DNA of 64,000 nucleotides from Akkermansia muciniphila (GTDB lineage Bacteria; Verrucomicrobiota; Verrucomicrobiia; Limisphaerales; BJHT01), in assembly GCA_945861535.1 (NCBI GenBank), contig CAMAUZ010000027.1, positions 1-64,000 of the forward strand. Direction: 5' to 3'. The stretch's first letter is position 1. Every line of letters starts with the position of its first letter. The notes under the pieces are model-generated. The model was not told where the DNA came from. It saw only the letters and a list, made by a program, of their open reading frames with translations, and ran no database searches. The translations under genes were made by a program, and so were the position numbers. Positions 1 to 64,000 of this stretch are shown in pieces.

Positions 1-31
1 ACCGTGTCACACGCTACGGACGCGTCCTCCC

Positions 32-164
32 ACTCACCATTGGGTGAGTTCCATAAAGGGTTCGGAAATTCGCTCGCCCTCGACAGGACGCACGCTTCTG
101 CGGCCTGAAGGCCGCGCTCCTTGCGCCCTCACTGAATGGTTACGGCTTAGCGGTAACTATTCAG
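32..164. repeat. Two short hairpins in the intergenic left edge
   Basis: ACTCACC (32-38) faces GGTGAGT (43-49) across a 4-nt loop. CTGAATGGTTAC (132-143) faces GTAACTATTCAG (153-164) with one mismatch. Between them is the word cttctgcggc..ggccgcgctcc, which resembles a repeat arm near 62787-62807. No gene is visible here. Confidence 0.6.
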
Positions 165-179
165 TAGAGCCGAAGTCTT

Positions 180-483
180 GACCACAGAGACGCGATGAAC
201 ACAGCGCGGCGAAGCCGCAACCCAAGGAGCGCGACCGTCCCGGCCGCAGCGGCGACATCGGAGCCAGAGCGTTGGAAATTTGTTGCGCCCTCGCGGGTGC
301 GTAGGCGCTGCGGGCGGGACGCCCGCGCTCCGGGAGAATTCCTCGCGCCACGCGAGGATTTTCCACAATTGTAGTACGGAGAAGAACAGGAATTAGTTCG
401 CCGAGAATGGCTCACGGTTTGGTGACTGGCTGGAGGCGACGATGCTGCTTGTTTTCCTCTGTGCGCATCGTGTCTCTGTGGTG
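180..483. repeat. Composite palindromic element, copy A
   Basis: The left end (180-204) reads gaccacagagacgcgatgaa and so on. The right end (456-483) carries the same word inverted (cctctgtgcgcatcgtgtct and so on). The 304-bp segment therefore has inverted terminal words of about 25 bp. Inside are arms seen elsewhere in the window, such as cccaaggagcgcg near 222. The block at 354-395 (cgaggattttccacaattgt and so on) matches 59215-59258 inside copy B. No coding capacity is convincing. I read it as a non-autonomous, MITE-like repeat; the mobility is inference. Confidence 0.6.
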
Positions 484-748
484 CTTCCATCGGTTTCCAC
501 TGCATAGGTACGGCTTCGTGCGGATGCTTTGCTTTCGTGTGTTCCGTGGATCTCGTGGTTCACAGCAACTCCGGTTTTCCGGCTGATTTATGAGCGGCTT
601 TGCGAGGAGTCGGCCAGGCGAGGAAGTCAGGGTGAAAAACGCGAGCATCGCCACCCAACACTCCCTTTCAAAGCGCGCGCAATGCGGGGCGCGGCAGCCG
701 AGCGGGATCAAAAATCACCGGGCTGGGAGATCAAGCTTCCGCGAAGCT
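484..748. other. Intergenic, no gene seen
   Basis: This stretch holds short words of the ttcgtgttccgtggatctcg type that recur in other spacers. It leads into the 3' end of the TlpA-like gene. I see no convincing gene on either strand; the long open frames here are GC-bias shadows of the gene at 749-1666. Confidence 0.5.
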
Positions 749-1666
749 TCAGTCTGCCTGCCGCTCCTCGAAGAATTTCACGACGCGTTCGTAGAAGGCT
801 TTGGTTTTGTCGTCGTCGCAGGCGGCGATCGCGGATTTTTCGGTGCGGATGGCGTCGGCGGGATGGCCGGATTCGAAGAGAACGACGGCTTTGGCGTGGA
901 GGATTTTGTGGGTGGGTTTGGGGGTCGCGGCTTCGGCGGCGGCGATGGCTTTCTGGGCCAAGGCGAAGTCGCGTTTGCGGTTGCGCAGGTCGGCAACGAT
1001 GCCGATGGCGAGCTGGCAGAGGAGGTCGGGGTCTTTGCCGGCGTCGTCAAGGAGCTGGCGGGCTTTGGCGGGGGCGCGCTCGTCGCTGTCGCGGGCGAGT
1101 TCCTGATAATCGGTGAGGTTGGCGGCGAAGCGGTGGGCGCGCTTGAGGGCGGCGAGGTCGTATTTGCCGGCGACAATCTGGCCGAGGGCTTCCTCGAGGC
1201 CGCTCATCGGCGAGCCGTGCCAGATGACCGCGCCGGACTTGGCGACGATGAAGGCGTAGGGAATGGAGCGTTGCTCGTAGGCCTGGAGGTAGCCGGTAAA
1301 GGTGGCGCGGGAGTCATCGCAGGCGACGGCGTAGTCCATCTTGTCGCCCATTTTTTCGACGAAGGGTTTGACGACGTCCTCGTCTTCGTCGGTGACGCCG
1401 ATGAAGGTGACGCCCTGTTTTTTGAACTTGGTCTGGAGTTCGGTGAGGTGCGGGATCGTGGTGCGGCAGGGCGGGCACCACGTGGCCCAGAATTCGACCA
1501 CGTAGATGCCCTTGCCGTTGTTGACCTCGACGGGGCTGCCTTTGATCCAAGTCTTGATCTTGAGGGGCGCGGCGGGGTCGCCGAGCTGGGCGGCCCGGGC
1601 GGCGGGCGCGAACGCGAGGGCGACCAGCAGGGCGAGGAAAGCGCGGGAACTCAGAAGTTTTTTCAT
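749..1666 (-). CDS. TlpA/ResA-like exported thioredoxin-fold protein with helical C-terminal extension
   Basis: This 305-residue protein begins with a Sec signal peptide (about residues 1-26, MKKLLSSRAF then a hydrophobic core, AxA-type cleavage site). The start is the ATG at 1666; upstream in-frame sequence is proline-rich and unlike protein. A TlpA/AhpC-type thioredoxin domain covers about 30-165, with redox motif W-C-P-P-C (Cys64, Cys67) in FWATWCPPC and the cis-Pro segment RSIPYAF. Family members reduce or transfer disulfides in the periplasm, for example in cytochrome c maturation. Residues ~170-305 are helical and TPR-like, longer than a minimal TlpA (about 160-180 residues), which suggests an extra protein-interaction module. 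It stands alone between repeats, so context gives no substrate. Confidence 0.85.
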   Translation of the reverse strand: MKKLLSSRAFLALLVALAFAPAARAAQLGDPAAPLKIKTWIKGSPVEVNNGKGIYVVEFWATWCPPCRTTIPHLTELQTKFKKQGVTFIGVTDEDEDVVKPFVEKMGDKMDYAVACDDSRATFTGYLQAYEQRSIPYAFIVAKSGAVIWHGSPMSGLEEALGQIVAGKYDLAALKRAHRFAANLTDYQELARDSDERAPAKARQLLDDAGKDPDLLCQLAIGIVADLRNRKRDFALAQKAIAAAEAATPKPTHKILHAKAVVLFESGHPADAIRTEKSAIAACDDDKTKAFYERVVKFFEERQAD

Positions 1667-1935
1667 GTCGGAATGCGGGCGACTGTTCTTGAGGCAGGGG
1701 GCGAAATCAAGCGTCGGGGGAGTGATTGGTAATTGACGGGGAGGAGGCAAGGCGGGTGGGCGGACGAGCGGCGGGGGGGGGAACTCAGGTCTCGTGGCGG
1801 GGCACAACATCCTGGTCTATGAAACAAGCGGGAAAACTGCGTAACCACTTAAAAGCAAGCGGGTTGCGGCGATTTGTTGCAACCTTTACGCGGGCAATCG
1901 GCGGGTTGTTTGGAAATAAAGAACGTAACGCGGTA
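1667..1935. other. Intergenic, no gene seen
   Basis: The stretch lies upstream of the TlpA-like gene and downstream of the small gene that ends at 1936. It contains a poly-G run near 1772 and the less GC-rich stretch 1818-1950. I found no convincing gene, and no promoter strong enough to call. Confidence 0.4.
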
Positions 1936-2376
1936 TCAAGGCCGAACTGGTGCCGCGGAGTCGGTGGCGGATGGCCGCGCTTTGACCTGTTGCGCTATGG
2001 GCGGGCAGCGCCGGCGGTATTCGGCAATCGTCGCCTCCAGGGTCTTGCCGAGGCGGCACTCCAGCCATCCGATATTGAGCGCCCGAAAGCAGGCCGCCTC
2101 GTAGTCTGCATCGGTGATAATTAACTCATCGCTCGCGAGGCCGATCGCGTTCCACCGCTCCGCCGGCGTCATGGAGGTGGCCCAGTAGTCTGGCACCCTT
2201 CTGGTCTGCTCGATTTCCTCCGCGGTCATCAGCCTGTTTTTGACCTCCTGCGGCGCGGCTGCAACGGCCTTGCCGCCGCGTTGCAAAATGCCCGCGCCGC
2301 CGACGATTCCCGCCGCGAGAATCAGGGCGCTGGCGACGAGGCTCCAGGACGCGAATTTTGAAGGGCTGTTTTCCAT
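1936..2376 (-). CDS. Hypothetical single-pass membrane or exported protein
   Basis: This is a 146-residue protein of unknown function. Residues ~10-32 form one hydrophobic helix (SWSLVASALILAAGIVGGAG), so it is N-terminally anchored or has a long uncleaved signal; the rest is soluble and mixed in character with two or three Cys. The start at 2376 lies four bases after the stop of the upstream gene (2380-2763), which indicates co-transcription. No domain was recognised. The reading frame is the cleanest one here and its composition is protein-like, but without homologues it remains a moderate call. Confidence 0.55.
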   Translation of the reverse strand: MENSPSKFASWSLVASALILAAGIVGGAGILQRGGKAVAAAPQEVKNRLMTAEEIEQTRRVPDYWATSMTPAERWNAIGLASDELIITDADYEAACFRALNIGWLECRLGKTLEATIAEYRRRCPPIAQQVKARPSATDSAAPVRP

Positions 2377-2379
2377 AGC

Positions 2380-2763
2380 TCAAGGGGTTGGGGGTTGGGG
2401 CTTTTCCTTGGACGGTTTGACGGGGGGAGCCGCGGGCGGTTTTTCGACCACAGGCGCGGATGGTTCGGTGACGATGCAAAGGGTGGCGGGTTCGTTCAAA
2501 ACAGGCGCGCTAGGCGAGCCGATTTCCGCCGCGTATTTGCCCCGACTTTCCGCCAGCGATTCGAGCGCCCGCGTCAGGCCGATGTGCTGCGCAAATTGCT
2601 TCGCCTCCGCTTCGGAATAGCCGACCTCTTTCGCCAGGCAATACCGATAAAAACCCGACTTCGTAAACCCCCGCCGCAACGCCTCCGCGACCGCCTGATC
2701 CAGCAACGCTTTCGGCGCGCTGAACGCATCAACTTTCTGCTCGCGGTTTCTTTGATGGGCCAC
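2380..2763 (-). CDS. Hypothetical small protein with proline-rich tail
   Basis: I chose the GTG at 2763, giving 127 residues. An ATG at 2841 in the same frame would require translating the AT-rich promoter-like stretch and would overlap the divergent gene start, so it is less likely. The first ~85 residues are charged and helical (KALLDQAVAEALRRGF.. and SEAEAKQFAQHIG), and the C-terminal ~40 residues are Pro/Lys-rich (PPAAPPVKPSKEKPQPP). No family was recognised. It appears to form a two-gene unit with the membrane protein at 1936-2376 and is divergent from the ribbon-helix-helix gene at 2840. Confidence 0.5.
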   Translation of the reverse strand: MAHQRNREQKVDAFSAPKALLDQAVAEALRRGFTKSGFYRYCLAKEVGYSEAEAKQFAQHIGLTRALESLAESRGKYAAEIGSPSAPVLNEPATLCIVTEPSAPVVEKPPAAPPVKPSKEKPQPPTP

Positions 2764-2767
2764 GGCC

Positions 2768-2820
2768 CGACTATACGCTGTATAAAAAATAATCAAAAAA
2801 AGTTTGCCGGGCGTATAACC
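2768..2820. promoter_or_regulatory. AT-rich divergent promoter with inverted repeat TATACGC/GCGTATA
   Basis: The 53-bp stretch is an AT island in GC-rich surroundings. It carries tatacgc (2772-2778) and its exact inverse gcgtata (2811-2817). A minus-strand TTGATT followed 15 bp later by TATAGT could serve as -35/-10. The divergent gene at 2840 encodes a ribbon-helix-helix protein, so an autoregulatory operator here is a reasonable inference. Confidence 0.45.
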
Positions 2821-2839
2821 GGGTAATCCCTTCTCTCCC

Positions 2840-3037
2840 ATGAAACGAAATTCAGAGTTCACGGACGGGTCGGTGATGGCTGCGGTTCGTCTGCAAAAAG
2901 ACCTGCGAGATCGCGTGATGGAAAAGGCCAAATCCGAAGACTTGAGCTTTTCCCAAATCCTGCGCCGCTCCCTCCGTCGCGAGCTGGAAAAAACCGTTGC
3001 CGAAAACACGCCCGCGGAATCCCCTTGCCTCGGTTAG
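2840..3037 (+). CDS. Small ribbon-helix-helix (CopG/Arc-like) DNA-binding protein
   Basis: The 65-residue product has the expected layout: a short strand (MAAVRLQ, about 13-19), helix A (KDLRDRVMEKAKSEDL), a Ser-rich turn and helix B (SFSQILRRSLRRELEKTV). This is the ribbon-helix-helix fold of CopG/Arc-type repressors, which bind DNA as dimers through the N-terminal strand. No partner toxin is adjacent on the same strand. The divergent pair at 2763-1936 and the inverted repeat between them suggest a local regulator. No Shine-Dalgarno sequence is evident, so translation may be leaderless or nearly so. I am fairly sure of the fold, less sure of the role. Confidence 0.65.
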   Translation: MKRNSEFTDGSVMAAVRLQKDLRDRVMEKAKSEDLSFSQILRRSLRRELEKTVAENTPAESPCLG

Positions 3038-3233
3038 GTGCTATACGGTGACTAACCCACTCCCCGCCATGCCCGCCACCCTCACCGCCCCGCCGCCGCG
3101 GTCAAGCAACCGGGGCAGCATTGGGGAGTGGCGGCGACGGGGAAAAATCAGTTTGATTTTTGTTGAGGCAGTCCGCTTTTTTTTCGTCCGCAGACAAACA
3201 ATGACCAACTCAACCATCAACTGGACAAACACC

Positions 3234-4085
3234 ATGAAAACAAATGTCAGGCTGTGGCTCTTCGCGGGTTCCTTGCTGCTGGGTGCGGGCGCGCCGGTGA
3301 CGGCGTGGGCGCAGGCAGCCAAGGATGCGCCGTTGTTTCCCGACAAAAAGCTGGAGGCGGCGGCGCGACGGCAGGTTTTTGAAAAGCGCGACAACGACAA
3401 GCCGCTGGTCGAAGCGGATGTGCTGAACCTCTCCACAATCGACGGCAAGGGCATGGGCATCACCGACCTCACGGGTTTGGAGAAGTGCCGGAGCCTGGCG
3501 TCGCTGGATTTGGCGAAGAATCAGATCCGCAAGATCGACGCGCTGACGAATCTGGCGAACATCCAGATGCTGATTCTCTCGGACAATCAGATCGAGGAGG
3601 TGTCGGCGTTGGCGGGGGTGAAGGCGCTGCAATACCTCGAGCTGTCCAATAACAAGGTGAAGAGCATCGCGGCGCTGGCGGCGGTGACAAATCTGGCGTC
3701 GGTGTATCTCGCGAACAACCAGCTCACCGACCTGTCGCCGCTCTTCCAGCAGCGGCGGATGTCGTCGCTGTATGCCGATAACAATCCGCTGGCGGGCATC
3801 AAAGGCGTGGGGGCGCTGGCGACGTTGATGACGTTGTCGCTGAACGCGACGGGCGTGGCGGACCTGGGCGCGCTCGAGGGGTTGGGCAACCTTTACTATC
3901 TGTTTCTGGAGAAGAACAAGGTCACGGACCTGACGCCGCTGTACAATTTGCTCAAGAAGGATAACGACGGGCCGAAGCGGTTTGCGCCGTTCATCAATAT
4001 TTACCTCGCGGGGAATCCGCTGAGCGAGGCGGGGAAGAAGCAGGTGGCGGCGATGAAGGAGATCGGGGCACGGGTGAATTTCTGA
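3234..4085 (+). CDS. Exported leucine-rich-repeat protein
   Basis: The 283-residue protein starts at the ATG at 3234 because MKTNVRLWLFAGSLLLGAG begins a clear Sec signal peptide cleaved near AWA-QA (residue ~26); an earlier ATG at 3201 would add 11 polar residues before it. From about residue 65 onward it carries 7-8 internalin-type (SDS22-like) repeats of ~22 residues with the pattern LxxLxxLxLxxNxIxxLxxL (LASLDLAKNQIRKIDAL, IQMLILSDNQIEEVSAL, LQYLELSNNKVKSI). LRR proteins of this kind bind proteins; here it is periplasmic or surface-located with no enzyme domain. It converges on the HYR-domain gene, with a hairpin between them. Confidence 0.85.
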   Translation: MKTNVRLWLFAGSLLLGAGAPVTAWAQAAKDAPLFPDKKLEAAARRQVFEKRDNDKPLVEADVLNLSTIDGKGMGITDLTGLEKCRSLASLDLAKNQIRKIDALTNLANIQMLILSDNQIEEVSALAGVKALQYLELSNNKVKSIAALAAVTNLASVYLANNQLTDLSPLFQQRRMSSLYADNNPLAGIKGVGALATLMTLSLNATGVADLGALEGLGNLYYLFLEKNKVTDLTPLYNLLKKDNDGPKRFAPFINIYLAGNPLSEAGKKQVAAMKEIGARVNF

Positions 4086-4176
4086 GGTGGTAGGGCCGGG
4101 TTGCGCCCGGTCCTGACATCGCCCTGGCCGGAGCGTGTGGAATTCGGTCGCCGCTTATCGAGGACGGGCACGGCGA

Positions 4177-4214
4177 GTAGGGACGGCTACGGACGCGCAG
4201 CAGCGCGTCCCTAC
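4177..4214. terminator. Palindromic hairpin between convergent genes
   Basis: GTAGGGACG (4177-4185) pairs with CGTCCCTAC (4206-4214). Nested inside, GGACGCGC (4191-4198) pairs with GCGCGTCC (4203-4210) around loop AGCA, giving an alternative stem. It sits between convergent stop codons with no T-run, so it may serve as a bidirectional terminator or be one more palindromic repeat. Confidence 0.5.
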
Positions 4215-4216
4215 CG

Positions 4217-6130
4217 TCAGTTCACGGGCACGGTCACCGAGCGGCTGGTGGTGTTGCCGAAGAAGTCGCCGCACTGGAGCGTGATCGTGTACACAACGCC
4301 TTTTTTGGGACGGAGGAAAAGTTTGTCAGCTCCGGTGATGGAGAAATAGCTGCGGTGGTCGGTGCCGGCGGGATCTTTCACCGTGACTTGGAGACGGCGG
4401 GTCAGTTGGGCGAGGGTGCTGCAACTGTCTTCCACGATTTCTTCGAGGTGGACGGGGATCAGGTTTTTGTCGCTCGCGACCACGGCGGCGGGAATGGCGA
4501 GGAGGCGATGAATTTTTGGCCCCCGGGTGTCGCGAATGGTGATGTGTTGGCGGCAGGTGGTCTGATTTCCGGCGCCATCGGTGGCGGTCCAAATGCGGAG
4601 GATGTTCTTCACGATGGGCTGCGGGCCGTTCGATTTTTCATCCGTGTAGGAAAGGGCAACGGGACCGGCGTTGTCGGTGGCGCGGGCCTGGCCGGTTTTT
4701 TCGGGGCCGATGCCACGGCCGCATTCGACGGTAAGGTCGGGCGGGCAGAAGGTGAAGCGCGGCGGCTCGCGGTCCACGACATGGACCGGGAATTCGCACG
4801 CGGACGGGGTCGCGCCGCCCGTCGTGCGGCAGCGGACGATCGTGGTGCCGAGCGGAAACGCCGAGCCAGAGGGCGGCGTGCAGAGGACGGCGGTGCCGGG
4901 CGGCGCCGGAACTGTGAAGCGGACTCTGGCGGTGGCTTTGCCGGGCGCGGTCGGCACCGTGATCGGCGCAGGGCACGGCAGACCCGGCGGCGCGACCGTG
5001 ACGGTGAAGGAGCAGCGCGTGGCAGGGCCGGTGGCCGGGGTGAGCGTGCAGGTGACGGTGGTGACGCCAACGGGAAACACGCTGCCGGGTGGCGGATCGC
5101 AGTGCAATCCGAGGCACGCCGGCACAAGCGGCAGCGGGTAATCGACGCGCAGCGGATCGAGACCCGCGGAGGTGGTGAGGACCAGGTCTGGCGGACAAGC
5201 GAGGACGGCCGTCGCACTGCAATCGGGCAACGGGAGCAGGTCAGCGCTGAGGGTCAGGGACGCGTCGGGGTTGACGCGAAAGAGGGCTTTGGCCTCGAGG
5301 GACGGTGGCAATGGCGGCGGAAGCAGCAGCCGCAGCGGTGCGGAGCGCGATGGTGCGGCCACGGCCTGCCAGTAGGCCGGCTCCGGCAGGTAGCCCAACC
5401 CGCGGCCGTTGCCGGCCAGACCGTCGGCGGGAAAGCCGGGGCCATAGCCCGCCGGGATGACGAGGGGAATGGCGGCTTCGACGAGCAGATGGTTATTACG
5501 GTTGAAGGGGGAAGGGCCGAACCCGGCGGCGGCGACGAGGCTGAAGCGTTTGGCCGGCACCTTCACGCCTTCGAGAATCAGGAGCACATCGTAGTAAGCG
5601 ACGCCCTCCGGCGCCAGCGCCTGGGACGTTGGCCCGGGCGTGGCGACCGCCTCGAGGTGCAGGGTGACATTCAAAATGAAGCCGTCGATGCGCAGCGGAA
5701 AGGTGAGGTCGGCGAGGGTCTCGCCGGGAGCGAACGCGCGCGGCGTGGTCGTGAGGGCTTCGTAGAGGAGATGCAGTTTGAGCGCGCCGGGTGCGCCGCC
5801 GGCGGGCGGGCTGACGGCGGCCCAGAGCAGCGAGGTTTTTCGCGCGTCGGCGCGCGTGGTGCGCAGGAGGGTGCCGTCGGTGGCGCGGGTGATGAAGGCT
5901 TGCGGGGTGACATCGGACCATTCACCCACGGGCGCGCCAGTGCGGTCCAGCCCGCCCGAGAATTGTCCATCAACGGTGACAGGCCACGCGCTGGGCGGAT
6001 TGACCACCGAGTCGGCCTGGGCGGCGGACACCAACAGGCACACGAGCGCGGCGAGAAAAATGCCGGCCCCGCGCAACGGCGGAGCGGGGCGGAACACAGC
6101 GGGCTTCATCAGAAAACGTCGGAGATACAT
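4217..6130 (-). CDS. Exported multidomain protein with HYR-type Ig-like repeats
   Basis: The 637-residue protein starts at ATG 6130 (a second ATG at 6109 is equally plausible). It has a signal peptide ending near SAAQA-DS (about residue 35). Residues ~36-270 form a unique region with alternating beta character. From ~270 on there are about three HYR/Ig-like modules with paired cysteines. The hallmarks are CPPDL and FPVGVTTVTC, FPLGTTIVRC with the 'xGxTxVxC' strand, and a last module with CPPDLTVECG and TATDNAG. HYR modules usually act in extracellular adhesion or as spacers. No catalytic domain was recognised. It lies convergent to the LRR gene and just downstream of the large carboxykinase-like gene on the same strand. 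Confidence 0.75.
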   Translation of the reverse strand: MYLRRFLMKPAVFRPAPPLRGAGIFLAALVCLLVSAAQADSVVNPPSAWPVTVDGQFSGGLDRTGAPVGEWSDVTPQAFITRATDGTLLRTTRADARKTSLLWAAVSPPAGGAPGALKLHLLYEALTTTPRAFAPGETLADLTFPLRIDGFILNVTLHLEAVATPGPTSQALAPEGVAYYDVLLILEGVKVPAKRFSLVAAAGFGPSPFNRNNHLLVEAAIPLVIPAGYGPGFPADGLAGNGRGLGYLPEPAYWQAVAAPSRSAPLRLLLPPPLPPSLEAKALFRVNPDASLTLSADLLPLPDCSATAVLACPPDLVLTTSAGLDPLRVDYPLPLVPACLGLHCDPPPGSVFPVGVTTVTCTLTPATGPATRCSFTVTVAPPGLPCPAPITVPTAPGKATARVRFTVPAPPGTAVLCTPPSGSAFPLGTTIVRCRTTGGATPSACEFPVHVVDREPPRFTFCPPDLTVECGRGIGPEKTGQARATDNAGPVALSYTDEKSNGPQPIVKNILRIWTATDGAGNQTTCRQHITIRDTRGPKIHRLLAIPAAVVASDKNLIPVHLEEIVEDSCSTLAQLTRRLQVTVKDPAGTDHRSYFSITGADKLFLRPKKGVVYTITLQCGDFFGNTTSRSVTVPVN

Positions 6131-6186
6131 GCAACTGCGCGGAACGTAGGGCGCGTGCGGGGCTTGGCAACGCTTTGCCCAAAAAA

Positions 6187-9100
6187 TCACGACAACGGAT
6201 TCGCGCCGAGCGTGCCGCGCAGTTCCTCGAGATAATGCGGTGACTTGACGCGCTCGAGCTGTTGTCGGGCGAAGCCCAGACGGTCGGCCAGGCCGAGGCG
6301 GCCGGCCTCTTCGGCGTAATTGGTTTTCCCGAGGAATTTTTCGAGCGCGGCGATGTTGCGGCGGCAGAGCTGCAGATCGACGGCCTGTTTGGCCGCGAGA
6401 CGGCGGGCGTACCAATCGCTGGCCAGAAGGGCGTCGCGGGTGAAGAGGGCGCGGATGTCCGGGTGGTCGAGCGCTTTGCCCTCGAAATTTCCGTCGCGCA
6501 TGACGTGCAACAGCGCGCGCAGGGGCGGGCACGCGACGGCGATGCTGCCGTCATCAAAGTACAGTTGGGCCACGCGCTGCTGCGTGGTGATGATGGTCTC
6601 CATGCCCTCGACGAAAATCGCGAGATCCTGCTTTTCCGGGCGCAGCATTTCCTCGGTGAACACGGCGTCGGGGTGGTTGAAGACGCGGCCAAAAAAGGCG
6701 TTCACGAAACGCTGGGTGATCCGGAAGCCGAGGCGGCTGGCGAGCACGGGCGCGCCGTTGTGCGTGAAGTCCGCGCACTTTTCCAGATAGCCACGCGCGA
6801 TCAAAAACTCCGGGCTGCGTTCCTCGACGCTCATGCGGCACCAGAGTTCGGGGACGAGCAGGCTCACGTCGTGATCGACGCGCACCTGCGGCCCGACGCA
6901 GCCGGCGGCCGTGATGAACACGCTGTCGCCGGTGAGGAGATAGGAGACCAGCGCGTTGTTCAGATCAATGATCGGCGGCAGGGCGTTGAACGGGCCTTTG
7001 GTCAGCGCGCCTTCCGAACCCGCACCCGTGGTCGAGGGCGATTTGCCGGTCATGCTGCAGATGAACTCCATGAACAGCTCGGGCAGTTCGAGGTAATGAA
7101 TCGGGTTGAACACCGCCAGCGCCGGGATGCCGGCGTCGCGCTCGGGCGGGTTGTTGCGGTGGCCGGGCAGCACGGCGTTGACGGGCAGCGGCACAGGTTG
7201 ATCGAGCGGGATGCGGCGGCGCAGGCGCGTGGCCATTTGCGCAAGATACGTGTCGCGCGGGGCCAGCAGATCGGGGCGCACCTGGAGGTAGCGGGGATTT
7301 TTCGAGGGCTTGCCGCCGACCAACCGCGGATGCGCCGAGGAGACGAAGTAGCCCGGTGCGCCGGCGCTGGCGACCGCGCGGATCAGCGTCTGCATCGGCT
7401 CGGTGAACTGCGTAAAGCCGATGGCGTCGGCGACCAGTTCGGCGGCCTGCGCCTGCGTGAGCGGCTCGTAGTTCGAGAAGAAATTTCCGGGCCGCGAGAA
7501 ATCGAGTTCCGTCTGCTTGTCGTAGCCACGGTGGATGGCGTCGTCCGGCCGCTGAAACAGACGGTATTCGCAGTTGTGAACGAACTTCACCGAGCGATTG
7601 CGATACTCGGGATTCAAGCCCGTGAGCGCCGTGGCCGGGACGACGACCGACGCGGTGATGTCATCCTCGAGGGAGATTTTTGCGGCGGGCTGGAAATCTT
7701 TCCGCAGCCCGAAGGTGCGCCACGCGCCATCGGCATCGAAGCCCACCCGCAGATAGCTGGCGACGAGCTTGCGGTTGTCGCATTTCAATTCGTTGCCCGG
7801 CGTGCCGTTGATAAAATCCACGCTGAAATGCTCGCGCCAGCGACCGCCCCACTCGGGTTTGTAAAAGCGCTTCACGGTGAACAGCAGCTCCTTGATGTAC
7901 TGCGGCACGCTGCGCAGCCACGCGTTGTATTCCGCGGTGTACTCCTCGGGGCTGGGCGTGAGCAGCTTGATCACCGAGCCGAGCGAGCGCTCGGAACTGA
8001 GGATGCGGCGGCTGTCGCCGTTGGGCTGGCGGCCCGGCAGAAACCGGTCGCTGTAATCGCGCTCGATCAGTTCGCCGACCCAGTCGAAATCCTTCGCGAA
8101 ATTGCTGATGAAGACCGGCCCCTGCAAAATCGCGTCGCTGATGGATTTCGAGATTTCCGATTTGCCGCCGCCCGAGACGGTGCAGGGCTTGTGGCAGACG
8201 GTGCCTTCGCCGGCGGTGCCAACGAGGCGCCACGCGCGGCCACCGGGCGGTTTGAACATGCGCACCTTGTAGCCGGACGGGCGGACGTAGGTCTGGTCGG
8301 CGAGCAGTTTGATCTGCGATTCGCCGCCGCCGACGGCGCGCCAGGTGATGGTCTGCTTGTGCAGGTCGAAACGCGCATCCTCGGGCACGTAAATGATGTC
8401 GGGATAAATGCGGTCCACCGCGTAACCCGCGGGCTTCACGTCCATCACCGGGCGGTACAATTTCACGACCTCCTCGAAGCTGTGATCGAGGGGCCGGACG
8501 TGGACGTTGCCGAGAAATTCTTCGCCGAGATCGTACGTGGGAAACGCGAGCGTGCCGCCCGCGTGCTCCTCCTCACACAGGCCGAAGAGATTCGCCGCGA
8601 AGCTGAGCTGCGTTTTCACCTCTTTCTTGCAGTAGCCGAAATAGTTGTCGGCGATGACCGTGACGATGGCGCCCGACTCGTCGCGCGCGGTGATCTTGAA
8701 GGCCTGGCCGAGGTTGTAACGCTCGTCCTCGGTCTTCCAGCACATGCCGTCGCGGCGCTGGCGCTCGGTGGCTTTCTCCCAGCTCGGCAGCCCGAGGTTG
8801 AACTTGGTCAACTGCGTCAGGTGCGGCGCGAGAATCACGCAGCCCGTGTGGCCGCTCCAGTGCTCGGTATCGAGGCCGGCGTCGTTCTCCGGGAGAAAGG
8901 GGTCGCCCGCGTTGCCGAAAATGCTTTCCACAAAATCCAGGTTGCTCACCAGCGTGCCGGGCGCGAAGAAGCGAATCTCCATCGTCTTCTCGCTGCTGAA
9001 CCCGGGCACGCCGGGGCACACCACCGGCCGCAGCAGCAACGACACGAAACACTCGGCGGGCGTCGCCTGCCCCGCGGTGAAGGGCAGCCGCAGCAACTCG

Positions 9101-9633
9101 CGCGGCGGATGCAGTGCCAGCCGCAGCAGCGTGGCGAACACCGCCTTGGGCACCGCCGCCTTGTCCGCGGGGATGGGCAGGCCGCCCTCGGCGACGTGGA
9201 AAATTCCCTGCGTCGTGCGGCGGTCGCTGCGGGGATTGTGCAGCACGCCCTGCTTCACCCGAAACGAACTGAGCAGTTCCGAGGTGAAGGTGTCCTTGCC
9301 GACCGGCAGCGACAGCGCGCGCGCCATTCCAGTGCGGTCCAACACGAGCGTCTTCGGCGGCACCTTCGCCGGAAGCACGACATCCTGGAGATAGTCGTAG
9401 ATGAAATTCTGAATGCGCTGATCGGCGGCGCAGAGGTAATTGGCCAGCACGCGGTCCGTCTCGCGGTAGTGCGCGAACACGGCGGCCAGCAGGTCATCGA
9501 CACCCGTGTCCGCCGGGCTGCCGGCGGTGGGCAGGCCGAGCATGGCGAGCTTGAGGTTGATGTATTGCAGGAGGCTGCGGTTGGTGAGCGGGTCCTGTGC
9601 GCCGATAAGTCCGAGGGCCGGTTCCAGTTTCAT
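6187..9633 (-). CDS. Probable diphosphate-type phosphoenolpyruvate carboxykinase
   Basis: The 1148-residue soluble protein starts at ATG 9633 (MKLEPALGL..); sequence upstream is repeat-like. Its length and features such as NYFGYCKKEVKTQ and the glycine-rich phosphate-binding-like segment SGGGKSEISKS (near residue 485) match my memory of the ~1150-residue PPi-dependent PEP carboxykinases known from Propionibacterium and Entamoeba. Those enzymes interconvert oxaloacetate + PPi and PEP + CO2 + Pi in the cytoplasm. It has no signal peptide or membrane segment. I am confident it is one intact conserved enzyme-like protein, and less confident of the exact assignment. A 3.4-kb open frame on the opposite strand is a shadow of its codon bias. 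No operon partner is obvious. Confidence 0.6.
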   Translation of the reverse strand: MKLEPALGLIGAQDPLTNRSLLQYINLKLAMLGLPTAGSPADTGVDDLLAAVFAHYRETDRVLANYLCAADQRIQNFIYDYLQDVVLPAKVPPKTLVLDRTGMARALSLPVGKDTFTSELLSSFRVKQGVLHNPRSDRRTTQGIFHVAEGGLPIPADKAAVPKAVFATLLRLALHPPRELLRLPFTAGQATPAECFVSLLLRPVVCPGVPGFSSEKTMEIRFFAPGTLVSNLDFVESIFGNAGDPFLPENDAGLDTEHWSGHTGCVILAPHLTQLTKFNLGLPSWEKATERQRRDGMCWKTEDERYNLGQAFKITARDESGAIVTVIADNYFGYCKKEVKTQLSFAANLFGLCEEEHAGGTLAFPTYDLGEEFLGNVHVRPLDHSFEEVVKLYRPVMDVKPAGYAVDRIYPDIIYVPEDARFDLHKQTITWRAVGGGESQIKLLADQTYVRPSGYKVRMFKPPGGRAWRLVGTAGEGTVCHKPCTVSGGGKSEISKSISDAILQGPVFISNFAKDFDWVGELIERDYSDRFLPGRQPNGDSRRILSSERSLGSVIKLLTPSPEEYTAEYNAWLRSVPQYIKELLFTVKRFYKPEWGGRWREHFSVDFINGTPGNELKCDNRKLVASYLRVGFDADGAWRTFGLRKDFQPAAKISLEDDITASVVVPATALTGLNPEYRNRSVKFVHNCEYRLFQRPDDAIHRGYDKQTELDFSRPGNFFSNYEPLTQAQAAELVADAIGFTQFTEPMQTLIRAVASAGAPGYFVSSAHPRLVGGKPSKNPRYLQVRPDLLAPRDTYLAQMATRLRRRIPLDQPVPLPVNAVLPGHRNNPPERDAGIPALAVFNPIHYLELPELFMEFICSMTGKSPSTTGAGSEGALTKGPFNALPPIIDLNNALVSYLLTGDSVFITAAGCVGPQVRVDHDVSLLVPELWCRMSVEERSPEFLIARGYLEKCADFTHNGAPVLASRLGFRITQRFVNAFFGRVFNHPDAVFTEEMLRPEKQDLAIFVEGMETIITTQQRVAQLYFDDGSIAVACPPLRALLHVMRDGNFEGKALDHPDIRALFTRDALLASDWYARRLAAKQAVDLQLCRRNIAALEKFLGKTNYAEEAGRLGLADRLGFARQQLERVKSPHYLEELRGTLGANPLS

Positions 9634-9824
9634 AGCGGTGGGAAATGGGTGCGTTGCGGTGAATCCCGGTTCGCGGCGCGCAGCATAGCGGCGCACCAAA
9701 AAACGGCGCAAGCGTGACGTGGAAAAAGTGCGTGATAGCCGCGCTAAACCAGCGTTCCCGCTGAAGAAGCCGCGCTTGTGAACGAAGACGCCGTCGCGCG
9801 CGGGCGGACCACCCACCCTTGTAG

Positions 9825-9993
9825 GAGTCGAGGTAACGAGACTCTGACCTTTTCCGCGCGAGCAGCGGACGGAGTCTCGTGGGCTGACTTGGAACAGGCG
9901 TGTGGGACCGGAACTTGGTTGCAAGGAAGCGGCATGGGGTGCGGTCGGGCACGCCGCTCGCGGAAAGGGGTTAGAGCCTCGTTACCTCGACTC
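9825..9993. repeat. Inverted repeat pair of a ~40-bp unit
   Basis: GAGTCGAGGTAACGAG (9825-9840) is exactly inverted at 9978-9993, and the similarity continues more loosely for about 25 bp inward. The left copy contains its own hairpin, CGAGACTC (9838-9845) with GAGTCTCG (9872-9879). It lies in the 549-bp gene-free spacer between the carboxykinase-like gene and the first PSD/DUF1592 gene. The rest of that spacer holds a C-run (about 10014-10024) and the ttgagctttgagcttta word. Confidence 0.7.
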
Positions 9994-10070
9994 TTACCAG
10001 CGGCGGGCGCGCTCCCCCCCCCCCGCACCGAAGCGGCCTGGCCTTGGTGCTTGGCCCGGTTTGGTCACTT

Positions 10071-10098
10071 CCCTTGAGCTTTGAGCTTTAGCCTTGGA
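10071..10098 (+). repeat. Dispersed word CCTTGAGCTTTGAGCTTTA, copy 1
   Basis: The same ~19-28 bp word appears at 23658-23687 and 32737-32767, each time in a spacer and in the same orientation. An imperfect inverted copy lies at 32587-32610. Confidence 0.75.
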
Positions 10099-10182
10099 AC
10101 TTCCGCGCCCTCCGCCAGGCAAGCCCGAATCACGTTTGAAGTCCCCTCGCGACGCGCAGTCCAACGCGGCCACTTTGGTTAG

Positions 10183-12588
10183 ATGACTGCCATGATGATC
10201 GAAAATCTTGCCCGTCGTTTCCTGTTTTGGCTCGCGTGTTTCACCGCGGGCACGGTGGGCGCGGCGCGCGCGGCCGAGGCGCCGACACCGGCTTTTTTCG
10301 CCGATCACTGCCTTCGTTGCCACGGCGAAAAGCAGCCGAAAGGCGAGTTCCGCGTGGACACGCTGCCGGCGGATTTCTCCGAGTTGGCCAACGCCCAGCG
10401 CTGGGCGGAGGTTTTGTTCCGCATCAACGCACGGGAGATGCCGCCCAAGAAAGAGCCGCAGCCTTCCGCCGCCGAGTTGGGCAAAACGGTCGATTGGATT
10501 TCCACCCGCCTCAAGGATGGCGAGGCGGTGCGCATGGCCAAGCGCGGACCGGTCGCGCACTACCGCCTGAGCCGGGACGAATACGCCCACACCGTTTATG
10601 ACCTGCTCGGGGTGCATTTCGATGTGAACCTCCCGGGCGCTTTCAATGAGGACCCGCGCTGGCACGGCTTCGAGCGCATCGGCGCGGTGCTGTCGCTGTC
10701 GCCATCGCATGTGGACCGCTATTTCAAGGCGGCGGAAATCGTGCTGGAACGCGCCTTTCCCGAGCAGCCGGTCAAGGCCACCAAGAACCGCCGTGACGCC
10801 AACGAACGACGCGAGAAATGGCTGGACGAACCGGGCATCACCAACCGCGTGCGCTGGCCGATGTGGCCGAGCAATCGCCGGGGCGTGATGAACACCACCC
10901 TGCCGGGGACCTATCGCGTGCGCATCCAATTGAGCGGGCTGCGACCGCCGGATGGCCGGACGCCGCATCTGTCACTGTGGCATCAGCAGTTGAAGCGCTC
11001 GGTGTTTGACCAGGACATCCTCGCGCCCGAGGACCAGCCGGTCGTGATCGAGTTCGAGTCTGACTTGTCGCCGGGCGGGTTCGAGCTGGTGCACGAGGTG
11101 CCGCGCGTTTTCAACGAGGTGGGCAATCACACGCTCAATGTGCTCAACGGCGGCGGCAGTGTCTTCACCGGTACGCGGGACATGCGCCGCCTGAATCCGA
11201 CCGGCTACAAGCTGTTCGATGACGACCGGCAGCCGATTCACTCGATGTTGATCGTGGACTGGGTCGAGTGGGAAGGCCCGCTCGTCAGCGAGGCTGATTT
11301 GAAAAAGCGCGATGGCTTGGTGCCGAAGAAGGACGGCGATCTCGCGGAGGCGCGCACTTGTCTTGAGCGTTTCGCCTCCCGCGCGTGGCGACGACCGGCG
11401 ACCGAAACCGAGGTGGAGCGCTATGTGAAAGTCATCGAGCGCGAAATGGCTGCGGGGGAAAAGTTCCGCACGGCGTATCGTGCGGCCATGGTCGGCATTC
11501 TCACGTCGAAGAATTTCTATTACCTCGAAGAAGGCTCGGCCACGCAGCGCCGCGACCGGGTGAACGACTGGGAGCTGGCTTCGCGGCTGTCGTATTTTCT
11601 CTGGGGTTCGCTGCCGGACGAGGAGCTGTTCGCCGCCGCGCAGACCGGTCGGTTGCACGAGCCGGCGGTGTTGCGCACGCAGCTCGGGCGGATGCTCGGC
11701 GATGCCAAAATCAAACGCTTCACCGAGGCGTTCCCGCGCCAGTGGTTGCAGTTGCACAAGGTCGGGATGTTCCCGCCCGACCCGAAGCTGTATCCCGATT
11801 ACGACAAGTGGCTGGAGCAAAGCATGGTCTTGGAATCGGTCGCCTATTTCACCGAAGTCTTCGCGCAGAACCGGTCGCTGCGGGAGTTTCTCCACTCCGA
11901 CTGGAGCGTGGTGAATCCGCGGCTGGCGGAGCATTACCAACTGCCACCCTTGAAGGCCTCCGGATTCCAACGCGTGGCGCTGCGACCAGAGAGTCATCGC
12001 GGCGGATTGCTCACGCAGGCGGGCATCCTGATGCTCACGTCCGACGGCACGCGGCATCGGCCCGTGCATCGCGGCGTGTGGATTTCAGAAGCCATCTTCG
12101 GCCGAACCCCGCCCCCGCCCCCGCCGAATGTCGAACCGCTCGAACCCACACCCGTTAACCAACCCAAGGCCACGGTGCGCCGGCAAATCGAGGCGCACGC
12201 GACCCACGCCACCTGTGCCGCCTGCCACCAGCGCATCGACCCGCTGGGCTTCGCCTTCGACAACTACGACGCCGTCGGCCAGTGGCGCACGGAGGAGCGC
12301 GTGACCGCCGGCAAAGGCGCCAACCCGCCCGTCAACGCCAGCGGCAAGCTCGCCGACGGCCGCGCCTACGACGGGCCGGACGCCTTCAAACAACTGCTCG
12401 TGCAGGACCTCGACCGGTTTGCGGAGGCGTTCATGGAGCAACTGGCCACGTTCGCCCTGCGCCGGGCGATGACCGTGGATGATGCCGCGCAAATCAAAAG
12501 CATCGCCGCGGCGAGCAAGTCATCCGGGCACAACTTGCGCGGGGTGTTGGAGCATTTCGTGGCTTCGGAATTGTTCCTCAAACGATGA
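10183..12588 (+). CDS. PSD/DUF1592-type exported c-type cytochrome protein, copy 1
   Basis: The 801-residue protein has a signal peptide (cleavage near AARA-AE, residue ~30). Next comes a planctomycete-type cytochrome c module with heme motif CLRCH (about 45-49), then the DUF1587/DUF1595/DUF1592/DUF1588/DUF1585 series (for example [54 protein letters not shown]). A second heme motif CAACH lies near residue 685, followed by [16 protein letters not shown]. These proteins are typical of Planctomycetes and Verrucomicrobia and are exported; their biochemistry is unproven, with electron transfer coupled to polymer degradation as a working idea. Copy 2 is at 19734-22097. Several ATGs lie close together at the start (10183, 10192, 10195). 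Confidence 0.85.
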   Translation: MTAMMIENLARRFLFWLACFTAGTVGAARAAEAPTPAFFADHCLRCHGEKQPKGEFRVDTLPADFSELANAQRWAEVLFRINAREMPPKKEPQPSAAELGKTVDWISTRLKDGEAVRMAKRGPVAHYRLSRDEYAHTVYDLLGVHFDVNLPGAFNEDPRWHGFERIGAVLSLSPSHVDRYFKAAEIVLERAFPEQPVKATKNRRDANERREKWLDEPGITNRVRWPMWPSNRRGVMNTTLPGTYRVRIQLSGLRPPDGRTPHLSLWHQQLKRSVFDQDILAPEDQPVVIEFESDLSPGGFELVHEVPRVFNEVGNHTLNVLNGGGSVFTGTRDMRRLNPTGYKLFDDDRQPIHSMLIVDWVEWEGPLVSEADLKKRDGLVPKKDGDLAEARTCLERFASRAWRRPATETEVERYVKVIEREMAAGEKFRTAYRAAMVGILTSKNFYYLEEGSATQRRDRVNDWELASRLSYFLWGSLPDEELFAAAQTGRLHEPAVLRTQLGRMLGDAKIKRFTEAFPRQWLQLHKVGMFPPDPKLYPDYDKWLEQSMVLESVAYFTEVFAQNRSLREFLHSDWSVVNPRLAEHYQLPPLKASGFQRVALRPESHRGGLLTQAGILMLTSDGTRHRPVHRGVWISEAIFGRTPPPPPPNVEPLEPTPVNQPKATVRRQIEAHATHATCAACHQRIDPLGFAFDNYDAVGQWRTEERVTAGKGANPPVNASGKLADGRAYDGPDAFKQLLVQDLDRFAEAFMEQLATFALRRAMTVDDAAQIKSIAAASKSSGHNLRGVLEHFVASELFLKR

Positions 12589-12628
12589 ACGCCTTGCCAG
12601 TGATGATACGATTGATACCCTACCCACT

Positions 12629-13234
12629 ATGAGTTCCACCGTCGCCTTCCATCGTGGTCTGCAGCCCGTGATGCAGTTGTTATTGCCGCGCAAGGAACAG
12701 CAGGTGCTGGCCGCGCAGTCGGACCCTTCGCTGCGGGATCGCATCAAGGAGCTTGCGCGCAAATCCACGGAGGGCGAATTCACCGCCGGGGATCGGGAGG
12801 AATACATCGGCACCGCCCACGGTAACTACCTCGCCGGTCTCCGCGCCGCCCGCACCCGGCTCTTGAACCTCCGCGACGAACCCAGCCAACTCATCCCCGA
12901 CGACGATGAGCACTGGTATGCCTTCGGCTTCGAGAAACCCTCCGACTCCGCCAGCCCCGAGCCCCCGGAGAACCTCGTCCTCACTCACGGCGCGTCCGGC
13001 AGCCGCACGCTCCGAGCCGCCTGGGACGACACCCGCCGCGCCGACAACTGCCGCCTCCGCGCCAAGGTGAAAGCCACCGGCGTGCAAGTCTTCAACGAGA
13101 TTGTGCAAAACAGCGACGGTATCCTCGCCTTCCCCGCCCAACTCGCCGAGATCGAACTGAAAATCACCGTCACAGGCCGTAACGCCGTCGGCGAAAGCCC
13201 AGCCACCGGCGCGGTAACCGCCGCGCTCCCTTGA
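12629..13234 (+). CDS. Hypothetical protein: small helical domain plus FN3-like domain
   Basis: The 201-residue protein begins MSSTVAFHRGLQ at ATG 12629, 40 bp after the cytochrome gene. Residues ~1-80 resemble a small helical family common in Planctomycetes/Verrucomicrobia (ADPSLxDRIxELARKSTEGExTAxDREEY). Residues ~110-200 look like a fibronectin-III-type beta sandwich, ending VTGRNAVGESPATGAVTAAL. No signal peptide is visible. A truncated paralogue of the first domain lies at 14984-15229. Position after the DUF1592 gene suggests one transcript; function is unknown. Confidence 0.65.
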   Translation: MSSTVAFHRGLQPVMQLLLPRKEQQVLAAQSDPSLRDRIKELARKSTEGEFTAGDREEYIGTAHGNYLAGLRAARTRLLNLRDEPSQLIPDDDEHWYAFGFEKPSDSASPEPPENLVLTHGASGSRTLRAAWDDTRRADNCRLRAKVKATGVQVFNEIVQNSDGILAFPAQLAEIELKITVTGRNAVGESPATGAVTAALP

Positions 13235-13509
13235 CCCATGACGCTCTGGTCCAACTACCCCCCCCGCAACCGGGCCTTGTGATTGGGGACCAACCGCTCC
13301 CGAGGTTCGGTTTTGCGCGGAGTGATATTTAAGCCGGCACCACCTCTGAACCTCCGGAAATCCGGTGAAAGGCTCAATTCCCGCCAATAACCTATCGACA
13401 TGTTCACCTCGGCCTCACTTTGCTAGACTGCAAAGTGCGGTCGGATACCAGTAAGCGGCAAAGTAATGCACCTGTTCAAATTGACCCACTAATAAATTAC
13501 TGCCTCTCT

Positions 13510-14655
13510 ATGGAAACAATTGTGAAAGTCATTTATGGACTTACTGTCTCAAGTCTCGTCCTTGCATCTCTGGCCGGAAAAACCGCCTTCGATCGGGTCG
13601 AGTCCTGTCACACGCTAGCATCAGTTGAAAGGGCCATGGTTGCTCTCGCAGTCCTTGAGGCTGAATGCGGAAAACACGCTCTGATTGATTGGATCGAAGA
13701 TGAATTTGCCGACAATATGCAAGACCAGGGGAATTGGTGCAGCGGCACCGTTCCGGAGGTTCTATCGCGTTGGGACGACAGCCGAAACTATGAGTTTCGT
13801 GGCTCCGTAGCGTCAGGTCCAGGACTTGTCTTTCGGTGGACGCGTTTGCCGGGGCTTAACGAAAGGCAAAAAGCGGTCCGGGCACGGCTTAAGAAGCATG
13901 ACAACGCCGTTGCCCAAGATGACGATTATTTAGCTTACGAAGTATTGTCGTTCATGCGCACTCCTCCGCTCCTGGTTGAGCACGAAATATGGGTTGCAAG
14001 CGGACATGTGGTACACCTTAACTTCGGCGAAAGCATGCGGCTAAAAGAATGGGTGTCGTATTTGGATATTAAAACCGGCGGAATCCCGAAGGCGTATACG
14101 GCGGCCGATCTCCGCGAGCACATCGCAGCACTCGGAGTTCAAATCTCGTCCTCTGGGAAGGATGCGGAGTCGATTTACCGTTCGGTCTTCGCCACTTGGA
14201 CTAATCAGCGTGTGAAAGTGCCCATCGTCAATTGGGATCTCAAATACACTTATGCCGTATTTTCACTTTCGTTTCTAGCTACAGTTCAGCTTCTTTGGCT
14301 CGCCAAGGCAATAACTAGTATAAAAATAAACCCAGAGGCCGACGAAGAAACGAATGTCGCCTTACGCCTTTCCCTCCGATCACAACTGGCTGCTGCCACC
14401 GACGGAAGAATGGCTAAAGTGATAACGGTGCTTGACTGGCTAGCGGTAATAGCTTGTGGGGCGGTGGCACTCACCGCCCCGACGTTGTGCTTCTTAAGTG
14501 CTCTTACGGTTTACCTCGCTACAGGAACTGAGATGCACGCAGTCTATGCAACGGCCGGGATTGCGGCACCCACGCTATTTTTATCGGCCTATGTTGTTTC
14601 ACGCCTACGGAAGATTGTCGGTGCAGTCTCATTGCCAACTAAGAATGCCGCTTAA
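13510..14655 (+). CDS. Lower-GC membrane protein of unknown function, possible integron cassette gene
   Basis: The 381-residue protein (ATG at 13510) has an N-terminal hydrophobic helix (~5-24), a large soluble middle (~25-235) with several Cys and Trp, then about three or four more hydrophobic helices (about 240-262 and 305-375). No family was recognised. Its base composition is visibly less GC-rich and its codon use more even than all neighbours, which points to acquisition. Its stop codon lies inside an attC-like core (14650-14656), as is usual for integron cassettes, and it sits between the two copies of a duplicated segment. The 275 bp upstream hold no gene. Confidence 0.7.
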   Translation: METIVKVIYGLTVSSLVLASLAGKTAFDRVESCHTLASVERAMVALAVLEAECGKHALIDWIEDEFADNMQDQGNWCSGTVPEVLSRWDDSRNYEFRGSVASGPGLVFRWTRLPGLNERQKAVRARLKKHDNAVAQDDDYLAYEVLSFMRTPPLLVEHEIWVASGHVVHLNFGESMRLKEWVSYLDIKTGGIPKAYTAADLREHIAALGVQISSSGKDAESIYRSVFATWTNQRVKVPIVNWDLKYTYAVFSLSFLATVQLLWLAKAITSIKINPEADEETNVALRLSLRSQLAAATDGRMAKVITVLDWLAVIACGAVALTAPTLCFLSALTVYLATGTEMHAVYATAGIAAPTLFLSAYVVSRLRKIVGAVSLPTKNAA

Positions 14656-14745
14656 CACACTCACTGGAGTGAACGCGAGCGGACCACGCTAGTTGCCAAT
14701 GCGGACGGGTTAGACCGCCCGCTTCGCTCAGTTCTGCCGTTAGCG
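14650..14745 (+). other. Candidate integron attC (59-base-element-like) site
   Basis: GCTTAAC (14650-14656) fits the R'' consensus RYYYAAC, and GTTAGCG (14739-14745) is close to R' GTTRRRY with one deviating base. Between them, gtgaacgcgagcgga (14669-14683) is imperfectly complementary to ccgcttcgctcagttc (14719-14734) with an unpaired base, as in folded attC sites. The 96-bp length is in the attC range, and the preceding gene ends within the first core. No integrase or second attC is visible in the window, so this would be a solitary site. Confidence 0.45.
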
Positions 14746-14861
14746 GGGAGATGCAGGCGAAAGCTGGGGACCGCCAGCGAACCGCACCAGAATGTCCGGC
14801 CGCTGCCAGAAGCCTTCATTCCTTCCACACTTCACGCGCCTCTGGAGTGCGGTGGTAGAGC

Positions 14862-14943
14862 GCCGCGGCGAGCAAGTCATCGGGCACAACTTGCGCGGCG
14901 TTATGGAGCAGTTCGTCGGCTCGGAACTGTTCCTGAAGCGATT
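14862..14943 (+). pseudogene. Remnant of the 3' end of a PSD/DUF1592 gene
   Basis: From gccgcggcgagcaagtcat this segment matches the last ~85 bp of the gene at 10183-12588 (12505-12588). It differs by a one-base deletion (tcatcggg versus tcatccggg), several substitutions and loss of the stop (cgaTGA to cgaTTA). It is a decayed duplicate. Together with the next fragment it preserves the original gene order. Confidence 0.75.
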
Positions 14944-14983
14944 AACCCCTTGCCAGTCCTGATGCGATTGCTAGGTTCTCAAC

Positions 14984-15229
14984 ATGAGTTCGACCATCGC
15001 ATTCCAGCGCGGATTACAGTCCCTGTTGCAGTTGCTCTTGCCGGGCAAGGCGCAGCAGGTGCTGGCTGCGCAGGCGGACCCTTCGCTACAGGACCGCATC
15101 GAGGAACTCGCGCGCAAATCCACGGAGGGCGAATTGACCGCCGAGGACCGCGAGGAATACGTCGGCTATGTGCGCGCGAACAAGTTCGTCGCGGGGCTGC
15201 GCCGCACATCGAGCAGATCTGCACCTTGA
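14984..15229 (+). pseudogene. Truncated duplicate of the small helical protein at 12629
   Basis: Its 81 codons start MSSTIAFQRGLQ and align closely with the first ~75 residues of the 12629 product (QQVLAAQ.DPSL.DRI.ELARKSTEGE). The frame then diverges (AGLRRTSSRSAP) and stops, and the FN3-like domain is missing. It could still be translated as a short protein like stand-alone family members of ~80 residues, but the abrupt divergence and the decayed fragment upstream favour a broken copy. Confidence 0.6.
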
Positions 15230-15297
15230 ACCATGGCGGCCCGGACATCGCCGCCGATCTCTCAGCCGCTGATCGCGAACTAACCCAACACTTCACC

Positions 15298-17160
15298 GTG
15301 AACTCTCCCCGCCAAGACCAACTGCTCACCCGCCGCCGCGCCCTCAAGGGCCTCGGGGCCACGCTCGCGCTGCCGCTGCTCGACAACGTGCAATCGTTGC
15401 GCGCCGCTGAGACAGCCTCGCCCTCAGCGGACCTCCAGCGCGGCCTCGCCGGTTACTGGAAGTTGCAAGGCGACTGCCGCGATCACTCCGGCGGCGGGCA
15501 TCATGGAATCAATCACGGCGTGGATTTGCAGAACGGAGTGTTCGATGGCCGCGGGGCATTTATCGAAGTTCCAGCAAATGACGCGCTCCAGTTGGGGCGC
15601 GGCGATTTCTCCCTCTCAGCCTGGGTGCATACGGACAAGGTTGTCGATGACACGCTCGGCGATGTGTTGAGCTGGTATGATCCGCAACTGCGCCGGGGCG
15701 TGACGCTGAACCTCCATGCCAGCGCGGGCGGCTATCAGTCTTCCGGCGATGACCGCCATGTGAGTTTCGGCATCGACAACGGGAAGCTCGGCGAATGGCA
15801 GGACTGCGGGCGGCCCAATCCCACCAGCAATTACGTGAGCAATTCACTCACGGTCTTCGACGGTCATCTCTACGCCGCGACCATTGATGCGCAGGACGAG
15901 GCCGGCTGGTCGCATGTGTATCGTTACGCCGGGGGCAAGGAGTGGATTGATTGCGGTCGCGTGGGCAATCGCCGGACCACGGGTGTCATGGCCCTGATCG
16001 TTCATCAGGGGCACCTCTACGCGGGCACCTCCACCTACGATTGGACCCGTGTGTTCTCCGGCAAATACGACCCGGCCCGGGTCTATCGCTACGAAGGCGG
16101 AACGAAGTGGACCGACTGCGGCCAGCCCGGCCAGATGCTACGGATCAACTGCATGGCAACCTTCGGCGGCCGACTCTACGCGGGCGGAGATCGCGGACTA
16201 CCGCCGGCCGGCGAGCGGCAATGGACCGGCCGGCCGTATCAGGTTTTCGTCCATGAGGGCGGGACCGAATGGCGCGTCGCCGGCAACTTCCCGGCCGAGC
16301 CGCCGCGGAATTGTTATCCCCACGCGATGGCCGTGCATGACGGTCGCCTCTTCGTGGGCTATCCGAACGTCCACGCGTTCGACGGCAAACGTTGGGAATT
16401 CGCGGGCACGCCGCTGGGCGAAACGCCGGTCGAGCTGAAACCGATGCTCCAAGTGCATTCGCTCGCGGTGTTCCGTGGGAAGCTGCAGGCGGGCATGTGG
16501 CCGGAGGCGCGCGTCGTCGAGCACCTGCGCGGCGAGCAGTGGTTGGACCGTGGACGGCTCGGCGACGGCACGGAAATCAACGCGCTGACGGTTTACAACG
16601 GGAAGCTTTACGCCGGGGCGATTCCGCGTGGCGAAGTCTCGCGCTACGATGAAAAGGCCGGCTGGACCTCGCTGCGGAAGTTTTTCTCACCGCCGGGCTG
16701 GGAGCCGGGTCCGGCGACCGCGCCGGTGCGCGAGGAAATAAACAACTGGACGCGGGTCACGAGCCTCACGGTCTTCCAGGGCCGCCTCTTCGCCAGCATC
16801 GGCAGTTGCACCAGCGCGGCGCAGGACGCCCCGGCGGGCGTTCGCGGGAGCGTTCACTCGATGCAGGCCGGGCAGTGCGTTTCTTATGACAAGGACCTCG
16901 GCTCGGGCTGGCGGCATCTCACCGCCGTGCGTCAGAGCGGCGAACTCCGGCTCTACGTGAACGGTCGCCTGGCGACGAAATCCGCGGCGTTCAACGCGGC
17001 GGATTACGACCTGACCGTGAAACAACCGCTGAAGATTGGTTTCGGCGAGCAGGACTATTTCACCGGGCGCATCCGCGAGGTGCGGCTTTACCAGCGGGTG
17101 CTGGCGGAGCGTGAGATTGCCGCACTGCACGAATCACCTAATCTCGGCGAAGCCCGATGA
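15298..17160 (+). CDS. Exported LamG-fold protein interrupted by propeller-like repeats
   Basis: I chose the GTG at 15298 (620 residues). It gives a twin-arginine-type signal, LLTRRRALKGLG followed by a hydrophobic stretch, nearly identical to that of the DUF1552 protein at 17221. Residues ~45-163 look like the first half of a LamG/concanavalin-like domain (YWKLQGDCRDHSG, FIEVPANDALQLGRGDFSLSAWV). Residues ~165-525 hold kelch-like repeats (LTVFDGHLYAATI, MATFGGRLYAGGD, LTVYNGKLYAGAI), and ~527-620 complete the LamG fold (GWRHLTAVRQ, LRLYVNGRL, GRIREVRLYQRVL). It is probably a periplasmic or surface sugar- or protein-binding protein. Upstream codons in the same frame belong to duplicated debris. 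Confidence 0.75.
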   Translation: MNSPRQDQLLTRRRALKGLGATLALPLLDNVQSLRAAETASPSADLQRGLAGYWKLQGDCRDHSGGGHHGINHGVDLQNGVFDGRGAFIEVPANDALQLGRGDFSLSAWVHTDKVVDDTLGDVLSWYDPQLRRGVTLNLHASAGGYQSSGDDRHVSFGIDNGKLGEWQDCGRPNPTSNYVSNSLTVFDGHLYAATIDAQDEAGWSHVYRYAGGKEWIDCGRVGNRRTTGVMALIVHQGHLYAGTSTYDWTRVFSGKYDPARVYRYEGGTKWTDCGQPGQMLRINCMATFGGRLYAGGDRGLPPAGERQWTGRPYQVFVHEGGTEWRVAGNFPAEPPRNCYPHAMAVHDGRLFVGYPNVHAFDGKRWEFAGTPLGETPVELKPMLQVHSLAVFRGKLQAGMWPEARVVEHLRGEQWLDRGRLGDGTEINALTVYNGKLYAGAIPRGEVSRYDEKAGWTSLRKFFSPPGWEPGPATAPVREEINNWTRVTSLTVFQGRLFASIGSCTSAAQDAPAGVRGSVHSMQAGQCVSYDKDLGSGWRHLTAVRQSGELRLYVNGRLATKSAAFNAADYDLTVKQPLKIGFGEQDYFTGRIREVRLYQRVLAEREIAALHESPNLGEAR

Positions 17161-17210
17161 ACGATTTGCAGTCAGAGGTGTGGCGACCGTGTCGGTAAAC
17201 TTTCGGAACC

Positions 17211-17223
17211 AAAATATTTTATG
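17211..17223 (+). promoter_or_regulatory. Shared start-adjacent motif AAATATTTT-ATG
   Basis: The ten bases before the ATG at 17221 are aaaatatttt; those before the ATG at 22401 are gaaatatttt. The 12-nt string aaatattttatg is identical at both genes of this cluster and stands out in GC-rich sequence. It may be a translation-start or -10-like element. The function is inference. Confidence 0.4.
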
Positions 17224-18576
17224 GCCAATATTCCTTCGCAAAACTGGTTGCTCACGCGGCGTCACGCGCTCAAAGGCCTCGGCGTCACGCTGGCGCTGCC
17301 ATTCTTGGATTGCATGTCGCCGCTGCGTGCCGCCACGGCGGACAAGGCGCTCAAGGCGCGGCGCAGCGTGTTCATTTACCTGCCCAACGGCGTCTGCACG
17401 GCCGACTGGCAAATCAAGGCGGCCGGGCCGGCCTACGAACTGTCCAAGCCGCTGGTGTCGCTCGAGAAGCATCGTGATGTCATCACGCCGTTCAGCGGGT
17501 TGCACCATCCCAACGGCCTGGGGCACCATCACAACTGCCAGAGCATCTGGCTCACGGGCGGCAAGATTGGCCAGTCGGTGCGCAACACGATTTCCGTGGA
17601 CCAACTCATGGCGCAGGTGACCGCGCCCATCACGCGCTATTCGTCGCTCGAACTCAGCAACCAGGGCGGCTCATTGGCGGTGAATCCCGACGGCATCTCG
17701 TTGCCGGCCACCTTCAGCCCGGGGCTGGCGTTCCGTGAATTGTTCGAGGACCCGAAGGGCGGCATCGCCAAGCAACGCCGGGGCTATCAGCGGCGCGGGA
17801 GCATCATTGACGCAGTCCTCGACGAGGCGCGCAGCCTCAGCGGACAACTGGGCAACGAAGACAAGGGCCGCCTGGAGCAATACCTCACCGCCGTGCGCGA
17901 GGTCGAAGTGCGCACCGAGCGTGCGGACAAATGGCTCGACACGCCCCGCCCGAAAATCGAGCCGTCCGTCCACTCGAAGCTCAACCGAGACATCTCGCTC
18001 CAGATGCTCGGGGACTATCTCCGCACGATGTATGACATCATCGTGCTGGCGTTCCAGACGGACATGACGCGCGTCGCCACCCTCGTCACCGGCACGGAAG
18101 GCCAGGGACCGGCGGTGCCGGAGATTGGCATCAAGCAGGACCGCCACTCGCTCTCGCATCACAACGGAAACCCCGACCTGATGCGGCAGCTCATGGAAAG
18201 CGACGCGTTCAACATCGCGCAGTTCAGCTATTTCATTGGACGCCTCAAGGAGGTGTCCGACGCCGACGGCCCGCTCATCAACACCACGATGGCGCTCTAC
18301 GGCAGCGGCATGGCCTACGGGCACAGCCACGGCAACGCGAGCCTGCCGCTCATCCTCGCGGGCGGCACCAAGCTGGGCTTGAAGCACGGCCGCCACGTGG
18401 ACTTCAACCTCGTCCCCGAGTTCAAAGGTTACGAGAAGCACCCTGCCATCCACTTCAAGCCCGTGAATGAGAAGGCGCGCCTGAGCAACCTGTTGCTCAC
18501 CATGGCGCAGAAGATGGACGTAAAGACCGACAAGTTCGCCGACAGCCTGGGCATCCTTTCGGAGGTGACGGTTTGA
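17221..18576 (+). CDS. DUF1552 family exported protein
   Basis: The 451-residue protein opens with a twin-arginine-type signal (LLTRRHALKGLGVTLALPFLD), then RRSVFIYLPNGV, FSGLHHPNGLGHHHNCQSIWLTGG, SVDQLMAQ and GSGMAYGHSHGNASLPLILAGG. This is the layout of DUF1552 proteins, distant relatives of the alkaline-phosphatase/DUF1501 fold with histidine clusters that may bind metal. DUF1552 genes typically neighbour PSD/DUF1592 genes, as here. The activity is not established. The next gene overlaps its stop by 4 bp (TTGA), so the two are translationally coupled. Confidence 0.85.
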   Translation: MANIPSQNWLLTRRHALKGLGVTLALPFLDCMSPLRAATADKALKARRSVFIYLPNGVCTADWQIKAAGPAYELSKPLVSLEKHRDVITPFSGLHHPNGLGHHHNCQSIWLTGGKIGQSVRNTISVDQLMAQVTAPITRYSSLELSNQGGSLAVNPDGISLPATFSPGLAFRELFEDPKGGIAKQRRGYQRRGSIIDAVLDEARSLSGQLGNEDKGRLEQYLTAVREVEVRTERADKWLDTPRPKIEPSVHSKLNRDISLQMLGDYLRTMYDIIVLAFQTDMTRVATLVTGTEGQGPAVPEIGIKQDRHSLSHHNGNPDLMRQLMESDAFNIAQFSYFIGRLKEVSDADGPLINTTMALYGSGMAYGHSHGNASLPLILAGGTKLGLKHGRHVDFNLVPEFKGYEKHPAIHFKPVNEKARLSNLLLTMAQKMDVKTDKFADSLGILSEVTV

Positions 18577-19715
18577 GGTCGGTCGCGCCAGGCAGACGTT
18601 GGATATTGAACCTGCTGGTTTGCCTGCTCGCGCAGTCTGCGGGAGCAGCGGAAAAGGCCGATTTCTTTCCGCAGCCCGGCCAGTTTCCCCCACCCAATGC
18701 CGGCCACTACCTTGCCGGCGAACTCGTCTCCGTGGACCACGTCAACCGTCGCGGGGCCATCCGCCTCGTCGGCGATGGCGTGGATGACCGGTATCACTCG
18801 GCCCCCTCGCACCGGTTCGCGCTGCTGCCCTACGGCACCATCCGCTACCACGGTGCGCCGGCCGAGTTGCGAGACATTCCCATCGGCACCTTGCTGCACG
18901 GCTATTTCGTCCTGCCTCCCGCCGACGACAAATCCATCCCGCCGCCTGAGAAAAACTCGCGCTACGGAATCAAACACACCCACGCGCTCTCGCTCGAAGA
19001 CGACTTCAGTTTTTACCAGCGCCGCGACCGCGCTTGGAAAATCACCAGCAGCGACGTGAAGACCGGCAAGCTAAAAGCCACCGCCACAGGCAAGGCCGAT
19101 GCCGACGGTCTGAAAGGCGAACGGACCTTTGAAATCGACCGCTCAACGCGCGTGTGGAAAGGCCGCGCCGCGGGCGAACTCGAAGACCTCGCGCCCGACC
19201 AAACCGTGCAGTTGAACTTCACCTGGGCTCCCGACTGGAAGAACGGTCAACTTCACGTCACCGATGTCTGGCTCGACGACGAGAGCCGCAAACTTGCGGG
19301 CGAGCGCCAGCGGCAGGTTCACATCCGGCATCAGTCCCACCGCTGGCTGGCCGGCTGGGTGGACCATGTCGAGCATCAACCCGGCGGCAAAGGCATCGTC
19401 ACCGTCACGCTCTTCGGCGGCATGGACCCGACGCTTTACGAACGCGCGCGGACCGCGAAAGGAGCCGCCATCGCCGCCGCCGAGCCGACGCTGCGCAGTT
19501 GGTGGCAGGAGCACGACAACAAGGGCGGCTCCGTGGTGGGCTTGAAAGACCTGCCCAACCCACCGCCCGGCAGCAGCGGCCTGCAACTGCGAGTGCAACT
19601 CAGCGAACTGCTCGAAGGCTTTCGCCCCGGTCGCATTGTCCGCTATCGTCCCAACGGCTTTCCCAGCGTAAAACTGCCGCCCGAAGAGCGCATCAAAAGC
19701 TTCGATGACCGCTGA
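18573..19715 (+). CDS. Exported protein of an unrecognised ~380-residue family, copy 1
   Basis: The frame starts at TTG 18573, overlapping the DUF1552 stop as TTGA, with a strong Shine-Dalgarno GGAGGTGA (18561-18568). The 380-residue product has a signal peptide (cleavage near SAGAAE, residue ~26), then PQPGQFPPPNAGHYLAGELV and RFALLPYGTIRYHGAPAELRDIPIGTLLHGYF. Next come HALSLEDDFSFYQRR and a C-terminal NPPPGSSGLQLRVQLSELLEGFRPGRIVR. It is a close paralogue of 22401-23552 along its whole length. I recognise no Pfam family; the alternating beta pattern suggests a mostly beta periplasmic protein. The coupling implies that it works with the DUF1552 protein. Confidence 0.75.
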   Translation: MRSVAPGRRWILNLLVCLLAQSAGAAEKADFFPQPGQFPPPNAGHYLAGELVSVDHVNRRGAIRLVGDGVDDRYHSAPSHRFALLPYGTIRYHGAPAELRDIPIGTLLHGYFVLPPADDKSIPPPEKNSRYGIKHTHALSLEDDFSFYQRRDRAWKITSSDVKTGKLKATATGKADADGLKGERTFEIDRSTRVWKGRAAGELEDLAPDQTVQLNFTWAPDWKNGQLHVTDVWLDDESRKLAGERQRQVHIRHQSHRWLAGWVDHVEHQPGGKGIVTVTLFGGMDPTLYERARTAKGAAIAAAEPTLRSWWQEHDNKGGSVVGLKDLPNPPPGSSGLQLRVQLSELLEGFRPGRIVRYRPNGFPSVKLPPEERIKSFDDR

Positions 19716-19733
19716 ACCAACCGGCCACCCGCC

Positions 19734-22097
19734 ATGCCTGCCATGCCCGCATTTTTCCCAGCGATGAACCCGCAGCTCCGACTGTTCGCCCGCACCCTGG
19801 CCGCCTGCCTTGTCCTCGCCACGCCCGCCCCCGCCGCCGAGGCCCCGACCAAGGCCTTCTTCGCCGAGCACTGCCTCCGCTGCCACGGCGAGAAGCAGCA
19901 GAAGGGCGAGTTCCGCGTGGACACACTGCCCACGGACTTCTCCGAAATCGGCAACGCCCAGCGCTGGGCCGAGGTGCTGTTCCGCATCAACACGCGCGAA
20001 ATGCCGCCGAAGAAGGAGCCGCAGCCCAAGGCCTCCGAGTTGGGGCCGGTCGTGGACTGGATTTCCACGCGCATCAAGGAAGGCGAAGCCGTGCGCATGG
20101 CCAAGCGCAGTCCGGTGTCCCACTACCGCCTGAGCCGCGAGGAATACGGCCACACGGTTTACGATTTGCTCGGCGTTTACTTCGATGTCGATGCGCCCGG
20201 TGCTTTCAATGAAGACCCGCGCTGGCACGGCTTCGAGCGCATCGGTTCGATGCTCTCGCTCTCGCCGTCGCATGTGGACCGTTACTTCAAGGCCGCCGAG
20301 ACCGTGCTCGAACGCGCCTTCCCCGAGTCGCCGACGAAGGCGAGCAAAGGCCGCAGCGAAGCCCCGGCCGGCAGTCGCTGGCTGATTGTTCCCGGCCATC
20401 GGCGCGGCAACCTCCGCGCCACGGCTCCCGGCCTGTATCGCATCCGCGTGCAACTCAGCGCGGTGCCCTCGTTCAAAGGCCGCCTGCCGCATCTGGCCGT
20501 CTGGCACAACGGTTTGAAGCGCTCCATCATTGGTCAGGATGTGCAAGCCGCCGAGGACAAACCCACGGTCGTCGAGATAGAAACCTTCCTCCCCGAGGGC
20601 GGACTCGACCTCGTGAACGAAACACCCGGCATGCTCTCCGACGGGCAGACGCCAAGCATCGGTGCCATGCCGTTCTCCAGCCTCGCCGACCTGAAGAACG
20701 TCACGCCGAAATCCTACAAGCTGCTCGACGAGCAGGGCCGCTCGATTTTCCCGCTGCTCATCGTGGACTGGGTGGAATGGGAAGGCCCCATCCTCACCGA
20801 GGCCGACCAGAAGAAGCACGAGGGACTCTTTCCCGCGAAAGCCGGCGACCTCGCCGAGGCGCGCGAATGCCTGAAGCGATTCGCCGCGCGCGCATGGCGC
20901 AGGCCCGTGGCCGACGCGGACATCGAGCGTTTCATGAAGGTCATTTCCAGCGAACTGGCCGCGGGCGAAAAATTCCGCTCGGCCTATCTCGCCGGGATGG
21001 TCGGCGTGCTCACGGCGAAGAATTTTTATTACCTCGAAGAAGGCTCCGCCACGCAGCGCCGCGACCGGGTCAACGACTGGGAACTCGCCTCGCGCCTGTC
21101 CTATTTCCTGTGGGGTTCGCTGCCGGACGCCGAGCTGTCCGCCGCCGCACAAGCTGGCAAGCTGCACGAACCGGCGGTTTTAAGGACACAGGTCGCGCGC
21201 CTGTTCGCCGACGCGAAAATCAAGCGCTTCACCGACGCCTTCCCCAAGCAATGGCTCCAGCTCCACAAGGTCGGCGTCTTCCCGCCCGACCCCGAGCTTT
21301 ACCCCGACTACGACAAGTGGCTCGAGAAGAGCATGGTGCTGGAGTCGGTGAGCTACTTCACCGAGGTCTTCGCCCGGAACCTGTCGCTGCGCGAGTTTCT
21401 CAATTCCGACTGGACGATGCTGAACTCCCGGCTCGCGATGCACTACCAGATGCCGCCGACGAAAGCCTCGGCGTTCCAGCGCGTGACGCTGCGGCCCGAC
21501 GACCACCGCGGCGGTCTGCTCACGCACGCGGGCGTGCTCATGCTCACCTCCGACGGCACGCGGCACCGGCCCGTGCATCGCGGCGTGTGGGTCTCGGAAG
21601 CGGTCTTCGCCAAAACGCCACCGCCGCCGCCGCCGAATGTCGAACCGCTCGAAGCCACGCCCGGCAACAAGCCCAAGGCCACCATCCGTCAGCAACTCGA
21701 AGCCCACGCGACGCACGCCAACTGCGCGGCCTGCCACCAGCGCATTGACCCGCTGGGCTTCGCGTTCGACAACTTCGACGCCATCGGCCGCTGGCGGACC
21801 GAGGAGGTCATGCCCACCGGGCAGGGCGCAAATCCCCCCGTGAACGCGAGCGGCAAACTGCCCGACGGCCGCGCCTACGACGGCCCGGACGCTTTCAAAA
21901 AGCTCCTCGTGCAAGACCTCGACCGCTTCGGCGAAGCCTTCGTCGAGCAACTCGCGACCTTCGCCCTACGCCGCGCGATGAGCACCGACGATGCGACGGC
22001 GCTCAGAGCCATCGCCCACGCCAGCAAGGCGGACGACTACCGGCTCAAGCCCGTCATCGAGCGGTTCGTGCTCTCCGAGCTTTTCCAGAAACGGTGA
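19734..22097 (+). CDS. PSD/DUF1592-type exported c-type cytochrome protein, copy 2
   Basis: The 787-residue protein is very similar to 10183-12588 over its full length: signal peptide, CLRCH heme motif, DUF1587/1595/1592/1588/1585 series, then CAACH heme motif and [16 protein letters not shown]. The main difference is a shorter variable region around residues 200-310. In-frame ATGs at 19734, 19743 and 19764 are possible; 19764 ([12 protein letters not shown]) gives the most typical signal peptide. It follows the ~380-residue family gene by 18 bp and appears to be in the same transcript as the DUF1552 gene. Confidence 0.85.
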
Positions 22098-22138
22098 TGT
22101 GCCCGCCGCCCGCACGCTTCGCGACGAAACTTTGCGCC

Positions 22139-22208
22139 GTAGCCGCCGACGTGAGGAGGCGGACGCGCCCGTCAGCCACGCGATCCGCCTCCTCACGTCG
22201 GCGGCTAC
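22139..22208. repeat. Long hairpin with perfect 25-bp arms
   Basis: The arm at 22139-22163 (gtagccgccgacgtgaggag and so on) is exactly complementary to 22184-22208 across a 20-nt loop. It lies just after the second DUF1592 gene. Such a stem could terminate transcription or stabilise the mRNA 3' end, and it is also typical of verrucomicrobial dispersed palindromes. Confidence 0.8.
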
Positions 22209-22238
22209 ACGGTTATCTCGTTCGGAAACACCCGTCGC

Positions 22239-22325
22239 GGGTAGGGCGGGGTGTCCTCACCCCGCCGTCGGCCACCCGAACGCTGCGGGTATTCGGCGGC
22301 GCGGTGAGGACACCGCGCCCTACCC
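22239..22325. repeat. Nested hairpin with 22-bp arms
   Basis: 22239-22260 (gggtagggcggggtgtcctc and so on) pairs with 22304-22325 with one mismatch. The 43-nt interior contains further complementary words (acccg/cgggt and ccgccg/cggcgg), so the element folds as one long stem. It sits 30 bp after the preceding hairpin; together they fill the 303-bp spacer. Confidence 0.75.
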
Positions 22326-22400
22326 ACGCTCGTTCAGGGAAAGCGATTGCCCGCTGCCTTGCTCGAAGCCAATGAACCCATCCGAAACAGGAAATATTTT

Positions 22401-23552
22401 ATGAACCTCCCTCGCCGCACATTCTTCCGCACCCTCGCCGCTGCGGCGGCACTGCCACTCCTCGCCCTCACCGCACCCGCCGCCGACCACATCCCCCAGC
22501 CCGGCCAATTCCCGCCGCCCGGCTCCGGCCATTACCTCTCGGGCGAAATCGTGCAACTCGACCCCGCTCGTCGCCGCGGTGCCTTGCGACTCGATGGCAA
22601 CGAACCGCACGACCGCTATCAATCCGGCGCGCTGCATTCCTTCGCCCTGCTGCCGTATGCGATGTGCTGGTTCAACGGCGCGCCCGCCGAACTGCGCGAC
22701 CTCCCCATCGGCACGCACGTTCACGGCTACTTCTTCGTGCCGCCGCCGGGCGAGGAAAAGACCATCCCGCCGCTGCCGAAGGGTCAGGAGAGATACGAAA
22801 TCAAATACAACCACGCCCTCTCGCTCGAGGACGACTTCAGCTTTTACCAACGGCGCGGCCAGGCGTGGAAGGTCGTCTCAGTGGACGAAGCCAAAGGCAA
22901 ATTGAACGTCGCCCCGACCGGCACCATGGCCAAGGACGGCATCAACAAGCCCTACATCTTCGACCTCGACCACGCCACGCGCGTCTGGCGCGGCCGCACG
23001 CTCGTTGAGCTGAAGGACATTGCGCCTGACACCATCGTCCAGCTCAACCTCACGTGGTCGCAAGGCTGGCGCGACAAGGAATTCACCGTCTCCGACCTTT
23101 GGGTCGACGACGCGGCCCGCGCCGCCGCCACGGAACTTCAGCGTCGCCGGCACGTGATCTTCCAACGCCAACGTTGGCTCCCCGGCTGGATTGACGCCGT
23201 GGAGAACTTCGACTTCGGCGGCGGCATGCTCACCTTCACGCTCTTTGGCCCCATGGACCAATCCCTCTACGACGACCTCAAGACCTCGCAGGACAAAGGC
23301 TTCGGCGTCGCCGTCGCCGAGAAAGACCTGCGCACCTGGTTTCACCGCAGCGACAAAAAAATCGGCAAGGTCGTGGAATGGAAAGAGACGCCCAACCCGC
23401 CCCCCGGCAGCAGCGGCATCCAAGTGCGAATGAAGTTCACCGAACTCCTCGACGGCTACCGCCCCGGCCTCATCATCCGTGTGAAAAGCGACCTGTGGAA
23501 ATTTGTCACCATCCCCACCGAGGAACGGGTGAGGTCGCTGGAAGATCGGTAG
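22401..23552 (+). CDS. Exported protein of an unrecognised ~380-residue family, copy 2
   Basis: The 383-residue paralogue of 18573-19715 shares PQPGQFPPPGSGHYLSGEIV, FALLPYAMCWFNGAPAELRDLPIGTHVHGYFF, HALSLEDDFSFYQRRG and NPPPGSSGIQVRMKFTELLDGYRPG. Here the leader is of twin-arginine type (LPRRTFFRTLAAAAALPLLAL), unlike the Sec-type leader of copy 1, so the two copies may use different export routes. The ATG at 22401 is preceded by the aaatatttt motif also seen before the DUF1552 gene. Function unknown. Confidence 0.75.
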   Translation: MNLPRRTFFRTLAAAAALPLLALTAPAADHIPQPGQFPPPGSGHYLSGEIVQLDPARRRGALRLDGNEPHDRYQSGALHSFALLPYAMCWFNGAPAELRDLPIGTHVHGYFFVPPPGEEKTIPPLPKGQERYEIKYNHALSLEDDFSFYQRRGQAWKVVSVDEAKGKLNVAPTGTMAKDGINKPYIFDLDHATRVWRGRTLVELKDIAPDTIVQLNLTWSQGWRDKEFTVSDLWVDDAARAAATELQRRRHVIFQRQRWLPGWIDAVENFDFGGGMLTFTLFGPMDQSLYDDLKTSQDKGFGVAVAEKDLRTWFHRSDKKIGKVVEWKETPNPPPGSSGIQVRMKFTELLDGYRPGLIIRVKSDLWKFVTIPTEERVRSLEDR

Positions 23553-23657
23553 CCATCCGTCGCGGCGATTCTCGCGGAACATGTACCATGCGGTCGTCCG
23601 CGCGCCCTGAAGTCCGCGCACCAAGTATCATCGCACCCGCTCGATTCATCGGCCCTT

Positions 23658-23687
23658 TCCTTGAGCTTTGAGCTTTATCCTTGGAGC
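23658..23687 (+). repeat. Dispersed word CCTTGAGCTTTGAGCTTTA, copy 2
   Basis: This is the same word as at 10071-10098, here 65 bp upstream of the aminotransferase start. The rest of the 199-bp spacer shows nothing else I can name. Confidence 0.75.
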
Positions 23688-23751
23688 ATTTTCCCCACCG
23701 GGAAAACTCCCTTGCCCCCCACCCCCTCGCTCCCCATTGTCTGCGCCGCTT

Positions 23752-24927
23752 ATGAATTATCGCATCTCGCACCGTGCCGCCTCGCTCGCTCCATCGCTCA
23801 CTCTGGCCATTGATTCCAAGGCCAAACAGATGAAGGCCGAGGGCATGGACGTCGTGGGCTTCGGCGCGGGCGAACCGGACTTCGACACGCCCGACCACAT
23901 CAAGATGGCCGCCATCAAGGGCCTCGCGGACGGCTTCACCAAATACACGCCCAGCAGCGGCATCCCGGAGCTGCGCCAGGCCGTCGCCGACAAATTCAAA
24001 CGCGAAAACGGCCTCAGCTACAAACCCAGCCAGGTCATCATCTCCTGCGGCGGCAAACACTCCTGCTTCAACGTCATCATCGCCACCTGCGAGGAAGGCG
24101 ACGAGGTCATCATCCCCGCGCCCTACTGGCTCAGCTATCCCGAGATGGTCAAGCTCGCCGGAGCTACGCCGGTCGTCCTTACCACGACCGACCGCACCGA
24201 GTTCAAGGTCACGCCCGACCAACTCCGCGGCGCGATCACTTCCCGCACGCGGCTCTTCATTCTCAACAGCCCGAGCAACCCGACCGGCAGCGTTTACACC
24301 CCCGCCGAGATCAAAGCCCTCGGCGACATCTGCGTGGAAAAAGGCGTCCTCATCATGAGCGACGAAATCTACGAGCACCTGCTCTACGACGGCGCGAAAC
24401 ACCAGAGCGTCGCGAGCTTCTCCCAGGCGCACTACGACCACACCATCGTCGTCCACGGCTTCGCCAAGGCCTGGAGCATGACCGGCTGGCGGCTCGGTTT
24501 TCTCGCCGCGCCCGAACCCATCGCCAAGGCCATCGACGCCGTCCAAAGCCACAGCACCAGCAACCCGACCAGCTTCGCGCAAAAAGGCGGCGTCGCGGCC
24601 CTCACTGGCTCGCAGGCGCACCTGCCATCGTGGCTCGCCGAATACGACCGCCGCCGGAAATTCGCGTGGGAAAAATTCAACGCCATGCCCGGCGTCTCGT
24701 GTGTCAACAGCCAGGGCGCGTTCTACCTCTTCCCGAACATCTCCAAGCTCGGCCTCAAATCCGCCGACTTCTGCGCCCGCCTCCTAGAAGAGGAAAAAGT
24801 CGCCGCCGTCCCCGGCATCGCCTTCGGAGCCGACGACTACATCCGCATCAGCTACGCGACCGGCATGGCCAACATCGAGAAAGGGATGGCGCGCATCGAC
24901 CGCTTCGTCCGGGCGCTGGCGAAGTAA
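23752..24927 (+). CDS. PLP-dependent class I aminotransferase (aspartate aminotransferase type)
   Basis: The 391-residue cytoplasmic enzyme of fold type I starts at ATG 23752 (MNYRISHRAASLAPSLTLAID). Family marks include VGFGAGEPDFDTPDHIK, YTPSSGIPELR, NSPSNPTGSVY (substrate/PLP Asn), SDEIYEHLLYDG (Asp/Tyr for PLP), the lysine segment GFAKAWSMTGWRLGF, and the substrate-binding Arg in DDYIRISYATG. It transfers amino groups between aspartate or a related amino acid and 2-oxoglutarate. The usual Ser before the PLP lysine is Ala here (AK instead of SK), a mild deviation. It is a single gene with a hairpin after it. Confidence 0.9.
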   Translation: MNYRISHRAASLAPSLTLAIDSKAKQMKAEGMDVVGFGAGEPDFDTPDHIKMAAIKGLADGFTKYTPSSGIPELRQAVADKFKRENGLSYKPSQVIISCGGKHSCFNVIIATCEEGDEVIIPAPYWLSYPEMVKLAGATPVVLTTTDRTEFKVTPDQLRGAITSRTRLFILNSPSNPTGSVYTPAEIKALGDICVEKGVLIMSDEIYEHLLYDGAKHQSVASFSQAHYDHTIVVHGFAKAWSMTGWRLGFLAAPEPIAKAIDAVQSHSTSNPTSFAQKGGVAALTGSQAHLPSWLAEYDRRRKFAWEKFNAMPGVSCVNSQGAFYLFPNISKLGLKSADFCARLLEEEKVAAVPGIAFGADDYIRISYATGMANIEKGMARIDRFVRALAK

Positions 24928-24935
24928 GCCGGAGT

Positions 24936-24953
24936 GCGCCCGTCCCCGGGCGC
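24936..24953. terminator. Short GC hairpin between convergent genes
   Basis: GCGCCCG (24936-24942) pairs with CGGGCGC (24947-24953) around a TCCC loop, 9 bp after the aminotransferase stop and facing the convergent small gene. There is no T-tract, so it is only a candidate bidirectional terminator. Confidence 0.45.
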
Positions 24954-24989
24954 AGCGCCGTACATTCGCAAGGGATCGCCCGGTCGGCA

Positions 24990-25157
24990 CTAACCAGCCG
25001 TGGGTAGGATCATCACCATCGCCCGCGCCACAAGCGCCGCCCGCTGCTCGTCCGTGAGATAGTTGCACTGCGCCCGGTTCTTGCGGGCGATCACCACGCC
25101 CTTCGTCGTCGCAGGCGGCCGCTCCGCTTCGTCCCTGATTTTCGGAGGTTTCTTCAT
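24990..25157 (-). CDS. Small hypothetical protein coupled to prmA
   Basis: The 55-codon gene starts MKKPPKIRDEAERPP at ATG 25157, which overlaps the prmA stop by 4 bp (ATGA), the usual geometry of translational coupling. The product is basic with a C-terminal helix (LTDEQRAALVARAMVMIL); no domain was recognised. The overlap is the main argument that it is real. Confidence 0.5.
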   Translation of the reverse strand: MKKPPKIRDEAERPPATTKGVVIARKNRAQCNYLTDEQRAALVARAMVMILPTAG

Positions 25158-26164
25158 GTCGGCGAACCTTTCCCGGGCACCACCAGAATCGCAAACGAAG
25201 AACCGCCCCATCCCTGCCCTTTTTGCGTCTTCTTGCGTCCTTTGCGGCAATACCCTCGCCCCACCCGCACGAAACTCCCCGACTGCCACTCCTTCTCCAC
25301 CTGCGTCGCCACCAACCGCATCCCGCGCTCCGCATACGCCGCTACCACGCGCTCGAACTGCGTCACCAAAATCCCCGCCAACACCAGCACCCCGTCCGCC
25401 GCCAGCCGGTTGATAATCCGCTCCCGCTCCGCAATCAGCAGATCGAAAATCAGATTCGCGCACACCACTTCGTGCCGCACCCGGCTCGTGCGCGGCAGCG
25501 TCGTCAAATCCTGCCGCGCCATCCGCACCCGCCCGGCCAGCCCATTCTGCCGTGCATTCTCGCGCGCCACCCGCACCGCTTCCGGATCAAAATCAAACGC
25601 CACCACCGGTTCATAACCCAGCTTCGCCGCCGCGATCGCGAGAATCCCCGACCCCGTCCCCATATCCAAAAACCCGCGCGCCCCCGCGCCCGCCCGCGGC
25701 CGATGCTTCACCAACTGCCGCAGACAAAACGACGTCGTCGCATGTTGCCCCGTCCCGAAACTCAGCCCCGGATCCAGCACCACCTCCGCCTGCCCCGCCC
25801 GCGCCCGCCGCCGACTCCAACTCGGCCGGATCAACAACGCGCCCCCAATCGCCAGCGGCTTGAAATGCTTCTTCCACGACTCCGCCCAATCCTCGCGCCG
25901 CACCGCCCGCACCGCCATCGCGCCGTCCCCCGGCTCCACGCCCGCCGCGCGCAAATCCCCCAACCCCGCCGCCAATTCCCGCTGCCACGCCGCCAGCAGC
26001 GCGCCCTCCGCCTCCGTGTAAACCGACACCCGCACCTCCCCCGTCTCCGCGTTCAGATACACCGCCGGCGTCGCCCCAAACACCCGCTCCACCAGCGCCA
26101 CCACCGGCTCCTCCGCCTCGGCGCGGATGGCGAACACCAACTCATTCAACGGTTTCGTTTTCAT
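25154..26164 (-). CDS. prmA: Ribosomal protein L11 methyltransferase (PrmA)
   Basis: The 336-residue cytoplasmic SAM-dependent methyltransferase starts at ATG 26164 (MKTKPLNELVFAIRAE). It has an N-terminal substrate-recognition domain (~1-90) with DWAESWKKHFKPL. The catalytic domain has LDPGLSFGTGQHATT, the SAM-binding motif FLDMGTGSGILAIAAAKLG, FDFDPEAVRVARENA and CANLIFDLL. It trimethylates ribosomal protein L11. The conserved part ends near GSFVRVG; about 33 further basic residues follow. These are encoded by sequence that resembles the dispersed 'ttgcgtcctttgcgg' words (about 25154-25255), so the tail looks recently acquired. Confidence 0.85.
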   Translation of the reverse strand: MKTKPLNELVFAIRAEAEEPVVALVERVFGATPAVYLNAETGEVRVSVYTEAEGALLAAWQRELAAGLGDLRAAGVEPGDGAMAVRAVRREDWAESWKKHFKPLAIGGALLIRPSWSRRRARAGQAEVVLDPGLSFGTGQHATTSFCLRQLVKHRPRAGAGARGFLDMGTGSGILAIAAAKLGYEPVVAFDFDPEAVRVARENARQNGLAGRVRMARQDLTTLPRTSRVRHEVVCANLIFDLLIAERERIINRLAADGVLVLAGILVTQFERVVAAYAERGMRLVATQVEKEWQSGSFVRVGRGYCRKGRKKTQKGQGWGGSSFAILVVPGKGSPT

Positions 26165-26192
26165 CGTAAAAAAATCAGCAACCCCAACCCAA

Positions 26193-26370
26193 GGAGCGCG
26201 GCTGTGTCCGCCGCGGACCAGCCGCAGCAGCCCGAAATCCGCGCCGGCACCCATTGGAATCAGCGGCGTCCCTAGGCGCTAACCTGCTGCGGCTGGTGCT
26301 CCGCGCACACAGCCGCGCTCCGTAGTGGGTGGGTTTCCCCTCTCTGTGTCCATCGCGCCTCTGTGGTTCA
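26193..26370. repeat. Composite palindrome plus the CTCTGTG..CTCTGTGG word
   Basis: The 38-bp arms 26193-26230 (ggagcgcggctgtgtccgcc and so on) and 26284-26321 are largely complementary. The same arm pair recurs, less perfectly, at about 56568-56691. Position 26342-26370 carries ctctgtgtccatcgcgcctc and so on, the terminal word of the elements at 180-483 and 58756-59343. It fills the spacer between prmA and the phosphatase gene. Confidence 0.65.
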
Positions 26371-26382
26371 ATTCCCTCCCCC

Positions 26383-27006
26383 TCACGGCCAATCCCGCCA
26401 CGGCGTGAAATTCAGCAACTGCACCTCCGTCCGCAACGGCCCATTATCCACCACCGACACGCTCGCGTACTCGATCTCAAACCGCCCCGTCACCACCAGC
26501 GGCAAGTCGAGCAACAGCGCCAGCAAAATTCGGATCACGCCCCCGTGACACACCACCGCCACCGTCTGCCCGTGATGCTCCGCCAAGATCCGCCGCAAAC
26601 ACGGCTCCACCCGCGCCCGAAACTGCGCCGCCGATTCCCCGCCCGGGATCGCCGCCTGATCCATCTTCTCCAGCCAGTCAAACGCGTGCGTGCCGAACTT
26701 CTCCAACACCTGCTCCCATGTGTGCCCCGTCCACTCGCCGAAATCCACCTCGCGCAAATCCGCCAGATTCACCGGCGTAATCCCCGCAAACTCTGCCGCC
26801 AACGGTGCCAACGTCTGCTGCGCCCGCCGCATCGGACTCGCATAAATCGCATCCAACCGCACCCGCCGCAGATAATCCGCCGACGCCTTCGCCTGCTCCA
26901 CCCCGCGCGGCGACAGCTCCATGTCGATCTTCCCCCCAAACGTCCGGTGATACGCCACCGCCACCTCCCCATGCCTGATCAAATAAATCCGCGTTGTCGC
27001 CTTCAT
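26383..27006 (-). CDS. Histidine phosphatase superfamily protein (phosphoglycerate-mutase-like)
   Basis: The 207-residue cytoplasmic protein starts at ATG 27006 (MKATTRIYLIRHGEVAV). It has the catalytic LIRHGE (His phosphorylated in catalysis), SPMRRAQQT, DFGEWTG, GGESAAQFRAR and the second histidine in VVCHGGVIR. Members dephosphorylate small molecules such as alpha-ribazole phosphate or sugar phosphates; the substrate cannot be told from sequence alone. It sits between rph and prmA on the same strand with short gaps, possibly one transcript. Confidence 0.85.
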   Translation of the reverse strand: MKATTRIYLIRHGEVAVAYHRTFGGKIDMELSPRGVEQAKASADYLRRVRLDAIYASPMRRAQQTLAPLAAEFAGITPVNLADLREVDFGEWTGHTWEQVLEKFGTHAFDWLEKMDQAAIPGGESAAQFRARVEPCLRRILAEHHGQTVAVVCHGGVIRILLALLLDLPLVVTGRFEIEYASVSVVDNGPLRTEVQLLNFTPWRDWP

Positions 27007-27095
27007 GTTCGATCCCCACTCCCGCACCCAACCGCTTCCTTCCGCAATTTTCCCATCTTTTACCCCTTCCCCCTTTTTACCATTTGCCTTGTCCC

Positions 27096-27854
27096 TCAGC
27101 CCACCGCCGCCCGCTGCAACCCCAGCAACGTCTTCACCCCTCCGCGCGCCAACCCCAGCATCGCGACCAACTGCGCATCATTGAACGTCGCCTCCTCCCC
27201 CGTCCCCTGCAGCTCCACGAAATCCCCCGCCGCCGTCATGACAATGTTCATGTCCACCTCCGCCGAGACATCCTCCGTGTAACACAAATCCAGCAGCGCC
27301 ACGCCCTTCACGATGCCGACACTCACCGCCGCGACCCCGGCCAGCAGCGGATTTTCCTTCAACACCCCCGTCGCCAGCAGCTTCCGAATCGCCAGCGCCA
27401 GCGCGACATTGGCCCCCGTGATCGCCGCCGTGCGCGTGCCGCCATCCGCCTGCAACACATCGCAATCCACCCAGATCGTCCGCGCCCCCAGCTTCTCCAA
27501 ATCCACCGCCGACCGGATCGCCCGCCCGATCAACCGCTGAATCTCCGACGACCGCCCGTCGATCTTCCCCTTCGAGATGTCCCGCTGCTTCCGCGTCAGC
27601 GTCGAGTACGGCAGCATCGAATACTCCGCCGTGATCCAGCCCCCGCTCACCTTTTGATCCTTCATCCACCGCGGCACCGACTCCTCGATCGTCACCCCGC
27701 AAATCACCCGCGTCTGCCCCCATTCGATCAACGTCGAGCCCGTCGCGTGCGGCGCGATGTCATTCTGAAAACGAATTGGCCGCAGCTCATCCGTGCGCCG
27801 CCCGTCTGCGCGATTGCCGGGGAAAGGAACAATGGAACCAGGTAATTCAGTCAT
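27096..27854 (-). CDS. rph: Ribonuclease PH
   Basis: The 252-residue enzyme starts at ATG 27854. The usual core begins RADGRRTDELRPIRFQNDIAPHATGS, with TRVICGVTIEESVPRWM, GWITAEYSMLPYSTLTRKQRD, GRSSEIQRLIGRAIRS, WVDCDVLQADGGTRTAAITGA and DMNIVMTAAGDFVELQGTGEEATF. It trims 3' ends of tRNA precursors with phosphate as cosubstrate and forms a cytoplasmic hexamer. The length matches the family (about 240-255). Sequence upstream of the chosen ATG is repeat-derived. Confidence 0.95.
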   Translation of the reverse strand: MTELPGSIVPFPGNRADGRRTDELRPIRFQNDIAPHATGSTLIEWGQTRVICGVTIEESVPRWMKDQKVSGGWITAEYSMLPYSTLTRKQRDISKGKIDGRSSEIQRLIGRAIRSAVDLEKLGARTIWVDCDVLQADGGTRTAAITGANVALALAIRKLLATGVLKENPLLAGVAAVSVGIVKGVALLDLCYTEDVSAEVDMNIVMTAAGDFVELQGTGEEATFNDAQLVAMLGLARGGVKTLLGLQRAAVG

Positions 27855-27945
27855 AAAAGAGCGCGCATCGTACGCACCGACCCACCGAGTGCAATGTCCA
27901 ATCACCCGCACCGTCCGCACGCGCCTACGCCCCGAAAAGGGGAAG

Positions 27946-28046
27946 TTGGCAGGGGAATTTTGGGCAAGGTAATGGGGGGGAAGATGGGCTGCTGAAGTTC
28001 GATTTTTTGCCACCAAAAATTCCTTTGCCCCAAATTCCCCTGCCAA
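27946..28046. repeat. Inverted repeat with 28-bp arms
   Basis: 27946-27973 (ttggcaggggaattttgggc and so on) and 28019-28046 are complementary at 25 of 28 positions. The core word TTGGCA..GGGAAT is related to the hairpin at 57069-57110. It lies downstream of the sulfatase gene and may also act as its terminator. Confidence 0.7.
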
Positions 28047-28094
28047 ACAATTCGAGCTGCCGCGTTGTCCGGCCGACCAATTTCCGGGTGAGCC

Positions 28095-29741
<1,647 letters not shown>

Positions 29742-29784
29742 AGAAACGTCTAGGCTGGGTTGGCACCGATGGCCACTGGAGATC

Positions 29785-30477
29785 TTATCCCGACTGATCA
29801 AACACACTGCCGAGGACCAGTTCCTTCGTTTTCCAAATCAGCGACATGGTCAGCGAGACAGGCAGGAGAATGAAGAAGACCAGCAGGAACCGCCGCCCGT
29901 CGATGAGGAGGTCGTGCAGGATCGCGAGCGGGGCGGGCAGGTTTGGCGAATTGACCCATTGCAGCAGGCCGAAGTAGAGCGCGAGCAGGGTCAACATGCC
30001 GACCATCAGCGCGAGGTTCATGCGGGTGAAGATGCGGATTTCGCCGCGCAGCCCCTGGTCGGGCAGCATCGCGGCGAGGCGTTGGAGGACGAAGTTCAGA
30101 TTGAAAACGAAGAGCACGCCGGACACTGCGAGCACACCGACGGAGGCCGTGAAGATGGGTTCGGCGGGCATGCGTTTGGACCAGAAGATGAAGGGCGACA
30201 GGCCGACGTTGATGATCCCCAGCAGCGCGCTGCGTTCGAGCGCGCGCTGCCAGATGCGTTCGGTGGGTTGGAAGCGCGCGAGCTGCCACAGGCCATAGAG
30301 CAGCAGGGCGTGGCCGGCGACGGGCGGGAAGACGTTCAGGGGTTGGAGCAGTTCGCTGACGCCGCTCTCGAGACTGACGAGCAGCGTGCCCGGAAGCGCC
30401 CAGAACAGCACCGACAGCCCGCGCACGAGGCAGCGGAGCGAGCGCATCAGCTCGGCTTTGGAACCGGGTTCGGGCAT
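29785..30477 (-). CDS. Polytopic membrane protein of unknown function
   Basis: This 230-residue integral membrane protein has about five hydrophobic helices (around 18-36, 48-66, 85-100, 110-130, 150-172 and 198-215). No family motif was recognised. It starts 12 bp after the speA stop, so the two are probably co-transcribed, which might suggest a link to polyamine or arginine metabolism. That link is inference only. Confidence 0.7.
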   Translation of the reverse strand: MPEPGSKAELMRSLRCLVRGLSVLFWALPGTLLVSLESGVSELLQPLNVFPPVAGHALLLYGLWQLARFQPTERIWQRALERSALLGIINVGLSPFIFWSKRMPAEPIFTASVGVLAVSGVLFVFNLNFVLQRLAAMLPDQGLRGEIRIFTRMNLALMVGMLTLLALYFGLLQWVNSPNLPAPLAILHDLLIDGRRFLLVFFILLPVSLTMSLIWKTKELVLGSVFDQSG

Positions 30478-30489
30478 GGGCGCGTGCCC

Positions 30490-32436
<1,947 letters not shown>

Positions 32437-32586
32437 TGCAAGAATGTTCTAATGCGCGCGGACTATAGGGAGCGAGTTTGGGAATTCAATAGACGCGGCG
32501 AAAAACTTTGCGACGCGCCCGGAGCGCGGTCGGAGCGGGAGGTTTACACCGCAGAGACGGCCGCAGAGAACGGGTGGGCGGCGGGA

Positions 32587-32767
32587 AGCTCCAAGCTCAA
32601 AACTCAAGGGAAGGTTCAAGCACCAATCCTGATATTTCACGGCTGGGCTTGGCGCTCGGCACGCTCCATATCTCCGCGGCAGGCGAGCCCAAATCGGGTG
32701 GGATTCGCCCGAAATGGAGCTTGGTTCTTGGTCCTTCCCTTGAGCTTTGAGCTTTAGACTTGGGGCT
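32587..32767. repeat. Inverted pair of the CTTGAGCTTTGAGC word
   Basis: 32587-32610 (agctccaagctcaaaactca and so on) is an imperfect inverse of 32737-32767, the third copy of the dispersed word. Between them ctccatatctcc and aatggagc add a further complementary pair. It occupies the spacer between the receiver gene and speA; no gene is seen there. Confidence 0.65.
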
Positions 32768-32822
32768 TCGCCCGTGGCCGCCGCCACCAATTCCTTCGGA
32801 AGGACGCCGCCGGCCGGCCCGC

Positions 32823-33194
32823 CTACGGCTGCGCGTTCAGGCAGCGGGCGATGGCGTCGAGCAGGAGGGTTTCATCGACGATTGGTTTGGACACGTAGGC
32901 ATCGAAGCCCAGCGCCAGGTATTTTTCGCAGTCTCCGGCCATGGCGTGCGCAGTGAGGGCGATGACAGGGAAGCGGGGCAGCGGCAGTTCGCCGCGGAGC
33001 TTGCGGAGCACTTCGGTGCCGTCCATGCCGGGGAGGGAGATGTCGAGCAGAACGAGGTCGGGCAGGCGCGCGGGAAGGCCGGTGAGGGCGTCGAAGCCAT
33101 TCTCGTATTCCTCCACCTCATATAAATCGCGGAGGATCATCCGCACGAGCAGGCGGTTGTCCGGATTGTCTTCCACGACGGCGATGCGTTTCAT
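32823..33194 (-). CDS. Single-domain response regulator (CheY-like receiver)
   Basis: The 123-residue protein is a receiver domain only: acidic pocket ED (residues 8-9), phospho-acceptor Asp51 in LVLLDISLPG, Thr81 and Lys103 in VSKP. There is no DNA-binding or enzymatic output. The start ATG 33194 overlaps the HPt stop as ATGA, so it is coupled. It is the last gene of the receptor-YfiR-kinase operon and is probably the terminal acceptor of the phosphorelay, acting through protein contacts or as a phosphate sink. Confidence 0.9.
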   Translation of the reverse strand: MKRIAVVEDNPDNRLLVRMILRDLYEVEEYENGFDALTGLPARLPDLVLLDISLPGMDGTEVLRKLRGELPLPRFPVIALTAHAMAGDCEKYLALGFDAYVSKPIVDETLLLDAIARCLNAQP

Positions 33195-33546
33195 GATTCG
33201 AGGGTGGTGCGGGCGGCCTCCAGACGGGCGCGGACGGTGGTGAAGGTGGCGGCCAGTTCCGCCACCAGCGGCTCCAAGGGAATGGGCTCGCGATTGAAGG
33301 CGGCCTGTTCGATGCGCTGGGCCAGCGCGACCATTCCCATGGCGCCGAGGTTGCCGGAGCCGGACCGCAGCGGATGCACGGCCTGTCCCAACGCCGTCAA
33401 GTCGCCGGCGGCCAAGGCGGCCTGGGCGGCGGCGATGCGGCCCGGCGCGTAGTCCAGATAAAGATCGATCATCTCGCGGACGAACGCGGCCCCGCCCAGG
33501 CGCTGGAGGCGCGTCAGGGCGGTCGGGTCAACGGCTTCGTCGGGAT

Positions 33547-33550
<4 letters not shown>
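33191..33550 (-). CDS. Histidine phosphotransfer (HPt) protein
   Basis: The 119-residue all-helical protein starts at ATG 33550, overlapping the kinase stop by 4 bp (ATGA). The phospho-accepting His59 lies in AVHPLRSGSGNLGA, a variant of the H-x-L-K-G-S-S signature with Arg in place of Lys. It should relay phosphate between the kinase's receiver domains and the single-domain receiver downstream. Its position between them supports this. Confidence 0.85.
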
Positions 33551-35922
<2,372 letters not shown>

Positions 35923-35928
35923 GACCGG

Positions 35929-36528
35929 CTATTTGAGGACCGGCGGCGTGGTCACAATCTTGTCGGCGCACTGGAGCATCCGGGAGCCGATTTTAATTCC
36001 GGACTGATCGGCCACCAACCGGTTGACCCAGAAGCCGACGGAGTCATCCGCGCGGATGAACAGTTTGATGGCAACGCCCAGCCCGAAAAAGGAATCCGCA
36101 TCACACACCGTCAGCACCGGCTTGCCGCGCAGCATGGCGAGGATTTCCAACTGGCGACGGCGGTCGGCCTGCCGCAAAAAAACCACCTGGCAGCCCGCCA
36201 GCTCTTCCACCCGGCCGCACCGGCGGACCACCACGGGCCGCCCTTGGCTGAGGCGGCCGGCCACGATTTTCGTCAGGAACTCGCTCAGCGGCACATCGCC
36301 GAGCACGCCGATGATGATGGGCGAGTGCGGCCCCGCAAATTGGTTCGTCGGCCACTCCGTGTAGAGGGTGAAGCGATAGGCGAAGGCGGCCTTGACCTCG
36401 GCGGGATCGGACTCCGCCCGGACCAACGCGGGAGCAGCCACGACCAGCCAGCCGAGGAGCAGCGCGAGCCGCGCGAGCGGGCCGCGGAGCGGACGACGCA
36501 CCGGTAATGCTTGGGTTAAAAACGCCAT
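35929..36528 (-). CDS. YfiR-type periplasmic protein (DUF4154)
   Basis: The 199-residue protein has a signal peptide ending near VRA-ESD (about 39), then the family pattern EVKAAFAYRFTLYTEWP (start of the DUF4154 domain), IIIGVLGD, GRPVVVRRC, CQVVFLRQAD and a C-terminal GIKIGSRML. YfiR of Pseudomonas is a periplasmic repressor that controls an inner-membrane signalling protein. Here the adjacent target would be the hybrid kinase 6 bp downstream. The start at 36528 overlaps the upstream receptor's stop by 13 bp. An earlier in-frame start exists but would read into the receptor gene. Confidence 0.85.
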   Translation of the reverse strand: MAFLTQALPVRRPLRGPLARLALLLGWLVVAAPALVRAESDPAEVKAAFAYRFTLYTEWPTNQFAGPHSPIIIGVLGDVPLSEFLTKIVAGRLSQGRPVVVRRCGRVEELAGCQVVFLRQADRRRQLEILAMLRGKPVLTVCDADSFFGLGVAIKLFIRADDSVGFWVNRLVADQSGIKIGSRMLQCADKIVTTPPVLK

Positions 36529-38645
36529 GTAACCTTTCCGTAAACGCCGCGTTGCAGTTCCACGCGCGGACTGCGAATCAGGGAACTGGTGCCCATCTCC
36601 GCGTGGCGGTTTTCCACCAGGTTTTGCCCGATAATTTCCACATCGAGATTCTTCCGCGCCCGCCACGCCAGCCGGGCGTCCAGCGAAACATAGCTGGCCA
36701 CCGTGGGACTGAAACCGGGCAGTCCGTCCACATACCGCCCGGTCAGGTCAAACTCCCAGGTGCGGGAGAGATTCCACGTTGACTGCAAATAGACCTGCTG
36801 CTGCGGGCTTTGCCCCTCGATGGCCTCCGCGCCGGCGGCCACGCCGGGGCCGCGATGGAGATGCAGCTTGAGCAGCGTGTAGGCGGCGTGCACCCGCCAC
36901 GAATCGGCGGCCTGCCAGGTCGCGCCCACCTCGCCGCCCAGCGCATCGCCGGTCATCCGGTTGAAGCGAGTGACCGGCTGAATGACCGTGCCGGTGGCGT
37001 TGGTGTACCGCGCCCCGGCCACGCCGGCATTGAGGTTGCGGTAGGCGTTGTAAAACGCCGCCGTGTCGAAGGAGAGCTTGTCCACCGGTTGAAAACGGTA
37101 GCCCAGCTCGAAGGCCAGGAGTTCCTCCGCACCCAGGCCCTGATTGGGCAGGAAGCGCGGGAAGACCGGTGCCGTGCTGGACGAGGGCAAGGCCCCGATT
37201 TCGATGTCGTTCTCCAGCAGCGAAGGCGTCTTCACCGCGCGCGACACCGCGAACCACACGGACTGCCGGCGGGTCGGCGTCCACAGCAGCCGGGCGGTCG
37301 GCTGCACTTCCAGACCGGTGAAGTCGTTGTGATCGAAACGCGACCCGAGCGTGAGCACCAGGCGGTCTGGCACCAGCGTGAGATCATTGTTCACGAACAG
37401 GCTGAAGATTTGCGTGTCGCGCCGGGTGGTCGCCGGCCCGATGGCGAACCCATTGTCGGCGGCGCTCCCGGTGAACCCGAGTTTGTTCAACCGGTAGCCC
37501 GCGCCATACACGAGCTTCCACCGCTCCAGCGGGAGCAGTTGATGCTGGAAATCGAGATCGAAGGTGTTGATGTCGAAGGCAAACAACTGCCGCGTGGAAC
37601 GGCGCTCGAACCGGTCCCAGTAGGCCTGCAGGCTCCACCGCGAATCGGCCGACACCTCGCGGCTCCAGCGGCCCACCACATTGCCGCCGGTGGTGACTTC
37701 GTCCTCGATATTGACGAACTGAAACGGGGCCGCGTTGGTGATCGGTCGCGTGTCGCGCCGCCCGGCGACGCTGCGAAAATAGTCGCCCTGCAACGTGAGG
37801 GCGTTCGGCCCCAGCGTCGGCCAGTCCATGCGAAAACCACCGCGCGTCGAATTCCAGCCGTCGTTCGGCGGGCCGTCCGAACTGAACGCCTGGTCGCGCG
37901 TGAAGCCTTTGCCATAAACCCGGAAGAACGAATTCTCGCCGAGCTTGCCGCCGTAGCGGAAGCCGCCAAAGGCCTGCTCCTCGGTGCCGCCGCCTCCGCT
38001 CAGCAAACCGCCCTGCGTGTCCTTCGCCGATTTGGTGATGATGTTGATGACGCCGTTGACCCCGTTGGCGCCCCACAGGCTCGCGCCCGGGCCGCGGATC
38101 ACTTCGATCCGCTCGATGTCCTCCAGCGTGTAATCCACGCTGTCCCAATACACGCCGGCATTGATCGGGTTGTAGAGCGTGCGCCCGTCGATCTGCACCA
38201 GTTGTTTGCCGACGAACCGGTCGTTGAACCCGCGCGAACTCACCGCCCATTTGTTCGCGTCAATCCGCGCCACGTCCATGCCCGGCACCATGCGGAATAA
38301 TTCGGGAATCGTCGTGGCCCCCGACCGCCGGATCATCTCGGGCGTGATCACCGTGATGGCGGCCGCGGACTGCTGCACCGTGCTGTCCTGCCGCGAGACG
38401 GTGGTGACCTTGATTTTGCCCAAGTCCTCCAGCGACAGATCCGCAACCGTCCCCCGCGCCGTGCCCGCCGGTGGCGCCTCCGCCGCGCGCCCCGTCGCGC
38501 CCGGGCCGGAAAGCATCGCCGCGCAGAGCGCTCCGAGCGCCGCGAACCAACGCCGAAAGGGCGCCCCCGCTGGCCCGGCGTTTGAGTCGAAATGACGTCG
38601 GGATGCACCGCGCCGGACCGCATTGATTTCAGTTAGAATCGCCAT
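36516..38645 (-). CDS. TonB-dependent outer-membrane receptor, copy 2
   Basis: The 709-residue protein has a signal region (~30-55), then the segment DLSLEDLGKIKVTTVSRQ typical of this receptor subfamily. A plug domain (~85-200: ITVITPEMIRRSGATTIPELFRMVPGMDVARID, IEVIRGPGASLWGANGVNGVINIITK) and a ~22-strand barrel follow, ending in Phe (YGKVTWRF), the outer-membrane insertion signal. It presumably imports a ligand using TonB energy or senses it. It is a tandem paralogue of 38633-40672 and is followed at once by the YfiR-type gene. Its 3' end overlaps the next start by 13 bp. Confidence 0.9.
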   Translation of the reverse strand: MAILTEINAVRRGASRRHFDSNAGPAGAPFRRWFAALGALCAAMLSGPGATGRAAEAPPAGTARGTVADLSLEDLGKIKVTTVSRQDSTVQQSAAAITVITPEMIRRSGATTIPELFRMVPGMDVARIDANKWAVSSRGFNDRFVGKQLVQIDGRTLYNPINAGVYWDSVDYTLEDIERIEVIRGPGASLWGANGVNGVINIITKSAKDTQGGLLSGGGGTEEQAFGGFRYGGKLGENSFFRVYGKGFTRDQAFSSDGPPNDGWNSTRGGFRMDWPTLGPNALTLQGDYFRSVAGRRDTRPITNAAPFQFVNIEDEVTTGGNVVGRWSREVSADSRWSLQAYWDRFERRSTRQLFAFDINTFDLDFQHQLLPLERWKLVYGAGYRLNKLGFTGSAADNGFAIGPATTRRDTQIFSLFVNNDLTLVPDRLVLTLGSRFDHNDFTGLEVQPTARLLWTPTRRQSVWFAVSRAVKTPSLLENDIEIGALPSSSTAPVFPRFLPNQGLGAEELLAFELGYRFQPVDKLSFDTAAFYNAYRNLNAGVAGARYTNATGTVIQPVTRFNRMTGDALGGEVGATWQAADSWRVHAAYTLLKLHLHRGPGVAAGAEAIEGQSPQQQVYLQSTWNLSRTWEFDLTGRYVDGLPGFSPTVASYVSLDARLAWRARKNLDVEIIGQNLVENRHAEMGTSSLIRSPRVELQRGVYGKVTWRF

Positions 38646-40672
38646 GTTACCTTTCCGTAAACGCCGCGCTGGATTTCGCGCGGCTGTCCCAAAGTGCCGA
38701 ACGCGCCGGGCAAAAATTCCGAATGCCGCCGGTCGAGAAGATTCTGCCCGGTTAACGCGAGTTCGAGATTCCGGCGCGGACGCCAGGCCAGGCGCAGGTC
38801 CAGTTGGAGGTAGGCGGGGATGTCCGCGAAGGCCGGCACGCTGTCGAGTCGGTCCACGTAGCGCAGCACGGCATCAAAGTTCACCGCGCGCGTGAGATCC
38901 CACGAGGATTGCACCGTGGCCTGGTGCTTCGGATTACGCCCCTCATCACGCAGCACGCTGGCGGCGTCGTTGCCGCCGGCCGCGTTGTGGAGCTGCGTCT
39001 GCAGGTGGCTGTAGCTGCCCTGAAGGCGCCACCACGACGCGGGACGCCAAGTCACGCTGGCTTCACCGCCGTAGGTTTCGCCATTGATCTTTTGGTCCCG
39101 CATCGTCACGCCGGAAGCGATGGTTTCCTGGCTGCGCAAGCGGTGGTAGTCGCTGTAGAACACCGCCAGATCGAAGGAAAACCGCTCGTGCAGTTGGGCG
39201 CGATAACCTAGTTCGTACGAGAGCACTTCCTCGGGGTCGAGATTCCGATTGGGGCTGAAACTGCTTGGTGGAACCGTCGTCGTGATCCGAAAATCCTCGT
39301 CGGCCCGCGACGGTGTTCGCAGCGCCCGCGAGACGGAGGTCCACACCGTCTGGCGTTCTGTCGGGGTCCATTTCAAGCGCGCCGTCGGCTGATAATCCGC
39401 GCCGCTGAAACTGTAGTACTCGAACTGCGACCCCAGCGTGAGCGTGAGCCGTTCGGGGAACAGGGTGATGTCGTCCCGCACGAACAGCCGCCCCAAGTGA
39501 ATGTTTCGACTCCGGGCATCGAACGAAATCGGAGCCGCGAAAAACACGTCGTCCAACGTGAGCCGGTACCCACCACCCCACGTCAGCGCGTGCCGCTCCC
39601 CCAGCGGGACGCGATGCTGAATATCCACGTCAAACGTCTCCAACCGCTCGCGCTGATTGAAAACCCGCCGCTCGGTGTGGTCGAAATAGGTCTGCACCGT
39701 GAAGTCCGAGTCCGCCCCCAGGATGCGCGTCCAGCGGCCCAGCAGATTGGCCGTCACATGCTTGATGGTATCGGGCACGATGGTGGTGGTGCCAAACGGG
39801 ACAAAGAGCTCCCGCGGCTCGCCGGCCCCGAGGTCGCCCTGCACGGTGAACCGGGTCTCGCCCGGTCGCTCGCCATCCACCCGAAATCCACCGCGCACCT
39901 GTGACCACGAATCCTCCGAAGTCGTCCCGTTCGGAAACTTCGTGTCCCCCTGCGCCTGCCCCTTGGCATACAGGCGGTAGAACACGTCGTCCGCCAGTTT
40001 CCCGCCGTGCCGCACCGTGCCGAAGCCCTGTTCCTCAGTCCCCCAGCCGCCACTGATCAGCGTGCCCTGCGTGTCCTTCGCATTCTTCGTGATGATGTTG
40101 ATGACCCCGTTGGCCGCGTTGGCGCCCCACAGCGCCGCCGTCGGCCCGCGCACGACCTCGATCCGCTCGATGTCCTCCAACGCCGTGTCCTGCTGGTCCC
40201 AACGCACGCCGGAGAACAGCGGCGAATACACCGCGCGCCCATCCATCATCACCAGCAGTTTGTTGGAGAATTCCTGATTGAATCCGCGCACGCCGATCGC
40301 CCACCGGTGCGCGTCAATCCGCGCCACATTCACCCCCGGGGCCAGCCGCAGCGCCTCGGGAATGCTCGTCGCGCCCGAGCGCCGGATGTCCTCCTGTGTG
40401 ATCACATACACCGCCGCGGGCGATGCCTGCACCGTCGCTTCGCTGCGAGAAACCGTGGTGACCCTGATCTTCCCCAACTCCTCCAGATCCAGCTTGCCCA
40501 GATCGCGCCCCGCCGCCGGTACCGGCGCCGGCTGCAATTCCGCCGCGCCCGCCGCCGACAGGACCGCGAGCAACCCGAGGCTGACGGCGACGCCCGACCA
40601 CCCTGCGAGCCGACCATGGGGACCGCCGGTGCGGGCCGGCTGACAGTTGGAACCTAACGACTCCGTTTTCAT
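38633..40672 (-). CDS. TonB-dependent outer-membrane receptor, copy 1
   Basis: The 679-residue protein has a signal peptide (~25-45), the LDLEELGKIRVTTVSRSEATVQ segment, a plug (VITQEDIRRSGATSIPEALRLAPGVNVARID, IEVVRGPTAALWGANAANGVINIITK) and a beta barrel ending YGKVTWRF. It is the first gene of the operon; a structured leader lies upstream. Clear similarity to copy 2 in plug and barrel ends shows tandem duplication followed by divergence, so the two receptors may recognise different ligands that feed the same relay. Confidence 0.9.
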   Translation of the reverse strand: MKTESLGSNCQPARTGGPHGRLAGWSGVAVSLGLLAVLSAAGAAELQPAPVPAAGRDLGKLDLEELGKIRVTTVSRSEATVQASPAAVYVITQEDIRRSGATSIPEALRLAPGVNVARIDAHRWAIGVRGFNQEFSNKLLVMMDGRAVYSPLFSGVRWDQQDTALEDIERIEVVRGPTAALWGANAANGVINIITKNAKDTQGTLISGGWGTEEQGFGTVRHGGKLADDVFYRLYAKGQAQGDTKFPNGTTSEDSWSQVRGGFRVDGERPGETRFTVQGDLGAGEPRELFVPFGTTTIVPDTIKHVTANLLGRWTRILGADSDFTVQTYFDHTERRVFNQRERLETFDVDIQHRVPLGERHALTWGGGYRLTLDDVFFAAPISFDARSRNIHLGRLFVRDDITLFPERLTLTLGSQFEYYSFSGADYQPTARLKWTPTERQTVWTSVSRALRTPSRADEDFRITTTVPPSSFSPNRNLDPEEVLSYELGYRAQLHERFSFDLAVFYSDYHRLRSQETIASGVTMRDQKINGETYGGEASVTWRPASWWRLQGSYSHLQTQLHNAAGGNDAASVLRDEGRNPKHQATVQSSWDLTRAVNFDAVLRYVDRLDSVPAFADIPAYLQLDLRLAWRPRRNLELALTGQNLLDRRHSEFLPGAFGTLGQPREIQRGVYGKVTWRF

Positions 40673-40734
40673 AACGACTCGGCTGCCTGAGCGCCCCGAC
40701 GGGCGAAGTGGTTTATCGAATCACGATGTCGTGC

Positions 40735-40881
40735 GCCGCGGAACCAGCGGGATTCCGCAGACCCTTCGGAAAGCAAACCTTCGCCCTCCGCGGCGTTGAA
40801 AATGTGCGATTGGAAAAAGTGGGGAACCGCCGGAAAGCCTCGCGCCAGACCACCACCGGTCCGGCAAACACGCAGTCCCAC
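40735..40881 (-). ncRNA. Candidate structured RNA leader upstream of the receptor operon
   Basis: Read on the minus strand, three stems are visible. GTGGGA..TCCCCAC is formed by 40876-40881 with 40819-40824. GCCGGACC/GGTCTGGC is formed by 40858-40865 with 40844-40851 (8 bp with one G-U, 6-nt loop). GCCGCGGA/TCCGCGGC is formed by 40787-40794 with 40735-40742 (8 bp, enclosing smaller stems). It starts ~210 bp upstream of the receptor ATG. I do not recognise a known riboswitch class. The rest of the 482-bp spacer (to 41154) shows no gene. Confidence 0.35.
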
Positions 40882-41154
40882 CCGCTCTGAAAGCTCCTCT
40901 GCGCATTGCTTACGCGCCGCGCTCCGTTGCATCCCCGTGCTCATACAGTGGCCCAATCTTCGATGTCCGCAGCCTGATTGGCTGGAAATTGGATTTGGTT
41001 GTCCGGTGAATTTGGCTTGATCGAAGTATTAGAACGACTTCCGGGAAACGCCAGCGTTTTCATCGGTGCGCCGCGGGCCGAGTTCACCCTGATTGGCGCG
41101 GTGCCGCTCGCGGCGGGTGCGCGGGCGGGCCGCCACCGCTCCGTCTGCTGCGGA

Positions 41155-44100
41155 TCAGCCGGCGATGGCGGCGCCGATGGCGCGCAGGGTTTTCACGGTG
41201 TCGGTGAAGCGTTTTCCGGCCGACGGGGTGGCGAGCACGGTGGCGATGAAGTCGAGGTGTTCGAGGACGCTCATGGTCTGCTTCCGCGTGGCGCCGCAGT
41301 CGCGGGCGTTGCGGTAGCGTGCGATCACGGCGTTCTGGTTAGTAGCGAGAGAATCGGTGGCCAGGTGGTGCAGCAGGAGCGCGTCGGCCAGGCTGGCGAC
41401 GGCCCAGAAATCGAGGTCGGCAGCGTTGGCGCTGGCGCTGGCGGTCTGGGATTCGACGGCGTGCCGCCAGGTTTCGATTTCGTTCAGCAGGTCCGCGCTC
41501 GGGGATTGCGCCGGGGACTTGGGCGGAAACAACTTGGCGCGGAGAACGCGGGCGAGCAGCCAGTTCGAGGAGGAATAAAAGTTTTTTGCGGGCGTGGTGG
41601 CGGGCGGATGGTCGAGGGCCTGCCGGTAATAATGCTCCATGCCCGCCAAGGCCACCTTGAGTTCCGGCTTGGTGGAGCTGATCTGGGCGCGGCGTTTTTC
41701 GAGGCTGCCGCGGAGGTCGAGGCGCTCGGTGGTTCGGCCCAGCGCGAGGAGGTTTTCCAGGCGCTGTTCAGCAGTGTCGAGCAGGGCGGTCGCGGTGGCG
41801 CGTTGGGCGGGGTCAGAACCTTTGAACAACACCACGGCGTGGCGGACCTCCAGGTTGGCCAACTGCTCGGCGGCCGGCAGGGGAACGGCACCCTTCGGGG
41901 ACGCGATCGCGCGCCGATACTGGGCGATGGCGTTGGAAAACTCGCCGAGTTCGCCCCACGCCTTGCCGAAGGCCGCGCACACTTCGCCGTGGTCGGCCCA
42001 TTTTTCGGGAGTGTCTTTTATCAGCCGCTCGAGCTGACGGTGGAGTCCGGACAGCTCGGCGGCCGTGGTGGCGCGGACGGCGTTCCCGGTGATGTTTTCC
42101 GCGGCCATGACGACTTCGCGGAAGTGGGTAAACGGCCCGAACCCCGCGTCGCCATCGTCGTTTCCGCCGTTGTTTTTCAGGCGGAAGGCATGGTCGCCAT
42201 AGCACTGATACGCGCCCCAGGTGTTGACGCCCGGATGTTGTTCGTAGGCCGCCTCGCGGGCCGCTCGCACGGCGTCGCCGAAGGTCGCGCCGCCCAGCAT
42301 TTGCTCGTAGAACGTGACGGCGAAGGTCGAGGCGGCCGCGTCATCGACGGCCCAGCCCGCGGCGACGACGGCGCGCACGCCGATGCGGATGAACTCGGTG
42401 GCGAGGTTGGCGGCCAACTGGTTTTGCTGGGCGGGCGGGCGGGGTTTGGGGTCTTCGATGCGCCCGAGGTGACAGCAGTTGATGAAGACCAGTTCGGGAA
42501 CCTGCGGCATCTGCGCCACTTCGGCCGGGGTCAGGAACACATCGTGCCCGAGAACCATGCCGGTGATTTTTGGCGGCGTTGCCTCGCCTGACTCGGAGCA
42601 TGGGCACACGGGGTTAGCGGCGTCGGTGGTCGGCGACAGCGGATGTTCGTACACGCCGTGCCCGGCGAGGTGGAGGATGCGATACGGGCGGGCGAACAAG
42701 GAGTCGATGATCGGGAGGGAATGGGTGCGCAGGTGCGAGGTGACGTCGTAGTGGTGGCGGAGCAGGGCGTCCGCCACGGCGCTGGCCTCCTGCTCGGCCC
42801 CGGGAAGATTCGCGAATTCGCTTTCGGGATTGCCGACCACCAGCGCCGCTCTGTCGGTGGCGTGCAGGACGCCACGCCGGAACTGCGCGGTGGCCAACTG
42901 GCGGATCAGGCCCGCCTCGACCGCGAGTGGCCGGCCGCTCTGGCCGGCCCGCTCTGCTTTGGGGGCGGTCCGGTTCTCGAGCAATTCCCACGGAAACCGC
43001 GCCGCGGCTTCGTCGAGGAGCAGCAGCAGATCAAGCCGCGAGACGGCGAGATCTTTCAGTTCATTGGGCAGGAGGAGTTGGAACAAAGTGCGCGCCGTGG
43101 CGGCATCGCGACCGGGGTTGGTGAGGGCGCGCTGCGTCGGCACCATCACCACCTCGGCGCGGGCGCGACGGGTGAGGGTGACGAACCGCAGCGTGCCATC
43201 TTTTTTGGCGGTGATCTCGAGGCGGTCCCACCAGCCCGGCGGTTCGGTGACGGCGGCGCGGCGACGCCCGCCGGACCGCACCGTGACTTCGGCCTCGAAA
43301 CGAAAGGCGGAGGTCAGGCGGGGTTCACTCTTCAGGCGACCGAGCGCCTGGGCGGCGAGGATTGCCTGATCTTCCTGCAACTCGATGAACTCGACGCCTT
43401 CGATGACCAGCTTGCGATCGAGGTGGGCGCGTGCGAGCGCCGCACGGGCCTGCGACACGCCCTCGAGGATCGCGCGGATCGCGGATTCGACCGCAAGACC
43501 GCCTTCGCCGGTGCCGATCAGCAGCGAGCTGAACTTGAGCCGTCGCTTGCCGTCCGGCCGCAGCTCGGTGGCGGTGGCCGGCGCTTCCAACACCGCCAGC
43601 ACCAGCCGGAGCACGCCGTGGAGAATGGCGCGCGACAGATTGCCGGCCGCCAGCTTCCCGACCTGGCCGAGGCCGATTACCACCGCGCCGCCGGGAAATC
43701 CGCCGGGTTTCAGGAACACGCCGGTCGTCTCGAGTTCGCCCGGATACAGACCGAGGCGTTCGCGCTCGCTCAAACGCCCGTCGAGTTTGCGATCAAGATA
43801 TGCCTCTGCGCTCACGATGGCGTCGCCCAGGTAATGCCCGACCAGCACGGCGTTGCGCGTGAAGGCCAGATCGCCGTGGACCACGGTGACCGCGATGGTG
43901 GGCCGGGACTTGGGCCGGCGCGACGGCGGGGTCGCGCCGACTGCGGCCGCAACCAGTTCGTCCACAGTCGGGAACACGCCGACCGGCTGGTCGAGCAGCG
44001 AGCGGAGAACCTCCGGCGCGCCGCCGCGGGTGCCGGCCGGAGGCAGTTCGGGGAGGCGGCGGGTGGTGCCGGTTTCCAGCAATTCGCGATAGGCTTGGAA

Positions 44101-46719
44101 GGAGTCGGTGTGCGCCGGCAGATCGCCGTGCGCGGCGTCCACGAGGAACGCGGCCGCGCCCGATGGGACGCTCGTGTCCCACGCCGCCACGCCGTCGCCG
44201 CGCGCGGTGGCGAGAAATTCCACGCGCGCCGCACCGGTCGCCTCGGAATTAAGCTTCACGCCGCAGGGCGTCTGCGCGGCCTGGCCGGCGACATAGACGA
44301 TGGGCTGCGGGCCGGGCGGGTTGGCGGCGGGATCATCAAGCTGCTCGCGAGTCTGGCGCGCGGCGGCGAGCAACTGCGCTTTTTTCCCCACCTCCTCCGG
44401 CGTGCCTGCGGCAAGCTCGGCTCCGGCCTGTTGCCAAATTTCCAGCGCGAAGAAATCCACCGGCTTGCCGTCGGGCGTGGCGCCCGGTCGCGGCAGCATT
44501 TCCAACAGGCCCGGGAAACGCCCGAGGAGTGCGACCAATTGCCTGATGCTGTGCTGGCGGTCCAGCGCGCTCAGCATTTGCAGCGACTGCTCGCGGCCCA
44601 GCAGCAGCCGGGGGATGACGTAGCTGCCGGCGGACGGCGTGCCCAGCAGCAGCACGCGCGCGCCCTCGCGGTCGCAGAGGCGACGCCAGACCGCGGGGCG
44701 TTCGGCGATGAGCACGCGCACGAGCAGCCCGCCCATGCCATGCGCGAGCACGCGCACGGGCAGGCGCGCGGCTTCGGTTTCATTGAGCTTGGCGGTGATC
44801 GCGTCGGCCAGGCGGAGGGCTTCTGCGCGGAGCGACTGGCGCCAGTCGAAGGGAAACGCGAAGACGTCGTGGCCGTTCTCGAGGAGGAACTTCACCAGGT
44901 CGCCGTAGTAATTGCCGAGCAGGCCGTCGGGTTCGATCCCGTGTCCAGCAATGCCCAGTTCGCTGAGGCGGCCCAGCGCGACCTCGAGCGGCTCCAGCCA
45001 GAGGCGTTCGCGATTCTTGGTGAGCGGATTCTCCTTGGTCAGATGGCTGCCCATGAAGCCGGGCAGGACGAACACGACCTGGCGCGGGCCGGAGCTTGCG
45101 CGCGACGTTTGCATGTCGCGCGAGGCTTCTGTGTCAGGCGACGGCTGGGTGCCGCCGCGCACGGCGTCGCGCGCGGGCTGGCGCAGGTCGTCCGACAGCG
45201 GACTGAAATCGCGTTCGAAGCCCGGGGCGCGGGTCAGGCCCGCCAGCAGCCGACGGGCGGTGTTCGGGTTTTTGAAATAATGGAAATGGTTTACCTCCGG
45301 CCCTTGGTCAAAAAAATACCGGGGCGCAACGGACCGCGCCGCGCCACCGTACATGGCGCTGGTGTTGACAATCAGATCGTGGTCTTCGCCGTAAAACAGA
45401 TTCGGCAGCAGCATTTTCAGGCGGCCCCAGAGACCTTCGCCGGCGGCTCCGCCGGCGATCACCGTCAAATCCGCCGCAACCGTGAAGGCGGGATTGTTCA
45501 GAAAACACACCAACGCCGAGAGCGGCATCTGCGCCTCGAGGCCGGGGAGCGTGTGCGGCTCGGTGCGTTCCCTGGCCACGGCGAGCACGAGATCCAGCGC
45601 CATGTCGTAGGCCGGGTTGGCCTTCAGCCCGGCCAGCGACAGCACGTTGACGATGCTGGACAGCCAGAGGTCGAGGCGGCCGGAAGCGAGCGTCGTGCCG
45701 CGCGCCGGACACGCCACGCGCACGAAACGTTCGACCGTGGGCTGCTGGTCCCGCAGTTGCTCCGCGAGCCGGGTGAGCGCCTTGCGATCCGCCGACCGGT
45801 CGAGTTTTTCCGCATCCGTCAGGTTCGGATCCGCATCCGTCGGCGGGCCGGGGAAAAAGTATTCGAGATTGGTGGCGCTGAACGGATCAAAATTGCGCGC
45901 CGACGTGCGCTGCCCGAGGCAGAGGAGTTCGCCCACCAGGCCGCCGCGCGAGTGACTGACCAGATGGACGCGCGCGTTCTTGGGCAAAAACCCGAGCAAC
46001 TGCCGCGCGTTCTCCACCGGGCTTTCCGCCAGCGTCCGGTGCTCGAACGCGTACACGTGAGCGCCGTAAGACTTAAACAACTCGTCCTTCACCTGGCTTT
46101 GCGCCGGCTCCCACAAGCCGCCGAAACTCCCCACCGTGCTCGAGGCCGTGCCATGGATGAAAATGAGCACAGGCCGGTCGGTGGGCAGGTCGTGTGGCGA
46201 CGTCACCCGCGCCGCGAGCGGTTGGGCGGGCGAGCAGCGAAACAGCGCCGGGCGTTCCGGCAGGTGATTGTCGATGGCCTCGGCAATGGCCATGGCGGTG
46301 AGCTGCGGGAGATTGCCGTCCCGCGCGCCCACTACGAGCACGCGCACGGCCCGCAGCAGCGCGGTGCCCAGGCCGCGGCTGGCGGCGCCCGCGGCCGCCA
46401 GGTCCACCGGGAACAGCTCCGGCACCGGGGCGGCGCCGGCGGCCGCCGCGCCCGCGCGCGCCGCCATTTTCACGCTGGGGAAATCGGCTTGGAATTGCTG
46501 GAACGACATCCACAGCCGCAGACCGCCCTCGAGTTCGAGCTCCAGCACGTCGTCGTCCGCGAACTCGAGATCGACGCCGCGGTCTCCCGCGCCACGCACC
46601 TGGTCGATTTGCACGGCGGCTTTTTGTTTGACCGTCACCAGCGACGGGCGCGCGGAACTGACCAGTTCGCTGGAGTGGGTTTGGGGTGCCGAGACACCGG
46701 GGATGCGGAGTTTTTTCAT
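41155..46719 (-). CDS. Giant CHAT-domain protease with two alpha/beta-hydrolase domains
   Basis: The 1854-residue protein has no signal peptide or membrane helix; the ATG at 46719 follows GAGAAGG. Layout: an N-terminal beta region (~1-180), and a lipase-like alpha/beta hydrolase (~182-420) with PVLIFIHGTAS and nucleophile motif SHSRGG (Ser257). A second LCAT/PGAP1-like hydrolase (~545-800) has VVFVLPGFMGSHL but AHGMGG at 659-664, where Ser is replaced by Gly661. A region at ~940-1110 resembles the M17-peptidase N-terminal fold (VHGDLAFTRNAVLVGHY). The CHAT domain (~1190-1470) has RFPWELLENR, His1354 in HLAGHG, and Cys1416 in VFINCCHLG, the expected His-Cys dyad. A helical TPR-like tail (~1490-1854) follows. 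CHAT domains are caspase/separase-type proteases, often effectors. It is divergent from the giant Sel1-repeat gene, 202 bp apart. Confidence 0.85.
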   Translation of the reverse strand: MKKLRIPGVSAPQTHSSELVSSARPSLVTVKQKAAVQIDQVRGAGDRGVDLEFADDDVLELELEGGLRLWMSFQQFQADFPSVKMAARAGAAAAGAAPVPELFPVDLAAAGAASRGLGTALLRAVRVLVVGARDGNLPQLTAMAIAEAIDNHLPERPALFRCSPAQPLAARVTSPHDLPTDRPVLIFIHGTASSTVGSFGGLWEPAQSQVKDELFKSYGAHVYAFEHRTLAESPVENARQLLGFLPKNARVHLVSHSRGGLVGELLCLGQRTSARNFDPFSATNLEYFFPGPPTDADPNLTDAEKLDRSADRKALTRLAEQLRDQQPTVERFVRVACPARGTTLASGRLDLWLSSIVNVLSLAGLKANPAYDMALDLVLAVARERTEPHTLPGLEAQMPLSALVCFLNNPAFTVAADLTVIAGGAAGEGLWGRLKMLLPNLFYGEDHDLIVNTSAMYGGAARSVAPRYFFDQGPEVNHFHYFKNPNTARRLLAGLTRAPGFERDFSPLSDDLRQPARDAVRGGTQPSPDTEASRDMQTSRASSGPRQVVFVLPGFMGSHLTKENPLTKNRERLWLEPLEVALGRLSELGIAGHGIEPDGLLGNYYGDLVKFLLENGHDVFAFPFDWRQSLRAEALRLADAITAKLNETEAARLPVRVLAHGMGGLLVRVLIAERPAVWRRLCDREGARVLLLGTPSAGSYVIPRLLLGREQSLQMLSALDRQHSIRQLVALLGRFPGLLEMLPRPGATPDGKPVDFFALEIWQQAGAELAAGTPEEVGKKAQLLAAARQTREQLDDPAANPPGPQPIVYVAGQAAQTPCGVKLNSEATGAARVEFLATARGDGVAAWDTSVPSGAAAFLVDAAHGDLPAHTDSFQAYRELLETGTTRRLPELPPAGTRGGAPEVLRSLLDQPVGVFPTVDELVAAAVGATPPSRRPKSRPTIAVTVVHGDLAFTRNAVLVGHYLGDAIVSAEAYLDRKLDGRLSERERLGLYPGELETTGVFLKPGGFPGGAVVIGLGQVGKLAAGNLSRAILHGVLRLVLAVLEAPATATELRPDGKRRLKFSSLLIGTGEGGLAVESAIRAILEGVSQARAALARAHLDRKLVIEGVEFIELQEDQAILAAQALGRLKSEPRLTSAFRFEAEVTVRSGGRRRAAVTEPPGWWDRLEITAKKDGTLRFVTLTRRARAEVVMVPTQRALTNPGRDAATARTLFQLLLPNELKDLAVSRLDLLLLLDEAAARFPWELLENRTAPKAERAGQSGRPLAVEAGLIRQLATAQFRRGVLHATDRAALVVGNPESEFANLPGAEQEASAVADALLRHHYDVTSHLRTHSLPIIDSLFARPYRILHLAGHGVYEHPLSPTTDAANPVCPCSESGEATPPKITGMVLGHDVFLTPAEVAQMPQVPELVFINCCHLGRIEDPKPRPPAQQNQLAANLATEFIRIGVRAVVAAGWAVDDAAASTFAVTFYEQMLGGATFGDAVRAAREAAYEQHPGVNTWGAYQCYGDHAFRLKNNGGNDDGDAGFGPFTHFREVVMAAENITGNAVRATTAAELSGLHRQLERLIKDTPEKWADHGEVCAAFGKAWGELGEFSNAIAQYRRAIASPKGAVPLPAAEQLANLEVRHAVVLFKGSDPAQRATATALLDTAEQRLENLLALGRTTERLDLRGSLEKRRAQISSTKPELKVALAGMEHYYRQALDHPPATTPAKNFYSSSNWLLARVLRAKLFPPKSPAQSPSADLLNEIETWRHAVESQTASASANAADLDFWAVASLADALLLHHLATDSLATNQNAVIARYRNARDCGATRKQTMSVLEHLDFIATVLATPSAGKRFTDTVKTLRAIGAAIAG

Positions 46720-46921
46720 AGCCTTCTCTTGTGGGTTGCCAGGACCATGAACCCAGCCGGGAAACCGACTCAAGCTAAATGAGATTCATCCGTTAGAGAG
46801 TGATCCTGTGGGGACGAAAACTGCGTCTGGCCGCACCTTTTGCATGGCTGGAGGCCGCGGCGGCCGGGCACCGATTAAGGTGTTGAATTCACTTACGCAC
46901 TACAACTAACCTCCGCGCGCG

Positions 46922-49900
46922 ATGAGCAATACCAATTTGAAAACGCTTCTCACCAAGGCGTCCGAGGGCGACCCGAATGCGCAGTACGAAATCGGGCTGC
47001 TATTGACCAAGGGCGAGGGCGTGCGGCAGGACTTCGCCGCTGCGGCGGGCTGGCTGAAAAAGGCGGCCACCGCCGGCGTGATCGACGCGCAATTCGTCCT
47101 TGGCGCGCTTTATCAAAAGGGCAAAGGCGTGCCGCAGGATAGCGCGCAGGCCGTGACGTGGTATCGCAAGGCCGCCGAGCAGGGCGACGCCGCCTCGCAG
47201 TTCAACCTCGGCTATTGCTGCGAACTGGGCGAAGGCACGGACAAGAACCTGCCCGAGGCGCTCGCGTGGTATGCCAAGGCCGCCGCGCAAGGCGACGAGG
47301 ACGCCCGCCAGGCCCACCAAGATTTGCAAGCGCAGTTGGACAAAGTCATCCCGATCACCGTGCCAGCCCGGCCTGCTGCGCCGCCCGCACCCGCGCCCGC
47401 CACACCGCCGACCCAGACGATTAGCTTCGCCGCACCACCGGAACTGAAAGCCGCCACGGCCAGCAAACCGGCCCCGCCGCCCAAACAGCCCGAACCGCCC
47501 GAGCCGGTCGCCGTTGCGCCCGTCGTCGCCGCTCCCATGCCCGAGGAACCCGCCGCTCCAGCGGAAGCCGAAGCGCCCCTGCCGGACACCGAAGAAGAAC
47601 TCCATCAACTCGCCGAGGAAGGCCACCCCGGCGCGCAACTCAAACTCGGTTTGCGCTACGCCACGGGCGAAGGGGCCGAACAGAACAACGCCATGGCCGC
47701 GCACTGGGTCCGCGCCGCCGCGGAACAGGGTCATGCCGACGCCGAGTTCGCGCTGGGCGTCTTCTATCATCGCGGCCAGGGCGTCGCCCAAGATTTCAGC
47801 GAAGCCGTCCGCTGGTACGAACGCGCCGCCCAGAATGGGAATCCGACCGCGCAGTTCAATCTGGGCTACTGCTACGAAATCGGTGAAGGCCTGCCCAAGG
47901 ACGGCGAGCGAGCCATCCACTGGTATCAACAGGCCGCCGCCCAAGGCGATGCCGACGCCCGCCTCGCCTTGCAGGAACTCGGCGCGCCGGAACTTCCGCC
48001 CGCCGCTCCCGCTCCCGCTCCCGCGCCGGCTCCAGTCACAGCCCACGCGCCGGCGCCTGTGCCCGCACCGACTCCGATCCCGATGGCCGAGCCGGTTGCT
48101 CCGACCGCGCCTGCGGCTCCCGAGTGGGCGCCCGCTGCGATGCTCCCGGTCCCGGACATCGCCGCCCCCGTTTACCTAGCACCGGAGCCTGCCGCTCCAC
48201 CCGCAGTTGAAAAGGCCGCTGTCCCCGCGCCGGTCGCGGCCAGTTTGCCCGTTGCGTCGCCCGCGCCGAATGCACCCGCCGTGCCCGCTGAACCCGCCGC
48301 ACCGCTGATTTCCCTCCTGCCCGAACCCGAGATCGTCACCTCGCCCGAACTGCAACTGGCCGAGCCGCCGCCCGCGCCCGAACCGCCGAAACGCGCCGAG
48401 CCGCCGATGCCCGAGCCGCCCCCGGTGAAAGCCGAGCCGTATCAGCAATTGGTCGATGCCGCCGAAGCCGGCGATCCGCAGGCGCAATACAAACTCGGTC
48501 TCAAATATTTGAACGGCGACGAGGTCGAGCGCGACGAAGTGCTCGCCGGCGTGCTCTTCCAGATCGCCGCCAGCAAGGGCGTTCACGAAGCGCAGTTCAC
48601 CCTCGGCAAGCTCCATCACACCGGGCAGGGCGTGCCGCAGAATTTCGCCGAATCCATCCGCCACTACCGGATGGCCGCCGAGCAGGGCAACATCGGCGCG
48701 CAGTTCAAGCTCGCCGAACATTACCAGCACGGCGAAGGCGACCTCGCGAAGGACCCCGTCGAGGCCATCCGCTGGCACCGGCTCGCGGCGCAGAACGGCC
48801 ACCCCAACGCGCAGTACACGCTCGGCAGTTTCTACCAGACGGGCGAGGGCGTGACGCAGGACTTCGTCGAGGCCGCGCGCTGGTTTCATCAGGCCGCCGA
48901 ACAAGGGCACATGCTCGCGCAGCACAAGCTCGGCGCGGCGTATCAGATTGGGCAGGGCGTGCCGCAGGATTTCACCCGCGCCGCCGAATTTTTCCGCCAC
49001 GCCGGCGCGCAGGGCAGCCTCGATTCCAAGTACGCGCTCGGCCAGCTTTGCCTCCAGGGATCGGGGGTAAAAAAAGACGCTGCCGAAGCCGTCCGGCTCT
49101 TCACCGAAACTGCCAAGGCCGGCCACGCCGCCGCGCAATATCAGCTCGGCCTCTGCCAGGAACATGGCCTCGGCACCGCGGAAAATCTCCAGGACGCCGC
49201 GCATTGGTTCCGCCTCGCCGCCACGCAGGGAAATGCCGAAGCGATGTTCAAACTGGGCGCGTCACTCGAACACGGTCGCGGTGTGCCGCAGGATTATCAC
49301 GAAGCCATCGAGTGGTACCAAAAGGCCGCCGAACTGGGCGTTGCCGAAGCGCAGGCCAAGCTCGGCGCGTTCCACGACCGCGGTCACATCGTCGCGCAAG
49401 ACTTCGCCACCGCCGCCCACTGGTACGGCCTCGCCGCCGAGAAAGGCATCCCCGACGCCCAGGCCCGCCTCGGCGTGCTCCACGATCAGGGACTCGGCGT
49501 GCCGCAAGATCACGCCCGCGCCGCCCACTGGCTGCGCCGCGCCGCCGAGAGCGGCATCGTCGATGCCCAGGCCAAGATCGGCCAATACTACGACCAGGGA
49601 CTCGGCGTCGCCGTGGACCACGCCGAGGCCGCCAAATGGCATCGCCGCGCCGCCGAGAGCGGCCATGCCGGCGCCCAATACACCGTGGGCTGCCTCTTTC
49701 AGGCGGGCCAGCATGTCGGCCAGGATTTCGCCGAGGCCGCGCGCTGGTTCACCCGCGCCAGCGACCAGGGAAATTTCGATGCGAACTACAAACTCGGCCT
49801 CTGCTACCAGCACGGGCAGGGCGTGAAGCAGGATTATCAAACCGCCGTGCGCTACTTCACCCAGTGCGCTGAGAAGGGCCACCTCGACTCCAAGCTCGCC

Positions 49901-52663
49901 CTCGGTCAGCTCTACTTCGAGGGCCTCGGCGTGCCGCAGAATTTTGCGGAAGCCTTCAAAATGTTCAGCGCCGCCGCTGATGCCGGACACGCCGGCTCGA
50001 TGCACAAACTCGGCCTCTGCCACGAGCAAGGACTGGGCGTGCCGCACGACGACGCCAAGGCCGCCTACTGGTTCCGCCGCGCCGCCGAAAAGGACGATGC
50101 CGCCGCGCAGTGCAAGCTCGCCCAGGCGCTCGAAAACGGCACCGGCGTTGCCGCCAATCCCGCCGAGGCCGTCCATTGGTATCGCAAGTCCGCGACGGCC
50201 GGGAACGCCGAAGCGCAGGCGCGAATGGGGCAGTTCCATCACCGCGGCCAGAATGTCGCGCGCGATCCCAACGAGGCCTTCAAGTGGTTCATGATGGCCG
50301 CCCGCCAGGGCGATGCCGAATCCGCCGCCAAGCTCGGCCTCTACTTCGAGCAGGGCCTCGGCATTCAGCAGGATTACGCGCAGGCCCTGCGCTGGACGCA
50401 GGAAGCCGCCAAGCACGGCATCCCCGACGCCCAGGCGCGGCTCGGCAATTTCTACGACCAGGGCCTCGGCGTCGGTCGCGATTACAAACGCGCCGCGGAA
50501 AATTTCCTCAAAGCCGCCGAACAAGGCGTGCCCGAAGCGCAAGCCCGCCTCGCGCAATATCACGAACGCGGTCAGGGCGTTCCGCAGGATCACGCGGAGG
50601 CCGTGAAGTGGTACCGCCGCGCCGCCGAGAGCGGGCATCCCGCCGCGCAATTCACCCTCGGTTCCATCCTCCAACGGGGCGACGGCGTGGAACGCGACCC
50701 GACCGAAGCCGCCCGGTGGTTTGGCCGCGCCGCGCAACAGGGCCACATGGTTGCGCAATACGAACTGGGCCTCTGCCAGTTGCACGGACGCGGCGTGTCG
50801 CAGGACGCCGCCGCCGCCGCGCGTAGCTTCCAGCAGGCCGCCGAACAGGGCCATCTCTCCGCCAAATTCGCCCTCGGCCAGCTTCACTACGAAGGCCTGG
50901 GCCTCGCGAAAAATGCCAGCGAAGCCGCGCGCCTCTTCCAGACCGTGGCCGACCAGGGCCACGCCGGCGGCCAATACCACCTCGGCCTCTGCTACGAGCA
51001 GGGCCTCGGTGTGGATCAGGATTCCAAGCGCGCCGCGCACTGGTTCCGCCTCGCCGCCGAACAGGACGAGCCGAACGCCCAATTCAAATACGGCCTCTGT
51101 CTCGAGGTCGGCAAAGGCGTCCCCGATTCCCTCACCGACGCCATCGCGTGGTACCGCAAGGCCGCGCTCCACGGCAACGCCGAAGCCCAGAGCCGCCTCG
51201 GTAATTTCTACGACCGCGGACTCAACGTGCCGCAGGACTATCCCGAGGCCGCCCGCTGGTTTCAGCTTGCCGCCGCCCAGGGCGTCCCCGACGCGCAGGC
51301 ACGCCTCGGCATTCTCTACGAACAGGGCCTCGGTCTGCCGCAAGATTCCACCCAGGCCGCGCATTGGTTCCAAAAAGCCGCCGAGCAAAACATCGTCGAA
51401 GCCCAGGCCCGCATTGGTCAGGCCTACGAACGCGGCCAGGGCGTGCCGCAGGATATTGCCCAGGCCATCCATTGGTATCGCCGCGCCGCCGAGAGCAACC
51501 ACGCCAACGCGCAGTTCACCCTCGGCACGCTCTTCCAAAAAGGTCAGGGCGTCCCCGAAGACTACGCCGAAGCCGCCAAGTGGTTCATCAAGGCCGCCCA
51601 GCAAGGGCACATGGGCGCCTACTACAAATTAGGCATCTGTCATCAGTTGGGTCAGGGCGTGAAGCAGAACTATCTCGAAGCCGCCAAGTGTTTCCGCAAA
51701 GGAGCCGAACAAGGCCACTTGGATTCCAAGTACTCCCTGGGACAACTCTACTTCCAAGGTCTCGGCGTTCCGCAGAATTATTCCGAAGCTCTCAACCATT
51801 TCCGCGAAATTGCCGAGAAAGGTCATCCCGGCGGCCAATATCAGCTCGGCGTCTGCTACGAACACGGACACAGCCTCGAGAAGGATATTAAGAAGGCCGT
51901 CCATTGGTACCGCCTCGCCGCCGCCCAAGACGAACCCAGCGCGCAATTCCAGCTCGGCTACTGTCTCGAAACCGGCACCGGCGTCGCCGCGAACATCCAG
52001 GAAGCCGTCGCTTGCTTCCAAAAAGCCGCCGAACATGGCAATGCCGAAGCCCAGAACCGCATCGGGCGCTACTACGATGCCGGCCTGAATCTCCCGCAAG
52101 ACCACGCCCTCGCCTTTAAGTGGACCCAACTCGCCGCCAAACAGGGCGTCCCCGAAGCCCAGGCCCGCCTCGGTCGCTATTATGACTGCGGCCTGGGTGT
52201 GGAACGCGACCTCAACGCCGCCGCCATGTGGCTCCGCCTCGCCGCCGAATCCGGTGTCATCGACGCCCAAGCCCGCGTCGGCCGCTATTACGACGAAGGC
52301 ACCGTCTATGGCCAGGACTACGCCGAAGCCGTCAAGTGGTACCATCTCGCCGCCGACAAGGGCCACGTCGAATCCCAGTTCCGGCTCGGTCAATGCTACG
52401 AACTGACCAAAGGCGTCACCCAAGACTACGCCGCCGCGTACAAATGGTATAACCAGGCCGCCGCCGCCGGTGACAAGCGCGCCATCGAAAGCCGCGACAA
52501 AATCCTGCGCCTCATGAACCCCGGCCAGGTCGCCGACGCCCAGCGGCAAGCCACCGAGACCTACCGCGCCCAGGCCCAGAAACTCGCCACCGACAAAGCC
52601 ACCCAGCACAAACTTAAGTTTGTCCTCGACTGGCAGAAAGCCAACCAGGACAAGGCCAAATAA
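46922..52663 (+). CDS. Giant Sel1-repeat protein
   Basis: The 1913-residue cytoplasmic-looking protein (no signal peptide, no TM) is built from roughly 44 Sel1-like repeats of 36 residues (pattern AQxxLGxxYxxGxGVxxDxxEAxxWxxxAAxxG). Two short modules of three repeats each (~8-120 and ~225-345) are separated by Pro/Ala-rich linkers (~140-220 and ~345-510). An almost unbroken array from ~515 to ~1880 follows, then a short helical tail. Within the array, units with LDSK or LSAK recur at 864-, 972- and 864-bp spacing, showing a higher-order block of eight (once nine) repeats. Sel1 arrays form superhelical protein-binding scaffolds. Divergent pairing with the CHAT protease gene suggests regulator, adaptor or substrate; that is inference. 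Confidence 0.9.
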   Translation: MSNTNLKTLLTKASEGDPNAQYEIGLLLTKGEGVRQDFAAAAGWLKKAATAGVIDAQFVLGALYQKGKGVPQDSAQAVTWYRKAAEQGDAASQFNLGYCCELGEGTDKNLPEALAWYAKAAAQGDEDARQAHQDLQAQLDKVIPITVPARPAAPPAPAPATPPTQTISFAAPPELKAATASKPAPPPKQPEPPEPVAVAPVVAAPMPEEPAAPAEAEAPLPDTEEELHQLAEEGHPGAQLKLGLRYATGEGAEQNNAMAAHWVRAAAEQGHADAEFALGVFYHRGQGVAQDFSEAVRWYERAAQNGNPTAQFNLGYCYEIGEGLPKDGERAIHWYQQAAAQGDADARLALQELGAPELPPAAPAPAPAPAPVTAHAPAPVPAPTPIPMAEPVAPTAPAAPEWAPAAMLPVPDIAAPVYLAPEPAAPPAVEKAAVPAPVAASLPVASPAPNAPAVPAEPAAPLISLLPEPEIVTSPELQLAEPPPAPEPPKRAEPPMPEPPPVKAEPYQQLVDAAEAGDPQAQYKLGLKYLNGDEVERDEVLAGVLFQIAASKGVHEAQFTLGKLHHTGQGVPQNFAESIRHYRMAAEQGNIGAQFKLAEHYQHGEGDLAKDPVEAIRWHRLAAQNGHPNAQYTLGSFYQTGEGVTQDFVEAARWFHQAAEQGHMLAQHKLGAAYQIGQGVPQDFTRAAEFFRHAGAQGSLDSKYALGQLCLQGSGVKKDAAEAVRLFTETAKAGHAAAQYQLGLCQEHGLGTAENLQDAAHWFRLAATQGNAEAMFKLGASLEHGRGVPQDYHEAIEWYQKAAELGVAEAQAKLGAFHDRGHIVAQDFATAAHWYGLAAEKGIPDAQARLGVLHDQGLGVPQDHARAAHWLRRAAESGIVDAQAKIGQYYDQGLGVAVDHAEAAKWHRRAAESGHAGAQYTVGCLFQAGQHVGQDFAEAARWFTRASDQGNFDANYKLGLCYQHGQGVKQDYQTAVRYFTQCAEKGHLDSKLALGQLYFEGLGVPQNFAEAFKMFSAAADAGHAGSMHKLGLCHEQGLGVPHDDAKAAYWFRRAAEKDDAAAQCKLAQALENGTGVAANPAEAVHWYRKSATAGNAEAQARMGQFHHRGQNVARDPNEAFKWFMMAARQGDAESAAKLGLYFEQGLGIQQDYAQALRWTQEAAKHGIPDAQARLGNFYDQGLGVGRDYKRAAENFLKAAEQGVPEAQARLAQYHERGQGVPQDHAEAVKWYRRAAESGHPAAQFTLGSILQRGDGVERDPTEAARWFGRAAQQGHMVAQYELGLCQLHGRGVSQDAAAAARSFQQAAEQGHLSAKFALGQLHYEGLGLAKNASEAARLFQTVADQGHAGGQYHLGLCYEQGLGVDQDSKRAAHWFRLAAEQDEPNAQFKYGLCLEVGKGVPDSLTDAIAWYRKAALHGNAEAQSRLGNFYDRGLNVPQDYPEAARWFQLAAAQGVPDAQARLGILYEQGLGLPQDSTQAAHWFQKAAEQNIVEAQARIGQAYERGQGVPQDIAQAIHWYRRAAESNHANAQFTLGTLFQKGQGVPEDYAEAAKWFIKAAQQGHMGAYYKLGICHQLGQGVKQNYLEAAKCFRKGAEQGHLDSKYSLGQLYFQGLGVPQNYSEALNHFREIAEKGHPGGQYQLGVCYEHGHSLEKDIKKAVHWYRLAAAQDEPSAQFQLGYCLETGTGVAANIQEAVACFQKAAEHGNAEAQNRIGRYYDAGLNLPQDHALAFKWTQLAAKQGVPEAQARLGRYYDCGLGVERDLNAAAMWLRLAAESGVIDAQARVGRYYDEGTVYGQDYAEAVKWYHLAADKGHVESQFRLGQCYELTKGVTQDYAAAYKWYNQAAAAGDKRAIESRDKILRLMNPGQVADAQRQATETYRAQAQKLATDKATQHKLKFVLDWQKANQDKAK

Positions 52664-52681
52664 CCGCCGTCCCGGGCATGA

Positions 52682-53020
52682 ATGCCCGCGCGTCCCATGC
52701 CTCTCACGCGGCTAACCCTTCTCGCCAGCACCGTGCTCCTCGCGCCGGTGCTGGCGGTGGCCCAAGATCAAGGCGCTCCCCACAGCCCCACGAACTCCCT
52801 GCTGTACAACATCCTCTTAACCCTCTTCCCTTTCGGCCTCTTCGCCCTAGTCATCTACTGGTTCCTTCGCCGCACCCAGTCCAGTCCTCAATCCAAACGC
52901 CTGGCCGATTATATGACTCGCCACGAACAGAACATGGCGCGCCAGGAACACCACATGGCCCGCCTCGAAGATTCCCTCGAACGCATCGCCAAAGCGCTTG
53001 AAAAACGGGACACCCACTGA
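52682..53020 (+). CDS. Small membrane protein with cytoplasmic coiled coil
   Basis: The 112-residue protein has a signal-like hydrophobic N-terminus (~8-27, cleavage possible at VLA-VAQ), a second helix (~43-63, ILLTLFPFGLFALVIYWFL) and a charged coiled coil (~75-110, HEQNMARQEHHMARLEDSLERIAKALEKR). ATG 52682 and ATG 52697 are both possible. It begins 18 bp after the Sel1 gene stop, so it probably shares that transcript. No family was recognised beyond the general layout. Confidence 0.65.
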   Translation: MPARPMPLTRLTLLASTVLLAPVLAVAQDQGAPHSPTNSLLYNILLTLFPFGLFALVIYWFLRRTQSSPQSKRLADYMTRHEQNMARQEHHMARLEDSLERIAKALEKRDTH

Positions 53021-53168
53021 GAATCGGCCGGCCGGTTTCCGTCCCATCCCTTCGCGCCCTTTGCGTGAGGCAAAACTTCCCCGCTCCGAATAAATCTAAG
53101 ACTAACGGCATCTCCTCTCCCCATTTTCCTGTCCCTAATTTTTCTGTCCTACTCCGGTCCCCCTTAGG

Positions 53169-53654
53169 ATGAACACCGACAACCCCCTCAAACAATTCGC
53201 TGCCGTCTTCCTAGTCGCCCTCCTCGTCTATGTCGCGTCCTACTCCTGGATCGAGCACAAGCGCAAAGTCCACGGCCCCTGGCAAATCACCTTCACCACC
53301 GACCCCGCCGGCCACCCCACCCTCACCATCAACCAACCCTCCCTCGGCATCACCAACGCCCGTGTCATCCTTGTCGAAGAGACCGCCACCCTCACCAACT
53401 CCCCCGTCACCCTCGCCCTCAAAGACCCCCGCCAAACCCCCATCCCCGTCCCCTTCGGCAAACTCAAATTCATGGACCTCACCTTCCTCCCCGGCACCCT
53501 CACCTTCGAACTCCACGGCCACGAAATCGAACTCCTCCCCCGCACCCTCTACCTCAACCGCAAGGAAATCGCCTGGTCCCCGGGCGCCGAATTCAAGCTC
53601 CTGACCTCTGAAAAACTCCCCGCCGCCGCATTGACACCGCGGAAGAAGAAGTGA
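53169..53654 (+). CDS. Membrane-anchored hypothetical beta-rich protein
   Basis: The 161-residue protein has one N-terminal helix (~8-26, FAAVFLVALLVYVASYSWI) and a soluble beta-rich domain (WQITFTTDPAGHPTLTI, TLTFELHGHEIELLPRTLYL) ending in a basic tail. No family was recognised. The 148-bp spacer before it holds the words 'ccctttgcgtgaggcaaaac' and 'ccccattttcctgtccc', which recur in other spacers. Confidence 0.6.
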   Translation: MNTDNPLKQFAAVFLVALLVYVASYSWIEHKRKVHGPWQITFTTDPAGHPTLTINQPSLGITNARVILVEETATLTNSPVTLALKDPRQTPIPVPFGKLKFMDLTFLPGTLTFELHGHEIELLPRTLYLNRKEIAWSPGAEFKLLTSEKLPAAALTPRKKK

Positions 53655-54007
53655 CCGCCTGGGATGGAAAAGTAATTAGTAATTAGTGATTAGTCAGAAG
53701 CGGTCGATCAACATCGCCCCCCATTTAAAAACCACGAATTACCAATCACCTATTCCCAACGACTCCGACTCACGACTAATCACTAATGAGCCACTTTCAA
53801 AACCCCGGCTGGTTTATCTTTTACCCACCATCTTTTACCATCTGTATCCCGTCCCCTCGTCCAAGACCCAAGCATCTGGTAAAAGATGAGCGGTAAAAGA
53901 TGGAAAGCCGGAACTGTGAAGCCAAGATTTTCCAAATGCCTCTAATTACCAATCACTAATTTCTTCCCCCTCCCTTCCCAGACCCCAGACCCTAGCCCCC
54001 AGACCCT
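53655..54007. repeat. Spacer packed with short AT-rich and CATCTTTTACC repeats
   Basis: The words taattagtgattag, attaccaatcac and actaatcactaatg alternate in both orientations (53667-53790 and 53942-53962). catcttttacca (53829-53840) and an earlier atcttttaccca are mirrored by tggtaaaagatg (53877-53888) and ggtaaaagatgg (53891-53902), forming a long imperfect hairpin flanked by ccgg..ccgg. Before 54008, agaccccagaccctag-like units repeat in tandem. No gene is seen. Confidence 0.7.
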
Positions 54008-54793
54008 ATGTCTCCCTCCTCCACCTACCTCCACCGCTGCCGCGACCTCATCACCGCCGTCGAGCACCAGCTCCCCACCATCCACCGCGCCGCCGACTGG
54101 TTCGCCGCGACCATCCTTGCCGGCCGCATGGTGCATCTCTTCGGCTCCGGCCACAGCCGCATCCTCGTGGAGGAAATGTGGCCCCGTTACGGCTCCTTCC
54201 CCGGCTTCAACCCCATTGTCGAACTCTCCCTCAGCTTCCACAACCTCGTCGTCGGTGCCAATGGGCAGCGCCAGGCCATGTTCCTCGAAAACGTCTCCGG
54301 CCTCGCCGAACGCATCCTCCGCAACTTCGACCTCTCCCCCCTCGACACCGCCCTCGTCATCTCCTCCAGCGGTTGCAACGTAGTTCCCATCGAGATCGCC
54401 GCGGGTTTCCGCCAGCGCGGCGTCAAAGTCGTCGCCATCGTCTCCACCGCCCATAGCGACGCCAGCCCCAGCCGCCACCCCACCGGCAAGAAACTCCAGG
54501 ACTTCGCCGACCTCGTCCTCGACACCGGCGCGCCCGTCGGCGACGCCATGGTCGCCATCCCCGGCCTCGACACCCCCGTCGCCCCCGGCTCCACCGTCGG
54601 CGGCTGCCTCCTCGTCAATTCCATCAAAGCCGAAACCGCCGCCCGCCTCACCGCCGCCGGCCATCCCCCAAAAGTCCTCACCGCCAGCGCCCTCGTCGGT
54701 CCCGACAAAGCCACCCAACTCTTCGAAGCCGCCTACGACGAACACGCACGGAGGCTGGCCAAGCTCTACGAAAACCTCGGCGCGCGAGAGTAA
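54008..54793 (+). CDS. SIS-domain sugar-phosphate-binding protein (UPF0309-like)
   Basis: The 261-residue cytoplasmic protein carries a phosphosugar isomerase (SIS) fold: VHLFGSGHSRILVEEMWPRYGSFPGFNP, ALVISSSGCNVVPIEIA (Ser-rich phosphosugar loop) and VAIVSTAHS. It matches the layout of UPF0309/SIS proteins thought to act on amino-sugar phosphates. Late residues GSTVGGCLLVNSIKAE are also typical of that group. It stands alone between repeat-rich spacers, so the pathway is unknown. Confidence 0.85.
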   Translation: MSPSSTYLHRCRDLITAVEHQLPTIHRAADWFAATILAGRMVHLFGSGHSRILVEEMWPRYGSFPGFNPIVELSLSFHNLVVGANGQRQAMFLENVSGLAERILRNFDLSPLDTALVISSSGCNVVPIEIAAGFRQRGVKVVAIVSTAHSDASPSRHPTGKKLQDFADLVLDTGAPVGDAMVAIPGLDTPVAPGSTVGGCLLVNSIKAETAARLTAAGHPPKVLTASALVGPDKATQLFEAAYDEHARRLAKLYENLGARE

Positions 54794-54820
54794 TTATGAA
54801 GGATGAAGTATGAATGATGA
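54792..54820 (+). repeat. Left arm of inverted repeat flanking the four-helix-bundle gene
   Basis: AATTATGAAGGATGAA (54792-54807) is exactly inverted at 55261-55276. It continues as gtatgaatgatga, overlapping the gene start at 54810. Confidence 0.75.
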
Positions 54821-55178
54821 AACCAAGCACCAAGACCTGCGCATTCGAACCAAGAAATTCAGTTTGCGCATCATAGAAATGTTCGTGGATCTGCCCAAAA
54901 ACGAGGTCGCAAAGATACTAGGACGGCAAGTCCTCCGTTCCGGCACCTCCGTTGGCGCAAACTACCGTGAAGGCTACCGCGCCCGGTCCAAACCCGAGTT
55001 CATCTCCAAACTCGGCGATTCCCTAAAGGAACTCGAAGAAACTACGTACTGGCTTGAGCTCTTGACAGAAAGCGGCACCGTTCCACCACCCAAACTCGCG
55101 CCCCTCCTCCAAGAAACCAACGAACTCACCGCCATCCTCACCACCATCGTCAAACGCGCCAAATCATCCCCTTCATAA
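54810..55178 (+). CDS. Four-helix-bundle protein (23S rRNA intervening-sequence protein family)
   Basis: The 122-residue protein shows the family sequence DLRIRTKKFSLRIIEMFVDLPKNEVAKILGRQVLRSGTSVGANYREGYRARSKPEFISKLGDSLKELEETTYWLELL. Members form a four-helix bundle and pentamers; they occur in 23S rRNA intervening sequences, as Avd proteins of diversity-generating retroelements and as lone genes. No reverse transcriptase or rRNA is nearby. The gene is less GC-rich at its 5' end and is enclosed by inverted repeats (54792-54807 and 55261-55276), so it may be part of a small mobile unit. Confidence 0.85.
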   Translation: MNDETKHQDLRIRTKKFSLRIIEMFVDLPKNEVAKILGRQVLRSGTSVGANYREGYRARSKPEFISKLGDSLKELEETTYWLELLTESGTVPPPKLAPLLQETNELTAILTTIVKRAKSSPS

Positions 55179-55199
55179 CTCAGTCCTTCCCCACCCCCA

Positions 55200-55276
55200 T
55201 TTCATACCTCATCCTTCATCCCTCATCCTTGCCCCTCCGCCCCCCTTTCATACTTCATAATTCATCCTTCATAATT
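55200..55276. repeat. Right flank: tandem TTCATCCTTCAT-type words
   Basis: The words ttcatacctcatccttcatc, ctcatcc, ttcatacttcataattc and ttcatccttcataatt follow one another and run into the start of the MetE-like gene at 55278. The last 16 bp mirror 54792-54807. Confidence 0.75.
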
Positions 55277-55277
55277 T

Positions 55278-56351
55278 ATGTTCCGCACCACCGTCATCGG
55301 TTCCTACCCTTTCCCCGGCTGGCTCGAGTTCGCCTGCGCCCACCTCGACCAATTCGGTGAAGCCGACCGCACCGAACTCATCGACGACGCCGTCGCCACC
55401 GCCCTCCGCGACCAACTCGACGCCGGCCTCGACGTCGTCACCGATGGCGAACAAACCCGCCTCGACTTCAATTTATCCTTCTACGGTTTCATCCAAGGCA
55501 TCGAGTTAGAGAGCGCCTCCCCCCGCCACTTCGGCCCCCCCGCCCACGACCAGCGCGGCAAACACCGTGTCATCGCCCCCCTCACCGCCCCCCGCGGCCT
55601 CGGCACCGTCCCCGACTACCTCCGCCTCCAACGCCTCGCCACATCCCCCGTTCCCCCTTCCCCAATTCATACTTCATCCCTCATCCCTCATACTTCCGCA
55701 CCGACGCTCAAAGCGTCGGTGCCCGGCCCCTACACCCTCTCCGGCCGCCTCCTCCCCAATCCCGACCTCGGCTACCCCGACCGCTGGGCCTTGACCGAAG
55801 CCCTCCTCCCCATCGTCCGCCGCGAACTCGAAGCCCTCGTCGCCGCCGGCTGCCGCGAAATCAGCGTCGATGAACCCAGCATGAGCTGCTACGCCCACAA
55901 AGAAGACCCACGCCGCTTCGTGGACATCTTCAACCGCACCGTCGAAACCGTCACCGGCCGCACCCGCGTCTGCACCCACCTCTGCTTCGGCAACTACAAA
56001 GCCCGCGCCGTCGGCCCCCGCCAGCTCGCCCCCATGTTCCCCGCCTTCCTCGATTTCAAGTGCGACGAAATGCACGTCGAAATGGCCAGCCGCGAATTCG
56101 CCGAACTCGAACTCATCACCCACATCGCCCGCCACTGCGACGCCGCCATCGGCATCATCGACGTGAAAAGCTACTACCTCGAAACCCCCGACGACATCGC
56201 CCGCCGCGTCCGCCGCTGCCTCGACTTCGCCCCCGCCGACCGCCTCGCCTTCGCCCCCGACTGCGGCCTCAGCCAAACCGCCCGCTGGGCCGCCAAACAG
56301 AAGCTCAAAAACATGGTCGCGGGCGTGAGTACGGTGCGGAAGGAACTGTGA
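55278..56351 (+). CDS. MetE-like (cobalamin-independent methionine synthase C-domain) protein with repeat-derived insert
   Basis: The 357-residue TIM-barrel protein has the start TTVIGSYPFPGWL, DVVTDGEQTR, EISVDEPSMS, THLCFGN (Cys ligand), HVEMASREFAELE and APDCGLSQTARW (second Cys). This is the zinc-site pattern of the MetE/UROD superfamily. Homologues transfer methyl groups to thiols; this short form may not be a true methionine synthase. Residues ~123-148 (ATSPVPPSPIHTSSLIPHTSAPTLK) are low-complexity and are encoded by dispersed repeat words plus a perfect palindrome (55664-55722). The frame is kept, so the protein may be intact with an added loop. Confidence 0.8.
   Translation: MFRTTVIGSYPFPGWLEFACAHLDQFGEADRTELIDDAVATALRDQLDAGLDVVTDGEQTRLDFNLSFYGFIQGIELESASPRHFGPPAHDQRGKHRVIAPLTAPRGLGTVPDYLRLQRLATSPVPPSPIHTSSLIPHTSAPTLKASVPGPYTLSGRLLPNPDLGYPDRWALTEALLPIVRRELEALVAAGCREISVDEPSMSCYAHKEDPRRFVDIFNRTVETVTGRTRVCTHLCFGNYKARAVGPRQLAPMFPAFLDFKCDEMHVEMASREFAELELITHIARHCDAAIGIIDVKSYYLETPDDIARRVRRCLDFAPADRLAFAPDCGLSQTARWAAKQKLKNMVAGVSTVRKEL
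55664..55722. repeat. Repeat and palindrome inserted within a coding sequence
   Basis: 55664-55696 carries the attcatacttcatccctcat words found in the flanking spacer. 55698-55722 is GCACCGACGCT-CAA-AGCGTCGGTGC, a perfect 11-bp stem with a 3-nt loop. Both are translated in frame inside the MetE-like gene. Confidence 0.8.
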
Positions 56352-57226
56352 GTTTAGAGCCTGCTTGAAAAATTCCCTGAGCCGCGACGGCTTGGGTTCG
56401 GAGTTCCGCGTTTACGCGGCCCGCTGCTCGAATGCCGCACGAACCGCATAAATGCGGAACTCCAAACCGGAGCGCGGCCATCCCGGTCGCAGCGGCGACA
56501 TCGGAGCCATGGTGCTTGGATTTTCCTGCGTCTTCACAAGTGCGGAGCCGCAACCCAAGGAGCGCGGCTGTGTCCGCCGCGGTCCAGCCGCAGCGGCCTC
56601 GAAACCTCGCAGGCACCCGTTGGAATCCATCGCGTCCATTGCGGTCAACCTGCGGCGGCTGATGCTCCGAGCACACAGCCCCGCTCCGGGAGAAATCCTC
56701 GCGACGCGCGAGGAGATCGGAGCGCGGCATTTACGCCGCTTCAGCGTGGGAGGCACGGACCGGGGCGAACCCGCTGCGACATTCGAACGGTGAAGCGGCG
56801 TGAACGCCGCGCTCCTTGGGCTGCGGCTTCGCCGCTCTGTACTACCACCCTGCGTAATCTTTGCGTGCCGCGAGAATTTTTCATGTCACGCTTCCCCCGT
56901 TCCCAGTTCGGCACTTTCCCATTCCCCTTTCCCAAAATCCGCCCTTCGCGTTTCGTGTCTTTCGTGGTTCCGACTGCTTTTTCCAGGATCAAAGCCACTG
57001 ATCTCTAAGTTCGGAAACAAGTCCAAGCATCCCGGCCCCGTCTCCAACCGCAGTGAGTTCACCAAGAATTGGCAAAGGAATGAGGCCCCGAGATTCTATT
57101 CCTTTGCCAACAATCCGGCCGGGCTGAGGGCCACTCATCACCCGGATTCGACAAAGACACCAGAATCAGGCGACCAAAATCAGTCCTCCCGTCCCCATCT
57201 TTCTGCCCCTATTTTTCTGCCGCTCC
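56352..57226. repeat. 875-bp spacer made of composite palindromic repeats
   Basis: About 56568-56595 (ggagcgcggctgtgtccgcc and so on) with about 56650-56691 repeats the arm pair of 26193-26321. 56719-56743 (ggagcgcggcatttacgccg and so on) pairs with 56791-56815, a relative of 62701-62721/62787-62807. 56688-56715 resembles 331-360. Words such as aatctttgcgtgccgcg and tcgtgtctttcgtgg near 56845-56970 match other spacers. 57193-57221 carries catctttctgcccctatttt. No gene is convincing. Confidence 0.65.
57069..57110. repeat. Perfect 13-bp inverted repeat hairpin
   Basis: TTGGCAAAGGAAT (57069-57081) and ATTCCTTTGCCAA (57098-57110) are exactly complementary across 16 nt. It lies downstream of nuoN and may help terminate the nuo transcript. 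It is related to the arms at 27946-28046. Confidence 0.75.
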
Positions 57227-58717
57227 TCAGTGCCCCGCCACCACGCCTGCGAGTGCCGGCACCAACCGGCCCAAGATCAAATCCGGCAACGCGCCCAGCA
57301 GCACGACCCCCACCGCCATCACCACCAGCACGACGCGCGTCACCAGCGAAATGTTTATCTCCCCTGCCCCGTCCGGGGCCGCGACCACATAGACCTGTTT
57401 CAGCACTTTCAAATAGTAGTAGAGCGACACCGTGCTCATCGCGAGCGCCACGACCACGGTCCAGAGCAGGCCCAGTTCCTTCGCGCCATTCGCGGCGGCG
57501 GCGAACACGTAGAACTTCCCGAAGAAGCCCGCCAGTGGCGGAATCCCCGCCAGCGACAGCAGGAAGATCAACAGCGCACCCGCCAGCAGCGGCGAGCGTT
57601 TCCCCAACCCCGCGAAATCTGCTATGCGGCAGCTCCCCGTTCGCGCCTCGACCACGGCCACGACGCCGAACGCGCCGATCACCGTGAGACCGTAGGTCAT
57701 CGCGTAATACACCACCGCCGCCACACCCTGCGGCGTGTTCGCCATCACGCCGAGCAGCACGTAGCCGCCGTGCGCGATGGCCGAGTAGGCGAGCAGCCGT
57801 TTCACATTCGTCTGCGCCAGCGCTGCCAGATTGCCCAGGAGCATCGACGCGACCGCGAGCACCGCGAGCAGCGGAATCCAGCCCGGCGCGTAACGGCCCC
57901 ACGACCCGCTCCCTTCCAGCCCCGCGAACCCCAGCATCATGACCTTCGCGAGAATGAAGAAGCCCGCGACCTTCGATCCCGACGCGATCAACGCCGCCAC
58001 CGGCACGGGCGCGCCCTGATACGCATCCGGCGCCCACAGATGAAACGGCACCGCCGCGACCTTGAACCCGAAGCCGATCACGATCATCACGAGCGCCACC
58101 GCAACCATGGGCGAGAGCGCGTGGCCCTTGAGCTTCGCCGCGATGGCCGGCAGCGCCGTCGCGCCCGTCGCGCCGTAAAGCAGGCTCAGACCGAACAGCG
58201 CGAACGCCGCCGCCACGCTGCCGAACAGGAAATATTTCAGCGCCGCCTCCGCCGACTGCGGGTCCGACTTGTTGAAGGCGGTCAGCGTGTAAAGCGAGAG
58301 GCTCGTCAATTCGAGCGCCACGAAAATCATCAGCGTGTCCTCGGCGCTGACCACGAGCATCATTCCCACCGTCGCCAGCAGCACGAGCGCGACATATTCG
58401 CCAAGATGCTCCGAGAAACTCGTCTCGACCGACAGCAGCAGCGTGAGGATCGAGAGTACGACGAGCGCCTGTTTCACCAGTTGCGTCAGCGGCGTCACCG
58501 TGAAGAGACCGCCCACCGACCCCGGATGCCCGCCCGGCAGCATCCAGATGAACGCCACCACGCAGCCGAACAGCGCCAGCGCATTCGTGATGAACAAGCG
58601 GCTCGCACGCGGTTCCGTGCGCGTCACGCCCACATCGACACCGAGCACCGCGAGCGCCGCCAGCACGAGGATGCCCTCGGGCGCCGCGAGTCGGAGAATT
58701 TCCAGATAGCTCATCAT
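57227..58717 (-). CDS. nuoN: NADH-quinone oxidoreductase subunit N
   Basis: The 496-residue, ~14-helix membrane protein of respiratory complex I starts at ATG 58717 (a second ATG follows at 58714). Family marks are MIFVALELTSLSLYTLTAF, SAEAALKYFLFGSVAAAF, FKVAAVPFHLWAPDAYQGAP (conserved Lys/His of the proton channel), KRLLAYSAIAHGGYVLLG and SLAGIPPLAGFFGKFYVF. It is one of three antiporter-like proton-pumping subunits. It lies last in the leftward nuoL-M-M-N order, as in typical nuo operons, but 655 bp of repeat separates it from the gene before it. Confidence 0.95.
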   Translation of the reverse strand: MMSYLEILRLAAPEGILVLAALAVLGVDVGVTRTEPRASRLFITNALALFGCVVAFIWMLPGGHPGSVGGLFTVTPLTQLVKQALVVLSILTLLLSVETSFSEHLGEYVALVLLATVGMMLVVSAEDTLMIFVALELTSLSLYTLTAFNKSDPQSAEAALKYFLFGSVAAAFALFGLSLLYGATGATALPAIAAKLKGHALSPMVAVALVMIVIGFGFKVAAVPFHLWAPDAYQGAPVPVAALIASGSKVAGFFILAKVMMLGFAGLEGSGSWGRYAPGWIPLLAVLAVASMLLGNLAALAQTNVKRLLAYSAIAHGGYVLLGVMANTPQGVAAVVYYAMTYGLTVIGAFGVVAVVEARTGSCRIADFAGLGKRSPLLAGALLIFLLSLAGIPPLAGFFGKFYVFAAAANGAKELGLLWTVVVALAMSTVSLYYYLKVLKQVYVVAAPDGAGEINISLVTRVVLVVMAVGVVLLGALPDLILGRLVPALAGVVAGH

Positions 58718-58755
58718 GGCTGAGTCGTGACTAGGCCGTTGGGATGAAGCAGGTG

Positions 58756-59343
58756 GACCACAGAGACACGATGAACACAGAGAAGCGACGCCGCAAACAA
58801 ACGACTTGGGAAGCGGCATCCCCGCGCCGGTGTTTTCCCATGGTGAGTGCATGGCCGCCCGGTTCCCGTCCCGGAGGGACGCCGGCGGAGATTAGCCGGG
58901 GGCAAGTCCGCCCCAGCGGACGCCGCCCCCGGAAACCGTGCCGAGTGGCGCCGTGCCCCAGCGGGGCATCGAAGAAAATGGCCCGAAGCGACAAGTGGTG
59001 GCGGAAATGCTGGGAGGAAGCCGCCGCCAAAAACTTCTTCGATGCCCCGCTGGGGCATGGTCAGTTCGGCGGCGCAACCGGGGGCCGCGCCCGCTGCGCG
59101 GGCTTGCCCCCGGTTAATTTCCTGCGGAGTCCCTCCGGGACGAAGAGCAAAGCGTTGGCGACAAATCCTTGGTCTTCGGCTGGCGGCCAGGGCAGCGGAA
59201 AAAACCTCGCAGCGCGAGAGGATTTTGCAGAGTTGTAGTGCAGAGAAGAAAAGGGATTGGCCGGCCGCTTTATCAACTATCCGGAGCCTGCCACCAGAAG
59301 CACACACGGTTTTTCCTCTGTGTTCATCGCGTCTCTGTGGTTC
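58756..59343. repeat. Composite palindromic element, copy B, between nuoM and nuoN
   Basis: The left end 58756-58782 (gaccacagagacacgatgaa and so on) and right end 59315-59343 carry the same inverted terminal word as copy A (180-483). Inside, 58868-58906 pairs with 59103-59141 (34 of 39), and 58954-58976 pairs perfectly with 59035-59057 (tgccccagcggggcatcgaa and so on). 59215-59258 matches 354-395 of copy A. The 588 bp have no convincing gene. Confidence 0.7.
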
Positions 59344-59372
59344 ACTCGACGGATTCAATTGCGCATTCATGC

Positions 59373-60866
59373 TCAGTGGAATCCCCCTTTCTTCAACGCG
59401 GCAAACAACGGCGAATCAAAACTCGGAATAATCCAATCCAGCAACAGCCGCGGCCACAGCCCGATCAACACCGCCAGCCCCATCAGCACCACCGCGCCCA
59501 TCCGCTCCGGCACCGTGATCGGTTCCAGCGGATGCGCCGCCGACTCGGCCTCCGACACCGTCGCCGCGCCCTCGCCGAAGAACGCCATCTGCATCGCCCG
59601 CAGCGTGAACGCCACCCCGATCACCACGCCCACGCCCGCCAGCAGCGTGAGCTTCGGAAACGCCGCCCAGGCGCCCGCCAGCACCTGCAATTCCGCCACA
59701 AACCCGCTGAAGCCCGGCAGCCCCATCGACGCGAACGCCGCCACCACAAATGTCACCGCCGCAAAGGGCATCGTTTTGCTCAGGCGCATCCCCTCCAGCA
59801 GCGTCAACTCGCGCGTGTGCGTCCGGTCATAGATCATCCGTCCCACCACGCCGAACAGCAGTGACGCGATGATGCCGTGCGAGAACATCTGGAGCACCGC
59901 GCCGCTCAGGCCCTTCGCGTTCAGCGTCATCAGGCCGAGCATCACGAACCCCATGTGGCTCACGCTCGAGTAGCCGATGACAAATTTAAAATCCTTCTGC
60001 ACCAGCGCCACCGACGCGCCATAGACAATCCCGATGGCCGCGAGCAAGCCGATCGTCCCCTGCCACATCTGCGCGCCCGCCGGAAACAAAATGATTGCCA
60101 CGCGGAACGCGCCGTAAGCCCCGAGCTTCATGATCACCCCCGCCAGCAGCATCGACGCCGGCGTCGGCGCGGCGACGTGACCGGTCGGCGCCCAGGTGTG
60201 GAACGGCCACAGGCCCGCGAGAATCGCAAAGCCGATGAAGACCACCGGGAACGCCCAGCGCTGGAACTCCGGCGAAAACGCGTGCGTCGCCAGCCCCAGC
60301 AGATTCGTCGTGTGCGCTCCCGACACTACATACGCGCCGATCAAACCGATCAGCACCAGCGCGCTCCCGAGGAAGGAATAGAGCGCCAGCTTCATCGCCC
60401 CATACTCGCGCCGCGTGGAACCCCAGATCGCGATCAGGAAATACTTCGGCACAATCGCGATCTCGTAGAACACGAAGAGCAGGAACAAATCGAAGCTGAG
60501 GAACACCCCGTACACCGCGCCGATCAGCGTGAGATACAGCGCGAAAAACTCCTTCGCCCGCTTCTCGACATTCCACGAAAACAACACGCCCACCACCGCC
60601 GAGATGCCCGTCAGCAGCACCAGCGTCAGGCTGATGCCATCGACCGCGAGGTGATACTCGATCCCAAGCGACCGCACCCACGGGACCTGCACCAGCGTGT
60701 GAATCTCCGGCCCCGGTTTGAATTGCAGAGCGTAGCCCAGCGCCAGCGCCAGCCCGCTCCCCGCCGACAGCAAAGCGGTGATGCGCGCCGCCCGCACGGC
60801 CCCCGCCGGGAGCAGCAGCACCCCGAGCGCGCCGAGGAACGAAAGATAAATGGTCCAGGCGAGCAT
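59373..60866 (-). CDS. nuoM: NADH-quinone oxidoreductase subunit M, paralogue 2
   Basis: The 497-residue, ~14-helix protein starts at ATG 60866. Key blocks are VDGISLTLVLLTGISAVVGVLFSW, FVFYEIAIVPKYFLIAIWGS (channel Glu), ILAGLWPFHTWAPTGHVAAPTPASMLLAGVIMKLGAYG (Lys/His), KFVIGYSSVSHMGFVMLG and SMGLPGFSGFVAELQVLAG. It is an antiporter-like subunit of complex I, clearly homologous to but divergent from the NuoM at 61092-62645. Two NuoM copies in series are known in some lineages and imply an extra or alternative proton channel. Confidence 0.9.
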   Translation of the reverse strand: MLAWTIYLSFLGALGVLLLPAGAVRAARITALLSAGSGLALALGYALQFKPGPEIHTLVQVPWVRSLGIEYHLAVDGISLTLVLLTGISAVVGVLFSWNVEKRAKEFFALYLTLIGAVYGVFLSFDLFLLFVFYEIAIVPKYFLIAIWGSTRREYGAMKLALYSFLGSALVLIGLIGAYVVSGAHTTNLLGLATHAFSPEFQRWAFPVVFIGFAILAGLWPFHTWAPTGHVAAPTPASMLLAGVIMKLGAYGAFRVAIILFPAGAQMWQGTIGLLAAIGIVYGASVALVQKDFKFVIGYSSVSHMGFVMLGLMTLNAKGLSGAVLQMFSHGIIASLLFGVVGRMIYDRTHTRELTLLEGMRLSKTMPFAAVTFVVAAFASMGLPGFSGFVAELQVLAGAWAAFPKLTLLAGVGVVIGVAFTLRAMQMAFFGEGAATVSEAESAAHPLEPITVPERMGAVVLMGLAVLIGLWPRLLLDWIIPSFDSPLFAALKKGGFH

Positions 60867-60885
60867 GTTAGAAAATCAGAGCCGT

Positions 60886-61036
60886 CCGGGGAGCGCACGC
60901 GGCCCGCGTGCCGGATTGGGCGGCCCGCCCAATCCGTCGTTCCCAAGTCTGCCATTCACCTCGCGGGAGAAGGTTGGTGGAACGAGGTTTTCGGCGGGCC
61001 GCCGAAAACAGCACGCCAGCGGCGTGCGCTCCCCGG
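60886..61036. repeat. Nested triple palindrome between the two nuoM genes
   Basis: CCGGGGAGCGCACGC (60886-60900) is exactly mirrored at 61022-61036. Inside lie gattgggcggcccgcccaat (around 60917-60937) and ttttcggcgggccgccgaaa (around 60989-61009), each a near-perfect hairpin. It is a compact element of three palindromes filling a 225-bp spacer. Confidence 0.8.
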
Positions 61037-61091
61037 CGCGCCGTGCGCGCCGTCGCGGACAAATCGTCGCGGTGAATTCGGGAAAACGAGC

Positions 61092-62645
61092 TCATAGCGC
61101 GAACTCCCTGGCCATCCGGATGACCGTTGCATTCGTCAGCCCGATCAGCGCCTGCGGATAAATCCCGAGCACAAAGATCAGCACGATCGCCGGCAGCACC
61201 AGCAACCGCTCGCGGAACGTAAGGTCGGCAAAGCCTGCCCAGCGCGGGTTCAGCGGTCCTTGGAAGACCCGCTGCATCAGCGTCAGCAGGAACACCGCCG
61301 TCACCAGCAACCCGAGCGTGGACCCTGCCGCCGCCCACGGGGCCAGCGAAAACGCGCCTTTGAAAATGAGGAACTCGCCGACGAACCCACTCAAGCCCGG
61401 CAGCCCAATCGAGGCGAACAGCGCAATCCCCATCAGCCCGCAAAACACCGGCGCGACCTTGCGCAACCCGCCGAAGTCGTCCCGCCCGCGCAGACCGTCC
61501 GCACGGTTCTCGATGAAGCTCACAAAGCAGAACAACACCGCCGCCGTCACGCCGTGGTTGAACATCTGCACGATCACGCCGCTCAACGCCGCCGCGCGCT
61601 CGACATTGTTCACCCCCACCGCGCCGGCGCCCGCACCCGCCGCCGCGAACACGCCCAGCAGGCAGTAGCCCAGATGGTTGATCGAGGAATACGCGAGGAT
61701 GCGCTTGAGATCGCGCTGCGCGAAGGCCGCCGCCGCCGAGAGCACGATGGTCCCGACCGCCAGCCACAGCAGCGGCGTCTGCGCCTGCCGCATTTGCTCG
61801 GGAAAAATCGGGGCCAAGATTCGCAGGAAACCATAGACGCCCATCTTCGACATCGCGCCGGTCAGCAGCATCGTCGTCGAGGTCGGGGCCTCGGCGTAGG
61901 TCGCCGGGAGCCAGGTGTGAAACGGGAAGAGCGGCACCTTCACCGCGAAGCCGAGGAGCACGCCGCCAAAGATGATCATCGACACCGTGCCCGCGCTCAG
62001 TTGCGGCCAGCCCAGCTTTGCCGCGAGGTCCGCCGCGAGTTCACCCTTCTGCGCGAGGTCCGCCAGCTTGATGAAGTCGAGCACGCCCGTAGCCAGAAAG
62101 ATCGCGAGGAACGACAGCAGCAACGCCACGCTGCCGACCATCGTGTACACGAAGAACTGCGTCGCCGCCGCGCCGCGCTCGGGTCCGCCCCAGAGTTTGA
62201 TGAGGAAGAATGCGGGAATCAGGCTCAACTCCCAGAACAGGAACCAGTGGAAGAAGTTCAGCGCCGTGAACGTGCCGAACAGCCCGGCCTGGAGCAGAAG
62301 CATCAGCGCCAGTTGCAGCGGAGGAGCGTTGCGCGGAGCCGTCAGCAGCGCCATCGGCACCAGCAACGCCGTGAGCAACACCATCGCCAGCCCGAGGCCG
62401 TCGAGGCCCACGAAATAATCCACGCCCAGCGCCGGAATCCACGGCAGCTTCACGACGAATTGCAGTTCCCCCGAAGCGGGATTGAACGCCGCCCACGCGG
62501 CCAGCGCCACGAACCCGGCCAGCGCCGTGAACACGAGCGCGAGCTTCCGCGCCAGCGCCTGCCGCGCCTCCTCGATCCCGAGGATGATGAAGCCTCCAAA
62601 CAGCGGAATCGCGACGAGCAGCGTGAGGTAGAGGGACGCGGCCAT
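61092..62645 (-). CDS. nuoM: NADH-quinone oxidoreductase subunit M, paralogue 1
   Basis: The 517-residue, ~14-helix protein starts at ATG 62645 (MAASLYLTLLVAIPLFGG). Marks are VDYFVGLDGLGLAMVLLTALLVPMALL, FFHWFLFWELSLIPAFFLIKLWGG, GFAVKVPLFPFHTWLPATYAEAPTSTTMLLTGAMSKMGVYG, KRILAYSSINHLGYCLLG and SIGLPGLSGFVGEFLIFKG. It is the proton-channel subunit M of complex I. A Gly/Ala-rich stretch (GVFAAAGAGAGAVGVNN) is inserted after the conserved lysine helix. It lies between partial nuoL and the second nuoM. Confidence 0.95.
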   Translation of the reverse strand: MAASLYLTLLVAIPLFGGFIILGIEEARQALARKLALVFTALAGFVALAAWAAFNPASGELQFVVKLPWIPALGVDYFVGLDGLGLAMVLLTALLVPMALLTAPRNAPPLQLALMLLLQAGLFGTFTALNFFHWFLFWELSLIPAFFLIKLWGGPERGAAATQFFVYTMVGSVALLLSFLAIFLATGVLDFIKLADLAQKGELAADLAAKLGWPQLSAGTVSMIIFGGVLLGFAVKVPLFPFHTWLPATYAEAPTSTTMLLTGAMSKMGVYGFLRILAPIFPEQMRQAQTPLLWLAVGTIVLSAAAAFAQRDLKRILAYSSINHLGYCLLGVFAAAGAGAGAVGVNNVERAAALSGVIVQMFNHGVTAAVLFCFVSFIENRADGLRGRDDFGGLRKVAPVFCGLMGIALFASIGLPGLSGFVGEFLIFKGAFSLAPWAAAGSTLGLLVTAVFLLTLMQRVFQGPLNPRWAGFADLTFRERLLVLPAIVLIFVLGIYPQALIGLTNATVIRMAREFAL

Positions 62646-62700
62646 TAGCGACTCCCCCTCTGGCCGTGCCCGCACAATGCGGCGGGGAGCGCCGCCCCCC

Positions 62701-62807
62701 GGAGCGCGGCGTTTACGCCGCAGAGACGTCCGCATGGAACGAGTGCGTCGGAATATTCCAAAGCTCCCTTCGCCTGCCACGCTTCTGCGGCGTGAACGCC
62801 GCGCTCC
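62701..62807. repeat. Inverted repeat between nuoL and nuoM
   Basis: 62701-62721 (ggagcgcggcgtttacgccg and so on) pairs with 62787-62807 with one mismatch. The same arms occur at 56719-56743/56791-56815, and the right arm resembles 95-118 at the window start. Confidence 0.75.
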
Positions 62808-62859
62808 ACGCGCCCGCCCCGCGCCGCACTGAGCGGCGCGTCACCGGAAAAAAAGCGGC

Positions 62860-64000
62860 TCATGATCGGCACCCCCACACTAAAGCCAGCACCAGCACCG
62901 TCAGCGCAAGCCCAATGACACGCAGGTAATCGTGAATCCGTCCCGATTGCAGCCGCGCCAGCAAACCACCCGCGCCCGCGAACCCATCGCAGCCCTTTTG
63001 AAATCCGAGGTTGATCCCGAACTCATCAAAAAACCGGCTCGCCCACGCCACGCCGAGCACCGCCAGCGACGCCGCTTTCACTGCGCCTCCCCAAATCCAC
63101 CGATCCAGAAAATCACTCGCCACCGCCGCCCACGCGTTGAACCGCACCACCGTCGCCTCGTAAAACTCATCCACCCGACACTGCTGTTTCAGGAACCCGA
63201 TCACGTCCGGCCGCAATTGCTCAAGCGCATCCACCGAGTCCGCGCGCGTCACCGGCTTCAGCCAATACAGCCAGCACGCCGCCGCCACGCCCACGCTCAC
63301 GAGAATGATCGAGAGCCCGATCACAGACAGTTTGTCCCACGCGAACAGCTCGCTCACCCGCACCTCCGCCGCGTGCCCGCTCAGATACCCGTGGAACCAC
63401 GGCCACACCGGCGTCGCCACCAGCACGAGCAGAATTGTGAACGCCGCCAGCAACACCAGCGGAATGGTCATCACGTCCGGGCTTTCGTGCGGCGTGCGCG
63501 ACGACGCCTTCGCGGGCGCGTGATTCCCCTTTGCCTGCGGTCCCTTTTTCCCCTTCGCAGGTTTCGCCTCGTGCTTCACCGGCTGGTGCGCGTCGTGCGC
63601 CGCCGCCGCGTGCGCCGTGCCGCGATACTTTCCGAAAAACACGTAGCACATCTGCCGGCTCATATAGAACGCCGTCAGCACTGCGCCGAGCGCCACCATG
63701 TAGAAGGGCCAGTGCGATTCATCCCAATGCAGCGCCTCGTGCAAAATCTCGTCCTTGCTCCAAAACCCCGAGAACACAAACGGAAACCCCGAGAGCGCCA
63801 TCATGCCGATCGCGTAGGTCGCAAACGTCTTCGGCATGTGCGCGCGCAGGCCGCCCATTTTCCGAATGTCCTGCTCCTCGTGACACCCGTGAATCACCGA
63901 CCCCGCGCCGAGGAACAGCAGCGCCTTGAAAAACGCGTGCGTGATCAAATGCAGCATCCCGACCGCCACGCCGCCCGTGCCGATGCCCACCATCATGAAG
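62860..64000 (-). CDS. nuoL: NADH-quinone oxidoreductase subunit L, C-terminal part (runs off the window)
   Basis: The reading frame is open to the right edge, so the start lies outside; about 380 residues are visible. LHLITHAFFKALLFLGAGSVIHGCHEEQDIRKMGGLRAHMP and MALSGFPFVFSGFWSKDEILHEAL are diagnostic of NuoL, and the long C-terminal amphipathic/lateral region follows. A hydrophilic stretch rich in Ala, Lys, His and Pro (KHEAKPAKGKKGPQAKGNHAPAK) replaces part of the loop after FYMSRQMCYVFFGKYRG. The C-terminal TM helix (VIGLALTVLVLALVWG) closes the protein. Confidence 0.9.
   Translation of the reverse strand, partial: FMMVGIGTGGVAVGMLHLITHAFFKALLFLGAGSVIHGCHEEQDIRKMGGLRAHMPKTFATYAIGMMALSGFPFVFSGFWSKDEILHEALHWDESHWPFYMVALGAVLTAFYMSRQMCYVFFGKYRGTAHAAAAHDAHQPVKHEAKPAKGKKGPQAKGNHAPAKASSRTPHESPDVMTIPLVLLAAFTILLVLVATPVWPWFHGYLSGHAAEVRVSELFAWDKLSVIGLSIILVSVGVAAACWLYWLKPVTRADSVDALEQLRPDVIGFLKQQCRVDEFYEATVVRFNAWAAVASDFLDRWIWGGAVKAASLAVLGVAWASRFFDEFGINLGFQKGCDGFAGAGGLLARLQSGRIHDYLRVIGLALTVLVLALVWGCRS

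Follow-up and report, generated by a model that had tools for sequence, protein, structure and literature searches.

A 23S rRNA intervening-sequence protein gene between inverted heptad arrays: a candidate hairpin-ended mobile element beside and inside protein-coding genes

The unit in the window and its surroundings

The window analyzed here (the whole stretch of 64,000 nucleotides) contained a gene for a 122-residue four-helix-bundle protein of the 23S rRNA intervening-sequence protein family (hereafter IVP), located not inside a 23S rRNA gene but with a SIS-domain gene on one side and a methionine-synthase-like gene on the other (Table 1). The predicted protein matched PF05635 with 72.4 bits (curated cut-off, 33.8) and TIGR02436 with 94.1 bits (cut-off, 24), and its sole solved relative by sequence was 2RLD (E 4e-20), which was deposited as five chains. 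The gene was enclosed by the 16-mer AATTATGAAGGATGAA and its perfect inverse; the coordinates and the two family matches confirm what the sequence-only reading had described, namely an exact inverted 16-mer pair around a 122-residue gene of this family. Three copies of the 16-mer were present in the 7.9-Mb genome, and a control word made by reading it backwards had none. The third copy was located at G000:C161:1734-1749. The arms are better described as tandem arrays of approximately 7 nt than as a single inverted 16-mer, and the IVP start codon was located within the upstream array. In the RNA fold of the whole unit, the arms paired as a terminal stem at -115.6 kcal/mol (z -3.8 against dinucleotide shuffles, with 0 of 100 shuffles as low). 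An IVP ORF between inverted repeats that form a terminal stem is also the arrangement of the intervening sequences (IVS) of 23S rRNA.

Table 1. Features of the IVP unit and related arrays in the window
Feature	Position	Strand	Remarks
Gene-less AAAGCTC-word inverted array pair	32577..32769	.	MITE-like member of a family of ~430 sites
Gene-less inverted array pair, AGTAATT/ATTACTA-type	53671..53964	.	Nested inner hairpin 53816-53901; mostly absent from G001
Whole unit, ~0.5 kb	54785..55282	+	RNA fold: arms form the terminal stem
Upstream heptad array (5' arm)	54792..54821	+	AATT ATGAAGG ATGAAGT ATGAATG ATGAA; 44-nt inverted match I1 to 55246-55289
IVP gene, 122 aa, four-helix-bundle / 23S rRNA intervening-sequence protein	54810..55178	+	PF05635, TIGR02436
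Downstream heptad array, block 1	55201..55228	-	TCATACC TCATCCT TCATCCC TCATCC
Downstream heptad array, block 2 (3' arm)	55246..55276	-	55261-55276 exactly inverse to 54792-54807
Window-word heptad array in frame inside methionine-synthase-like ORF	55646..55691	-	ORF 55278-56351

The sequence-only reading had also held that the repeat words invade the adjacent gene, and this was borne out by the array within the methionine-synthase-like ORF. In the sister genome G001, a different heptad array was found at the corresponding in-frame place of this ORF. G001 was approximately 92% identical around the window unit, and carried neither IVP nor arrays at the orthologous site. Another insert was present there (L124, G001:C266, ~6145-6690), with a ParE-like ORF downstream of a small antitoxin-like one and without heptad arrays; both labels rest on the appearance of the translations. 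Because of this pair, the G001 site was rejected as a clean empty site for the window unit. Elsewhere in the window, a gene encoding a 1913-aa Sel1-type repeat protein (named by the appearance of its sequence) occupied positions 46922-52663, and two dispersed repeats of approximately 390 bp (58853-59247) and 160 bp (60880-61050), each with at least 15 matches in G001, were located in the spacers around NADH-dehydrogenase-type membrane-subunit genes.

Inverted heptad arrays at IVP genes

IVP genes were collected from the genome and its relatives. The genome contained eight of them, on eight contigs, and all eight were located between inverted period-7 arrays, the words of which were mostly locus-specific (e.g., ACAGGGG, AGAAGAT, GTTGAAG, and AAAGCTC). 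Against 124 control ORFs, each of the eight reached or exceeded the 99th percentile in its inverted flank-to-flank score. With mismatched flank pairs as the null distribution, 28 of 31 IVP loci across the order scored above its 95th percentile, and the own partner arm was the best of all in 22 of 26 non-orthologous loci (permutation p 5e-5). The G-rich arm was the upstream arm in 23 of 24 cases, period 7 was the best period in 84 of 91 arms, and the median arm length was 33 nt. Phase alignment of 61 arms, picked to represent separate contexts, revealed a common A-G-K-G-G-N-N frame with 2.04 bits versus 1.36 +/- 0.06 for a null of permuted columns (0 of 100 permutations reached the observed value). 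Heptad arrays were strongly enriched at IVP genes compared with the background, for which the rates were taken from a 464-kb sample. An IVP gene between inverted arrays is a general pattern, and the window is one case of it. The sequence-only reading had taken copies of the family without these flanks, together with flanks common without the gene, to speak against a joint unit; other copies indeed lacked the identical word and the flanks were common without the gene, but the same architecture was found at those copies with other words.

Throughout the order, and in over 12 phyla, the pattern recurred. When one genome per species was scanned with a single protein as the query, which over-samples one host gene (a methyltransferase), 80 IVP loci were recovered in many phyla, including Nitrospirota, Omnitrophota, Bacteroidota, Binatia, Planctomycetota, Chloroflexota, Acidobacteriota, cyanobacteria, several proteobacterial classes, and others. 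L161, a locus named as Limisphaerales, was identical to L030 of the order studied here, and the window is therefore probably from this verrucomicrobial order. In the cross-phylum set, 34 of 77 loci scored higher than 95% of mismatched flank pairs, and most loci had readable inverted heptads. Flanks of the same kind were found on plasmids of Calothrix, Nostoc, Anabaena, Gemmatirosa, Geminocystis, Riemerella, and Leptolyngbya. The IVP genes of Caldilineaceae within Chloroflexota (L191, L196-L200, and L204-L208) had no heptad arrays and their neighborhoods were conserved, and this group is possibly an array-free sub-lineage. On plasmid pANA02 of Anabaena sp. 90 (L266), an IVP gene with GGTGACA/TGTCACC arrays on both sides separated cas6 from cas4 in a type I-D CRISPR operon, and on plasmid pNe_5 of Nostoc edaphicum (L265), a unit with TAGGGAG arrays was located on the opposite strand between the two ribonucleotide reductase subunit genes.

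Whole-unit copies, gene-less pairs, and units nested in host genes

Two IVP loci at unrelated sites of the same genome, L007 and L008, were 81% identical over 541-555 bp that spanned exactly the unit between the outer edges of its two arrays; the alignment ended at the arrays, and the flanks were unrelated. This arm-to-arm homology between unrelated flanks indicates that the gene and its arrays move or duplicate as one unit. No target-site duplication was visible at the edges of this pair, and no defined target was seen. At a conserved locus, marked by its downstream protein (MRYIEPHAHMV...), the unit was present in five genomes; among the other genomes, several had a spacer of 20-35 nt, one had arrays without the gene, and one had a degraded IVP. 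The words at this locus drifted jointly in both arms (GTTGAGA, GTTGAAA, and GTTGATG). Conserved ends of the kind that transposons have are lacking, because the words vary from copy to copy, and the two arms must therefore change together. The IVP orthologs of G000 and G001 had a dN/dS of 0.06-0.15, which indicates strong purifying selection on IVP. The suggestion of the sequence-only reading that gene and repeats form one mobile unit is supported by the L007/L008 homology, by the absence of the unit at the window site in G001, and by its presence or absence across the order at one conserved locus, where the 20-35-nt spacers answer to empty sites; most of these comparisons are between draft metagenome assemblies.

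The arrays also occurred in pairs without an IVP gene. The genome had 433 sites with AAAGCTC, the word of L007 and L008; most formed inverted pairs with a spacing of 110-400 bp and the arm consensus RAAGCTCNAAGNNT AAAGCTCAAAGCTCAAGGGAAG NNCCAAG NNCCAAG. Fifteen of 24 AAAGCTC elements were located within 40 nt of the stop codon of a long ORF, versus 19% of random points. In the 464-kb sample, most strict heptad arrays outside IVP loci shared their word with an IVP locus in that genome. The gene-less AAAGCTC pairs share their arms with the gene-bearing L007 and L008, as MITEs do with a master element; a conserved interior derived from a common master was also sought, and the interiors of the copies compared showed no mutual similarity. 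The hundreds of gene-less array pairs are MITE/REPIN-like derivatives. Compared with the G001 contigs C58 and C28, synteny of the window broke at or near AAAGCTC-type elements (32577-32769 and 23660); either assembly breaks or recombination among the dispersed copies may account for this. Furthermore, host ORFs at L227 and at L169, in the latter case upstream of a nested unit, held gene-less heptad pairs translated as SGEWRVESGE...LSTRHSPLTT, and peptides of this type may mark inserted hairpins in proteins.

In approximately 31 cross-phylum loci, the unit interrupted a DNA methyltransferase gene (N6_N4_Mtase), between GEPD[IV] and the next strand leading to GVDVF; a methyltransferase allele without the interruption was found on a Rhizobium plasmid. 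The host frame of these nested units was always the IVP frame +2. It was open in 30 of 30 testable nested loci versus 1.56 expected, with 0 stops versus 86.5 in synonymous IVP shuffles, and these loci partly share ancestry and do not represent 30 independent events. The substitution load among the nested loci is large enough for stops to have arisen. The remaining frame had 297 stops versus 276 expected, and the host-type frame was open in only 3 of 25 non-nested loci; the intergenic window unit had 4 stops in IVP frame +2, with 4.03 expected. In the reverse test, with the host frame shuffled, the IVP frame contained 1 stop versus 80.7 expected. Differences per site in nested IVP genes amounted to 0.48 at codon position 3 versus 0.21 and 0.22 at the other positions. 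This concentration at position 3 indicates that IVP is the conserved protein, with the host frame mainly held open; the far lower values at positions 1 and 2 identify IVP as the constrained frame. The hosts of five further nested units were Eco57I/MmeI-type methylases and a histidine kinase with a split HATPase_c domain. For the host-frame insert, an AlphaFold model reached a mean pLDDT of 61.8, with residues 120-161 of the modeled fragment (within the insert) below 50, and no claim on the fold of the insert is made from these low values. RNA splicing was considered for the nested units and set aside, since an open host frame makes it unnecessary.

Interpretation and comparison with known systems

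The window feature is rather probably a copy of a hairpin-ended mobile element that consists of a G-rich heptad array, an IVP gene, and a complementary heptad array. Such an element would be of the same kind as the 23S rRNA intervening sequences, but placed beside or inside protein-coding genes. Its arms would pair as single-stranded RNA or DNA, and a homopentamer of IVP would recognize the paired arms. The approximately five heptads per arm (median, 33 nt) and the common AG core suggest one heptad per IVP subunit, and the putative pentamer probably binds the heptad arms. Points against this reading are that neither a target-site duplication nor a defined target was seen, that the words vary between copies, that the IVP genes of Caldilineaceae have no arrays, and that the element encodes no catalytic protein, IVP having no known nuclease or ligase activity. 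The protein may protect or mobilize the hairpin together with replication or repair enzymes of the host. Insertion would favor gene ends, gene-less pairs would be non-autonomous derivatives, and within ORFs the unit would persist by being translated through and not by being removed.

The same anatomy could belong to a resident regulator that does not move, with the arrays forming an mRNA stem that is bound by the IVP pentamer and controls its own operon. The strong purifying selection on IVP, the conserved positions across families of the order (the sucC and MRYIEPHAHMV loci) and, inside the methyltransferase, across phyla, and the location of the unit mostly between co-directional genes are consistent with such a role. 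However, neighbors were unrelated from locus to locus, the unit was present or absent at the G001 site and at the MRYIEPHAHMV locus, duplicated units had arm-exact boundaries, and gene-less arm pairs occurred by the hundred, which makes a purely resident regulator rather unlikely. It is hardly credible that the arrays are replication-slippage microsatellites that meet IVP by coincidence or because both favor gene ends. An excess of heptamer repeats is reported for many bacteria (PMC4692102, PMC4679880), and their copy number is variable, but inverted matching is specific to each locus, the orientation is fixed, the AGKGGNN frame is common across phyla, and the arrays are strongly enriched at IVP genes over the 464-kb background. 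As the sole explanation, slippage was refuted by the arm-matching test.

If the unit moves, the engine could be encoded elsewhere. Arrays mobilized as REP/REPIN by RAYT (Y1/HUH) transposases, with IVP as a passenger, would explain the inverted doublets at gene ends, and Y1_Tnp was found in 49 of 58 genomes and was weakly commoner in those with IVP. Nevertheless, 20 Y1 loci of the same genomes mostly had classical REP-type inverted flanks without heptads (lag-7 median of 5 versus 14, p 2e-6), none of the 20 had heptad arrays on both sides, G019 contained seven IVPs and no Y1 match, and the IVP words track IVP loci; this route is very unlikely. It is highly improbable that a reverse transcriptase retro-mobilizes the unit in trans, with IVP in the role that Avd has in diversity-generating retroelements. 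This proposal draws on the pentameric four-helix bundle common to IVP and Avd, and on the five chains of 2RLD, but RVT_1 was found in 20 of 58 genomes and was not tied to IVP, five genomes with 7-12 IVPs (G001, G003, G007, G014, and G038) had no RT match, and the single RVT_1 match of the genome was on another contig (C50). No reverse transcriptase adjoined the IVP locus within the window. Because RAYT flanks mostly lack heptads and many IVP-rich genomes lack an RT, neither is a likely engine.

The hairpin-ended element may also represent something broader. It is an evenly balanced proposition that there is a bacteria-wide class of selfish elements in which a pentameric four-helix-bundle protein and inverted 7-nt arrays constitute a self-recognizing hairpin that spawns hundreds of gene-less hairpins and colonizes coding genes with its own and the host frame open, the rRNA intervening sequences being a special case. 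The results point to the unit as a widespread, little-recognized class of genomic parasite, often intergenic and sometimes within an open-framed host gene. To our knowledge, the IVP family has had no assigned function since its discovery in rRNA inserts, and the heptamer repeats of bacteria, known for decades, have had no explanation. IVP proteins and heptamer repeats belong together across phyla, and this link offers a testable function (arm recognition) for the protein and a possible origin for dispersed intergenic hairpins. The nested, out-of-frame gene in DNA methyltransferases, with the host frame held open, is a clear case.

The 23S rRNA IVS of Salmonella, Leptospira, and Coxiella likewise carry a member of the S23/IVP family in the loop of an inverted-repeat terminal stem. 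The present units differ in their location between or inside protein-coding genes, in their locus-specific arms, and in their hundreds of gene-less derivatives; furthermore, the host frame of nested units is open and runs through them, whereas IVS are cut out by RNase III. In the Coxiella rRNA IVS, which has a terminal stem of 28 bp, the IVP ORF is adjoined by tandem GACAGAT heptads whose copy number differs between strains (PMC4990558). Since heptads are present there as well, the present finding greatly extends a known kind and is not a wholly new one. REPIN-RAYT systems also combine a single-copy gene between inverted hairpin repeats with many gene-less doublets of its repeat at gene ends (PMC3116915). 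Unlike these, the units described here have period-7 arrays and a non-catalytic four-helix-bundle protein, and the RAYT genes in these genomes mostly have their own REPs. Heptamer repeats, which are likewise 7-nt tandem arrays and largely intergenic, are described in the accessible text of two papers for Xanthomonas (GGGAATC), Nostoc (GGGGAYT; PMC4692102), and Beggiatoaceae (TAACTGA; PMC4679880); two Xanthomonas genomes were noted to contain 70-75 inverted heptamer pairs each (PMC4692102, PMC4679880). That text makes no link to IVP (PMC4692102, PMC4679880), and for the Xanthomonas and Nostoc heptamers it reports no general association with mobile elements (PMC4692102). In the open literature, no paper was found that links heptamer arrays to IVP beyond Coxiella. 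The Rickettsia palindromic elements (RPE) are also short palindromic selfish DNA located in frame within protein-coding genes; unlike RPE, which have no gene, the insert here keeps a conserved gene in a second reading frame. Avd of diversity-generating retroelements has the same pentameric four-helix-bundle fold. The analogy with Avd that the sequence-only reading had drawn stands for the four-helix bundle, but not for the rest, as the protein is a PF05635 match, reverse transcriptases are not associated with IVP, and neither a template nor a variable repeat is present. By comparison with these systems, the anatomy is that of an IVS relocated to protein-coding surroundings, and the behavior is REPIN-like with a different protein.
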